Positions 1 to 64,000 of a stretch of 64,000 bases of DNA are shown here, piece after piece. The translations under genes and the position numbers were made by a program. This stretch comes from Ariolimax columbianus (taxonomy: Eukaryota > Mollusca > Gastropoda > Stylommatophora > Arionidae): NCBI GenBank assembly GCA_036924085.1, contig JAVGWX010000007.1, positions 104,725,428 through 104,789,427 on the forward strand. Direction: 5' to 3'. The notes below the pieces were generated by a model that worked only from the letters and a program-made list of their open reading frames with translations, did not search any database and was not told the DNA's origin. The stretch's first letter is position 1. The number at the start of each line of letters is the position of its first letter.

Positions 1-463
1 ACAATAAACAGAATACATAAGTAGTCTATAAACTCAACATGCAAATGTTAATGCTCACACACTGAAATCTATAAAGTCAATATGCAAACGCTAACACACA
101 CACACATACACTGAAATCTATAAACTCAACAGACAAATGATAACACACACACACACTGAAATCTATAAACTCAACAGACAAACGATAACACACACACACA
201 CTAAAATCTATATAGTCAACATGCAAACGCTAACACACACTGAAATCTATAAAGTCAACAGACAAATGCTAACACACACTGAAATCTATATACTCAACAG
301 ACAAATACTAACACACACTGAAATCTATAAAATCAACAGACAAACGCTAACACACACTGAAATCTATAAACTCAGACAAACGCTAACACACACTGAAATC
401 TATAGACAACAGACAAATGCTAACACACACTGAAATCTATAAAATCAACAGACAAATGATCAC
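1..463. repeat. Minisatellite, ~39-bp unit
   Basis: About eleven degenerate copies of a unit containing tgaaatctataaactcaaca plus an (ac)n stretch. It lies in the TSR1 intron directly after the exon 16 donor. Short reading frames across it are artefacts. Confidence 0.9.
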
Positions 464-467
464 TGAC

Positions 468-673
468 CTTAAACTTATTTTGGTATGCATGCTCTGAAAA
501 AATTGGGCATGTGGTAAACCTGCGGAACCCAATTTGGAATATTAGTGGGTCTTTGGACTTGAGAGGAGATGTGAAACCAGCTGCCCGTGTGATAAGAGTG
601 CTGATGAGCGTCATCTTTTGCTCGTTAGCAAACAGACCAAACAGTGTTACAGGGACTCCAGGACTGTGGGTAT
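468..673 (-). CDS. TSR1: TSR1 exon 16 (last exon in window)
   Basis: The acceptor is gctctctttctcag and the donor AAG|gtcagt. It encodes [40 protein letters not shown] and NKFK, matching the beta-barrel domain near the C terminus. It starts needing one base from the missing upstream exon and ends in phase 0. Its acceptor region is the seed of the tandem array at 655-992. Confidence 0.94.
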
Positions 674-3600
674 CTGAGAAAGAGAGCAATCACATTTAGT
701 CAGCCAGGACTGAGTATCTGAGAAAGAGAGCAATCACATTTAGTCAGCCAGGACTGAGTATCTGAGAAAGAGAGCAATCACATTTAGTCAGCCAGGACTG
801 AGTATCTGAGAAAGAGAGCAATCACATTTAGTCAGCCAGGACTGTGGGTATCTGAGGAAGAGAGCAATCACATTTAGTCAGCTAGGACTGTGGGTATCTG
901 AGAAAAAGAGCAATCACATTTAGTCAGCCAGGACTGTGGGTATCTGAGAAAGAGAGCAATTACATTTAGTCAGCTAGGACTGTGTGACAGATCCAGCTCC
1001 TTGTGGAGCATAGGCAGATTGGGCTGGGCAGTTAGGGCAGGGCAGGATGGGCTGGCGACTGTGTTCGCTAAGAATCAAATGTTGCCTGTATTGTAGTTAA
1101 TGGGGCGTAGGTCAAACCCCAATCACTGAGCGGGACGAAGCATGAGGTGAGAATTTAAAGCAAATGGGAAAACTTGGCTAGTTTAGGGATAGGTACCAGT
1201 TTGACCAATTTTGGTATCAGAGGTACGAGAGTTCGGTTCGATTAAGCATTCAGCGAATCCTAGGGACTGCGATCCCAGTGGTACAATAGTTCACCACGAT
1301 AAGGATTCTGTGAATCCTAGGGACTGCGATTCAAAATGGTACGTGAGTGTTCGGAAAGAGAAGTGCACCACATGAGCCGTCAGAGAACGAAATTGTTCGA
1401 TACAGGTGTAACACGAGCAGCAAAGGGGCATGCCTCAAGCACTTGAGAACTGCCCATAGTTGTACGTGAAACATAACTCATTTGTTAAACTAAATTGACA
1501 CGCTTGACAGCGTAAAGCAGCAGCCCTGACAGGAACGGCAGATCATCACCAACGTAGACGACGACTTAGATAGAACCATTGATTTGTAATACTGTTGGAT
1601 TCGACTAAGTTTAGGATTTATGTTATTTCATTTGAGGCATAGAATCTGGGTTCTATGTTGACAGAAGTAACATCAATAGCACTTGCTTGGATCTTCTGTG
1701 TTAGTTTAGTTTATATATTATGATTATTTAGTTAGAAGTTCTTTTCGGTTGTTGAAATTATGTAACCATTATTCATGAAAATAAATATTGTTTTGTCTCA
1801 ATGGTTAACAATAGTTTTAGTGTATTTGTGATTGAAGTTAACGTCTTATAGTCTATGTTGTGAGTCAGCAAACTCTTCAGAAATAGTCTACTCTGATACA
1901 TATGAATATTGGTCCGCATGACCAGGACAGCTTTGATGAGGATGTGAAATAGTTAAGTGCACTGTGGGTATCAGAGAGAAAACATCCACATTTAGTCAGC
2001 TAGGACTGTGGCTACCAGAGAGGAAACATCCACATTTAGTCAGCTAGGACTGTGGCTACCAGAGAGGAAACATCCACATTTAGTCAGCTAGGACTGTGGC
2101 TACCAGAGAGGAAACATCCACATTTAGTCAGCTAGGACTGTGGCTACCAGAGAGGAAACATCCACATTTAGTCAGCTAGGACTGTGGGTATCAGAGAGAA
2201 AACATCCACATTTAGTCAGCTAGGACTGTGGCTACCAGAGAGGAAACATCCACATTTAGTCAGCTAGGACTGTGGGTATCAGATAAAAAACATCCACATT
2301 TAGTCAGCTAGGACTGTGGCTACCAGAGAGGAAACATCCACATTTAGTCAGCTAGGACTGGCTATCAGAAAGAAAACATCCACATTTAGTCCGATGACAA
2401 GATCGTGTCACTGACATCGAGGTTCTCTCGAGGGCTAACATGCCCAGCTAGAAAAAGCACGACTAGGATGGGGCGGACACCTCGTCCGTATGTCAGACGA
2501 GTGGCTCCCAAAGAAGCTTCTCTACGGCGAGCTGAGAGAGGGATGGCGAGAGAGAGGGCGCCCAAAGAAACAATTTAAAGACGGTTTGAATGACTCACTG
2601 AAAAAATGCCAGATAGACATCGACACCTGGGAATGTCTTGTGCAAAACAGATCTGACTGGAGAAGCACAGTCAAATCGGGTGTAGCTACCGGCGAAGATG
2701 ACCGTGTTGTGAAAGCCCAGAGCAGACGCGAGACCCAGAAATCCCGAACAGCGGGAACACCATCACCTTCTACAAACCTCGTGTGCCCGTTATGTAGCAG
2801 ATGTATTCGTGCCCGCATTGGTCTGTTCAGCCACATGCGCACCCACACCCAACAGGGAAATTTGTAACAAGGATGATGTCAGCGGTCCTCATCAACAACA
2901 ATGGACAGCTATTAGATTAGACTCTTTTGTGCTCCCTGAAAAGGATGTTAAGTGGCCCGTTGCAGTAGCTTTCTTCAAATCCCGAGCATGCTGATAAAGG
3001 TGGGACTAGGTCCTCCAGGTTTTTGTACAATGTTTGGCTTCATCTGCGTTCACTTACTACTATGGGGATCATGTTGATCCCTCACCTCGTTAGCCATGCT
3101 GCCATAAGAACATCCCGTTTTCAAGGATGGCTACTAGGACGCCGAGATGAGGGTCTTGGCCAATATATTTTGCCTGCCCAGATGTTAGTCATCCTCCCCA
3201 AATACACCCAAAGAAATCATCAAAGTTTCATACTGATATATATTTTCATATGAAGCAGCTATAGTAACTAGCTTCCCCGGGATATCATTTTTCCAACCCA
3301 CACATTCCTCCATCTATCTCTTTCATCTCTAAATCTGTCCTCAACCATCTCTTCCCCCAGATCGCCTACCCATTTCCCCTTCCTCACTTAATTATTGTTG
3401 GTTCAGATGAAGAAAATGTCAGCTCGATATGTTGCTCAATGCAAGTTATGGCATCTTTATATGCCCACAACTCATGAAGGGAATGACATAGCAACTTGAA
3501 ATAAATTGCTTTGATCTAGAAATGACCATAAAATGTTATGTTCAAATTTTAGCTTGTTGTGTCATTCTGTTAGTGAGTTATGGTGTATGTGCATACTTAC

Positions 3601-6600
3601 TTACAGAAATATCAACCTTATATCACCCTTTTAGTTGGTTTCATGTCATAGGCCAATTATATCGGACTAGTTAGACAGCAACAACATATTCACACAAGTG
3701 CAATGAGGAATATAAAAACATTTGAACATGTTCAGATTAGATCATCTGGATTCCCAATCAATGTGGTGTCCTAGATGAATCTGAACAATGTGTCCATTAC
3801 CAAACTTGATCACTTACTTATAAAAGATCTTGGCACATTTTTCACATGGACAGTGATGAAGTTTCCAGGCTAAATATATAAAAAAAAAGGGAATGTTTTA
3901 ATAACGGATAATCACATATAATGACAGATAATCACATACCACATATAATTTTCTAAATCTTGGTATTCAATCAGGCACGTGTGTCTGATGCCAGGTACCC
4001 AAATGTTGAGTAAACTCAATTCGCTCCTTTGCCTTGGTGTACCATCTCTCCACCTCAGCCACCTATGAGGGCCTCTAAAGTTGTAGGGCCACCCCGAGGT
4101 CACTCTACGAATCCATTTGTTAAGGCTCTAAGTCTGTCACATTTAGAATGACAGATTAGTAAGTAGCCATGAGAGTAGAATTCTTCTTCTTCTTCTTCAT
4201 CGTACGCAGTCAGACATCAACCTTTATTTTTTCAAAAAAAGCAGTGGTCATCCTGAGGCTGTCGACACTGCCATAGAGCTTGTCTAGTGTCGCCACTGGT
4301 GATGGCCACATCTGCTTTCTCTGGTCCTCGTATGTCGGGCAGTTTTGCAGCATATGTTCAGCGGTCATTTTCCGGTGCCGCACGTGCATTCGCCAGGATT
4401 CAAAAGGGGAGTAGCTGGGTAAGATTGACTGCTGACCAGTCAACTGGGAAAGAAGAGAGTATCTAGTTACTACCGCCATCTTTGTTTAGGTCGGAGCTAA
4501 AGGGGCTATAAAAGTAGAAGACTAAAAACAGAAAGATCTGGACAGGGAGCTCATCTCACTGTATATTAGGGGCATTGCACTACTGCCCATTGGTGCGAAT
4601 GGTGGACTCCCCGTGAAGCGATATGAGAAGAACAAACTGAGGTGATAAACTCAGTGGTAGTTTCACAGATAAAACAGTTCTCGATGTTCTGCGGAGATCG
4701 AGAACAAACTATTCATACATACAATTTAGGTCGGGCGAGTTATTAGTTATTTTCGTTTTAACCATGTTGTAAACTATAGATGTGTAATAAATTAATATCT
4801 TGTTTTATTGCTCCCATAAGCTGTTAGAGTTTTCTATGTCATGTGTTAAATGTTATAGTGTTTAGCACACAGTCATAAAAAAGTCCTAACTCTATCATAA
4901 AAAAGATAAACTGGTCTTCGTGACCAGGACAGTCAATAACGGGACGAGTCCATCACAATATGTACATATCGAACTCTAAAGAACACAACTGACCTCGGCA
5001 GCTACCTCCGTGTCTTCTATGCCACTTCCTGCCATGGACAGTTTTTTAAGTCTCTTGTAGTGATGTCTGCTGACTCGATAGATTCTTGCATAATCCCGAG
5101 GCAGGGATTCTTGAGGATCCCATGGACTGGTCTGAAAGCTGTCCAGTCCACGATACCTGTTGAGGTTGAACCAGTGGTGACAATCTGTTTAGCAAGTTAA
5201 AAGTATGACGTCCTTCCCTCTTACAATAGCTTTCTGGATACGACCATTAATCCAACAAGTCTCAACACAATCAGCCCATGGTAACCGACAGGCCAAAACA
5301 CTATCAGTCCATGGTAACCGACAGGCCAAAACACCATCAGCCCATGGTAACCGACAGGCCAAAACACCATCAGCCCTTGGTAACTGACAGACCAAAACAC
5401 CATCAGCCCATGGTAACCGACAGGTGTAAACACCATCAGCCCATTGTAACCGACAAGCCTAAACACCATCAGCCCATTGTAATTGACAGGTGTAAACACC
5501 ATCAGCCCATGGTAACCGATGAGCCTCAACACCATCAGCCCATGGTAACCGACAACCCTCAACACCATCAGCCCATTGTAACCGACGACCCTCAACACCA
5601 TCAGCCCATTGTAACCGACGACCCTCAACACCATCAGCCCATGGTAACTGACGAGCCCCAACACCATCAGCCCATGGTAACCAACGAGTCTCAACACCCT
5701 CAGCCCATGGTAACCAATGAGTCTCAACACCATCAGCCCATGGTAACCAACGAGTCTCAACACCATCAGCCCATGGTAACCAACGAGCCTCAACACCATC
5801 AGCCCATGGTAACCAACGAGCCTCAACTATAAACTGGCTGTTGACCAATGTTCATGTTGTCACTGTTCTCTTCTCAGTCGCCCCAGTGTCCCCCAATACT
5901 GCCACAAAAAATTGCTCCACCCGTGTCCCAATACTGCCACAAAAAATTGCTCCACCCGTGTCCCAATACTGCCACAAAAAATTGCTCCACCCGTGTCCCA
6001 ATACTGCCACAAAAAATTGCTCCACCCGTGTCCCAATACTGCCACAAAAAATTGCTCCACCCGTGTCCCAATACTGCCATATAAAATTGACCCCCCTCTC
6101 ATGTCACATAAAATCCCCCCCCCCCTTCGTGTCACATAAAATCCCCCCCCCTTTCGTGTTCCATAAAATCCCCCCCCCCCCCCCCCATATTCTTGTGTAT
6201 CCCAATACTGCCCCATAAAATTGCTCCACTCCTCGTGTGTCCTTACTGGCTGTTGTACGCTCAGCCTGAGATGTAGCAGAGAAGCTCTAACCAGATTCAA
6301 CAGTATATATGACTGCCTCAATCTCCATTCTCATACTGGCTGTTGTACGCTCAGCCTGAGATGTAGGAAGAGAAGCTCCAACCAGATCTAACCGTATATC
6401 TGACTGCATCATTATCTCCAGTATTTTCTCTTATTAGTTGCTTGACCTAACATCACTCTCAGCATTACTTACACAAAATGATGATGCTTCAGGTGTCATG
6501 TTATCTCCATCCTGGGTCCATTCTTCACCTCTGGCTATAGGATCTACCAATTCTCTTCGCTATCTTTTATGTTCATGTGTAGTGGGTGTCACTTGTAGTG

Positions 6601-9600
6601 GGTACTGCTATGGTCAACAGAGACAAATTTAAGCTTCAGATGGGACATGGACTGTTTCTACTATAAACAGGCAACAGAGACAAATGTGATACTCTGGTTC
6701 AATGTTTGACAACACATGACCTGTCTGATGTGATACTCTGGTTCAATGTTTGACAACACATGACCTGCCTGATGTGATACTCTGGTTCAATGTTTGACAA
6801 CACATGACCTGTCTGATGTGATACTCTGGTTCAATGTTTGACAACATGTGTCCTGCCTGATGTGATACTCTGTGACAGACTATTTTCTCTACATCTCTTG
6901 TTTCTGACCTCACTGATAGCTTCTTTGTCTACCTTCAACTAAACCTCCTGGTACAATTCAAATTATGAATAATAAATGTAAGGGGCTCTCCAATCCATTG
7001 GGGAAGTCTTTTTTGTATATACTTGCAACTGAGTGTGCTAACAAGCATGTGATTGGTCTGTTGGTGTGATTGGTTGGTTTATTTGTGTGTCTGTGTGATG
7101 TGATTGGTCTGTTAATGTGTCTGTGTGATGTGATTGGTCTGTTGGTGTGTCTGTGTGATGTGATTGGTCTGTTGGTGTGTCTGGTCTGTTGGTGTGTCTG
7201 TGTGATGTGATTGGTCTGTTGGTGTGATGTGATTGGTCTGTTGGTGTGTCTGTGTGATGTGATTGGTCTGTTGGTGTGTCTGTGTGATGTGATTGGTCTG
7301 TTGGTGTGTCTGTGTGATGTGATTGGTCTGTTGGTGTGTATGTGTGATGTGATTGGTCTGTTGGTGTGTCTGTGTGATGTGATTGGTCTGTTGGTGTGTC
7401 TGTGTGATGTGATTGGTCTGTTGGTGTGTCTATGTGATGTGATTGGTCTGTTGGTGTGTCTGTGTGATGTGATTGGTCTGTTGGTGTGTCTGTGTGATGT
7501 GATTGGTCTGTCTGTGTGATGTGATTGGTCTGTTGGTGTGTCTGAGTGATGTGATTGGTCTGTTGGTGTGTCTCTGTGATATGATTGGTATGTTGGTGTG
7601 TCTGTGTGATGCTGGTGTGATTGGTATGTTGGTGTGATTGGTATCGTTAGAATGTTTCAGCTAACAGGTAGCTCCTTTCCTATATGTAACTGCCAAATGA
7701 TTCTTTGATGTGTACAGCATGTACACAGGACATCTCTGAAAGGACTAGAGGCCAATCTTACCTCCCTTGAGACTCTTGAAACCTTCAGGAGGAGAAAATT
7801 GTGAAGGATCTAATCCACATAATGAAGAGAAATAAAATGTTCACATCTCACCTGGCAAAACGAATCCGTGCTGGCATATTCTGAGGAGTATCTACTTCAT
7901 CTGGAAAATGCTCATGCTGCCTTTCCTCTTTCAGAAGCTCATAACTGGACAAATATAAATAAGAGAAATTATATTCAAAATAATATAGAATATTTGAACA
8001 TTGCATGAGGTGAGGTCATCTGGTTGAAGCCTTGCATGAGGTGAGGTCATCTGGTTGAGACCTTGCATGAAGTGAGGTCATCTGGTTGAAGCCTTGCATG
8101 AGGTGAGGTCATGTCATCTGGTTGAGACCTTGCATGAGGTGAGGTCATGTCATCTGGTTGAGACCTTGCATGAGGTGAGGTCATGCCATCTGGTAGAGGC
8201 CTTGCATGAGGTGAGGTCGTGTCATCTAATTGAGGCCTGCAGGTTACATGTTTACGGAAAGGATTCGGTGGTAACCCTGAGGCAAAATCTGCTTCCTATG
8301 CTATCTCCAGCCGTCTCGATGAATGTCTTGCCACTGGCAAAAGGTAGCTTAGGCTCTGTGAGTGAGGTTGACAAAAGGCGAAGTTTCTTCCTCACTTTAA
8401 TCCAAATCTCCGCGCAAGTCACCCATTTCAGCGGACACAGCAAGAGATACGACTGTCCACACGGCTGAACAAAGAGAGTGGTCTTCATCACTTGTGATGG
8501 ACAAAAAACTACAATATTATCAGGTTGAGGCCTTGCATGGGGTCATGTCATTCACATACATTACAAAAAGGCATATCAACTGTCAGACATTACAGCAAGG
8601 CGCAAAAAAAAACAATGACAAAATAATTCAGGAGCATGGTCATATATATTTAAAGATACAAGCCCACATTAACAGTGAGCTTGTTATCGACCCCGTGACC
8701 TCGATACAGGGAGGGGAGGGAGAGAGAACCATAAACCAGAAAGGCAAACTCAACTAATACATCTGATAAAAACAGCTGTGACAGGGTAAGATGATTACTG
8801 GCAGAAAGATGGATTCATTCAGTCAATGACAGTCACCAATCACTTTGAGTAATCTGACTTAACTTCTATTTTTAAGGATGTATCATGAGTCATCCTACTA
8901 AATGTATCATTAGTCATCCTACAAAATGTATCGTGAGTCATCCTACTAAATGTATCATGAGTCATCCTACTTAATGTATCCTTAGTCATCTTACTAAATG
9001 TATCATGAGTCATCCTACTAAATGTATCATTAGTCATTTTACTAAATGTATCCTGAGTCATCCTACTTAATGTGTCATGAGTCATCCTACTAAATGTATC
9101 ATGAGTCATCCTACTAAATGTATCATGAGTCATTCTACTAAATGTATCATTAGTCATCTTACTAAATGTATCATTAGTCATCTCACTAAACATATCATGA
9201 CTCATCCTACTAAATGTATGAGTCATCCTGCTAAACATATCATGAGTCATCTTACTAAATGTATCATGAGTCATAATGTAACAGTTCCAACCCGAGCAAG
9301 AGAGTTTTGGGCAGGGGTGATGTGGTTGCTGATAACAAAGGTACCTGAATGCGTGCCAAGGTCACTCTCTGTCTGGTCACTACGCCAAGATCACTCATCG
9401 TCTCAACAAAGGAAATCGGAGTTGGGGAAAAATGTACAGGTAGAAACTGCCCACTGGCGTTCCAACTTGAACAATGGGGTGTGAGTGACAGACTGGAGGG
9501 CAGCAATGCTTGCTGCGATAGATGAGTGACAGGTGTTCAGAGTATTCATTCCAATAACGACTGAATAGAGCCATCCTCCTGAGATCCATTGGTCAGCTCT

Positions 9601-12232
9601 GATACTGCTTGAGAGTATATAACACTACACAAAGTTTAGCTCGAGCAGGCTGGCATGGAGAGGAGATGAATGAATGCAGATAGGAGTCTGTTTAGCTCAC
9701 CGACTTAGATAGAGGAGCAATTGATAGACTGTTGTACAAATGTTGGAGATAGAACATACGCCATTGAGTTGGGGCCACTAACATCGTTGGAGGAGTTGGC
9801 GAACTCATGGCAGGTCAAAATGAACGAGGAAAAAACAAATAAACCCCAGAACACCAAAATAAGTCTTAACGGCAAATACATGCGGCCAAACGACAACCCA
9901 AACTACCTGGGAGTCCCATTTGATCGGCGTATGACATGGAAAAGTCAGATCGAGATAAACCGAATGAGAGCCAGAGAAAGAATGGCAATCATGAGGAAAC
10001 TTGCTGGCACAAGCTGGGGATAAGACGAAAGTATACTAAAGAAACTGTACACGGGAAGAGTGAGACCAGTTCTCGAGTATGGCATGGCGGCATGGACAAC
10101 AACAGCAAAGGCGAACTTCGATAAAATTAGCAAACTCCAAAACCAAGCCATGAGAGTTATAACGAGGCATGAAGTCAACGCCAATTGTAGAACTTGAAAA
10201 GATTACAAATCTGCAATCCATGACCGACAGAAGAGACTGCAGAGCCTAGCAGCAAGCTTAGAAACTCAGAAGACTGACAGACCATCCAATGCATCAGAGA
10301 CTAAATAGATTTGGAAATGGCAAACTAAAGCGGAGAAACTTTGCAGAAATAGCCATAGCAAAGATGAGCGAAGACCCTATGAACACCGTAACAACACCAA
10401 AGCCCATCCCTACTGTACGCAAACCCACCTGGAAGCAGTATAACATTCCGGAGGTGGTAGAAAATATACCAGGTATTGGAAACAAGAACATCTGGGGCTG
10501 GTCTCTCGGTGGCACGATTGACTCGCATCCAGTGTACGTACAGCGATCTCAGTTCCGCCAGGCGGAGTGAAAGCGCGAGCCCGTTTCACACGCTCGACCG
10601 CCTTTCCCCGGCACTGTAGCGGGACCATTTTGGTGGAGTCGTACCGCTGGAAATGGTGCGTTACTGTGGTCCGTATCAAGAAACTTTGTCAGTCCGTGTG
10701 TATTTCGACGAAGGCGTATAGCCAATCTCGACAGTTCGTCTCGCTGGTGGTCATTCTCTCGCAAAGAGCTTGTGACCGGCAAATGGAAAGCAGGAATCGT
10801 GCCTAAAGGCCCTGTCCTCGCCCGACCAACTGGTCGGAGAAGGGAGGCCGGCAAGCAAAAATCATCGCCGGGGCCGTTGGGATCCGTTCTGCACAGAGCG
10901 CTGCCATCCCTCCCCGAGCGAGCCCAGTCGGTTGGTGTGTGTACGGGCCCCTGCCAGGCGGTCCTAGGTCGACGGAGTGAGGGACGGAACAATCCTCTGT
11001 CCCTGCGGCCGTCCTGGTGAGGCTTTTTACACATCTATCGCCGACCGGTGTGTGTGGTTAGCCCATCTCTGACAGATATCTGGTTGATCCTGCCAGTAGT
11101 CATATGCTTGTCTCAAAGGTTAAGCCATGCATGTCTAAGTTCACACTGTCTCACGGTGAAACCGCGAATGGCTCATTAAATCAGTCGAGGTTCCTTAGAT
11201 GACACGATCCTAATTGGATAACTGTGGCAATTCTAGAGCTAATACATGCTTACCAAGCTCCGACCCTAGCGGAAAGAGCGCTTTTATTAGTTCAAAACTA
11301 ATCGTCGTTTCCCCTCGCGGGGTTGCGGCGTCCCCATTGGTGACTCTGGATAACTTTGTGCTGATCGCATGGCCTCATGTGCCGGCAACACATCTTTCAA
11401 ATGTCTGCCCTATCAAATATCAATGGTACGTGACATGCCTACTATGTTTGTAACGGGGAATCAGGGTTTGATTCCGGAGAGGGAGCATGAGAAACGGCTA
11501 CCACATCCAAGGAAGGCAGCAGGCGCGCAACTTACCCACTCCCGGCACGGGGAGGTGGTGACGAAAAATTACAATACGGGACTCTTTCGAGGCCCCGTAA
11601 TTGGAATGAGTACACTTTAAACCCTTTAACGGGAATCTATTGGAGGGCAAGTCTGGTGCCAGCAGCCGCGGTAATTCCAGCTCCAATAGCGTATATTAAA
11701 GTTGTTGCAGTTAAAAATCTCGTAGTTGGATCTCAGGCGCAGGCGGGCGGTACGGCTCGCGCCGGTTCACTGCCTGTTGTCTCCTGCCCTACCGTCTGCC
11801 GGCTCTCCCGCAAGTGCTCTTCGCTGAGCGTCCCGGGTGGCCGGTGCGTTTACTTTTAAAAAATTTGAGTGTTCAAAGCAGGCCTCGGCTGCCTGAATAA
11901 TGGTGCATGGAATAATGGAATAGGACCTCGGTTCTATTTTATTGGTTTTCGGAACTGGAGGTAATAATTAACAGGGACAAACGGGGGCATTCGTATTGCG
12001 GCGTTAGAGGTGAAATTCTAGGATCGCCGCAAGACGAGCTATTGCAAAAGCATTTGTCAAGAATGTTTTCATTAATCAAGAACGAAAGTCAGAGGCGTGA
12101 AGACGATCAGATACCGTCGTAGTTCTGACCATACACGATGCCGACTAGCGATCCGCAGGAATTTTCTTCGATTATGCGGGCAGCTTCCGGGAAACCAAAG
12201 TGTTTGAGTTCCGGGGGAAGTATGGTTGCAAA

Positions 12233-12281
<49 letters not shown>

Positions 12282-15200
12282 GCGGCTTAATTTGACTCGC
12301 CAACACTGTAAAATGACTAAGAGCTCTTTCGTTGGGTCTAATAAGGAACGTGCGCTGAAATTAGACCCACGGAAGACAGGTCAGTCCTACCCTCTTAATG
12401 AAAAAGAGTTGCCACGGTAATCCTGCTTAACCCTAGAGGAATCGCAGGTTTCAGACACTTGGTCATTGACTGAATAAAAAGCCCTCTATTTGATTCGTTG
12501 GGTCTAATAGTGAACGGGTGCTGGTATTAGACCCTCGGAAGACAGGTCAGTTTTACCCTACAAATGACAGGGCGTTGCTACGGTAATCCTGCTCAATTCG
12601 AGAGGAGTCGCAGACATTTGGTCCACGTGCTAGGCATGCCAATAGTGCGAGGCTACCATCTGAGGGATTACGGTCGAACGCCTCTAAGCCGGAATCTCAC
12701 CCAAAATCTCAAAACCACTGCGATGGGAGGCTACGATATGGTTGGGACCTGGGGCTCCCGAATCAGACCGACGCGGTCAAACCGCAGAAAGAGGTATTTG
12801 GCGTCCGCTGATCAAAGCGGGCGGGAAGCTGCTCGATATTCACCCCATACGGCGATGAGGTGTGAAACCACTAGTAGAAGACTTAGTTCTCGGTCGGGGT
12901 GTCGTAAGCAGTAGAGCAGCAACCTCACTGCGAACTGTTGAGACTCAACCCTTGATCATGAGATATGTCCGCACACCAAGCGAACAACATCTCCGTGCCA
13001 TGGCCAGACTTGTCCCCTGGTTAAAGGCACTCCTGCCTCGCACTCTACCTCTGTCTGCTATCAGTCATCCCAATGGACGCAGAAAAGATGCAGTCCAGTG
13101 GACATTGCACCTCTGCCCTATTGTGACAACCTCCCAGGTGGCGGGGAATGCTAGGCGTGCCATCACTGCAGATGAGCCGAGAAAATAAAGGGAGCAAAGA
13201 GATACCTCACTCACATGCATATGCTACGTTTCTGGCAGGACGTGACGATCCTGGGACACAGACACACTGGACTGCCTCTCTTTCAGGATAGTACAAACTA
13301 GTACATAGTCCATCATATCATATCATTGCCACACCCTATAGACACGAGTAGGGAAGACTCGATAGTCCTGCAAGACAACTTCCCTAAGTGAGACAACTCT
13401 GACCAAAAACAACTGCTGCCTTGCAGATAGGCTGGGGACAGCCAAAGGTTAAGGAGGGCATCTCTACAGAAACACCTGTTGAAATCGGATGCACTGGGCC
13501 ACAGGCTTAACGAAACAGTGCAACGTATATTGCTGAATGATGACGGTACAACCTATCAGAAAAAAATAAAGGTTGACGTCTGACAGCGTACGAAGAAGAA
13601 GAAGAAGGAAACAAGAACAGCCAGACTGAAAAAGAAAGAAGAGACATAACCCTGAGGTACATAATGGAAAACTACACGAGCATGGAATGGACCCATGCAT
13701 ACACCGACGGTTCTGTAACAAACACAATACAGAACAGAGGGGCAGATGTATTCCTGAGCCTACCAAATGGTAGAAAAATAACACTGTCAGTGGCAACTGG
13801 AAAAATCTCAAGCAATTTCAGAGCAGAGGCACTGAGGGCTGTGGTAGAAGCAATGATGACAGGCGAAAGCAATGAAAGCCAGATAGTCCTGTTTACAGAT
13901 GCCCTGGCCGTAGTCACAGCACTAAAAAGCCAGAAAAATACTGAACTTAATGATTTAAGAGCAGTACTCGGTCAACTATGCTAGCAGTCCGCACCAAAAA
14001 GGGAGTAGTTGTACAGTGGGTTCCATGGCACTGTTACATCCAAGGCAACGAGGAAGCAGACAGACTGGCAAAAGAAGGTGCAAGACTACCACAACCAGAT
14101 TCTAGTGTGGCCTACAAAGAGTCCAAAAGGCTTATTAGGGCCAGATACATGGCCAAATGGGAAACAGAACATACTGGCTACACAAAAAACGGTGCCTATT
14201 ACCAGTTGAACAGAAGAGAGCAGGTCGTGGTCTTCAGACTCCGCACAGGCCACAACAGACTGAGGTACCACCTATTCAATAAACTGAAGATAGGTGCCAC
14301 TGACGAACGCACCTGTGGTACAGGGAAAATGACCGCTGAACATCTGTCCAACATACGAGGACCAGAGAAAGCACATGTGGCCATCACCAGTGGCAACACT
14401 AGACAAGCTCTATGGCAGTGTCGACAGCCCATGGATGACCGCTGCTTTCTTCAAAAAAATACAGGTTGACGTTTGACAGCATACGAAGAAGAGTCAGGAC
14501 CAGCTGCTCAAATAGGTGTGTGTGGGAGTTTTGTATTAATAGATAATCTGAACGTATGTTGTACACAGGACACCTTGTGAACGAGTATGTCCTGACGAGT
14601 TAAGCGAGTGTGGAGATCAACTAGGTGAGATCTAGATAGGTGTGTGATGTGTGTACGGCAATAGAACTGGGTTTTGGTAGTTGGGAATAACATCAATAGC
14701 TAATACTTAAAATTTCCACTTTAGTTTAATATTTATATTAACATATATATAATATATGAATATTTAGTTAAGATGATATGTATTGTATTGTGTTTCTAAT
14801 TTCACTACTCATATTCCTGGTATGAGTATTATATAATAAATATGCCACCTGCTGTGTGCTATATTATTTGCAGTGTGTGATAATGTTCTAAGTTAGAATA
14901 ACCCTAGGGCAAACAGTGGGATCTGCTACAATCCTACTAAATGTATCATGAGTCATCCTACTAAATGTATCATGAGTCATCTCACTATAAATATCATGAG
15001 TCATCCTACTAAATATATCATGAGTCATCCTATTAAATATATCATGAGTCATCTTACTAAACATCATGAGTCATCCTACTAAATGTATCATGAGTCATCT
15101 TACTAAACATATCATGAGTCATCTTACTAAACATATCATGAGTCATCTTACTAAACATATCATGAGTCATCCTACTAAATGTATCATGTCATCTCACTAA

Positions 15201-18200
15201 ACATATCACGAGTCATCTCACTAAACATATCATTAGTCATCCTACTAAATGTATCATGAGTCATCTTACTAAACATGAGTCATCCTACTAAATGTATCAT
15301 GTCATCTCACTAAACATATCACGAGTCATCTCACTAAACATATCATTAGTCATCCTACATAAACGTATCGTAAAGCTTGGAACATAACATTCAATTTAAA
15401 ATGTACATCTACGCCAACATTTGTTATATAATTATCTTTCAACACACAACTGAAAATCCACAAAACATGAATGCACATTTATAAAAATTTAAAAAATTTT
15501 TTTTTTTAAAAGGACACATTCCCCTATGATAAATGAAGATATGTCTGCGGCTCTTAATGCACTATCAATTAATGCAAGTACTGTATGTTGTGCGTATCAA
15601 CTATGGACCTCATGAAATTAACTAAGACAAAAATATATCTGTGCAGTCTACATAACATTTAACATCTCAATGAAAACAGGAGCATGCATTCAAGTGATAA
15701 GTTCATGTCAGATAATGGACACATTCCAACGGCACGTATGTATCAACAAATTATTGTACAACATTACAGTAGAACATGCCTGCCAGCCAACCAGGCAGCC
15801 AGCCAGCCAACCAACAAACCAGACGACACAGCTGAACAACTTAACAAAGGATTTACTTACATCTTTTTTTCTTCATTCATATCCATCTGGTCATCATAAT
15901 TGTCATGCTCATCCAGGTCACTTGTCTGGAAACAACATGATATACTATAGGGAAGTCATCAATTATTATGATATACTATAGCCAGGTCATCAATTATCAT
16001 GATATACTATAGGGAGGTCATCAATTATCATGATATACTACAGGGCAGTCATCAATTATCATGATATACTACAGGGAGGTCATCAATTATCATGATATAC
16101 TACAGGGCAGTCATCAATTATCATGATATACTATAGGGCAGTCATCAATTATCATGATATACTACAGGGAGGTCATCAATTATCATGATATACTACAGGG
16201 CAGTCATCAATTATCATGATATACTACAGGGCAGTCATCAATTATCATGATATACTACAGGGCAGTCATCAATTATCATGATATACTACAGGGCAGTCAT
16301 CAATTAACGTAATATTCTACAGGGAGGTCATCAATTATCATATTCTACAAGGAAGTCATCAATTATCATGATATTCTACAGGGCAGTCATCAATTATCAT
16401 GATATTCTACAAGGAAGTCATCAATTATCATAATATTCTACAGGGCAGTCATCAATTATCATGATAGTCTACAAGGAAGTCATCAATTATCATGATATAC
16501 TACAGGGAAGTCATCAATTATCATGATATACTTCAGGGAAGTCATCAATTAACATAATATTCTACAAGGAAGTCATCAATTATCATGATATACTACAGGG
16601 AAGTCATCAATTATCTTGTGTAGCAGATCTAGGATTTTCCTTCAGACTGCGGGTTAAGAGTTACAAAAACATCTAACACTTGGCGTCAAAACTTCAACAT
16701 AGCAAACACTAAAACCTGCGTTAACCATAAAACAAGATATTTATTACAAAAAGAATGTTACAACATGCTAAATAAACTAAACTAACTAAACATCAATGCA
16801 TCTTTCTAACCATGGAATGTTAGGAGGGGCTAAATGGAATCCTTGGAACTATCAAACCCAGTTCTGAAGTCTATCCTAATATAAAATGGAATCCCTGGAA
16901 CTATCAAACCCAGTTCTGAAGTCTATCCTAATATAAAATGGAATCCCTGGAACTATCAAACCCAGTTCTGAAGTCTATCCTAATATAAAATGGAATCCCT
17001 GGAACTATCAAACCCAGTTCTGAAGTCTATCCTAATATAAAATGGAATCCCTGGAACTATCAAACCCAGTTCTGAAGTATATCCTAATATAAAATGGAAT
17101 CCCTGGAACTATCAAACCCAGTTCTGAAGTCTATCCTAATATAAAATGGAATCCCTGGAACTATCAAACCCAGTTCTGAAGTCTATCCTAATATAAAATG
17201 GAATCCCTGGAACTATCAAACCCAGTTCTGAAGTCTATCCTAATATATATAAAACAAATCTTGTTCTATGCTGCTTAACTACTATCTTGTACAACAAATC
17301 CTGTGTGCCCCTTTGGTAGTTGTTTCTGATGTTGATCTCTGGCGGTCGTCGGTTCTGCGCTATGCAATGATAGCTTTCTTGCTACATTCATGTGTGTGCT
17401 CTTTGAGGCATACGATCAGTTGGATCTCTACCTCAACAGCCCGTCAAGAACTGTTGTCTACTGAAATGCCGCTGAGTATATAACTACAGTTTATCTCTCA
17501 CCCTCAACAGATCATCAGTGCTGACGACTGTGAAGGTTACAGATACGTTCTCCCAATTCTCATATTGCCTACAGGGAGTCCATCATTCGCACCTGTGAGC
17601 AAAAGTGCAATGAGGTGTATGATGTGATAACACCCATAAGCTATATCTCTCCAATCTATCCTCTGCCCACAATTTTCTAATTTATAGACCCCTAAAAACA
17701 AAGATGGCGGTGGTACTAGATACACTGTTCCTTCTGCTGACTGGTCAGCTGTCAATCTCATCTTGGCTACTCCCATCTTGAAATCCTATTGACTCATCTC
17801 TACCTGTCATTCTAAATGTGCCAGCCTGGTGAACCATTTCTAGTCTCTCAAATAACGAAGAGAAGTTTATAGGCCCTATCACACACCCCCCCCCCCCCCA
17901 ATTCTAAATCAATTTGACAATGCTGTTGTGTTGTCCCTAAATTTGCCAATGACCTCCTCAGTCAATTTTTTGCTCCATAAAAGAAACTTGTTTCTAGCCC
18001 TGATGTTTTTCCTGTTACCTACTACTCCCTGATACATAACATGCTTACACTTGATTGACAGAGCAAATCAAAATCCTGCGGTATTGTAAAAATGAGAATG
18101 TATTAAATGGTGCTACAATGTCAGCTGTATCATATTTTTTAAAGAATGGTCCGGAATCGTATCGCCCACTCGATAGACAAGAAGATTATCAAGGAACAAG

Positions 18201-21200
18201 TAAGTTTCAGTCAGGGAAGTTCACGTTACAGTCAATTTTTAAAAGTAATCAAGGACGCGTATAAATAGAGGAAGACCACAGGAATGGCTTTTATTGATCT
18301 AAGTGCAGCATATGACACAATAAACCACCAGAACCAGCTATATCCTATGACACAATAAACCACCAGAACCAGCTATATCCTATGACACAATAAACCACCA
18401 GAACCAGCTATATCCTATGACACAATAAACCACCAGAACCAGCTATATCCTATAACACAATAAACCACCAGAACCAGCTATATCCTATGACACAATAAAC
18501 CACCAGAACCAGCTATATCCTATGACACAATAAACCACCAGAACCAGCTATATCCTATGACACAATAAACCACCAGAACCAGCTATATCCTATGACACAA
18601 TAAACCACCAGAACCAGCTATATCCTATGACACAATAGACCACCAGAACCAGCTATATCATATGACACAATAGACCACCAGAACCAGCTATTTCACAATA
18701 AACCACCAGAACCAGCTATATTCTATGACACAATAGACCACCAGAACCAGCTATATCCTATGACACAATAAACCACCAGAACCAGCTATATCCTATGACA
18801 CAATAAACCACCAGAACCAGCTATATCCTATGACACAATAAACCACCAGAACCAGCTATATCCTATGACACAATAAACCACCAGAACCAGCTATATCCTA
18901 TGACACAATAGACCACCAGAACCAGCTATATCATATGACACAATAGACCACCAGAACCAGCTATATCACAATAAACCACCAGAACCAGCTATATTCTATG
19001 ACACAATAGACCACCAGAACCAGCTATATCCTATGACACAATAAACCACCAGAACCAGCTATATCCTATGACACAATAAACCACCAGAACCAGCTATATC
19101 CTATGACACAATAAACCACCAGAACCAGCTATATCCTATGACACAATAAACCACCAGAACCAGCTATATCCTATGACACAATAAACCACCAGAACCAGCT
19201 ATATCCTATGACACAATAGACCACCAGAACCAGCTATATCATATGACACAATAGACCACCAGAACCAGCTATATCACAATAAACCACCAGAACCAGCTAT
19301 ATTCTATGACACAATAGACCACCAGAACCAGCTATATCCTATGACACAATAAACCACCAGAACCAGCTATATCCTATGACACAATAAACCACCAGAACCA
19401 GCTATATCCTATGACACAATAAACCACCAGAACCAGCTATATCCTATGACACAATAAACCACCAGAACCAGCTATATCCTATGACACAATAGACCACCAG
19501 AACCAGCTATATCATATGACACAATAGACCACCAGAACCAGCTATATCACAATAAACCACCAGAACCAGCTATATTCTATGACACAATAGACCACCAGAA
19601 CCAGCTATATCCTATGACACAATAAACCACCAGAACCAGCTATATCATATGACACAATAGACCCCCAGAACCAGCTATATCATATGACACAATAGACCAC
19701 CAGAACCAGCTATATCACAATAAACCACCAGAACCAGCTATATCACAATAAACCACCAGAACCAGCTATATTCTATGACACAATAGACCACCAGAACCAG
19801 CTATATCCTATGACACAATAAACCACCAGAACCAGCTATATCATATGACACAATAAACCACCAGAACCCGCTATGTCATATGACACAATAAACCAACAGA
19901 ACCAGCTATATCATATGACACAATAGACCACCAGAACCAGCTATATCATATGACACAATAGACCACCAGAACCAAATATATCCTATGACACAATAAACCA
20001 CCAGAACCAGCTATATCATATGACACAATAAACCACCAGAACCAGCTATATTCTATGACACAATAAACCACCAGAACCAGCTATATCCTATGACACAATA
20101 AACCACCAGAACCAGCTATATCATATGACACAATAAACCACCAGAACCAGCTATATCATATGACACAATAAACCACCAGAACCAGCTATATCATGACACA
20201 ATAAACCACCAGAACCAGCTATATCCTATGACACAATAAACCACCAGAACCAGCTATATCCTATGACACAATAGACCACCAGAACCAGCTATATTCTATG
20301 ACACAATAAACCATCAGAACCAGCTTTATCCTATGACACAATAAACCACCAGAACCAGCTATATCATATGACACAATAAACCACCAGAACCAGCTATATC
20401 ATATGACACAATAAACCACCAGAACCAGCTATATCATATGACACAATAAACCACCAGAACCAGCTATATCCTATGACACAATAGACCACCAGAACCAGCT
20501 ATATTCTATGACACAATAAACCACCAGAACCAGCTATATTCTATGACACAATAAACCACCAGAACCAGCTATATCCTATGACACAATAAACCACCAGAAC
20601 CAGCTATATTCTATGACACAATAAACCACCAGAACCAGCTATATCCTATGACACAATAAACCAAAAGAACCAGCTATATCCTATGACACAATAAACCACC
20701 AGAACCAGCTATATCCTATAACACATGACTGGCCCTAAACAACCTCATCAAATGTCTCACGCAGCACAGGTGATTCTGTGTCACTTTAGAAGGGGAAACA
20801 AGACGATGGAACTACAAAAAAAACATCCTGGCAAAAGGAAGCTGCCTAGCACCTATGCACAGAAGTGACAAAATTAATGAATACTGACAACACAGCAGTA
20901 GCTGCCTATGAAAATGATTTTGAAGAGGTTGAGCACAAACTGGCAAGCTGCCTTGATGCCCTATATTACTACAAAAATCACCTCAAACCAAACCCCCAGT
21001 AAAACCAAAATATGTACTTTCCACCTCAGAAAGAAACTATAAATGTCAAGGACAGGAGCTAGAACACAGTATGACACACACACCCCCCACGTTTGTCAAG
21101 TTAGATCGCACACTGTCCTAGGCAACACACTGCCAGGAAACAGAACGAAAGATACTCGCAAAAATATCATCTGATAATTGACTGGCACAAGATGGAGAGC

Positions 21201-24200
21201 AAAGTCAGATGTTCTATGAACGTCAGCACTCACCCTGTGCTTCTATGTAGCTGAGTACTCCCCGCCAGTTTGGAACTACCCTGCACATATCAAACTGATT
21301 GATACAGTAATAAAGGACTGGCTGGATAGTTATAGGGTGCCTAAAACCTAGTCCAACTGGAAAAATATAGCCCATAGTAGGTGATAGCACCACCCGAGCC
21401 ATTAAGAAGTGTTGCATCAGAAACTGAGAGAGATATACAGGTGGATGACCCAAGCCATCCTATGTTTGAGCATCAGAAGCACAGAGAGAAACAGGTTGAT
21501 GACCAAAGGCATCCTATGTTTGGGCACCAGAAACAGGTCAATGACCCAAGGCATCCTATGTTTGGGGACCAGGTGATAGCGCCAGCCTGGTCTTGAGGAT
21601 CATTTATTCAACCTGTGACCGCACCACCTTGGTGTCCTGTCTGCTGCACAGCGATTTATGGATTGCCTGGGTCTTTTCCCCTCCTCTGCTCTTCCTACAC
21701 ACTAACCCTATATTATTGACAATGACTCGTACAATGAAGATTAACACACTGCAGTGACTAAACACAAAGTCTCTTGTTATACATAAGACGAGTAGAAAAG
21801 GAACTTTCATTGAACTCTCCTTACAACATAGAAAACATCAAACACTACACAACAACCTATTTTCTCCTTTCATTGAACTCTCCTTACAACAGACAAAATC
21901 TCAAACACTACACAACAACCTATTTTCTCCTTTCATTGAACTCTCCTTACAACACAGAAAACCTCAAACACTACACAACAACCTATTTTCTCCTTTCATT
22001 GAACTCTCCTTACAACACAGAAAACCTCAAACACTACACAACAACCTATTTTCTCCTTTCATTGAACTCTCCTTACAACACAGAAAACCTCAAACACTAC
22101 ACAACAACCTATTTTCTCCTTTCATTGAACTCTCCTTACAACACAGAAAACCTCAAACACTACACAACCACCTATCTTCCCCTTTCATTGAACTCTCCTT
22201 ACAACACAGAAAACCTCAAACACTACACAACAACCTATTTTCTCCTTTCATTGAACTCTCCTTACAACACAGAAAACATCAAACACTACACAACCACCTA
22301 TCTTCCCCTTTCACTGGGACTAAAATATGTTATGGCTGATTCTTGTCTTCTTGAACTAACTGTTCACTTGTGACTACATGACTACCTTTTTCCTAGTGAC
22401 TACATGACTACCTTTTTCATAGTGACTACATGACTACCTTTTTCCTAGTGACTACATGACTACCTTTTTCCTAGTGACTACATGACTACCTTTTTCCTAG
22501 TGACTACATGACTACCTTTTTCCTAGTGACTACATGACTACCTTTTTCCTAGTGACTACATGACTACCTTTTTCCTAGTGACTACATGACTACCTTTTCA
22601 ACTTAACTTAACGTCTTTATACTGGTTTAGAAGACCCTGCAGAGTCTGTATGCAACCAGTTACATTCACATCACCTTGCTCTAAAAGCTATGCTCATGCA
22701 TTAATTATGTATTAACTGTCCCTGCCTCCACTACCTCCCCTGGCAATGCATTCCAAGCAGACACCACTCTCTGACTAAAAAAATATTTCTTAATATCTAA
22801 TCTGGACCTCTCTTTAGTCAGCTTGTAGCTATGCCCTCGTGTTATTGTGGGTGGCTGTATTTTAAAAAACTTGTTATAGTCTAATTTATCCATTCCTCTG
22901 ATCATCTTATAAACCTTATTAAGTCACCACGAATTCTTCTCTCTTCGAGACACTGTAGGCCGGTTTTTCTGAGTCGTTCCTCATAGCTGTAATTCTGGAA
23001 TCCCTCTATCATCTTTGTCGCTATTTTTTGTATTCTTTCCAGCATGTTTATATTGCCTCTATGATAAGGATACATCACCTGTATACATGACTCAAATCTA
23101 GGTCTAACTAAAGCTTTATACAGTTTGACGATCACTTCCTTGCTCCTATGTTTAATATTTCTTTTTATCATACCTAACATTGCATTTGCCTTTTTCACCG
23201 CTACCTTAACTTGCTCACTCACCTTTCCTGTATGATCTATTATAACCCCTAGGTCCCTTTCCTTATCTATCTTTCTAATATTGTTTTCTCCCATTCTGTA
23301 ATTATGTTTCATATTGGATCTACCCATGTGGATGACTGTACATTTATCTACATTAAACTCCATTTGCCAGCTTACAGACCATTCTAGAATTTTATCTAAA
23401 TCCGACATCAATATATCCACTTCCGCTTTAGATGAGACACTACTGCATAGTTTTGTGTCATCAGCAAATTTTGCAATCATGGATCCCATATCAATGTCCA
23501 AATCATTTATATATATCAAGAACAAAATTGGTCCCAAAACTGAGCCCTATGGCACACCACTTTTCACTTCACACCACTCAGAGTACTCCTTATTTATGCC
23601 CACCCTCTGCCTTCTTCTCGTTAACCAATTTTCAATCCATTTGGCAACCTCCCCCCCTATTCCGTGTGATTTTAACTTTCAAAATAATCTTTGATGAGGT
23701 ACTCTATCAAAGGCCTTTGCAAAGTCTAGATAAATAACGTCCACTGGCTCCCCTTTATCTATGATTTTAGTAACCTCCTCCATGAATTCTAATAGATTTG
23801 TTAAGCATGATCTCCCTCTAGTAAACCCATGCTGACTATTTCTAATTAGATTAAATTTGTCTAAATGCATTACAATGTTTTCTTTGATTATTGACTCTAA
23901 CAATTTACAGACTATGCTCGTTAAACTCACCGGTCTATAATTTGCTGGATCTGATGTTTTGCCTTTTTTGAATAAGGGGATCACTCCTGCATCTTTCCAA
24001 TCTCGTGGAACAATCCCTTTTGTAAGTGATTGAGAACATAATATAGCCAATGGTTTTGCTAGTTGGTCTCTAATTTCATACAGCAATTTTGGATGAATAC
24101 CATCTTGACCTGGACATTTATTCACTTTCAACCCCTCCAATTTTTTAAAAACCATTTCCTCTTAATCCTGCTGTATCCATGTCTCTTTAAAAAATATCTA

Positions 24201-27200
24201 TAGGCTCTGGGATCTTGGAGCAGTCCTCTTTTGTGTAGACTGTGCCAAAGTACTGATTGAGCAGATTAGCTGCCTCCCTATTCTCACTTATTATTTTCCC
24301 TGTACTGTCTATGGAGGGCCTACTTTGTCTTTCGTTCTTTGTTTATTTCTAACATAAGAGAAGAAGCTTTTACTGTCAGTCTTGATCCTCTGAGCAAGTT
24401 TTTTTTTCGAAGTCTATTTTTTGCTGTTTTATTCGCTTTCTGAAATATGTTCTGCTTGTACAAATATTTTACATATGTTTCTTTTGATTTACCTGCTTTG
24501 ATTTTTCCTATTGACTACACGACTATCTTTTTCCTTGTGACTACACAACTACATTTTTCCTAGTGACAACACAACTTACCTTTTTCCCATTTACTAACTG
24601 CTAAATTGAGATTGAAGCCTTACGTGTAATTACACTGTTGATTGACTTGAACTTTGGTTAACCCAAGGCTCTGTCCTTAGTCGGACATTGTTGCTCACCT
24701 AACTGGTTTATTCTAAAACAGCTTTTCTTTTTTATATAGCCGCAAGACGCTTGAGAGTTCTTAACTTTTGTGATGATTTCTACTGTCTATAGGTTGACTC
24801 TTTTCCTCTCGCTGAATGATCAAAGAATGCTGATGGAAGCGTTTTCTGATCATGATGATGGGGTGTGAAGAGGAAGAATTCTATTGAAGGAGATCTCTGT
24901 TAATACTCTCTCATACTACTTTATACTAGGGTCTAACTTCTTCAAGCTAATGAATTTCCAATATAGTAGACTTCGATGAATGGTGACCAACATGGCAAAG
25001 ATACTTCTGGTTGCCGATCTGGTTTACAAATTACTTCTGATGAAGGTCTGCCTGCTGAATGTCACTGATCACTTCTATCATATGATGAAGGTCTGCCTGC
25101 TGAATGTCACTGATCACTTCTATCATATGTGCTATTTATCTGACTTACTTTGACCGGTGTGGATTGCCGGTTCAATGCCTGGAAACTGGCCGTCAAACGT
25201 CTTGTTGAGTCGGTCTGTGCCTCGAACCCTGGCTTCTTACTCTGCTTCAATACTAAGTGACCAAACTATCTGTGCCTCGCTGCTTATATCCCCTGATCAT
25301 TACCTGCCCTGGGAAAATCACGTGTGGCGAGGATGGGGGAAGAGTCAGAGTCTGTGCGTCTCATTTGTCAGAATTTTGTGCGAGTTTAGATGGCAATTAT
25401 TTACTAGTCTGGAAATATTCTGTGGGAACTGGCTCAAACTGCCTGTCCACGCACGTGTTTGCGTAGGTCTAATTAAATATTCCCCTGTTCACAGCGGCAA
25501 CCTTTTATTGTCTTTTTCAAGTTGCGAGAACAAGTAAAAGTCACACGAGCAAGATCGGGTGAGTATGGAGGTTGTGAAAGCAGTGGAATGTTGTGTTTTG
25601 TCAAAATATTTTTGTGTATGTAGTTACAGACCTATGTGCAGGGGCATAACCATAATGCAAAATCCAATTGTATGTGTGCCACTTAGCAGGGCGATGTCTG
25701 CATACAGCGTCCTGGAGGCATTGCAGAACTATTTTGTCCCACAATCAGTTTGCCAATAGACCACATTCAACTTGTCAGAAGACCACAATCAACTTGTCAG
25801 AAGACTACAATCAACTTGTCAGAAGACCACAATCAACTTGTCAGAAGACCACAATTAACTTGTCAAACAATCACAATCAACTTGTCAAATAATCACAATT
25901 AACGTGTCAAACAATCACAATCAACTTGTCAGAAGACCACAATCAACTTGTCAGTTGGAGGACCACAATGACAAAATGTTGAAATAAACCATGAATGTAC
26001 ATTGACCAAATTGTTTACCTTTCTGCCAATAAAATTGAGATGGCACACAACACATGCAATGTGTACAGTTTGTAGCATGTTTGAAACTTACCATGGCTGC
26101 CTCATCCTCCTCAACATCCCCACTCTGGTGTATTCTATCAGCTAAATTTTTATCAAATGCTTCAAATTTTGAATCCTGAATGTTTTTATTGCCTTCATCA
26201 TCATCTTCTTCATCATCATCATCTTCATCTTCCATACTGTTCTGTAAAACAAAAGGAAATTAATAGTGAAATGGTATGGTCATGTATATATCACTAGGTC
26301 TGGTCATGTATATATCACTAGGTCTGGTCATGTATATATCACTAGGTCTGGTCATGTACATATCACTAGGTCTGATCATGTATTTGTCACTAGGTCTGGT
26401 CATGTATATATCACTAGGTCTGGTCATGTATATCACTAGGTCTGGTCATGTATATATATCACTAGGTCTGGTCATGTATATATCACTAGGTGTGGTCATG
26501 TATATATCACTAGGTCTGGTCATATATATATATCACTAGGTCTGGTCATGTATATATCGCTAGGTCTGATCATGTATATATCACTAGGTTTGATCATGTA
26601 CATATCACTAGGTCTGGTCATGTATATATCACTATTTGATCTCAGTTCAGTTCATCCTGTGACCTCTTGAGATCGTTGGGGCACCCCTGCTGACACCACC
26701 ACAATCCTGTGCAATCCCTCTCTGTCTGTGATTGCTTGTTGTGCCTCTTCGGGTCGTAGGTTAGTTCATTCATGGATGTTGTCTTCCCATCGATTTCTCG
26801 GACTTCCTCGCCTTCGCTTGCCCTGTACTGTGCCCTGTAGTATGGTATTTGCAATTCCATTGGACCTTGAGACGTGGCCATACCAAGTCAGCTTTCGCCT
26901 TTTGATCGTTGTGAGGTCGTCATACAGACCATTTGCATTCTCGATTCTACGTCATACTTCATCATTTGTGATATGGTCTTTGTTGGTGATATTTAGGAGT
27001 CCTCTAAAACATATCTCCATGGCCTGGATTTTTCTCTGGAAGTCTGCAGTAATAGGCCATGTTTCGCAGTCGTAGAAGAATATCAAAAGAACCAGTGAGC
27101 GCATTAGTCTGACCTTTATGGCGAGGGAGAGTCATTTATCTTTCCATAAATGGTGCAAGTCCAAGTGCTGCTGTTGTTTGTGCTATTCTGGCCAGGACCT

Positions 27201-29053
27201 CTGGTTTTGATCCTTCACCACTGATGCCATATTCCCTCAAACAGTCCATCAATGTCCCACAGTCCAGCCATGAATTGATGCCACATTCCCTCAAACAGTT
27301 CATCAATGTCCCACAGTCCAGCCATTTATTGATGCCATATTCCCTCAAACAGTCCATCAATGTCCCACAATCCAGCCATGGATTGATACCACATTCCCTC
27401 AAACAGTCCATCAATGTCCCACAATCCAGCCATGGATTGATACCACATTTCCTCAAACAGTTCATCAATGTCCCAGTCAACACGGTTGTAAGCATCCTGC
27501 AGGTCAAGGCCACATTGACTGTTCCTTAATAATAATAATAATGTTCGCTTAGGCGTCTGAAGCCCGTTATATCGGATGAAAACTACTATGTCCAGTTGTA
27601 ACTGCGTGCTACCAGGCCTAAGGCAGATGGAGAGGCTGCTACCTGTTGGAGCCACTTGTTTCGAGGACGACCTCTCCGGCGCTTCCAGCCAGCAGGGTGG
27701 AACTGAAAGCCTTCATGCATGTCGTAAGTAAATGTCCCAGCATGCCTCCTTTTATTCTGTAGCTGCTCAGATGGTCACGCAGGATGTGCTCCTTCTCTAG
27801 ATGGGACTTTTCTGGTCCCTATTGTCTCCAGTCATTTGCCATAGACATTTTGCAAGGTGATGACTCTACTTCTTGAGGATCCATGCCAGATTTAAAAAGT
27901 GGACATGTTCCACTTGGACCCCAGTTATGGGTCTCATCCCTGATGGCTCTTGCTAAGAGCATGTTCCACTTGGACCCCAGTTATAGGTCTCATCCCTAAT
28001 GGCTCCTGCTCTTAGCATGTTCCACTTGGACCCCAGTTATGGGTCTCGTCCCTGATGGCCATGCCAAGAATGACCTCCAAAATATCATGTCAGGCACTTC
28101 TATCTGCCTGAGCAATGTATCGCTTAAGTCTGTCTTTCTTCTCGTCACCAGTTTCTAGGACTGTCCCTGTTGGGTCTAGTAAATTGGAGACCAGCTGCTT
28201 TATTATTGATGCCTTCATCTATTGAAGCAAGAGCTAGAACGTTTTATAATTACTGACACCAGTTATGAACTCCTCTCACTTTTTGTTCTTTCATTCCCTG
28301 TGTAAGATGTCAGTGTCCCCAGGTCATGATGTCAATCTCATAGGTTGGCCGTCAATCAAGATGAAAAGGTATGTGATGATTAGTGCATCGCTTTAAGCCA
28401 TCCATTGCCTGTTTTCAATTGAGTTTCCCCAATCTTTGGACCTAGCAATGTAGTCACAAGAGAAAAGGCACTTCTTGCCAGGCATATCCTGACAGCTCCG
28501 TTAGAAAGAACTGCCATGTCTCATCAGGAAGGATCCACATGAGTGTACAAGTTATATATTATGGATTATTTATCTGCACCTCAATATTCTGCAATATCCT
28601 ACATCCTCAGTACCAGATTTCTATGACCTAACATAACTCATATTTCTATGACCTAACATAACTCATATTTCTATGACCTAGCAAGACGAGAATTGAACAA
28701 ACTAATGGAGTACTAACATCTGCAGCCTCGTTCATGTCCAAGATCCACTGCCCTTGGTAATCAGACACTCCTTTGAGCTTCTTGACTTTAGTAGCTGGGG
28801 ATAGAATACACAATGTGTCAACCATTTTCAATGCATGGAGTGACACAAAGTCTGGATCGAGGAGTGACAAAAGTCTGGAGAGAGAAGTGACAAAAGTCTG
28901 GAGCGAGAGAGAGGTGACAGAAGTCTGGAGAGAGAGAAAGAGAGAGGTGACAAAAGTCTTGAGAGAGAGGTGACAGAAGTCTGGAGAGAGAGAGAGAGAG
29001 CGAGAGAGGTGACAAAAGTCTGGAGCGAGAGAGAGAGAGGTGACAGAAGTCTG

Positions 29054-29114
<61 letters not shown>

Positions 29115-32100
29115 GACAGAAGTCTGGAGAGAGATGGTCAGACACCAGACAGTCCAATGGTCAGACACCAGACAGTCCAATGGTCAGAGACACCAGACAG
29201 TCCAATGGTCAGAGACACCAGACAGTCCAATGGTCAGACACCAGACAGTCCAATGGTCAGACACCAGGCAAGATTGCAGGCTGGCATAGGGTGAGCAAAG
29301 CATCTGTACCAACACAAGAACATGACCTACTTTGCTTCTCCCCTAGTTCTTCAGCTGTTGGCCAAGTTTGCTCCTCCTCCATGGAATTGAGAATAACCTC
29401 CGACTGCAAGGATTCTGATTTGGTAGCAATTGCAAGAATGTGTGTGGCCAGTGTGGTCTGGAGATATGAAAACATTGACAATTATCTTATATTGGGCTAA
29501 AGTTTGGCCAATGTTACCACATGATGTAGCTAAAGTTTGGCCAATGTTACCACATGATGTAGCTAAAGTTTGGCCAATGTTACCACATGGTGCAGCTAAA
29601 GTTTGGTGAATGTTAGTCTGACCACATGGTGCAGCTAAAGTTTGGTGAATGTTAGTCTGACCACATGGTGTAGCTAAAGTTTGGTGAATGTTAGTCTAAT
29701 CACATGGTGTAGCTAAAGTTTGGTGAATGTTAGTCTGGTCACATGATGTAGCTAAAGTTTGGTCAATGTTAGTCTGACCACATGGTGTGGCTAAAGTTTG
29801 GTCAATGTTACCACATGGTGGTGTAGCTAACATTTGGCCAATGTTACAACATGGTGTGGCTAAAGTTTGGTCAATGTTACCATATGGTGTAGCTAAAGTT
29901 TGGTGAATGTTACCACATGGTGTAGCTAAAGTTTAGCGAATGTTTTACCACATGGTGTAGCTAAAGTTTAGCTAATGTTACCACATGGTGTAGCTAAACT
30001 TTGGTGAATGTTAGTCTGATCACATGGTGTAGCTAAAGTTTGGTGAATGTTAGTCTGACCACATGGTGTGGATAAAGTTTGGCAATGTTACCACATGATG
30101 TAGCTAAAGTTTGGTCAATGTTACCACATGGTGCAGCTAAAGTTTGGCGAATGTTACCACATGATGTAGCTAAAGTTTGGTCAATGTTACCACATGGTGT
30201 AGCTAAAGTTTGGTCAATGTTACCACATGGTATAGCTAAAGTTTGGTGAATGTTAGCCTGACCACATGGTGTAGCTAAAGTTTGGTGAATGTTACCACAT
30301 TATGTAGCTAAAGTTTGGTGAATGTTAGTCTGACCCCATGGTGAAGCTAAAGTTTGGTGAATGTTAGTCTGACCCCATGGTTTTAGCTAAAGTTTGGTGA
30401 ATGTTAGTCTGACCACATGGTGTAGCTAAAGTTTGGTCAATGTTACCACATGGTATAGCTAAAGTTTGGTGAATGTTAGCCTGACCACATGGTGTAGCTA
30501 AAGTTTGGTGAATGTTACCACATTATGTAGCTAAAGTTTGGTGAATGTTAGTCTGACCCCATGGTGAAGCTAAAGTTTGGTGAATGTTAGTCTGACCCCA
30601 TGGTTTTAGCTAAAGTTTGGTGAATGTTAGTCTGACCACATGGTGTAGCTAAAGTTTAGTGAATGTTAGTCTGACCACATGATGTAGCTAAAGTTTCGCC
30701 AATGTTACCACATGGTGCAGCTCAAGTTTCGCCAATGTTACCACGTGGTGTAGCTAAAGTTCGGTGAATGTTACCACATGGTGTAGCTAAAGTTTAGCGA
30801 ATGTTACCACATGGTGTAGCTAAAGTTTGGTGAATGTTAGTCTGACCACATGATGTAGCTAAAGTTTGGTCAATGTTACCACATGGTGTAGCTAAGGTTT
30901 GGTGAATGTTACCACATGGTGTAGCTAAAGTTTGGTCAATGTTACCACATGGTGTAGCTAAAGTTTAGCGAATGTTACCACATGGTGTAGCTAAAGTTTG
31001 GTGAATGTTAGTCTGACCACATGATGTAGCTAAAGTTTGGTCAATGTTACCACATGGTGTAGCTAAGGTTTGGTGAATGTTACCACATGGTGTAGCTAAA
31101 GTTTGGTCAATGTTACCACATGGTGTAGCTAAGGTTTGGTGAATGTTACCACATGGTGTAGCTAAAGTTTGGTCAATGTTACCACATGTGTGCTCTAGTA
31201 AACCCATGCTGACTATTTCTGATTAGATTAAACTTGTCTAAATGCATTACAATGTTTTCTTTGATTATTGACTCTAAAAATTTACAGACTATGCTCGTTA
31301 AACTCACTGGTCTATAATTTACTGGATCTGATTGTTTGCCCTTTTTGAATAAGGGGATAACTTCTGCATCTTTCCAACTCCCTGGAACAATCCCTTTTGC
31401 AAGTAATTGAGAACATAATATAGCCAATGGTCCTGCCCGAGTACACCCCTACTTCTGCCAGACGACTCAATGATGATGCTTGTCGCACCCCCTGGTCCCA
31501 TGGAGGAAATGTGTATGGACATGACATGATTTGCTACTGACCTCTTTCATCTCTTCATCCATTAACTGGCCCTTGTGATGTCGTCTGTCCTTGTTACCCT
31601 TGACAACCAGAGGGTAAGGGTCATCACTCTCACTTATTTGAGACATTTGGAAATCCCCCAATCCTGGTAAATGGACTAGCTGGTTGACATTTAAACTTTG
31701 ACCTCTCAGGTAACCACTGACTAGCAGAGTGCCACACTCTGTCTCCTAGAGAGGGAGAGATGTTAGATCATTACAGGGAGAGAGTGGGATATGTTAGATC
31801 ATTACAAAGAGGGAGAGAGGATGTTACATAGAATAATAGACGTGAGGACAGTCACATTATTTGGTCTCTGTCACTAAGATTCTCTGTAGGATGTAACACT
31901 GTCAGATAGAACCAAATTGCCTAGTAGACAATATTACATCTAGGAAACTAAAATACTTTGGCCACATCAAACGTCACAATAGGGGTTAGTGGTTAAGTGA
32001 CACAGCTCACAATCCGAAGGTGCTGGGTTCATTCCCCAATCACAGCACTATTCGTTACCCCAGGGAAAAAAACCGTTAGAAAATGCAGGAGGAAGCAGAC

Positions 32101-35100
32101 CCTTACATAAAATGTATGGCGAAGTGAGATGCACTGGGCCAACAGGCGCAAAATAAAAACACAGTGCAACGCACACCGCCTTGGGGAATAGAGAAATAAG
32201 GCGAACACAAAAACAACCCCAGAAAACAGTCAGATTTGTCTAGAAAACACACTGGTACCTGGCAGATCGAGGAGAAGATGGACACAGGACATTAAAGAGG
32301 TTCTGAGGATGACGGTCACAGAGGCGGGAGAGCTCGTCAAAGTCTTACAGATTAGTTCATAGAGGTGTATATATATATATATTAATATATATGTGAGGTT
32401 TGTGTGCAGTTGTGCTACCATTAACAACCTACAATCTCTCTTTCTCATGTCACATTCTGTGTGACGGAAATGGAACATGTGATCAGGACAATGATCATGA
32501 TATGCCAGATTGAGAGTTTGACTGGGACACATCATAAGGAAGGGAGGTGTAAGTGGGAAACAGCAGATGTGCCAGGCCAGCCTAAGCATGTGAATGTGGT
32601 CTGCTAAGCCAAACATCTGCGTTTAAGGTGTGCCACATAGTTCTATTGAATGGACTGAAAAGGTTTAACTGTGTAGATGGTAGACTATAGGCTGTGTAAC
32701 TTTACGTCTTTATACTGGTTTAGAAGACCCTGCAGAGTCTGTATACAACCAGTTACATTTACATCACCTTGCTCTACAAGCTATGCACATCCAATTTATT
32801 CTTAAATGCATTAACTGTCCCTGCCTCCACTACCTCCCGTGGCAAAGCATTCCAAGCAGACACCACTCTCTGACTATATATAGATGGTAGACTGTAGATT
32901 GTGTAGATGGTAGATTGTGTAGGTGGTAGACTGTGTAGATGGTTGACTGTAGATTGTAGACTGTGTAGATGGTAGACTGTAGGTTGTGTAGATGGTAGAC
33001 TGTACATTGTGTAGATGGTAGACTGTAGGTTGTGTAGATGGTAGACTGTGTAGATGGTAGACTGTAGATAGTGTAGATGGTAGACTATAGGCTGTGTAGA
33101 TGGTAGACTGTAGGTTGTGTAGATGGTAGACTGTTATCTGTGTAGATTAATCTACCTGATGAGTTTGCCAAGAGTGAATATAATTGTCAGGTCTCAGAAA
33201 ACACCAACATACAATGATTCCTACAGATCCACGTATCTAAGTGTGATCAATCAGTTTCTAGTATAATAATGAAATAATGATTGATTTGATGGGAGATAGT
33301 CTATACCCTAACAGTGGACAACACAATGTTTTGGCAATAGGGAATAGTTAGGTTGCTGACCGTCATGGGTCAGTCATACAGCATGTAGTCTACTGATACA
33401 CAGGACTGTTCTGTAACTGATACACAGGGCTGTTCTGTCATTGATACACAGGTCTGTTCTGTCATTGATACACAGGTCTGTTCTGTCATTTGATACACAT
33501 GTCTGTTCTGTAACTGATACACAAGTCTGTTCTGTAACTGATACACAGGTCTGTTCTGTCCTTTGATACACAGGGCTGTTCTGTCACCAACTACAGCTGG
33601 GCACTGACACACAGGAATGTTCTGTCACCTACTAAATTTGCTTTCTTTTTGTATGTGATTCTTCTTCTTCGTACGCAGTCAGACAGTAACCATTATTTTT
33701 TCGAAAAAAGCGGCGGTCATCCTGAGGCTGTCGACACTGCCATAGAGCTTGTCTTGCAGATCCACTGGTGATGGCCACATCTGCTCTCTCTGATCCTCGT
33801 ATGTCGGGCAGTTCTGCAGCAGATGTTCAGCGGTCATTTTACCGGTACCGCACGGGCATTCGTCGGTACCACCTATCTTTAGTTTGTTGAATAGGTGGTA
33901 CCTCAGTCTATTGTGGCCAGTGCGAAGTCTGAAGACAACGACCTGCTCTCTTCTGTTCAACTGGTAATAGGCATCGTTTTTGGTGTAACCAGTATGTTCG
34001 GTTTCCCATTTGGTCATGTATCTGGCTTTGATAAGCCGTTTTGACTCTTCGTACGTCATACTAGTATCTGTTTGTGGTAGTCTTGCACCTTCTTTTGCCA
34101 GTCTGTCTGCCTCCTCGTTGCCTTGGATGTTGCAGTGTGATGGGACCCACTGTACCACTACCCTTTTTGGTGCGGACTGCTGGCACAGTTGGCAGAGTGC
34201 TGCTCTTAAGTCATTAAGCTCAGTGTTTTTCTGGCTTTTTAGCGCTCTGACTACGGCGAGAGCATCTGTAAGCAGGACTATATGGCTTTCATTTTCTTTG
34301 CGTGTCACCATTTCTTCCACTGCCGCCCTCAGTGCCTCTGCCTCCGCTCTGAAATTGCTTGTGTACTTACCAGTAGCGAATGACAGTGTTATTTTTCTGC
34401 CATTTGGTAGGTTCAGGAATGCTCCTGCCCCTCCGTTCTGTGTAGTGTTTGTTACAGAACCGTCGGTGTATGCATGGGTCCAGTCCATGCTTGGGTAGCT
34501 TTTCGATATAAAGCTTAGGGTAGTATCTCTCCTTTCTTTTTCAGTCTGGCAGTTTTTGTTTCCAATACCTGGTATATTTTCTACCACCTCTGGAAATATA
34601 TCCTGCCTCCAGGTAGGTTTTCGTACAGTAGTGATGGGTTTTGGTGTTGTTAGTGCGTTTATGGGATCTTCGTGCATCTTTGCTTTGGCTATTTCTGCAA
34701 AGTTTCTCCGCTTTAGTTTCTCATTTCCGTATGTGATTGAATCATGGTCTTTCACAGAACCCCCTAAAGACCTTTAATAGAACGTCTAAAGTCATTTCAT
34801 AGAGCTCAAAGACGTTTCATAGAGCTCAAAGACCTTTCACAGAACTCTTAAAGACCTTTCACAGAACTCTTAAAGACCTTTCACAGAACCCCCTAAAGAC
34901 ATTTCATAGAAACCCCTAAAGACCTTTCATAGAATCCCCTAAAGACCTTTCATAGAACTCAAAGACCTTTCATAGAACTCAAAGACCTTTCATAGAACTC
35001 TTAAAGACCTTTCACAGAACTCATAAAGACCTTTCATAGAACCCCCTAAAGACCTTTCATAGAACCCCCTAAAGACCTTTCATAGAACTCAAAGACCTTT

Positions 35101-38100
35101 CATAAAACTCAGACCTTTCATAGAACCCCCTAAAGACCTTTCATAGCACTCCAAGACCTTTCACAGAACTAATAAAGGCCTTTCACAGAACTCATAAAGA
35201 CCTTTCACAGAACTCTTAAAGACCTTTCATAGAACCCCCTAAAGACCTTTCATAGAACTCAAAGAACTTTCATAGAATCCCTACACCTTTCACAGAACCC
35301 TAAGAGGCATTTGACTGTTTGAGAAACGCTGGCTGGTGTAGATGGTAGACAAATGGTTGCTATGATTATAAATGTTAACCTTACGCACTCCACATTATTT
35401 TTGAAAAATATTTGACCTAATTAATTTTCTTAATTAGTCGCTGTGGTAGTCGTCTTTCAAAATTTGTAACTTTTATGTTTGTTTGTCAATAAATATGATT
35501 TTCTGGTGTGTAGATACACAATAGCATAACGAACATGTGGGTGTTATTGTTTTTGTTGTATGTTTGTTAGTTTTTGAGATTTAAAAAGATGAAGTTGAAA
35601 ATTTATGAAAATCTCGGGAAAAATTTGGACTCGACCACTAGGCCTAGTCGCTTCGATAGAAAACCATGGAAACCACAACAACGTATCGATACTGTGTTTA
35701 CAATATCGCCACAACTGTTAGTTTCCAATTCAAACGTAGTTCTTTCATTTAAACAAACAAAATAAACAGATCTACGCGATAAAAATCTTTCTCAACAACC
35801 TACTTCCCCTTTCGCAAAAAGTCGGCTTGCTCAAAACGGCATATACAAAATTAAAACTGTTCAAAAGCCATTTGTAATCGAACACACGATACTTTAACCG
35901 GCAAAATATCGTGTATATATGGAGGGCGTAGTCAGCAGTAAAAAATGGCTGTCAGGAGTGACTCCGTTCAAAAAAAAAAAAAATTTTTCCGCACACCGTT
36001 TTTGTAGGCCTAGCTGGTTCAAAGAGAACGGACAAGGGCGTGCTACAGGTTAAGCCTGAAAGCTGGCATTGTTTGACAAAATTCAACGTAACAGTGAACA
36101 ATACAGCAGAAGGTAAAGCCAATCTAGATCATACCTGTTCATCTGTATTCACCTCAAACTCCAGCCTCTCCGCCAGTAGGTATGGTCGACTGTCACGAAA
36201 ATAAACTTTCTTTGTTGCCAAGTTAGCCACGTGCCTCCACAGTGCTTGACCATCTTGCCATGTGTCGATGCTACGAACTTTCTGTCCTGGAAACCTGTTC
36301 AAGTGTGCCACAAATATTTGTTATTTAATTCAGGGTGAACACAATAAAAACAATGAAACATCACATGATAAAACTCTAGTTAGTGTAAGACAAGGTCACC
36401 ACACACCAAACAGATAAAACTCTAGTTAGTGTAAGACAAGGTCACCACGCACCAAACAGATAAAACTCTAGTGAGTGTAAGACAAGGTCACCCCACACCA
36501 AACAGATAAAACTCTAGTTAGTGTAAGACAAGGTCACCACACACCAAACAGATAAAACTCTAGTTAGTGTAAGACAAGGTCACCACACACCAAACAGATA
36601 AAACTCTAGTTAGTGTAAGACAAGGTCACCACACACCAAAGACATAAAACTCTAGTTAGTGTAATACAATGATGCAAGTGTTTACATCTCAAGTCTTCAA
36701 TGCTTCCTACACAGATATAATACATACCTTTTCTCAATTTGCTTGTCAATTTTTTTTTTTGCATCCAACAAGTTTGTTTTGTTCAAATTTGACAAACCCT
36801 GGGAAATAAACAAACAAACAAAATGGGTAAGCAACTATTGGTTGGATAGAGAGTGGTGGAGGGGTAGTATACAACAGCAACTATTGGTTGGATAGAGAGT
36901 GGTGGAGGGGTAGTGTCTGAGACAACAGACACTGACAAGACTTACCTGGCAAGCAAAAACATGAGATGGAATCCCCTGACCAATGACACAGGTCAAACAA
37001 TGCTCCCCATATTTGTCTACCCCAGACTCGCCAATCAGGAAGATGACCACATCTGCTACCTTGGCAGCATCTAAGACTGACTGCAGGTCCCCAAGCTCTG
37101 GTACAAAAAAATCCATGCGCTTCCTCCACTGACATGCACTGAAAAATGGTGTGAAGAAATAAGAGAGAACATTCAATCCAGGAGAAATAAGGTGTTAGAC
37201 ATGGACTGGACAAGATACATAAGACAAGACACGGATTGCCTGAGTGAGACATCAAATCTCTTTCACATTCTATCATCCAGAAGTGTACAGACTATCAACC
37301 AACCCTCGCCAAGCAGCTCTGTCCTGTACAATCTTTTCCACCTACTTCCAACTTTTTCCTGTTTTCTTTACTTCCGCCTCCATGTATTCCTGGGTCTTCC
37401 TATGCCTCTCCTTCCCTCGGGTTTCCATGACAGGGATTGCCTGGTGATACTGGCCTGGGGCTTTCTTGTGCATGACCCATCCATCTCCACTTTCTTCCTA
37501 AGATTTCCTGTTCCAATTTGCCTTGTCCCGCTCTCTCTCCCAGTCTGTCGTTTGTAACTTTGTCAAACCATTGTATACCAAGAATCTCCATTCATCAAGA
37601 CTGGCTTCACATGTGAATTGAAAATCCTTATTTTTGTCTTCTTTCTTATTTCCTCGGAGTTCCATCTTGGTTTCAACATACTGAATGCAACTCTTGCTTT
37701 TTGTATCTTTCTTTTTATATCCTCGACTGTCCCTCATTCCTTGTTGATGATACCTTCCTAGGTATGTAAATACCTCTACCTCGTCCAGTGGCATTCCTCT
37801 CAGCCTGATTGGTTCTGTGTTTGCTGCAGTGACTCTAATTCTTTTCCTCATGGATCTTCAAACCAACTTGTTTAGAGGTATAATCCAGTCTATCCAGTTT
37901 CCTTTGCATTTGGCTGGAGGACAAAAAGGGCTATATCATCCGCAAAATCCAGGTCCTCCAGCTGTTTATTCAAGGTCCACTGGATTCAATTTCTCTCATT
38001 TCTTGTTACTTTCATAATCCAGTCTACTGCCAGGATGAACAAGAAAGGCGACAATAAGCAGCCCTGTCGTACCCCTGATTTAATTTTGAGCAGCTCTGTG

Positions 38101-41100
38101 AGTTGCCCTTCGTGTATAACGCTATATTGCATACTTTAATACGTCTATCTAATTATATTTGTGAGCTTTTGAGGAATTTCATAGTGCCTCAACAGTTTCC
38201 GGAGTATATCGCTGTCTAAACTGTCGAAAGCCTTTTCATAATCAATGAAATTGATGTACAATCTCGAATTCCATTCCAATGATTGCTCCACAATTACCTG
38301 CAATGTGGCTATCTGGTCAATGCATGATCTATTCTGCCTGAAGCCCGTCTGCTCATCCCTTATCTTGTTATCCACTGCCTTTTTTCAACATTTCTAGTAT
38401 TACTCTAACACCTTTCCAGGCACTGATAATAACATTATTGCGCTATGATTTTTGCATTCCTGTATATCTCCCTTCTTAGACAATTTCACCAGGTAGCCCT
38501 GTCTCCAATCTTTTTTGTTGAGCTTTCTTGCTCCCAGATGGGGCCTATCAAGTTGTGGACCATGTTAGTAGATGTTTCAACATCTGCTTTTAAGGCTTAC
38601 AGTGGTATCCCATCAGGTCCTGCTGCTTTTCCGTTCCTTAGAAACTCGATTGCTCTTCTAATCTCTTCTTTACTTGAATTATCACAGTTGATCGGCAGGT
38701 TCTCCTCTGCTGGTGGGATGTCTGGTGCTGGTCTGTTCAAAAGCTGTTCAAAGTATTCTACCCATCTTTAATTTTAATCGGTCTACCTTGAACTTCACAC
38801 TTCCATGTTGTTCTAAGATTGGCGACCGTTAACTTGATAAACACACTTCATGTTGTTCTAAAATTCTCAACCTTTAACTTGATAAACACACTTCCATGTT
38901 GTTCTAAGATTGGCAACCTTTAACTTCACACTTCCATGTTGTTCTAAGATCGGCAACCTTTAACTTCACACTTCCATCTGCTGACAAAGTTCTTTAAACA
39001 AAGTTGTTTTCTCGATTGCCCGTTTTTACATTCTGCATTCCTGGTTATGTGTGTGTTTTACATGTCAAACTGCTACCAAAGTTACTAATAGTTCAGGATG
39101 AATCTAGTTCCTCCAATGTCTGCATTAGTTTAGGAGAGAAGATTCTATATATTGTCCCTATTGAATTTCCTTAACTCATGCTGTGGTCCAGTCCTCCAGG
39201 GATGTTAATGCTGCTGTGGTCCAGTCCTCCAGGGATGTTAATGCTGCTGTGGTCCAGTCCTCCAGGGATGTTAATGCTGCTGTGGTCCAGTCCTCCAGGG
39301 ATGTTAATGCTGCTGTGGTCCAGTCCTCCAGGGATGTTTATGCTGCTGTGGTCCAGTCCTCCAGGGATGTTAATGCTGCTGTGGTCCAGTCCTCCAGGCA
39401 TGTTAATGCTGCTGTGGTCCAGTCCTCCAGGGATGTTAATGCTGCTGTGGTCCAGTCCTCCAGGGATGTTAATGCTGCTGTGGTCCAGTCCTCCAGGGAT
39501 GTTAATGCTGCTGTGGTCCAGTCCTCCAGGGATGTTTATGCTGCTGTGGTCCAGTCCTCCAGGGATGTTAATGCTGCTGTGGTCCAGTCCTCCAGGGATG
39601 TTAATGCTGCTGTGGTCCAGTCCTCCAGGGATGTTAATGCTGCTGTGCTCCAGTCCTCCAGGGATGTTAATGCTGCTGTGGTCCAGTCCTCCAGGGATGT
39701 TAATGCTGCTGTGGTTTAGCAAATTTTATATGTCTGTGGGATATACCACATGTATAAAAATTGAAAGATGATATTTATTTGCCCACAAAATTGTTAGTTT
39801 TTGTGAATGTTTGTATTTGATTGAAGTGATGTCATTAGTATTTGTTAAATGTACAAGTAGAACACTCCATGGAAACTTTTATTGTTTTCTGTTTTGATGA
39901 ATTTTGTAATTTGTTTAAGTTTCACCTAACCAATAAAACGAGGTTGAGATAGATCAGATGAATTCAACTGGGCATTGGGAACATCATGTCTCTCACAAGA
40001 TGACCATTCTTCAGGGAAAAACCAAAGTTGCAACACGCAAAACATTTTCTACACACAAATCTGGTATTTTTGTCCTTGTTCTACATTTGACAAACTATAT
40101 TTTAGAAAAATATTGCTGCCGAAAGTGCCTCTTAATAGCATTCTTTAGCGGCTCCCCGATCATTACATTAATAAAATACGATACTGTTGAGGTGGACTTC
40201 AGAGAACGGATATGGTTGACGCAGACTCCAGAGAACGGATACGGTTAAGGCAGACTCCAGAGAAAGGATATGGTTGAGGCAGACAGCAGAGAAGCTGGTC
40301 TGCACAAAAAACAAATTAGCTTGCTCCCTCCATGTCAGACCTTGCTTCCTCCATGTCAGACCTTGCACATGTAAAGAACAAACCCCCAGGTTACTCAGCG
40401 TGGGTGATGAACAACAACAAAATACAAGAAGTGAGAAAACAGGACATCAAAACATAGAGAGACAGAAAATAGACATCTGAGGATTTGAGGGACATAACCA
40501 GGCACATAAGAGACCCACATAGAGAGACAGAAAATAGACATCCTGGGATTCAAGAGACATAACCAGGCACATAAGAGACCCACATATGCCTGTTTTCTCA
40601 GCTCAAGAACAACAACTGTCTGTACAATGGATCCTATAAAGGCCAATGTATTTGTCAGAAATGGAAAGAAAGAAGTGACACGAGACTTACCTGACATGCC
40701 ACACTTTTTCTGTGCTGACGTGAGTTTGTGATGATAGGTCTGCCTCTTTGAGTAGATCAACAGCAGCTGCTATGTCCACTTGAGAGTCTAAACTGACCAC
40801 AACCTGGCAAACAGACAGACACTCTCACGATGACAACTGATATGAGTTACATAGCAGGCAGGTTTATCTCTGGTAACATAACAGGCAGGTTTATCTCTGG
40901 TAACATAGCAGGCAGGTTTACCTCTGGTAACATAGCAGGCAGGTTTACCTCTGGCTGTGTGTCAGTGTATGTCTCTAGATGGTACAGAGTCAGACAGTTA
41001 CCTATAGTTATGTTAGTTGTTTCTTATTGCAACCTACGTGTTGTATCACTTATTAAGGTCTCAACAGACCACTATTAACAATTAGTTTGCAGTCCCGTCA

Positions 41101-44100
41101 GCTCTGGTTGCCTGTACAAATACAAGGAGTAGACCCTGCTCTCTGCAGTGATGCTGACAACACTTAAATCTGTGCAAGTCACAGCAGCTAAACCCAATAG
41201 TGAAATAGAATGACAGCTCTTACTTTTGGCACATGGAGCGTGTGTATACTAGGGGCCAGCGCGGTGGTCGACAGAGAACCGGCACACTACAGGGTGGGTG
41301 TGGTTGCTCTTAGCAGAAGATGAAGGTGGCTACACTTTCTTCTGGCGCAGATGTAATGTCGCAGAAATGCATGAGACTGATTCATCATAGAGCTTATCTG
41401 GCCCAGAAGATTGTTAAGTCCTGACAGGGTATAAATGACCGATAAATAACCCTCTAACTGTCAATGGGACATTGGAGGAGTGCCACAGTGCCTCGACTAA
41501 CTCTGAGGTTATCAAGGAGCTAGTATTATCAAGGATACCATTAACAAGGAGCTAATATTATCAAGGATAACTTTAACAAGGAGCTAGTATTATCAAGCAT
41601 AACTTTATCAAGGAGCTAGTATCATCAAGGATAACTTTAACAAGGAGCTAGTCATCTTGTCAGTTCCAAAGTCAGAGAAGATAATTTTCCTTCATGAGTA
41701 AAGTGCAATCCTCAGTCCTGGGAAGGAGTACAGGCAAGTTTGTACTCACGAGACGTCGTAGATGCATCCCCGCGTGACATTTTAATGACTGTGTCCTCAC
41801 TAGGAGGTACAGACAAGACAGTTTTATAATGCCCTGAAGGTGGCCCCAAGTCATATCATTAATACACTGTGACTGGTAAAGTTTAAATTGTGGAGCGCTG
41901 GGCAGAGCACTTTTGTGTTATTTTAAACTGTCAGTCCCCCATAAGTTAAATAGCCATAACATGCATGCCTCAAGCCGCTATCAGTGATAGACTCGATAAT
42001 ACGCCCAGTAGATAAGGTTGAGAAAGTAATCAGTCTAATGTCCACTGTCAGGACTCCAGGGTCATATACAATTCCTGCAGGAGGTCGCATGCTGTTACAC
42101 AAGATAACAAGCTCAACTTGACACAGGTCATATAGCACGGGACCTGAAAGACACCACCACCAATGTCCACATGTTCAAGCGCAAGACAATTGTGATAGGT
42201 ACTAGTCACAAAGAAATCTCAATCCATCAATCACTGGGAAAATTCTGGATAGCGCCTAACTCATCTTGAGCAGAACCTACTCGGAAATGATCACGGGACG
42301 AATGGATATTGGCAGTTCATCAACACCAGGATTTGTTCATGACTTTTGTCACTGTCAATAGGGACAAACTCATGGTGAAATTTGGTTGTCCTGAAAAATG
42401 AATCACAAATGTCCGCCATTTTCATGATGGCATGTCATGCACTGAATAATGGCCAACTTTCTGCAGTCATTTCAACCATAAACGGAGGCAAATGAGACTG
42501 CATGCTCTCTGCTGCCACGTCTGGCTGTGCCACTGGTGTACACATCAGATACAGGATGGATGGGCAGCTGTTCCCTCTGAGGCGCCTTAGGACCCTCACA
42601 AAATTGAAAGAAACAACCATCTTAGATCTCATCTTTGCTGACAGCTGCGTCGTTAACATACTGACCACTATGTATGAGTTTTCAGTGGCATGCACCGACT
42701 TTGACCTAGTCATCAACATAAATAAAACAGAAGTAATGTTCCTGTCTGCTCCTGGGAAGTCAAACCTCGAACCAGACATTACTATACCGGGTCAGCATCT
42801 GCAAGCAGTTGACAGGTTGACCTGCTTCGGGAGGATCCCTCACTACAAATACTGATTCTGGGGTACAAAACAGGATTGTCGAGACAAGCGCTTCTTTTGG
42901 AAGACAACGAGCAAATGTTTGGGACCAGCAGGAAATCAGTGTTGCCACCAGGATTAGAGTCTATTGTGCTGTAGTGCTAACCACCTTTCTATACACTTGC
43001 AGGGGAGGGGGTCGCTGTAATCTATAGATTAAGGTACTAGCCTCTCACAATGATAAACGGAAACGGTGGGCGATCGAATCCCGCAAGTTGCAAGCGACCT
43101 CTGATCTCTCAGTAGGTAAGACCAGAGTGCCTGCATCCCGAGTTACCTCAAGTCGTCTCGACCAATCGTCTTGTCCTTGATCCAAGGTAACTTGAGATAA
43201 GAGTGAGATTGATGATCAGCACATATTCTTCCTCACTATAATCCAAATACAGTGCACATCACATTATTGAGAAAAAAAACGTCTGATGTTGTGGCCATTA
43301 TCACTTCGTGATGGACAATAATAGTAATACGCTCGCAAAACATGGATAGTTTATAGCAGACGTCAGGAAAGTCAACCATTTCCACTGTGAGCTGTCTCCA
43401 CACACTGCTCAGGATCGGCTGGCAGAATAGAGTACCAAATTCTGAAGTCCGTATTCATACGCTGCTCAGAGGGACTGGACATGTTGCTTATAAGCATGAT
43501 GAACGCCTCCCCTAAGCAGCTGTTGTACTGGGAGCTCAAGACAGGCAAGCTCTCGATAAAAAGACAGAAGAAACGATACAGTTTGAAAGTATCTCTGAGC
43601 AGTTTCCTCATTGATGTCACCTCCTGGGAGCTGCTTGCTCTGAACTGCTCTGCCTGGCATGCTGCCATCACAAACGGTGCTCACATTGACGAGAAGAGAG
43701 CAATAGTCGTCGTGCTGAAAAAGAGAGCTGCATGAAAGAATGAAATTGAAAACGGACCATTCCTGATGCTGTCCACGTGTGCTCCCACATGGGGTAGTGT
43801 GCTGTACAGTTATATGCGGGCACATCTGATGTTTGAACTCACATCACAAATAAATCCCATCCGCACATGCTTTCCCACCTTGAGATAACACCACTTCCCA
43901 GAGATGATAGAAAACTGTATTTTTAAAAATAACAGCAAGACAGAAACAGAAAGAATAGCCATAACTGTAAAACACAGAGAAACACTAGCCAAGCAACAGA
44001 TTACCCATGTTTAAACAGATGGACCTGCAACAAATATAACAGAGATTGAAGAATCTTTATGAGCCTAAAAACACAACAGACAAAGAAAGTATCAGTGTCA

Positions 44101-47100
44101 ACCAGAACATTTTCAAGCCACTTCAGAGAAGAGGCGCAGGCCTTGACAACTGAAATGACTGACAGACGGATGGTCAGGAGAAGGTGGAAAGCTACATCAA
44201 TCTATGTATAACTTATGAAGAGGCTAAGAGGTTTACCAGGTGTAGATACAGGAACAAGTAGAGCGCTCAAGTTGTCAACCTGCTCAACAAAGGTCAGCAG
44301 GTGACAATCCTTAGACTATAAATAGGAAATGCTTATGAATGTGTATGTAGCACTTATAAATTAAATGCAATCTGCTAGAAAGGTGTCCCACAATCACCAG
44401 TAACATTTCTGGTCACGTTCAATGGAGACTATCAGGCAGGCCATTGTTTTCTTGAGATATATTCAAGCTTACAAAGAGAAATGACCTCCCCTGGATGTGA
44501 ACACATGACTAGATTATTTGGAACAAACACAGAAGGGCTCTATAAATGACTTGCCACTTAAAGAAAGATGTTATTTATTGACCACAAGCAAACAAAGAAC
44601 AAACCACTAGGCGAGGTGGACACGACATTGTCCCTCTTCTTTGGTCCAAGACTTGCCTTCTACCATCACCACGGCTCTGGTCTGTCTGCAAGGACACATT
44701 GTATGTACATGAGGAAACAAGTGTCTAAATAGTGTCAGTCATCTATTGTATGTACATGAACAAGTGTCTAAATAGTGCCAGTTGTACACAACACCTGGTT
44801 GGATTGTGCATGAAGGACATAACTGGTTGGGACATAACACTTGGGACAAAAATGACGATTTTAAGTGACATGTCAATCAACTCTCATTTGCTCGCTATCA
44901 ATGCACAAGTGTCAATTTCCATTGATAGTTCTTCAGATATATAGGCCGACACATACAAGTATCAATGGAATATAGTTCTTCAGTTATATAGGCCGACACA
45001 TACAAGTGTCAATGGAATAAGGTTTTTCCGTTATATAGGCCGACACATACAAGTGTCAATGGAATATAGTTCTTCAGTTATATAGGCCGACACATACAAG
45101 TGAATCACAAATGATCATAAGCAACCACAAAAGCTAATTGAAGATCACTGTAATGGTTTCACAGCACAACTAACACCTCCCTGATCAACCAACTAACAAT
45201 ACAAACTAATGAGGACACCAGCTTGAAGAAGGACAAACACAAAGTTTGTGGTGACCACTAATATCAAACTATGTCCATATTTTAGAACATTGATCATTAA
45301 TGTCAAACTATGTCCATATTTTAGAACATTGATCATTAATGTCAAACTATGTCAATATTTTAGGACATTGATCATTAATGTCAAACTATGTCATTATTTT
45401 AGTACATTGATCATTAATGTCAAACTATGTCAATATTTTAGGACATTGATCATTAATGACAAACTACAAATATAATTCAGCACATTGAATACTAATCTTA
45501 ACTCTTTCAGTACCAAACAGAAAAGCAGGTTTTGACCCTAACCAAAAATGGCTACCCTTGAGTGTGTTAATAGTTAGCCTTTGTAAATGAACGCTTCTGT
45601 TGCTCATGCATATCAAGACATGTTATATATGAAAATAAAAGGTCAGTGGCTGTAGATTCCAAGTGTTCATAATGTAAACACGATTTCATTTAAAAATTGA
45701 TAGTTATACCAGGTCAAATGGAGACAGAAAGAAGGCTGTGATGAAATTGTGCTTCATAAAATTACATTTTTTTGTTCTGAAACTGTTTATAAAGCCAATG
45801 TCCTGATACAAATTGCATAAATGTCACAAACAATGATATTCTAATAGTATCTATTTGTTTCTATCAAATGAGTGAACACCATTTTTATTTTATTTCACAG
45901 AGTACAAAAGTAGGTCATAATGCTATAACTGACATGACATTTCATATGACACACAGACAGTGGAATGAACATGTATTTGTGTGTACAAACTCCTAGAACA
46001 TGTATTTGTGATGTTTGTGTGTACAAACTCCTAGAACATGTATTTGTGATGTTTGTGTGTACAAATTCATATCTTGTTATATATGAAAATGATGGCAATG
46101 GGCGTAGGTTGCTGATGTTGTATTAATCTTTCCTGGCATAAACTGTATATGATGTGAGCATTTACCTGGCTATCTCAATGATGTGGGCATTGATCTGGCT
46201 ATCTCAATAACTGTATATGATGTGGGCATTGGTCTGGCTATCTCAATGATGTGGGCATTGGTCTGGCTATCTCAATGATGTGGGCATTGGCCTGGCTATC
46301 TCAATAACTGTATATGATGTGGGCATTGGCCTGGCTATCTCAATGATGTGAGCATTTACCTGGCTATCTCAATGATGTGGGCATTGATCTGGCTATCTCA
46401 ATAACTGTATATGATGTGGGCATTGGTCTGGCTATCTCAATGATGTGGGCATTGGTCTGGCTATCTCAATGATGTGGGCATTGGCCTGGCTATCTCAATA
46501 ACTGTATATGATGTGGGCATTGGTCTGGCTATCTCAATGATGTGGGCATTTACCTGGCTATCTCAATGATGTGAGCATTTACCTGGCTATCTCAATGATG
46601 TGGGCATTGATCTGGCTATCTCAATGATGTGGGCATTGGCCTGGCTATCTCAATGATGTGGGCATTGGTCTGGCTATCTCAATGATGTGGGCATTGGCCT
46701 GGCTATCTCAATAACTGTATATGATGTGGGCATTGGTCTGGCTATCTCAATGATGTGGGCATTGGTCTGGCTATCTCAATAACTGTATATGATGTGGGCA
46801 TTGGTCTGGCTATCTCAATGATGTGGGCATTGGTCTGGCTATCTCAATGATGTGGGCATTGGTCTGGCTATCTCAATAACAGTACATTATCTGGGCATTG
46901 GTCTGGCTATCTCAATGATGTGGAAATTGATCTGGCTATCTCAATGATATGAGCATTGGTCTGGCTATCTCAATGATGTGGAAATTGATCTGGCTATCTC
47001 AATGATGTGAGCATTGGTCTGGCTATCTCAATGATGTGGAAATTGATCTGGCTATCTCAATGATGTGGGGATTGATTTGACTATCTCTATGTGGGGATTG

Positions 47101-50100
47101 ATCTGGCTATCTCAATAACTGTATATGATGTGGGCATTGGTCTGGCTATTTCAATAACTGTATATGATGTGGGCATTAGTCTGGCTATCTCAATGATGTG
47201 GGCATTGGTCTGGCTATCTCAATGATGTGGGCATTGGCCTGGCTATCTCAATAACTGTATATGATGTGGGCATTGGTCTGGCTATCTCAATGATGTGGGC
47301 ATTGGTCTGGCTATCTCAATGATGTGGGCATTGGCCTGGCTATCTCAATTATGTGGGGATTGATCTGGCTATCTCAATAACTGTATATGATGTGGGCATT
47401 GGTCTGGCTATCTCAATGATGTGGGCATTGGCCTGGCTATCTCAATAACTGTATATGATGTGGGCATTGGTCTGGCTATCTCAATGATGTGGGCATTGGT
47501 CTGGCTATCTCAATGATGTGGGCATTGGTCTGGCTATCTCAATAACAGTACATTATGTGGGCATTGGTCTGGCTATTTCAATAACTGTATATGATGTGGG
47601 CATTAGTCTGGCTATCTCAATAACCAAATGATAAATTAGTTGCCATCCCTTTTGAGTTTTACGGTTGTACAAGCCATAATGGCCAACCATTTGATCCATC
47701 CGATCACAGCCATTCATGCTCATATTGTAGTCATATACCTTCGGCTTTGTTGATTTACGTAGAGATCATGTACCTTTCTCAACTGTTAAAACTGTGGCTT
47801 TTGTGGAAACAAATACGCAGGGCTTTTTTTGCCTTTTTATCTTGCCAGGCAGCGCATAATGTTTTGTTCATGGAGTCTAAAAACCAATTCATATCTTGGT
47901 GTCAAGCTTCAACATCTTTATTTTGGGGTGGGGGCAGACGTGGTTGCCATTTAGAGTTCCACTGCAATTGTAATTGTGCAAAAGTAGATATTCAATGACA
48001 GTCTTAGATGAATTAAATGTCTGCAAATATATGATGTTCAGGTCGTAACGACTTCAAAAGAGTGCTGAAAACTTTCACAGCATGCGCAGAGCTTGGATCA
48101 AAATCCGGATTATACACAGTATTCTTACCAAAGTCAATTGTTAAATTGAATACATAACCCGTGGCAGAATGACAAATGTCTTGATGTGATGCTTGTGTGG
48201 CTTACTGGCATTGCACTGCTTGTACTTGAATCTCCCCTTCCATCCAATAATCATTTCATCAATACACATATTCTCAAAAGATTAGAAAGAACTCTGAAAT
48301 CAGTTAGTAATAGATGGCTCAATCTTGGCACTCTGGTTCACAAACATGTAGCATGCTGTGAAAAATACACTGGAAACTATTTCTTGAAAACATTTTTTGG
48401 AACCATGGTGTATGATAATTTCCTACAGTACATCAGTAGTCTTTCATTTTGGGTCTTGGATCAATGCCCATGGCGATCATCACAGCTGTGAACTTGAGCG
48501 ATTTATAATATGATAGTGGTGTCCATGAAGTAAAGGTATAATACTTCCTTGATGCGTGATTAGCTTCAATAACCATTGAAATCTGACAATTCTTCGTAGT
48601 CAGAGCTACTGTGGTCCATATTATTCACCTAGAGTCACTCTAAACAACTTTCTAGCTTGATCTGAAGTAAATTTACGAGGTCTATCACTTGAGGTATACG
48701 TTCCTCAATGCAGAATATGCACTGAAGATTGGTATAAATAACAGTAAATTTTACAAAACTTTCAACATCGATGATAATTTCTTGGTGCTCTCTTTCTTTC
48801 GCCTTCTATCACCCAGGGGTGCATAGGCCATCAACCAACCCCTGCCAAGCAGTTCTGTCCTGTTCTATCACCCAGGGGTGCATAGGCCATCAACCAACCC
48901 TTGCCAAGCAGTTCTGTCCCGTGCAATCTTTTCCACTTCCTTTCAGCTTTTTCATTTTCTTTACTTCCATCTCCAGTCTCCATGTATTCCTTGGTCTTTC
49001 TATGCCTCTCCTTCCCTCGGGTTTCCATGACAGGGATTGTCTGGTGATACTGGCCTGGGGCTTTCTTGTGCATGACCCATCCATCTCCACTTTCTTCCTA
49101 AGATTTCCTGTTCCAATTTGCCTTGTCCCGCTCTCTCTCCCAGTCTGTCGTTTGTAACTTTGTCAAACCATTGTATACCAAGAATCTCCATTCATCAAGA
49201 CTGGCTTCACATTTGAATTGAAAATCCTTATTTTTGTCTTCTTTCTTATTTCCTCGGAGTTCCATCTTGGTTTCAACATACTGAATGCAACTCTTGCTTT
49301 TTGTATCTTTGTTTTTATATCCTCGACTGTCCCTCATTCCTTGTTGATGATACCTTCCTAGGTATGTAAATACCTCTACCTCGTCCAGTGGCGTTCCTCT
49401 CAGCCTGATTGGTTCTGTGTTTGCTGCATTGACCCTAATTATTTTGGTATTTTCCTCATGGATCTTCAAACCAACTTGTTTAGAGGTATAATTCAGTTTC
49501 CTTTGCATTTGGCTGGAGGACAGAAGGGCTATATCATCCGCAAAATCCAGGTCGTCCAGCTGTTTATTTTTTTTTTTTTCTCGTTCGCCTTTTTTCTCTA
49601 ATCCCAAGGCGGTGTGCGTTGCACTGCGTTTTATTTTGCGCCTGTAGGCCCAGTGCATCCGACTTCAGCACGCATTTTATGTAAGGGTCTGCTTCCTCCT
49701 GCATTTTCTAAGGGTTTGCTTCCCCGGGGCAACGGCCGGTGCTGCGATGGGGATCGAACCCAGCACCTTCTGGTTGTGAGCCGTGTCACTTAACCACTAG
49801 GCCACGCCGTCCCCTGAGCTGTTTATTCAAGGTCCACTGGTTTCAATTTCTCTCATTTCTTGTTACTTTCATTATCCAGTCCACTGCCAGGATCAACAGG
49901 AAAGGCGACAGTAAGCAGCCCTGTCGTACCCCTAATTTAATTTTGAACGGCTCTGTGAGTTGCCATTCGTGTATAACGCTATGTTGCATACTTTAATACT
50001 TCTATCTAATTATGTTTGAGCTTTTGAGGAATTTCATAGTGCCATCAATAGTTTCCAGAGTATATCGCTGTCCAAACTGGCAAAAGCCTTTTCATAATCA

Positions 50101-53100
50101 ATGAAATTGATGTACAATCTCGAATTCCATTCCAATGATTGCTCCACAATTACCTGTAATGTGGCTATCTGGTCAATGCATGATCTATTCTGTCTGAAGC
50201 CCGTCTGCTCATCCCTTATCTTGTTATCCACTGCCTTTTTTCAACATTTCTAGTATTACTCTAACACCTTTCCAGGCACTGATAATAACATTATTGCGCT
50301 ATGATTTTTGCATTCCTGTATATCTCCCTTCTTAGACAATTTCACCAGGTAGCCCTGTCTCCAATCTTTTTTGTTGAGCTTTCTTGCTCCCAGATGGGGC
50401 CTATCAAGTTGTGGACCATGTTAGTAGATGTTTCAACATCTGCTTTTAAGGCTTACAGTGGTATCCCATCAGGTCCTGCTGCTTTTCCGTTCCTTAGAAA
50501 CTCTATTGCCCTTCTAATCTCTTCTTTACTTGAATTATCACAGTTGATCGGCAGGTTCTCCTCTGCTGGTGGGTTGTCTGTTCAAACCTCTTCAAAGTAT
50601 TCTACCCATCGTTATTTTTTATTGGTCTACCTTGTTGACACTTTCCCGAGTTTCTTGGTAGCCTCATATAGATCTTTCATATAGCCTCTTCCACTTCCTC
50701 ACCCAGACCATCAATGTAACGTCTTTTGTCCGCCTTGATGTTCTTTTTAACCTTGTTGCTCTCTACATACTCTTTCTGTGCTGAGCTTTTTGCGGCTCTC
50801 ATTTTACTATTTAGTAAGGCCATTTTCTTATTTCGCCTCTTCTCGATCTTAGTGATTGTTTCTGTTGTTATCCTTTCTTTATGCTGCCATTTCTTCCTTC
50901 CGAGCACTTCCTCGCATGTACTTTGTACTTGTTCCCATTTATCCTCAATGCTGGCTGCTTCGGTGCTTGATATTTATTCCTGAATGTTATTCGCAACTCC
51001 TTTATATTATTATATTCTTTCAGGTATTGTACACAGTATCGTGGCCTGATGACTTGCATTGTTCTGTTTATCCTTAACTTCAGCTGTACCTTCGCCATCA
51101 ATAAAAAGTGATCTACCCCCGTGAAGATCCTGACATCTAATAATGATCGTCTAAATTTGGAGTTTACGCAGGTGTTACTGATTCTTCGTTTTCTGGTCTG
51201 AGATACCCACGTTGCCTTATGAATCGCTCTGTGTGCAAACATATTTCATCCTATGACCTATTTATTTCATGCACAAAAATGTGCAAACGGGGCGCTCTCC
51301 GTTTTTGTTTAGGACTCCCATTTCCTCCCTCCCCATGACCTCATATCCTATTGCGTTAAAATCTCACATTAGTATGGTAATGTCACTCGTCCCTGTCGCC
51401 TCCACTAGTTGCTGTAGAACATTTCTTTTACTGTTTTTTCCTTTTTATTTGTTGGGGCGTATCCCTGAATTATATTTAGTTTAACCTTCTTGTTCTTTGT
51501 TCTATATGTAGCCATCAACCGTTGTGATCCAGCTGCTCTCCACTCTATGAACGCAATTTGGGCCTCTGCAGAGAGCAAAAGGGCCACTCACTCTGTGTGT
51601 GGTGCATTTTTCTCTTCCTCGTGTCCTGAGTATATCACAGTCTCCCCTGTTGCCAATAGTATCTTTCCCGACTGAGTCTATCTGGTCTCAACCCAAGGAT
51701 ACTAATGCCATGTTTTGCCTCGTTTAGTAAGTCGGAAGCCGATGCCTATGGTGTGTAAAAGTTTCAATATAGCGATAGAAACGAAACAAAATGTACAAAC
51801 CAATCTATCAGCCATTGGGGAAAACGTGATCGCGAAGACGTTCAATTACTCAGCGTCCAGGACTTGAAGAACTATTTCCATATTTCAGGACATTCATCCC
51901 TAATATTAAACTATTTCCATATTTTAGGATATTGACTACTGATATCAAACTATTTCCATATTCCAGGATATTGACTACTGATATCAAACTATTTCCATAT
52001 TCCAGTGACCACTAATATCAAACTATTTCCATATTCCAGTGACCACTAATATCAAACTATTTCCATATTCCAGTGACCACTAACATCAAACTATTTCCAT
52101 ATTCCAGGATATTGACTACTGATATCAAACTATTTCCATATTCCAGGATATTGACCACTGATATCAAAATATTGACCACTGATATCAAACTATTTCCATA
52201 TTCCAGTGACCACTAATATCAAACTATTTCCATATTCCAGTGACCACTAATATCAAACTATTTCCATATTCCAGTCACCACTGATATCAAACTATTTCCA
52301 TATTCCAGTGACCACTAATATCAAACTATTTCCATATTCCAGTGACCACTGATATCAAACTATTTCCATATTCCAGTCACCCCTAATATCAAACTATTTC
52401 CATATTTCAGTCACCAATAATATCAAACTATTTCCATATTCCAGTCACTACTAATATTGTGTTCTCACCTCCTGCCTCAGCATATCTTTAATCTTTCTCT
52501 CTTTTGTCAGCTGCTTGACATTGACTCTCCCTGAAACAAAGTCAAAATACATTTTTCTGTAATGCTCCTCGGATTGTTTTTCATGGGAACAATATATCAT
52601 TTTCTTCTTCTTCGTACGCTGTCAAACGTCAGCCTGTATTTTTTTTTTTTAAATCAGCTGTCATCCTGAGGCTGTCGACACTTAACATTCTATGGTAGAT
52701 TTCTAGATCAGCGCAGCTTATTTCAAGTCTATATATGATCTATAATCCTGCCATGGTCTGTCCTAATTCTGGATGAGAAAGGAGGAAGGTTGATCATAGG
52801 GCCACTACACCACCTCGCCAAAAAACAATTGCTACAAAAAACAACAACCAAAACCCATCCTTGAAGGGAAAGGTCTCCCTTAGCATGGCTTATGACGCAG
52901 CTCAGTCAAACCTGAAAGAAAGCTGGACTGACAACTACCTTTCTTTCAACAAGGAAGTCTTCCCGACTCAGCGCCTAGAATGTTGGAACTATGTGGGAGG
53001 AAAGGGAAGCCAGCACACATTGCGACAGGGAGGGATCGATATTAGCATTAGTATCCTTGGGCTGAGTGAGACAAGATGGACTCATGAATAGTACTACTGG

Positions 53101-56100
53101 CAACAAGAGAGACTGTGATATACTCAGGACACGAGGAAGAGCAAAACGCACCACACACAGATGGAGTGGCCCTTATGCTCTCAGCAGAGGCCCAAAGTGC
53201 GCTCATAGAGTGGACAGCAGACAGATCACGACTGTTGATGACTACATTTAGAACAAAGTGTTTCTGCCGAAGACGGATGTGTCGGACCGAAATGTGCAAA
53301 TATCGCAGTTAAACTGTAAACTAGCGACACAATGCATGCCATTCTACGGACTACATCCTACTTGCAAAACTCTGTTCAGGGCTTAGTAGCGGGAGATTGC
53401 GAATGAACGCAGAAGAAAAACAACAAAGTACAAGAAGGTTAAAACTAAATATAATTCAGGAATACGCCCCAACAAATGAAAAGGAAGAAAGAGTTAAAGA
53501 GGTTTTCTACAGCAGATTACAGCAACTAGTGGAGGAGAGACATTGCCATACTAATTGAAGACTTCAACGCAAAAATAGGACATGACAACGTGGGATATGA
53601 GGAGATCATGGGGAGGGGGGAACTAGGAGTCATAGACGAAAATGGAGAGCAAGTTTGCACACAGATCGATTCATAAGGCAACATGGGTATCTCCAGACCA
53701 GAAAACAAAGAATCAGTAACACCTGCGTAAACTCCAAATTTAGACGATCATTATTAGATGTCAGGATCTTTACGGGGGTAGATCACTTTTTATTGATGGC
53801 GAAGGTGCAGCTGAAGTTAAGGATAAACAGAACAATGCAAGTCATCAGGTCACGATACTGTGTACAATACCTGAAAGAAGATAAGAACCATTTCCGTATA
53901 ACTCTCAGGAATAAATATCAAGCACTGGAGCAGCTAGATGAAGCATTGAGGATAAATCACAATCACTACGATCGAGAAGAGGTGAAATAAGAAAACGGCC
54001 TTATTAAATAATAAAACCAGAGCAACAAAAAAGCACAGGAAGAGTATGTATAGAGCAACAAGGAGGTTAAAAAGAGAACCAAGGCGGACAAACGACATCA
54101 CATTGATGGTATGGCTGAGGAAGTGGAGGAACCTGCAGGGAAGGGAAATATGAAAGGTCTATATGAGGCTTCCAAGAAACTATCAGGAAAGAATCAACAA
54201 CAAGGTAGACCAATCAACAATAAACTTGGGGAAAAGTTAACTAGCCTTGAAGGACAGAAGGAATACTTTGAAGAGCTTTTGAACAGACCAGCACCAGCAG
54301 AGGAGGACCTGCCGATCAACTATGATAATCCAATTAAAGAAGAGATAAGAAGGAAAGGAAAAGCAGCAGGACCTGATGGGATACCATCGGAAGCCATAAA
54401 AGCAGATGTTGAAACATCTACTAACATGGTCCACAACTTTATAACTTGAGGCAGAATCTGGGAGTAAAAAAGCTCAACAAAAAAGATCGGAGAGAGGGTT
54501 ACCTGGTGAAATTGCCTAAGAAGGGAGATATACAAGAATGCAAAAACCAGAGGAATAATATTATCAGTTCCGGGAAATGTGTTAAAGTAATACTAGAAAG
54601 GTTGAAAAAGGCAGTGGATAACAAGATAAGGGCGGCTTCAGACAGAATATATCATGCATTGACCAGATAGCTACACTGCGGATAATTGTAGACCAATCAT
54701 TGGAATGGAATTTGAGTTTGTACATCAATTTCGTTGATTATGAAAAGGCTTTCAACAGTTTGGACAGTTATACTCTGGAAACTACTGGGGTTTGAGGTCT
54801 GTAGGCTGTGTTAGCATGGGATGAATTGGGATCAGTTTGAGGTCTGTAAGCTGTGTTAGCGTGGGATGAATTGGATCGGTTTGAGGTCTGTAAGCTGTGT
54901 TAGCATGGGATGAATTGGGATCAGTTTAATGTCTGTAAGCTGTGTTAGCACGGGATGAATTGGGATCAGTTTGAGGTCTGTAAGCTGTGTTAGCACGGAA
55001 TGAATTGGGATCAGTTTGAGGTCTGTAAGCTATGTTAGCAAGGGATGAATTGGGATCAGTTTGAGGTCTGTAAGCTGTGTTAGCACCAAAATATACTATG
55101 AGATAGAAAACATATCTAGTTATGGAGTGGCAGAGTGTGTATGATGTATGATTAGATATATTTTTGGGCTTACTAGCATTGTACTATTTGTACCTAAATC
55201 GCTCCTTGTGACCAATGACTATTTCATCGATGCAGATATCCTTAAATGGGTAGAAGGCTTCCTGAAAACTGGCAATGACTGCATTGATGAATGGCTGCTT
55301 TTTCCTGATCTTCAACAGCTGCATGAAGCATTGATTGATATATCAATAAGGATCTTGTCCTGCTGAATATAGACCTGAACCAGGGAATATTTCTGTGGGA
55401 TTTGGTGGTTCAGTAGACTTTTATTTACTGTTTTGGATTCAAACCCATGGCAATTAGGGTGGCCAACTAAAAAAAACATTACAATCTAGTGATGCCCATT
55501 TGGCGAAGGCCGAACATTTATGAGCAGGCGTATTTATATCCTATTTTTGCTTGACATAGTCATTAACATTTGTAATGAGATTGTCAACAATTGGCTCAGT
55601 CAGGAGAAAAAACATTGCAGAGGTAAGGCATTGTCAGCCAGATTTAGTCTGATGCCAGAATTTATCTGTCTAAAGTGAGAATCTCAAATTTTCTCTCTAC
55701 TCAAGGCTTCACGCCACCTGTCACGATCATCAGGCTTAGTCCTCTGTGTGAAATTTGTGTTTCTTTTGGCAGCATTATCACCATCATTTGTAGGTGTAGT
55801 TTTCGTAGAAATTCCTGGTCCGTCTGAATCAGTTGTTTCATTACTGCTGTTTGATGATTCTGAGGCAACGATAGTCACTGACTGGATGCAACCATCAGCT
55901 GAGCCAGATCATCTTGGTTTCTTTCTACTGGACTTACCATCACTGTAATCACTATCTGAATCTTATGAATCTTCTATTTCTGAATCACTCATCAGCAAGC
56001 TCTCAAAAAACTGCTCTAGCTTGTTCAGTACTGTACCGTTTTGATTGAGCGCCCGAAGCAGTGCACGTGGCCATTATTTTCAAGAAATTAACAAACTTTA

Positions 56101-59100
56101 GAGCGGAGAATAAATCGTTTTTCAAAACAACCTCGCTTTATAAGGTGAAGTTTAAAACTGACATATTCTAGTCTCAGCAATAAAATACTGGTTAACATAA
56201 AAAATCAAATTCCCCGCTCCACAAAACAAAAATTAAACAGGACTCACCAGAACCGATATATCGGATAAAGGTACTGTAGGTTTTGTTCGCGTACTGACAC
56301 ATCAGTTAATGGTCCTGAAATGTCTTGAGTTAATAAAAATGGACAACTGAGATATATAAGTACTTTAACACCATTGTGGATGATCAAGATGCATTCTCAC
56401 ATCTTTACCTTGCTATCTACTCGGCACAAGAAGTAAATTTGATCACATTTATAATGTCACTTTCATTTATCTCTAGAAAGACGATAACTTCTCAGATATT
56501 CAATTTGGTATGTTGTATGGTTCTTTCTGTGGGTCTTGAATAAGGAAAAAACCGGATACTGGTGACGGAGAGAAGATAAAGAAAATCAATAAAACAGTAG
56601 GATAACAGAGAAAATGATAATATTGATTGTGTGACATCACTTTTCTTCAATATTGTAAAAGACAGAGAGGAGGTAAATGTAGTTGGATCGACACATCCCC
56701 TAAAAAGAACCCTGCAATATAAACAGAAGTCCCTTTTAGTCACGACTGACTATAGAATGATGTGACCTCTACTTAGCTTTTTTGTTTTCTTACTCCTTGC
56801 AGTATTGTCATCTTACTCCTTGCGGTATTGTCATCTTACTCCTCCGTGTTGCAAGAGCTTCTTTTCACCCAGCTTGAGGTGGCCCTTCAAGGTACTTCTC
56901 CACTTTGATCCGTCTACAGTTTCCCAGACTCATGTATAGGTATTCACACACATCTCTGAACCTCAGCTGTGGTTCACTGACTGTTCTCTTGCCATCTGTC
57001 CATTGCGGAAATTTTTGGGAATGTGATTATGATCTGTGACAAACATGATCAAACCATCTTAGTCTTCGCTGCCTAAGGAGAGTACACATGCTTAGGACCG
57101 GTGCTAGCAATGCACCTTTGCTTCGATCAACTGATGCTAGGCTTCAAGTCTGGTGAGGTTCACGATCAACTGATGCTAGGCTTCTAGACCTGTGAAGTTT
57201 ATGAAGGAGACTGTGTTTCAGGTCTTCGCCAGTTCCCCACAGCTTGTCAAGCATGGTCGATTCCCCGGGCCAGACTGTTTCTCTAAGGTCTGCATAGGTA
57301 GGGCTGTCCTGCGGAATGTTCTGGTGTTTGCATAGGTGCTCCACAATTACACGAGGCGGTGTCTCTGCGACCCATTCTGTGGAGGTGGATCTTGAGTCTG
57401 CAATGTCCCGCTTTTTTTTGGTCGACTGATGAGTAATTTTGCTTCTTTATAGCTCTGTGGATGGCGAGTCTGAGTGGTGGTACTTCTGGCTTTTGCGAAC
57501 TCATCTGTTTTCTCGTTACCAAGGATCCAACAGTGGGCCTGAATCCAAAGTAAAAATAGATATATTTAACGAGACAGCAATCCTATGTATTTTATTTCAT
57601 ATGAGAGTCTATCTTGTTTGGAGCTTGATATAACTTGGAGTACACTCCTGGAGTCTGCTAGAATGACCGTTCTCCTTGTATAGTAGTTCTATTTTGACTG
57701 ATGAGAATCTGAGTTGCTGTACAGCTGTTGCTTCAGCTCTAAAATTGGTACACATCTCTCTGCTGGTATGGAGTGATTTTCTATGTCGCCATTGAGGTGT
57801 GCGATGTAGATTCAACTGCCTCCTCTTTTATCGCTCACCAATCCATTTGTGTACACGTGTATCCAATAGTTGCTTGAGCTCCTGCAGAACGTGGATTTTT
57901 TGTTCTGTTGCTGACTTTTCTTCATTGGACATTCCAGCAAACACTGTGTACTTTCAAATTTTCAATACAAATTTATAATGTAATGTATGTTGAAATCACA
58001 TAACCTTGTCCGCATATTGTCCCAGAGATGCTGAAAGGGGATCAAATGACGCAAACGCCAACCATTTTTTGAGCTGCTTATAATTTTACTGCTTCAACAA
58101 ATGTACACTAAAAGATTACCAAAGTGAGCCAATTATGATGTACATTATGTGCTAGCTCAATGTCTCACATTATTATCATGCAGCTCCATATACACAGGGA
58201 CTCAGTGGTCTCGAGATAAGGTGTCTGCTTTGGATGCCAGAGGTCATGAGTTAGAATCCCGTTGGAGAACGGGATTTTTTTCACATGGATCTTCTGGTAA
58301 AAATTCCCCTCATCTTTGGGTAGTTAGATCCGACTCCCATAGTCAGTGTTGAGTGCGTTAAAAATTCCTCCACAGTTGGAAATCGAAGACAGTATGCTTA
58401 ACGGCTGCTACCCGGTCAAAATTCAAATTAAAAATCTACCCAAGTTATTTTTCCTTTCCCCAGGTGGTTTGTTTAAGAGCAGCTATAGATGGCGCCTAAC
58501 TGGCTGTGGGTCTACTTAGCTCTAGTGCTAAGTGTCTACTACGATGGACTCGCACATCGGTTAAACCACCCTCCAATAAATTGGTTGTATACAGACTCTG
58601 CAGAGACCTCTAAACCAGTATAAAGATAAAATGTGGTTGTGCCAGCCTATTTAGTTTTTAGTCTTCCACAACATGCAAGGATAAAGAAAGCAGTGGGTGA
58701 GAGGCCTTATGGCTGAAAGTCCTGCATTTTAGGTCTAATGGAGTAATAATCTCAACTAACCCTAACTCGCAGAAAAGTCCAAATAGGAAGCTCAGAAGCA
58801 GAATACTATTATTACTAAATTATTAGTATTACTATTCCACTCAAAAAAAGGGAGAAGCAGAAGCTTAAAGCTAAAAATTCGAGTAAAATAAACTGTAACG
58901 CAAGTTCTGAAGTTCATCTATCTTCATCTAGTTCGTGTGTTTATCACTGTATGGAACTTGAAAAACTGTTTGAAACATCTGAAATACCGAGAGTGTAACA
59001 GATGGATGCCATTTCCATCCCAGAACTGGTCGAAACATCTGAGATACCGAGAGTATAACAGATGGATCATTAGTCCGCCAGTTGATGCCATGGGGGCATG

Positions 59101-59338
59101 ACCGTCCCAAAACTGCCAATTAGTCAGTAAGTTTGAGAGTTAGTTGAAATCGACAACACATCAAAACGTCAGTGTTTTACATGATATTGTAGTAGAGCTA
59201 ACGTATGTGTTTTGTTCAGTATAATATACAATTACCGTGAGCTTCTCGTTTCATATTCCTTTTGCTGCGGTGTTTGCCATGATTATGAGACTTATTATTC
59301 TGTTTGAGCGTAGAACGATGACCAGCTCCGCCTGCCAT
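468..59338 (-). CDS. TSR1: TSR1 pre-rRNA-processing factor gene, 15 exons located, 3' end outside window
   Basis: TSR1 is a GTPase-like protein related to Bms1 and translational GTPases. It binds pre-40S particles in nucleus and cytoplasm and is needed for late 18S rRNA maturation (established knowledge). Fifteen minus-strand exons were read directly. Each has AG and GT borders, codon phases join correctly from exon to exon, and the joined protein follows the TSR1 family from the N-terminal methionine to the segment before the C-terminal domain. Recognisable stretches include [20 protein letters not shown] (degenerate G domain), [20 protein letters not shown] (AARP2CN region), [20 protein letters not shown] and [14 protein letters not shown]. 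No stop or frameshift was found in any exon, so the gene looks functional. One short exon between 4994 and 673 is not located, and the last roughly 150-200 residues lie beyond position 1. Introns are loaded with minisatellites and retroelements. Confidence 0.93.
655..992. repeat. 44/46-bp minisatellite built from the exon 16 3' splice site
   Basis: Seven copies start at 671, 715, 759, 803, 849, 895 and 941. Read on the minus strand, each unit carries ctgactaaat (branch-point-like), a pyrimidine tract, CTCAG and the first bases of exon 16. Confidence 0.92.
985..1960 (+). mobile_element. LTR-like element inserted in a minisatellite
   Basis: A 976-bp segment splits the 655-2393 array and is flanked by the direct repeat actgtg (979-984 and 1961-1966). 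It begins with tgacagatcc. It shares aacatcaatagc with the element ending at 14930 and ggttaacnnngttttagtg with 16619-17823, and it has an aataaata signal near 1780. The end tggtccgcatgaccaggacag resembles one near 4920. No coding region was seen. A retroviral-type LTR is inferred, not proven. Confidence 0.55.
1961..2393. repeat. Minisatellite, ~44-bp unit, diverged part of the 655-992 array
   Basis: About ten copies of a unit with cacatttagtcagctaggac. It is homologous to the 655-992 unit, but the AG of the acceptor is changed in the copies. Confidence 0.9.
2397..2867 (+). mobile_element. LINE 3' fragment with C-terminal zinc finger
   Basis: The reading frame contains [32 protein letters not shown] and [17 protein letters not shown], ending in a C2H2-like finger (CPLC ... 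HMRTH) and a stop at 2867. This is the typical C-terminal tail of a non-LTR retrotransposon after the reverse transcriptase. The 5' part is missing and there is one frameshift or stop near 2440. Confidence 0.8.
2868..3998. other. Intron sequence without recognised features
   Basis: The first 150 bp may be the 3' UTR of the preceding LINE. The rest is AT-rich unique-looking sequence. No exon with family similarity or array was recognised. Confidence 0.4.
4135..4970 (+). mobile_element. LTR-like element, second copy, carrying a LINE insertion
   Basis: It starts tgtcacatttagaatgacag, close to the inverted copy ending at 17823. It shares gctgaccagtca and ccgccatctttgttt with that copy. A TATA box (gctataaaag, 4507-4516) and a later taataaatta (about 4786) fit a promoter and poly(A) signal of an LTR. 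It is interrupted at 4184-4394 by a LINE fragment. Confidence 0.55.
4184..4394 (-). mobile_element. 5'-truncated RNase H LINE fragment
   Basis: The minus strand encodes [20 protein letters not shown] and [13 protein letters not shown], the extreme C terminus of the LINE family seen intact at 33661-34728. It is followed by that family's tail (gcgtacgatgaagaagaaga). One base is missing before MTAEH. Confidence 0.85.
4994..5156 (-). CDS. TSR1: TSR1 exon 14
   Basis: The acceptor is caacctcaacag and the donor GAG|gtcagt. It encodes [20 protein letters not shown] and DYARIYRV, the RYRGLxSFxTSPWDP signature shared by TSR1 and Bms1. It ends in phase 0. The next exon (family motif around GWYVT) was not securely found. 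Confidence 0.95.
5245..5830. repeat. Minisatellite, 33-bp unit
   Basis: About 17 copies of catggtaaccgacaggccta plus acaccatcagc. Because 33 is a multiple of three, long frames are open on both strands; they are not genes. It starts about 90 bp upstream of the exon 14 acceptor. Confidence 0.93.
5884..6190. repeat. Minisatellite, 35-bp unit, with C-rich tail
   Basis: Five near-perfect copies of aatactgccacaaaaaattg plus ctccacccgtgtccc, degenerating into poly(C)-rich catnnaaatccccccc units at 6090-6190. Confidence 0.92.
6226..6415. repeat. Tandem duplication, ~90 bp
   Basis: Two copies of actggctgttgtacgctcag followed by cctgagatgtag and an agaagctc-rich segment. Confidence 0.85.
6686..6875. 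repeat. Minisatellite, 44-bp unit
   Basis: Four copies of gatactctggttcaatgttt plus gacaacacatgacctgtctgatgt. Confidence 0.92.
7059..7655. repeat. Minisatellite, 30-bp unit
   Basis: About 19 copies of gatgtgattggtctgttggt plus gtgtctgtgt. An open frame across it reflects the 30-bp period only. Confidence 0.93.
7852..7944 (-). CDS. TSR1: TSR1 exon 13
   Basis: The acceptor is tatttgtccag and the donor CAG|gtgaga. It encodes [20 protein letters not shown] and MPARIRFA, matching the conserved FPDEVDTP...ARxRF element. Phase 2 at its end joins exon 14 as an arginine codon. Confidence 0.95.
7994..8229. repeat. Minisatellite, 31-36-bp unit
   Basis: Copies of ttgcatgaggtgaggtcatc plus tggttgaagcc; one more partial copy follows the SINE at 8525-8550. 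It starts about 50 bp upstream of the exon 13 acceptor. Confidence 0.9.
8239..8524 (+). mobile_element. SINE-like element (family C) inserted in a minisatellite
   Basis: It shares ttcctcact(t/a)taatccaaat and the end catcacttgtgatggacaa with the element at 43004-43330. The array unit ttgaggcct occurs on both sides (8230-8238 and 8525-8533), as expected for a 9-bp target-site duplication. This copy seems to lack a clear tRNA-like head. Confidence 0.7.
8874..9276. repeat. Minisatellite, ~24-bp unit (left half of a split array)
   Basis: Copies of catcctactaaatgtatcat plus gagt. The same array resumes at 14931 after a 5.65-kb nested insertion. Confidence 0.93.
9277..9700 (+). mobile_element. LTR-like element, 5' half
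   Basis: It begins tgtaacagttcc directly at the end of the array, and its other half ends gatctgctaca at 14930. A TATA-like gagtatataacac lies at about 9611. The LINE starting near 9700 splits it. The exact junction is uncertain. Confidence 0.5.
9701..10490 (+). mobile_element. RNase H LINE, 5' part (end of reverse transcriptase)
   Basis: It encodes [36 protein letters not shown] and, after a frameshift, [12 protein letters not shown] and TDRRDCRA. These are the post-palm motifs of LINE reverse transcriptases that carry a C-terminal RNase H. Later come [11 protein letters not shown] and [12 protein letters not shown], the linker just before RNase H. At 10490 the frame is cut by the rDNA chimera and resumes at 13607. 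Stops and frameshifts make it a pseudogene. Confidence 0.85.
10491..11076 (+). other. Presumed 5' external transcribed spacer
   Basis: GC- and CpG-rich sequence contiguous with the 18S start, unlike the AT-rich surroundings. Its left edge is also the left edge of the insertion, so it may mark the Pol I start site of a source transcript. This is inferred from position and composition. Confidence 0.6.
11077..12298 (+). rRNA. 18S rRNA pseudogene, 3'-truncated
   Basis: It starts tatctggttgatcctgccag and contains catatgcttgtctcaaaggt, gtgccagcagccgcggtaat, ggaattgacggaagggcacc and ends gcggcttaatttgactc. Roughly the last third of 18S is missing. The sequence is well preserved, with scattered changes. 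Confidence 0.95.
12320..12965 (+). rRNA. 28S rRNA 3'-end pseudogene with internal duplication
   Basis: The first partial copy runs from gttgggtctaataaggaacg (about 12330) through acggtaatcctgctta to cagacacttggtc (about 12464). A second copy starts at about 12497 and continues further: ggtaatcctgctcaattcga, gcgaggctaccatctgaggg, gaacgcctctaagccggaat and gtaagcagtagagcagcaac, close to the 28S terminus. The sarcin-loop region appears twice, mutated in both. Confidence 0.88.
12966..13606 (+). mobile_element. 3' module of the chimera: unknown segment, SINE core and LINE tail
   Basis: 12966-13480 is not recognised. 13481-13535 (atcggatgcactgggccaca, acagtgcaacg) matches the body of the tRNA-headed SINEs at 31980-32220 and 49569-49816. 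13570-13606 matches the 3' end of the RNase H LINE, ending in (gaa)n. Confidence 0.8.
13607..14492 (+). mobile_element. RNase H LINE, 3' part
   Basis: It encodes [14 protein letters not shown] (RNase H first acidic motif), [26 protein letters not shown] and, after a stop, [21 protein letters not shown] zinc-finger-like remnant [12 protein letters not shown] follows. The element ends in tacgaagaaga. Length and motif order match the copy at 33661-34728. Confidence 0.9.
14493..14930 (+). mobile_element. LTR-like element, 3' half
   Basis: It shares gttttggtagttgggaataa-type sequence with the other copies, has aataaatatgcc (about 14837), and ends gggatctgctaca exactly where the 24-bp array resumes. 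Confidence 0.5.
14931..15362. repeat. Minisatellite, ~24-bp unit (right half of a split array)
   Basis: Same unit as 8874-9276 (catcctactaaatgtatcat plus gagt), with some longer and shorter variants. Confidence 0.93.
15363..15860. other. Intron sequence without recognised features
   Basis: AT-rich sequence with a poly(T) stretch near 15500 and a short (ccagc)-rich run near 15785. No coding similarity. Confidence 0.5.
15861..15925 (-). CDS. TSR1: TSR1 exon 12
   Basis: The acceptor is gttgtttccag and the donor GAT|gtaagt. It encodes [20 protein letters not shown], the tail of the acidic linker, in phase 2. A 31-bp minisatellite starts about 10 bp upstream of the acceptor. Confidence 0.8.
15935..16616. 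repeat. Minisatellite, ~31-bp unit
   Basis: About 22 copies of gtcatcaattatcatgatat plus actacagggca. It abuts the exon 12 acceptor on one side and an LTR-like element on the other. Confidence 0.93.
16619..17823 (-). mobile_element. LTR-like element with an internal minisatellite
   Basis: Read on the minus strand it starts tggcacatttagaatgacag and ends gatctgctaca. It has a TATA-like tctataaatt (about 17680) and taataaatatcttgtttt near its end. It resembles 4135-4970 and 9277-14930. The 52-bp array at 16840-17250 enlarges it. Confidence 0.6.
16840..17250. repeat. Minisatellite, 52-bp unit, inside an LTR-like element
   Basis: Eight nearly identical copies of tatcctaatataaaatggaa plus tccctggaactatcaaacccagttctgaagtc. 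The end of the unit (aaacccagttct) is element sequence also present in the copy near 14675, so the array grew from element DNA. Confidence 0.92.
18055..21600 (+). mobile_element. Degenerate jockey/CR1-type LINE with an expanded array in its reverse transcriptase
   Basis: Upstream of the array the frame reads [15 protein letters not shown] (palm motif A, 18283-18327). Downstream, in broken frames, it reads [34 protein letters not shown] and [16 protein letters not shown] with repeated DPSHPMF units (21430-21580). This is the order of motifs in a LINE reverse transcriptase and its C-terminal region. Many stops; non-functional. Confidence 0.8.
18305..20737. repeat. Minisatellite, 35-bp unit, ~70 copies
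   Basis: The unit is tatgacacaataaaccacca plus gaaccagctatatcc, identical to the codons for [10 protein letters not shown] of the surrounding LINE. Variants (tagacc, tcatatg, short tatcacaa) recur in blocks about 280-300 bp apart. Confidence 0.95.
21792..22315. repeat. Minisatellite, 63-bp unit
   Basis: Eight copies of tttcattgaactctccttac plus aacacagaaaacctcaaacactacacaacaacctattttctcc. The 21-codon period leaves an open frame; it is not a gene. Confidence 0.93.
22366..22597. repeat. Minisatellite, 26-bp unit (left part of a split array)
   Basis: Nine copies of gtgactacatgactaccttt plus ttccta. Diverged copies resume at 24516-24585 behind a LINE. Confidence 0.92.
22598..24515 (-). mobile_element. 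CR1-like LINE, 5'-truncated, inserted in a minisatellite
   Basis: The minus strand reads, from the 5' side, [55 protein letters not shown] (motif A), [20 protein letters not shown] and [10 protein letters not shown] (FADD catalytic box), then [20 protein letters not shown]. It ends in the family tail aaccagtataaagacg(ttaagt)n. Several frames are needed, so it is dead. The endonuclease is missing. Confidence 0.92.
24516..24585. repeat. Minisatellite, 26-bp unit (right part of a split array)
   Basis: Three diverged copies of the 22366-22597 unit (gactacacgactatcttttt). Confidence 0.8.
24586..25750. other. Intron sequence without recognised genes
   Basis: Only a two-copy repeat of tatgatgaaggtctgcctgc (about 25031-25128) stands out. 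Open frames here have no recognisable similarity. Confidence 0.45.
25755..25962. repeat. Minisatellite, 21-bp unit
   Basis: About ten copies of gaccacaatcaacttgtcag plus a, partly with aatcacaat variants. Confidence 0.9.
26092..26241 (-). CDS. TSR1: TSR1 exon 11 (acidic linker)
   Basis: The acceptor is tttgttttacag and the donor ATG|gtaagt. The 50 codons contain an aspartate/glutamate-rich run and then [15 protein letters not shown]. An acidic low-complexity linker at this point is usual for TSR1. It is in phase 0 at both ends. Confidence 0.85.
26276..26636. repeat. Minisatellite, ~25-bp unit
   Basis: About 14 copies of ggtcatgtatatatcactag plus gtctg. It starts about 35 bp upstream of the exon 11 acceptor. 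Confidence 0.92.
26637..27529 (-). mobile_element. LINE fragment with internal minisatellite
   Basis: The minus strand begins [20 protein letters not shown] (motif A), passes through an 18-codon tandem repeat, then [17 protein letters not shown] and a C-terminal region in broken frames ([22 protein letters not shown]; [24 protein letters not shown]). The central palm with the catalytic aspartates is missing. Confidence 0.75.
27226..27480. repeat. Minisatellite, 54-bp unit, inside LINE coding sequence
   Basis: About five copies of ccctcaaacagtccatcaat plus gtcccacagtccagccatgaattgatgccacatt. The unit encodes the LINE stretch [13 protein letters not shown] and derivatives. Confidence 0.92.
27530..27840 (-). 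mobile_element. LINE C-terminal fragment with (att)n tail
   Basis: The minus strand encodes [18 protein letters not shown] and ends in cattattattattatt directly against the next LINE fragment. It looks like the 3' end of a different LINE family. Confidence 0.6.
27900..28060. repeat. Minisatellite, ~58-bp unit
   Basis: Three copies of catgttccacttggacccca plus gttatgggtctcatccctgatggctc. Confidence 0.88.
28061..28716. other. Possible LINE linker remnant and short repeat
   Basis: The minus strand has a short stretch [20 protein letters not shown] that could come from a LINE linker, but this is uncertain. 28617-28680 is a three-copy repeat of ctatgacctaacataactca near the exon 10 donor. Confidence 0.35.
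28718..28794 (-). CDS. TSR1: TSR1 exon 10
   Basis: The acceptor is ttctatccccag and the donor GAT|gttagt. It encodes [19 protein letters not shown], the family's KG(T/V)SxYQxxWI(L/V)D motif. It ends in phase 0. Confidence 0.92.
28850..29270. repeat. Compound (gagaga)-rich and 23-25-bp minisatellite
   Basis: 28850-29130 repeats agtctggagagagagaggtg plus acaaa around a long (ag)n run. 29131-29270 repeats ggtcagacaccagacagtcc plus aat. It lies between exons 10 and 9. Confidence 0.9.
29331..29457 (-). CDS. TSR1: TSR1 exon 9
   Basis: The acceptor is tcatatctccag and the donor CAAA|gtaggt. It encodes [20 protein letters not shown] and TAEELGEKQ, the strongly conserved TWPT segment of TSR1. Phase 1 joins the two leading bases of exon 10. 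Confidence 0.93.
29490..31190. repeat. Minisatellite, 30-39-bp unit, ~48 copies
   Basis: The unit is accacatggtgtagctaaag plus tttggtgaatgtt with or without agtctg. Longer blocks are repeated (for example 30215-30410 and 30440-30640), so there is higher-order structure. It begins about 35 bp upstream of the exon 9 acceptor. Confidence 0.94.
31193..31435 (-). mobile_element. CR1-like LINE internal fragment
   Basis: The minus strand encodes [40 protein letters not shown] and SQHGFTR. It is truncated on both sides; the right-hand side of the array meets it directly. Confidence 0.88.
31542..31745 (-). CDS. TSR1: TSR1 exon 8 (AARP2CN domain)
   Basis: The acceptor is ccctctctag and the donor GAG|gtcagt. 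The 68 codons include [20 protein letters not shown] and [17 protein letters not shown], the signature of the AARP2CN domain. It ends in phase 0. Partial copies of its acceptor region are tandemly repeated at 31746-31835. Confidence 0.95.
31746..31835. repeat. Tandem copies of the exon 8 acceptor region
   Basis: Three partial copies of agagagggagagatgttaga plus tcattaca, i.e. pyrimidine-rich acceptor sequence on the minus strand. Confidence 0.8.
31980..32220 (+). mobile_element. tRNA-headed SINE (family A)
   Basis: The head has an A-box-like tagtggttaag and a B-box-like gggttcattcc. The body contains gcaggaggaagcagaccctt, gatgcactgggccaacaggc and cagtgcaacgcacaccgcc. A closely similar copy in the other orientation lies at 49569-49816. 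Confidence 0.88.
32221..32655. other. Intron sequence without recognised features
   Basis: A short (ta)n run at about 32366; otherwise unremarkable. Confidence 0.5.
32656..33150. repeat. Minisatellite (gtgtagatggtagactgtaggtt) split by a LINE tail
   Basis: Units of 15-23 bp lie at 32656-32699 and 32878-33150. The CR1-like fragment at 32700-32877 separates them. Confidence 0.88.
32700..32877 (-). mobile_element. CR1-like LINE 3' end
   Basis: The minus strand encodes [20 protein letters not shown] and AFKNKLD, followed by the family tail aaccagtataaagacgt. It is a very short 5'-truncated insertion. Confidence 0.88.
33385..33605. repeat. Minisatellite, ~24-bp unit
   Basis: Nine copies of tgatacacaggtctgttctg plus tcat. 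Confidence 0.92.
33661..34728 (-). mobile_element. Recent RNase H LINE insertion with intact C-terminal frame
   Basis: A direct repeat gtatgtgatt flanks it (33651-33660 and 34729-34738). The minus-strand frame is open throughout and ends at 33679. It encodes [38 protein letters not shown] and the RNase H motifs [20 protein letters not shown] and [19 protein letters not shown], then [19 protein letters not shown]. The 5' part including the reverse transcriptase is missing, so it is not autonomous. Confidence 0.95.
34745..35300. repeat. Minisatellite, 15-22-bp unit
   Basis: About 27 copies of aaagacctttcatagaaccc plus cct, with shorter aactc variants. Confidence 0.93.
35301..36134. other. Intron sequence without recognised genes
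   Basis: AT-rich, with a poly(A)/poly(T) palindromic run at about 35970-35987. No similarity recognised. Confidence 0.45.
36135..36294 (-). CDS. TSR1: TSR1 exon 7
   Basis: The acceptor is cttgaacag and the donor CAG|gtatga. It encodes [24 protein letters not shown] and [19 protein letters not shown]. The FRDxRxYLxA motif is typical of TSR1 and Bms1. It ends in phase 0. Confidence 0.95.
36360..36665. repeat. Minisatellite, ~45-bp unit
   Basis: Six or seven copies of agataaaactctagttagtg plus taagacaaggtcaccacacaccaaac. It starts about 65 bp upstream of the exon 7 acceptor. Confidence 0.92.
36728..36798 (-). CDS. TSR1: TSR1 exon 6
   Basis: The acceptor is tttatttcccag and the donor AG|gtatgt. 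It encodes [20 protein letters not shown] and IEK, ending in phase 2. An 11-A run codes for the lysines. A two-copy repeat of about 40 bp starts some 30 bp upstream of the acceptor. Confidence 0.9.
36830..36918. repeat. Two-copy repeat upstream of exon 6
   Basis: Two copies of gcaactattggttggataga plus gagtggtggaggggtagt. Confidence 0.85.
36946..37138 (-). CDS. TSR1: TSR1 exon 5 (degenerate G domain)
   Basis: The acceptor is ccatttttcag and the donor CAG|gtaagt. The exon encodes [35 protein letters not shown] and [18 protein letters not shown]. These match the TSR1 G-like domain, which in this family lacks a normal P-loop. An RTE-like LINE begins about 125 bp upstream of the acceptor. Confidence 0.95.
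37262..38795 (-). mobile_element. RTE-like LINE, decayed copy 1
   Basis: The minus strand carries, from its 5' end, linker sequence, then [40 protein letters not shown] (motif A), [20 protein letters not shown] and the C-terminal [15 protein letters not shown]. The motif set is of the RTE type. Frameshifts separate the pieces. It is nearly identical over most of its length to 48790-50620. Confidence 0.9.
38796..38975. repeat. Minisatellite, ~45-bp unit
   Basis: Four copies of cacttccatgttgttctaag plus attggcaacctttaactt. Confidence 0.85.
39177..39717. repeat. Minisatellite, 33-bp unit, ~16 copies
   Basis: The unit is ctgctgtggtccagtcctcc plus agggatgttaatg, almost perfect throughout. The 11-codon period opens three long frames on both strands; none is a gene. 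Confidence 0.95.
39718..40690. other. Intron sequence with small tandem duplications
   Basis: 40190-40285 has four copies of agagaacggatacggttaag-like units. 40440-40590 contains a two-copy repeat with agagagacagaaaatagaca. No gene. Confidence 0.55.
40691..40803 (-). CDS. TSR1: TSR1 exon 4
   Basis: The acceptor is tgtttgccag and the donor CAG|gtaagt. The exon encodes [20 protein letters not shown] and continues to VWHVR, the first strand and helix of the G-like domain. It ends in phase 2, matching the single leading base of exon 5. Confidence 0.9.
40848..40955. repeat. Minisatellite, 27-bp unit
   Basis: Four copies of taacatagcaggcaggttta plus cctctgg, about 45 bp upstream of the exon 4 acceptor. 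Confidence 0.9.
40956..42470. other. Intron sequence, mostly unrecognised
   Basis: It contains a 32-bp minisatellite at 41508-41655 (aaggagctagtattatcaag plus gataactttaac). No coding similarity found in the rest. Confidence 0.45.
42480..43003 (+). mobile_element. LINE reverse transcriptase fragment
   Basis: It encodes [31 protein letters not shown] (the FADD box mutated to FADS), [20 protein letters not shown] and, after a stop, [14 protein letters not shown]. It continues after a SINE insertion at 43370. Confidence 0.85.
43004..43330 (+). mobile_element. tRNA-headed SINE (family C) inside a LINE
   Basis: A tRNA-like head has a B-box-like gatcgaatcccgc (43072-43084). The body shares ttcctcactataatccaaat and the end cacttcgtgatggacaataa with 8239-8524. 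It separates two parts of one LINE. Confidence 0.75.
43370..43790 (+). mobile_element. LINE C-terminal fragment
   Basis: It encodes [40 protein letters not shown] and [13 protein letters not shown]. This continues the reverse transcriptase fragment at 42480-43003. Confidence 0.85.
43980..44560 (+). mobile_element. Strongly decayed RNase H LINE remnant
   Basis: Broken frames show [10 protein letters not shown] (RNase H motif), [13 protein letters not shown] and [18 protein letters not shown], the motif order of an RNase H LINE. Many stops. Confidence 0.6.
44608..44685 (-). CDS. TSR1: TSR1 exon 3
   Basis: The acceptor is gtccttgcag; the donor CTA|gtggtt is weak. The 26 codons include [11 protein letters not shown] and end CPPRL, which leads into the VVVSL strand of exon 4 as expected of the family. 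Its first half is more diverged than the other exons, so a small additional exon between 52469 and 44685 cannot be excluded. Confidence 0.68.
44698..45110. repeat. Short duplication and ~55-bp minisatellite
   Basis: 44698-44785 has two copies of gtatgtacatgaacaagtgt-like sequence right at the exon 3 acceptor. 44938-45105 has four copies of tataggccgacacatacaag plus tgtcaatggaatatagttcttcagt. Confidence 0.85.
45255..45475. repeat. Minisatellite, 39-bp unit
   Basis: Five to six copies of tgtcaaactatgtccatatt plus ttagaacattgatcattaa. Confidence 0.92.
45476..46139. other. Intron sequence without genes
   Basis: Unremarkable except for a 38-bp repeat at 45970-46070 (catgtatttgtgatgtttgt plus gtgtacaaactcctagaa). 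Confidence 0.5.
46140..47625. repeat. Minisatellite, 29-bp unit with higher-order structure
   Basis: About 50 copies of atgatgtgggcattggtctg plus gctatctca. An extra ataactgtat is inserted every two to four units, giving higher-order blocks. Confidence 0.94.
47640..48620 (-). pseudogene. piggyBac-like transposase pseudogene 1
   Basis: The minus strand in broken frames shows [79 protein letters not shown], and near its end [20 protein letters not shown]. These correspond to the DDE catalytic-core motifs of piggyBac transposases (the last equals the GVDxxDQ block). Stops and frameshifts show it is dead. Confidence 0.88.
48790..51700 (-). mobile_element. RTE-like LINE, decayed copy 2 (longer)
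   Basis: It has the same C-terminal half as 37262-38795, then extends 5' into the endonuclease domain: [20 protein letters not shown] and [20 protein letters not shown] (51405-51587), [18 protein letters not shown] sequence (51150) and [20 protein letters not shown]. The C-terminal 60 bp are duplicated at 48810-48925. A SINE interrupts it at 49569-49816. Confidence 0.9.
49569..49816 (-). mobile_element. tRNA-headed SINE (family A), recent insertion
   Basis: The target-site duplication agctgtttatt is at 49558-49568 and 49817-49827; the homologous empty site lies near 37970. Minus strand: A-box-like tagtggttaag, B-box gggttcgatccc, body gatgcactgggcctacaggc, and an A-rich end. No coding capacity. 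Confidence 0.95.
51865..52450. repeat. Minisatellite, ~34-bp unit
   Basis: About 17 copies of accactaatatcaaactatt plus tccatattccagtg, ending next to the exon 2 donor. Confidence 0.93.
52469..52530 (-). CDS. TSR1: TSR1 exon 2
   Basis: The acceptor is tttgtttcag and the donor GAG|gtgaga. The 62 nt complete a glycine codon from exon 1 and encode [20 protein letters not shown], the basic helix after the N-terminal tail. It ends in phase 0. A decayed LINE tail sits just upstream (52603-52685) and a minisatellite just downstream (51865-52450). Confidence 0.85.
52603..52685 (-). mobile_element. RNase H LINE 3' tail fragment
   Basis: The minus strand reads gtgtcgacagcctcaggatg, then ggctgacgtttgacagcgta and cgaagaagaag, the terminal sequence of the family at 33661-34728. 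Confidence 0.8.
52960..54793 (+). mobile_element. RTE-like LINE, plus strand, decayed
   Basis: Endonuclease motifs [14 protein letters not shown] and [20 protein letters not shown] lie before a SINE, and [20 protein letters not shown] after it. Then [24 protein letters not shown]-type linker, [17 protein letters not shown] (start of reverse transcriptase) and [13 protein letters not shown] sequence up to about 54780. It is truncated after motif A where a minisatellite begins. Same family as 37262-38795 and 48790-51700. Confidence 0.88.
53260..53421 (+). mobile_element. SINE (family B) inside the RTE-like LINE
   Basis: Flanked by aacaaagt (53252-53259 and 53422-53429). It contains gtcggaccgaaatgtgcaaa and cagttaaactgtaaactagc, matching 61600-61760. 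It is 5'-truncated compared with that copy. Confidence 0.88.
54794..55085. repeat. Minisatellite, 45-bp unit
   Basis: About six and a half copies of tttgaggtctgtaagctgtg plus ttagcatgggatgaattgggatcag. Confidence 0.92.
55140..56000 (-). pseudogene. piggyBac-like transposase pseudogene 2
   Basis: In broken minus-strand frames it shows an acidic/serine-rich N terminus ([16 protein letters not shown]), [24 protein letters not shown] and [18 protein letters not shown]. These parallel the N-terminal half of the remnant at 47640-48620. The catalytic C-terminal half is missing. Confidence 0.75.
56001..57125. other. Intron 1 sequence without recognised genes
   Basis: AT-rich; only a short duplication of attgtcatcttactccttgc near 56800. 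Confidence 0.45.
57130..57900 (-). mobile_element. RNase H LINE of a second family, decayed
   Basis: The minus strand encodes [14 protein letters not shown] (RNase H), then [32 protein letters not shown] (zinc-knuckle-like) and [20 protein letters not shown]. Motif order matches the C terminus of RNase H LINEs but the sequence differs from 33661-34728. Confidence 0.8.
58190..58635 (+). mobile_element. SINE (family D) with a CR1-like LINE tail
   Basis: A tRNA-like head (gtggtctcgagataaggtgt; gagttagaatcccg as B box) is followed by a body and then attggttgtatacagactct, gcagagacctctaaaccagt and ataaag. That end is the 3' tail of the CR1-like LINEs here (for example 63370-63420), the usual relation of a SINE to its partner LINE. 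Confidence 0.8.
58636..59235. other. Intron 1 sequence next to exon 1
   Basis: A two-copy repeat (gaaacatctgagataccgag plus agtataacagatgga) lies at 58974-59068. No gene seen. Confidence 0.5.
59236..59338 (-). CDS. TSR1: TSR1 exon 1 (start codon)
   Basis: This exon encodes [20 protein letters not shown] and then a lysine/arginine-rich run ending REAH, the usual basic N terminus of TSR1. The ATG at 59338 has A at -3 and G at +4. The exon ends in phase 1 at CACG|gtaatt, which joins exon 2. No in-frame upstream ATG was used. The 5' UTR and promoter lie to the right and could not be defined. Confidence 0.88.
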
Positions 59339-59479
59339 GCTTGTTGGTTGATTGCCAGATCACAACAATCTCAAAAGCCAAACACCTCCTAAAATGGCCA
59401 ACAAAAAAGCCAAACACCTCGTAACAAGGCCAATTAAAAACCAAACACTGGTCAAGAAAAGAAGTAAAAATAGAACTAA

Positions 59480-59700
59480 ACTTCTTTATACTGGTTTAGA
59501 AGACTGCAGAATCTTTATATCCATATGTGTGGTGACATGTTAAGATGTATATTTGAAGAGGCAACAATTCATGTTAATATGGATATTTCGTTTTACGTTT
59601 CTTCTACTTCACTGATATAAAAATAACTACGCGTATCCAATCTATTCTTGAATGCATTAACTGAACCTGTCTCCATTACGTCCTCCTCCGGATCATCATA
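59480..59700 (-). mobile_element. CR1-like LINE 3' remnant upstream of TSR1
   Basis: Minus strand: EEDVMETGSVNAFKNRLDT at 59632-59690 and the tail taaaccagtataaagaag at 59485-59510. It lies 140-360 bp upstream of the TSR1 start codon, in the likely promoter or 5' UTR region, in the same orientation. Confidence 0.75.
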
Positions 59701-59849
59701 TAAAGGTTAGAAAATAAAATCAACATTGCATACATAGTTAGGCATATGAGGTGTGAGACTAAAGGTAGGCCTATGTAGTGTGAGACTAAAGTTAGGCCTA
59801 TGAGGTATGAAACTAAAGATAGGCCTACAACTGGGTGCTATAGAATACT

Positions 59850-60893
59850 TAACTTAACTTAACGTCTTTATACTGGTTTAGAAGACTCTGCAGAGTCTGT
59901 ATACAACCAGTTCCATTTACATCACCTTCCTCTAGAAGCTGTACTCATCCAATCTGTTCTTAAATGCATTGACCGTCCCAGCCTCCACCACCTCACTTGG
60001 CAATGCATTCCAAGCATTCACTACTCTCTGGCTAAAGAAATACTTCCTAATATCTAATCTGGACCTCTCCTTAGTCAACTTGTAGCTGTGCCCTCTTGTC
60101 CTTGTTGGTGGTTGTACTTTAAAAAACTTGTTATAGTCTACTTTATCCATTCCTCTGATCATCTTATAAACCTGTAATAAGTCACCACGAATTCTTCTCT
60201 CTTCTAGACACTGAAGGCCAGTTCTTTTTAATCTTTCTTCATAACTGTAATTCTGGAATCCCACTATCAGCTTTGTCGCTCTTTTTTGTATTCTCTCTAG
60301 CATGTCTATATCCCCTCTCTGATAAGGACTCCACACCTGTACACAGTACTCCAATCTAGGTCTAACTAATGCTTTATACAGTTTGACTATCACTTCCTTG
60401 CTCCTATGTTTAATATTTGTTTTTATCATCCCTAACATTGCATTTGCCTTTTTTACTGCTACCTGAACTTGCTCCCTCACCTTACATGTATGATCTATTA
60501 TAACCCCTAAGTCCCTTTCTTTATCTATCTTTCTAATATTGTTCTCTCCCATTCTGTAATTATGTTCCATATTGGATCTACCCATGTGGATGACTGTACA
60601 TTTATCTACATTAAACTCCATTTGCCAGCTTACAGACCATTCTAGAATTTTATCTAAATCCGACCTCAATATATCCACTTCTGCTTTAGATGAGACACTA
60701 CTGCATAGTTTTGTGTCATCAGCAAATTTTGCAATAATTGATCCCATACCTATGTCCAAATAATTTATATATATCAAGAATAAAATTGGTCCCAAAACCG
60801 AGCCCTGTGGCACTCCACTTTTCACTTCACACCACTCAGAGTACTCCTTATTTATACCCACCCTTTGCCTTCTTCCTGTAAACCAATTTTCAA
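59850..60893 (-). mobile_element. CR1-like LINE 3' half with open frame
   Basis: The minus-strand frame 60861-59932 is uninterrupted. It encodes [33 protein letters not shown] (FADD box), [31 protein letters not shown] and SQRVVNAWNALPSEVVEAGT. It ends in the family tail and (ttaag)n. The start is truncated before motif A, so it cannot be active alone. Confidence 0.93.
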
Positions 60894-61445
60894 TTTGAAA
60901 ATTTAATTCAATTTGAATAGCCAGTCAAATGGGAGAGTTCGAGTCAGAGAAGTGTGAAAAGAGTGGAAAAGTAAATATAAAAATTATAAAGTAACAGCAA
61001 ACATTGGACAATCCACAAAATAACAAACTAACCACAAATTAACAGACTAAAATGTTTTTATGTAAATGTGAGAAGCAAAGTAAATAAAAGAGAAGAATTG
61101 GAACTGTATGTAGAAGAAAAAAACCAGATATAATAAGATTAACAGAATCAAGGACATATGAGGACATTGCGGTTATTGAACTGGAAATATAGGGATATAA
61201 AATGTTAATGAAGGATAGGGTAGTCAGGGACAAGGCTAAGGGAGGTGGCGTTTTATTATGCTGTGCAAATTCAGTAAATATAACTATACAAGATGATCTA
61301 TCATCTGGCAACAAAAATGAAAGTGTATGGGGAGTAATTAATAGTGGGGGTGAAAAAACAGTGGTTAGACCATGGTACAGATGTTCTTGAAGTCCAAAAG
61401 AGGAAGATGAGGAGCTAATTAGTAATATAAAAACGCTAGTGAGGG

Positions 61446-61789
61446 ATCAAGATGCTGAGCAGAGCATGACTGCGAACCACAGCTACCAAGACCCTTCTAC
61501 ACCTCCACGCGGTGATCCTGGATAACAGCTTGCAGCAGGGCTGACTGGCTAAGCAGAAGGGATCGAAGAGGGAATACTAACCCAGTACTCAAAAAATGAT
61601 TTCTGAAGTCGGGTGTGTTGGACCGAAAGGTGCAAATATTACAGTCAAGCTGTAAACTACGACACAACGCATTCCGTTCTCTGGACTACATATTGCTACT
61701 TAGGCCCGTGTCAGGGTTTGGTAACGGGAGATTGAGAACGAACGAAGCTAAGCCAAGCCAAAAGAACGAAGACAAAGCCAAGCCAAAAG
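61446..61789 (+). mobile_element. SINE (family B) inside the CR1-like LINE
   Basis: Flanked by gctagtgaggg (61435-61445) and gctagtgcaggg (61790-61801). It contains tgttggaccgaaaggtgcaa, cagtcaagctgtaaactacg and ggtaacgggagattgagaac, homologous to 53260-53421, and ends in aagccaagccaaaag repeats. Confidence 0.85.
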
Positions 61790-62134
61790 GCTAGTGCAGG
61801 GGAATTATTATTAATGGGGGATTTCAATTTTCATGAAACAAAATGGGACATGGCAGAAGCATTTGCAGAGTCAAATCCTTTTGCGAAGTGCATAACTGAC
61901 AATTTTTTGATCAGCATGTAGAGGGAGCTACCAGAGGCAAAAACATACTCGACCTAATATTTACTTCAGAAAAAAAGTTATTGAAAATGTTATCGTTGGG
62001 GAACTGTTTGGCTCAGGCGACCATCAGATTATCCCAATAGAATCAAAACTGATAGTAAAAGCTTTTTTTTCGTATATTGGAAATAAACAAAGAACTAAAG
62101 ACAAAGTAGGCCCTCTCATAGATACAAAGGTAAA

Positions 62135-62545
62135 ATAATAAGAGAACATATGCAGGCAGCTAATCTACTAAATAAGAGACCGTATGGAGGCAGCTAATCT
62201 ACTAAATAAGAGCAAATATGGAGGCAACTAATCTACTAAATAAGAGAAAATATGGAGGCCCAAATCTACTAAATAAGATACAATATGGAGGCAACTAATC
62301 TACTTAAATAATATACAATATGGAGGCAGCTAATATACTAAATAAGATACAATTTGGAGGCAGCTAATCTACTAAATAAGATACAATATGGAGGCAGCTA
62401 ATCTACTAAATAAGATACAATATGGAGGCAGCTAATCTACTAAATAAGATACAATATGGAGGCAGCTAATCTACTAAATAAGATACAATATGGAGGCAGC
62501 TAATCTACTAAATAAGATACAATATGGCGGCAGCTAATCTACTAA
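62135..62545. repeat. Minisatellite, 34-bp unit, inside a CR1-like LINE
   Basis: About 12 copies of ataagatacaatatggaggc plus agctaatctactaa. The unit equals LINE codons for EAANLLNK, and LINE sequence continues on both sides. Confidence 0.93.
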
Positions 62546-62640
62546 ATCAATACTTTGGCACAGTCTTCTTATTTTTTTTTATATTAAAAAAAATTTTTTG
62601 CACATAATAAATTATAACAATTTTCAAATTTGAACACAAC

Positions 62641-62669
62641 GTACGAAGAAGAAAAAGAAGAAGAAGAAG
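62641..62669 (+). mobile_element. 29-bp LINE tail micro-insertion
   Basis: The insert gtacgaagaagaaaaagaag plus aagaagaag is only the terminal tail of the RNase H LINE. It is flanked by aaatttgaacacaac (62626-62640) and aaatttgaatacaac (62670-62684), a 15-bp duplication with one change. Confidence 0.85.
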
Positions 62670-62769
62670 AAATTTGAATACAACAAATTTCAAACAAAAT
62701 GTGTGCATGATGTGAAGTGAAGTGAAGTGAACATTTCCCATGAGATGAAACATGAGATGGTGGGAGTTA

Positions 62770-64000
62770 CATTTTGGAATAAGTCAATTTATATTCCCCT
62801 CCCCAAAAAAGGCAACCTGAAGCTGTGCACGAACTACCGAACTATCGCGCCGATCAGCCACGCTAGCAAGATACTCTTGCGAATCCTATTAAGAAGGATA
62901 GAGAAAAGGTTTGAATATGAAATTCACGTAGTCCAGGCAGGTTTTAGGAAAGACAGAGGGACCAGGGACCACATATTCAATGTAAGGAATATCTACGAAA
63001 AATGTAGAGCGTTTAATCTAGACCTGTACACATGTTTCATTGATTACACCAAGGCCTGCCTACAGTGTCTCGAAGAGAGAAGAGTTCGTGGTGACTTGAT
63101 ACAGGTTTATAAGATGATCAGAGGAATTGATAAATTAGACTATAACAGGTTTTTTTTAAATACAGCCACCTACAATAACACGAGGGCATAGCTACAAGCT
63201 GACTAAAGAGAGGTCCAGGTTAGATACTAGGAAATATTTTTTTAGTCAGAGAGTGGTGTCTGCTTGGAATGCATTGCCGGGGGAGGTAGTGGAGGCAGGA
63301 ACAGTTAATGCATTTAAGAATAAACTGGATGCGCATAGCTTTTAGAGCAAGGTGATGTAAATTTAACTGGTTGTATACAGACTCTGCAGGGTCTTCTAAA
63401 CCAGTATAAAGACGTTACGTTAAGTTAAGTTAAGATACGGTAAAACATCCAAATCTGTGGAACACCGTGAGGGAAATGGGGTTTCCTGTGCATGTTATAC
63501 ATCTCATTAAAACATTATACCAAGATCAACCAGCCGCTGTCCGAGTATCTGGGCAAACATCAGATTGGTTTGCAGTACAGAAGGGAGTAAGACAAGGATG
63601 TATCTTCTCACCTTCTCTATACAACATATATGCAGAATGTATAATGAGAAATGTTAGAGAAGACGAGAACATTGAAAGTTTCGACCCATTTACGATTGGG
63701 GGTTACGAGATTTCACAGTTTCGATACGTAGATGACACAGTGATACTAACAAGAAGGGCTAGAGCAGCTAATGTCAGCTGTAAATTGACACAGAAAGATC
63801 AAAACCTGTTTATAAACAAAACAAAGATAATGACCACCGGCAAAACACAATGTCAACATAGATTTATAGTCTGTGGTGAGGAAATAGATCAGGCCACGCA
63901 TTTTGAATATCTGGGCTCCAGAATTGACAGGAATGGAGACTGCTCGAAAAAAAGAAGAAGAAGACTAGCCATGGCAATGCAGAGACTGAACAGCCTAAAG
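62770..64000 (+). mobile_element. RTE/L2-like LINE, interrupted by a CR1-like copy, runs off the window
   Basis: Left part: PPQKRQ/PLPKKGNLKLCTNYRT, QAGFRKDRGTRDHIFNVRNI and YTCFIDYTKA (start of motif A). It resumes at 63435 with TVKHPNLWNTVREMGFPVHV, GVRQGCIFSPSLYNIYAE and FRYVDDTVIL (catalytic box VDD), then GKTQCQHRFIVCGEE and FEYLGSRIDRNGDC. The motifs place it with RTE/L2-type LINEs that differ from the RTE-like family at 37262. Confidence 0.88.
63057..63434 (+). mobile_element. CR1-like LINE 3' end inside reverse transcriptase motif A
   Basis: It starts at [20 protein letters not shown], includes [20 protein letters not shown], and ends aaaccagtataaagacgtta plus cgttaagttaagttaag. The host frame stops at YTKA and resumes at TVKHP, with the codons for FD lost. 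Confidence 0.92.

Follow-up and report, generated by a model that had tools for sequence, protein, structure and literature searches.

Structure of the inserted block

A 3.1-kb block that begins with ribosomal sequence lies inside an RNase H LINE in the window, by which we mean the whole 64,000-nucleotide stretch of Ariolimax columbianus DNA that was analysed. The locus raises the question of what kind of element carries such a head and how the head is acquired. The block occupies positions 10491–13606 and is bordered, by direct reading, by 13-bp direct repeats, GGAAACAAGAACA being found at 10478–10490 and again at 13607–13619 as a target-site duplication (TSD). With the flanks joined, the sequence agrees at 1445 of 1579 aligned positions with a copy of this LINE that lacks the interruption, and there is no gap at the join; this bears out the clean insertion proposed by the sequence-only reading. 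Because an A precedes TCTGGGG in all 14 copies that were picked for having the head start, the last A of the left TSD copy may equally be the element's own first base. The features are as follows.

9773–10490, + strand: host LINE fragment left of the insertion, reverse transcriptase (RT) region (654/714 to the C21 LINE)
10478–10490, + strand: left TSD copy (direct reading)
10491–11079, + strand: 5' ETS of pre-rRNA, beginning at the presumed Pol I start (aligns colinearly with the rDNA of this genome)
11080–12313, + strand: 5' two thirds of 18S rRNA (Rfam RF01960, 852.9 bits; rDNA alignment)
12331–12968, + strand: 3' end of 28S, diverged, in which 120 nt are duplicated (Rfam RF02543; repeat search)
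12969–13536, + strand: LINE leader, which runs into the LINE ORF in other copies
13537–13569, + strand: remnant of the LINE ORF start, 10 codons and then a stop (translation)
13560–13606, + strand: LINE 3' end and (GAA)n tail
13607–13619, + strand: right TSD copy (direct reading)
13620–14492, + strand: host LINE fragment right of the insertion, RNase H region and 3' end (795/864 to the C21 LINE; RNase_H match)

The ETS had only been presumed; since 10491–11079 aligns colinearly with the stretch upstream of 18S in this genome's rDNA units, its identity is confirmed. The Rfam SSU match covers model positions 4–1116 of 1831 at 11080–12213, and alignment to the genome's own rDNA extends the 18S to ~12313; some 20 nt of the 18S are absent near 12299, and weak similarity to 18S persists as far as ~12330. 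The LSU match (3005–3399 of 3401, at 12569–12966) reaches the last positions of the model. ETS, 18S and 28S thus do stand on one element, as the rDNA alignments and the Rfam matches indicate, and the 28S 3' end is duplicated as had been claimed, with 12328–12447 and 12494–12613 being 82% identical.

Downstream of the 28S, the block consists of LINE sequence. Its tail (13560–13599) is 93% identical to the 3' end of the host LINE (14453–14492), in which a Pfam RNase_H match lies above the cut-off at 13577–13984 and just under it at 13954–14469. An internal deletion links this 3' end to the start of the ORF, the join lying at an A-run, and like junctions were found in L010, L013, L016 and L018. 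The stretch at ~12969–13536, taken earlier for a SINE-type core, is the LINE's own leader upstream of the ORF; between 13242 and 13565, 306 of 324 bases are identical to the C21 copy of the LINE. A SINE with a separate core was therefore rejected, as was one made of a core and a borrowed tail, both ends belonging to one LINE family. The view of the block as non-autonomous held, the coding part of the LINE being deleted and the ends of one LINE kept.

A LINE family with internally deleted copies

We searched the genome (2.29 Gb, 401 contigs) for further copies. With the whole block as query, 40 candidates were scored and 77 matches obtained, and three other places cover block positions 1 to 3075–3078 of 3116 at 90–91%. 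With the 647-nt 3' part, 8 of 40 scored places match through to the end, LINE tail included; the rest break off at 604–609, where several of the copies read continue toward the LINE ORF. The junction patterns were found at 3988 (up to three mismatches), 1501 and 5259 places (up to one mismatch), three sets that overlap and cannot be added, whereas reversed controls gave 0. Thus, the same junctions occur at thousands of places, and the flanks differ among the copies read, which is what had been expected of a family. A single chimera or an assembly artefact, both considered earlier, can be set aside with near certainty: the junction matches number thousands across many contigs, and direct repeats of 10–14 bp border 4 of the 8 distinct copies with paired head and tail (the window copy, L033, L039 and L044). 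The other four (L016, L017, L018 and L047) show direct repeats of only 4–6 bp, perhaps from mispaired ends.

The C12, C8 and C21 copies continue beyond the deletion point of the window copy, those on C12 and C8 matching the C21 copy for ~1.3 kb before diverging from it. The C21 copy runs end to end from a ribosomal head through Exo_endo_phos (just below the Pfam cut-off), RVT_1 and RNase_H to the shared 3' end, with GATATCATC common to both ends (by eye). Its head carries an 18S deletion of its own and its reading frame is broken; no first ORF was noticed ahead of the endonuclease/RT/RNase H ORF in this copy. In L052, a 548-codon ORF from an ATG takes in the endonuclease and a portion of the RT, where it ends at a stop.

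Leader and ORF start of the window block match this LINE, the 3' end is common, and the deletion recurs in several copies: the window type in L001, L010, L013, L016 and L018 with small A-run differences, a second type in L005, L017, L033, L037, L039, L044 and L047, and a third in L042. On these sequence comparisons, the block is a SIDE-like, internally deleted copy of the very RNase H LINE family that hosts its insertion, and almost certainly a SIDE of an rRNA-headed LINE family. No tRNA, 5S or 7SL match was found in the window at the Rfam gathering threshold, and the head consists of ETS, 18S and 28S; judged by this composition, the block is not a SINE, whose head would derive from a small Pol III RNA. 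Where both flanks of a copy were read, they are unrelated from copy to copy, the window copy lying inside a LINE, and among these copies there is no fixed rDNA insertion site of the kind that defines an R-element.

Among the 120 relatives listed for the LINE protein, 20 carry a species name, 19 of them gastropods (Littorina, Elysia, Gigantopelta, Pomacea and Babylonia) and one an arachnid (P0086), which points to a gastropod host. The LINE, with its endonuclease, reverse transcriptase and RNase H, is possibly Ingi-like.

Start of the heads relative to the rDNA promoter

The heads begin where the rDNA of this genome reads ATCTGGGG and are then colinear with ETS and 18S. The A before TCTGGGG in the 14 picked loci is the same as in rDNA, where CCCCGGAATGTATATT lies immediately upstream of ATCTGGGG. 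This 24-mer occurs at 125 places (up to two mismatches), and among the places listed all but two are on small contigs, many ~12 kb apart. From its position, ATCTGGGG is presumed to be the Pol I start, and as a sign of Pol I transcription the start position of the heads is suggestive only. Since the heads begin at the rDNA start site, the dispersed heads read have no upstream promoter. The present-type head start (35-mer, up to two mismatches, rDNA units included) was found at 4085 places. For 11 of the first 21 on C1, a C-type junction is listed 1854–1867 bases downstream on the same strand (by eye); the other 10 have none among the junctions listed, which are exact matches only.

Two exceptions, in which rDNA with its promoter adjoins LINE sequence, are L053, where promoter, ETS and 18S are joined to the LINE ORF, and L054, where LINE lies beside IGS and promoter. 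They bear on the main rival to the explanation that we prefer below (renewal of the head by template switching), namely that Pol I, starting at +1, transcribes LINE copies resident in rDNA along with the units around them, and that the read-through RNA of these copies is copied elsewhere. We regard this as unlikely, although several observations favour it: the heads of all 14 picked copies begin at the rDNA start base, the parts of the element follow rDNA order, L053 and L054 show the expected neighbourhood, and the promoter spacing reveals extra stretches of several kb in rDNA contigs, e.g., C50 and C67. On the other side, the surroundings of 12 further promoters, together with L029–L031, gave no element match beyond 18S, a weak test given that the units are partly N. 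It should be noted that the ETS-18S-28S-LINE order, being the one that read-through would give, and the promoter beside the LINE in L053 and L054 both count against template switching.

Fusions between pre-rRNA and the element

A pattern for the 3' end of 18S was found at 29 places, of which 21 lie on contigs of chromosome size and 8 on small ones. Ten of the chromosomal loci were read, and in all ten the pre-rRNA gives way downstream to sequence of the element body, be it 28S relic, leader or ORF; L021, L025, L027 and L052 (a longer cut of L020) reach the LINE leader or ORF in the stretch read. Of these ten fusions, a sample biased toward those keeping the 18S end, seven leave the rRNA in ITS1, 114 to ~293 nt beyond 18S, and L020/L052, L022 and L024 extend further. 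Within the element, the joins of L019, L026 and L028 fall close to the 18S junction of the family, while those of the others are scattered.

The fusions thus differ at both the rRNA-side and the LINE-side junctions, whereas one resident source in rDNA would fix the junction. It is mainly because of this scatter that RNA template switching is preferred over a fixed rDNA-resident source. The joining of L019, L026 and L028 at nearly one element position is, for its part, not what independent random jumps would predict, and hinted at a LINE RNA starting at the 18S junction; this was ruled out, as 18S continues upstream at 85 of 88 compared exact junction places on C1. No HDV-like ribozyme was detected near the junction, in 12200–13606, up to E = 5.

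Age of the heads and of the bodies

Two body types were distinguished: C in L035, L036, L048 and L052, and A in the window copy and in most of those that were read. Over 915 sites, their body consensuses (12 A and 4 C copies, L039 and L044 left out) differ by 14.6%, an identity of 85.4%. When the 18S consensus is compared with rDNA over 1223 sites, 1221 agree for nine A copies (without L032 and L044) and all 1223 for five C-headed copies (L034, L035, L036, L039 and L048). For the ETS, the consensuses equal rDNA at 481 of 584 sites in A and 590 of 600 in C. In 231-nt bins, L036 and L048 are 97–100% and L034, L035 and L039 92.6–100% identical to rDNA, and the ETS of L036, L048 and L039 is 97.6–98.7% identical to it. 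L039 pairs an A-like body (88–92% to A copies and L044, 80–82% to C) with an ETS that is 97.6% identical to rDNA. Given that the 18S of the heads matches present rDNA despite the divergence of the A and C bodies, and given the pairing in L039, a neutral inherited head would not fit.

A head inherited with the LINE could nevertheless have kept its 18S identity by selection, for instance if the RNA must imitate rRNA, and identical 18S over long times is what this predicts. We consider it very improbable, as the fresh ETS of L036, L048 and L039 also matches present rDNA without being under such a constraint, and the identity spans practically the whole 18S stretch, variable parts included. Slightly less probable still is gene conversion at the DNA level between dispersed copies and rDNA: 18S identity would be expected here too, but the heads end at the start base without IGS, and the ITS1 fusions with their scattered junctions would be left unexplained. 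Copies resident in rDNA would also yield fresh heads, concerted evolution homogenising the rDNA around the source.

Within A, shared changes exceed a composition- and CpG-matched null (500 shuffles): 34 in 18S against 22.7 ± 3.7 (4/500 shuffles as high), 38 in the body against 20.5 ± 3.5 (0/500) and 38 in the ETS against 25.2 ± 4.0 (2/500). This weakens the case for renewal at every insertion. The claim of renewal therefore rests on the comparison of A with C; a star test within A was discarded as weak.

The ten ITS1-bearing fusions allow 18S and spacer to be compared within single copies. Their identities to rDNA (18S/ITS1 in %, gaps not counted) are 98.9/97.2 in L019, 94.8/90.9 in L021, 99.7/97.7 in L022, 99.2/99.2 in L023, 96.1/92.3 in L024, 98.7/93.6 in L025, 98.9/92.7 in L026, 98.9/99.2 in L027, 99.0/99.0 in L028 and 99.8/98.8 in L052. 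ITS1 is more diverged than 18S in 7 of 10, markedly so in L021, L024, L025 and L026, and these values suggest that the rDNA spacer evolves more rapidly than inserted copies decay. The A heads would thus be snapshots of an earlier ETS. They might instead derive from a lost rDNA type; promoter plus A-type ETS gave 0 matches in the assembly with up to three mismatches.

Nested heads

In many copies, a full head is followed by two relics, first 48 nt of the start and next 72 nt of 18S, and then by 28S; one additional 18S relic is present in L035, L036, L048 and L052. In the fresh-headed L034, L035, L036, L039 and L048, the outer head is 96–99% identical to rDNA over its main part, versus 84–93% for the inner relics. 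In other copies, the inner 18S relic (61–77 nt in A copies) and the outer 18S show about the same identity to rDNA, so that only the fresh-headed copies clearly have an outer head younger than the inner one. The window copy has its full 18S joined directly to the inner-type junction, an arrangement expected from a homologous switch or from a deletion.

Proposed renewal of the head

It is likely that the heads are renewed from rRNA or rDNA, and we lean, if narrowly, toward RNA template switching as the route. From the sequences compared, we infer a recurrent exchange of the head with host rRNA, for which template switching during reverse transcription is the most likely cause. The window block would then probably be a non-autonomous, internally deleted copy of a gastropod LINE with a 5' UTR from host pre-rRNA and a head renewed by such switching. 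During target-primed reverse transcription, the enzyme would leave the LINE RNA for (pre-)rRNA; within 18S sequence common to both, a homologous switch would renew the head out to the 5' end of the pre-rRNA, and elsewhere the switch would land in ITS1 or 28S. The window copy itself may have been moved in trans by an intact LINE via the shared 3' end.

A more tentative extension, to which we give not quite even confidence, is that the autonomous LINE rebuilds its 5' UTR from pre-rRNA in each wave or even each cycle, by homologous 18S switching out to the Pol I start. If so, the LINE would always wear the current ribosomal 5' end, leaving dated fossils of past ETS and ITS1 across the genome. The copies would amount to a dated record of rDNA spacer evolution, of a kind that concerted evolution usually wipes out. 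Through them, the meeting place of LINE reverse transcription and nascent rRNA also becomes open to direct testing.

Comparison with known systems

SIDEs of R2 in Drosophila keep the LINE ends, lack the coding part and are mobilised by an intact partner (PMC3414825), and Persaeus and Zenon are CR1 SIDEs that likewise keep the ends and are moved by an intact partner (PMC6740152). The slug element similarly unites the 5' and 3' ends of one LINE without its coding part; unlike in these SIDEs, its 5' end is host pre-rRNA (ETS-18S-28S), and its intact partner is headed in the same way. As in R2 and other R-elements, the LINE RNA would start with rRNA sequence, but R2 inserts at one 28S site (PMC3774820), whereas the copies read here lie outside rDNA. 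In 28S-headed SINEs such as MeloSINE of the budgerigar, a head from the 3' part of 28S is joined to a LINE 3' end (PMC4844689, PMC7245038); there only a SINE bears the head, whereas here ETS and 18S precede 28S and the coding LINE has the head too.

Template jumps of R2 onto U12 snRNA and tRNA have been reported (PMC3414825). In LINE-1 chimeras, the 5' side is joined to an rRNA fragment, mostly in sense orientation, and RNA ligation or template switching has been proposed; those with 28S are 18 single insertions (PMC13174262), unlike the amplified family with a renewed head found here. In the papers cited, jumps from LINE RNA onto other RNAs are described as single insertions; here, template jumping appears to have become a recurring event in a family of thousands of copies, whose coding relative also carries the captured RNA. 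No LINE family with an ETS-18S head was found in the open-access listings and passages covered, and those of PMC11203168 make no mention of a ribosomal head for gastropod Ingi LINEs. The same source describes Ingi LINEs as abundant in Elysia marginata, a species that also holds named relatives of the slug LINE protein.

An element-bearing tandem array

Among the matches listed for the outer-junction pattern of the rRNA-headed LINE family, minus-strand matches recur outside the window across C3:91099836-91311618. Their spacing, among those listed up to 91.31 Mb, is mostly 13.3–13.8 kb, with one gap of ~22 kb, indicating that this region is a tandem array with a large unit that includes the element.

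rDNA beside LINEs and promoter spacing

Two chromosomal rDNA fragments with an exact promoter adjoin LINE sequence:

L053, C10 ~58.99 Mb: promoter, ETS and 18S joined to the LINE ORF
L054, C12 ~62.84 Mb: antisense LINE adjoining IGS and promoter

Promoter-to-promoter distances in the rDNA contigs C50 and C67 are uneven, for example 29.3 kb (C50:91810 to C50:121070) and 18.6 kb (C67:80485 to C67:99039), compared to the usual 12.1–12.3 kb. Given this irregular spacing, some rDNA units of these contigs may contain insertions.

Insertion site of the host LINE

The window (1-64000) is very rich in tandem repeats with ~20–120 bp units (93 Tandem Repeats Finder rows, overlapping rows included). Units of 24 bp, of the ATGTATCATGAGTCATCCTACTAA type, flank the LINE that hosts the window copy:

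8878-9274: 24-bp units, one side
14931-15369: 24-bp units, other side

The two sets are closely similar, so the host LINE may have inserted into a formerly longer array of these units.
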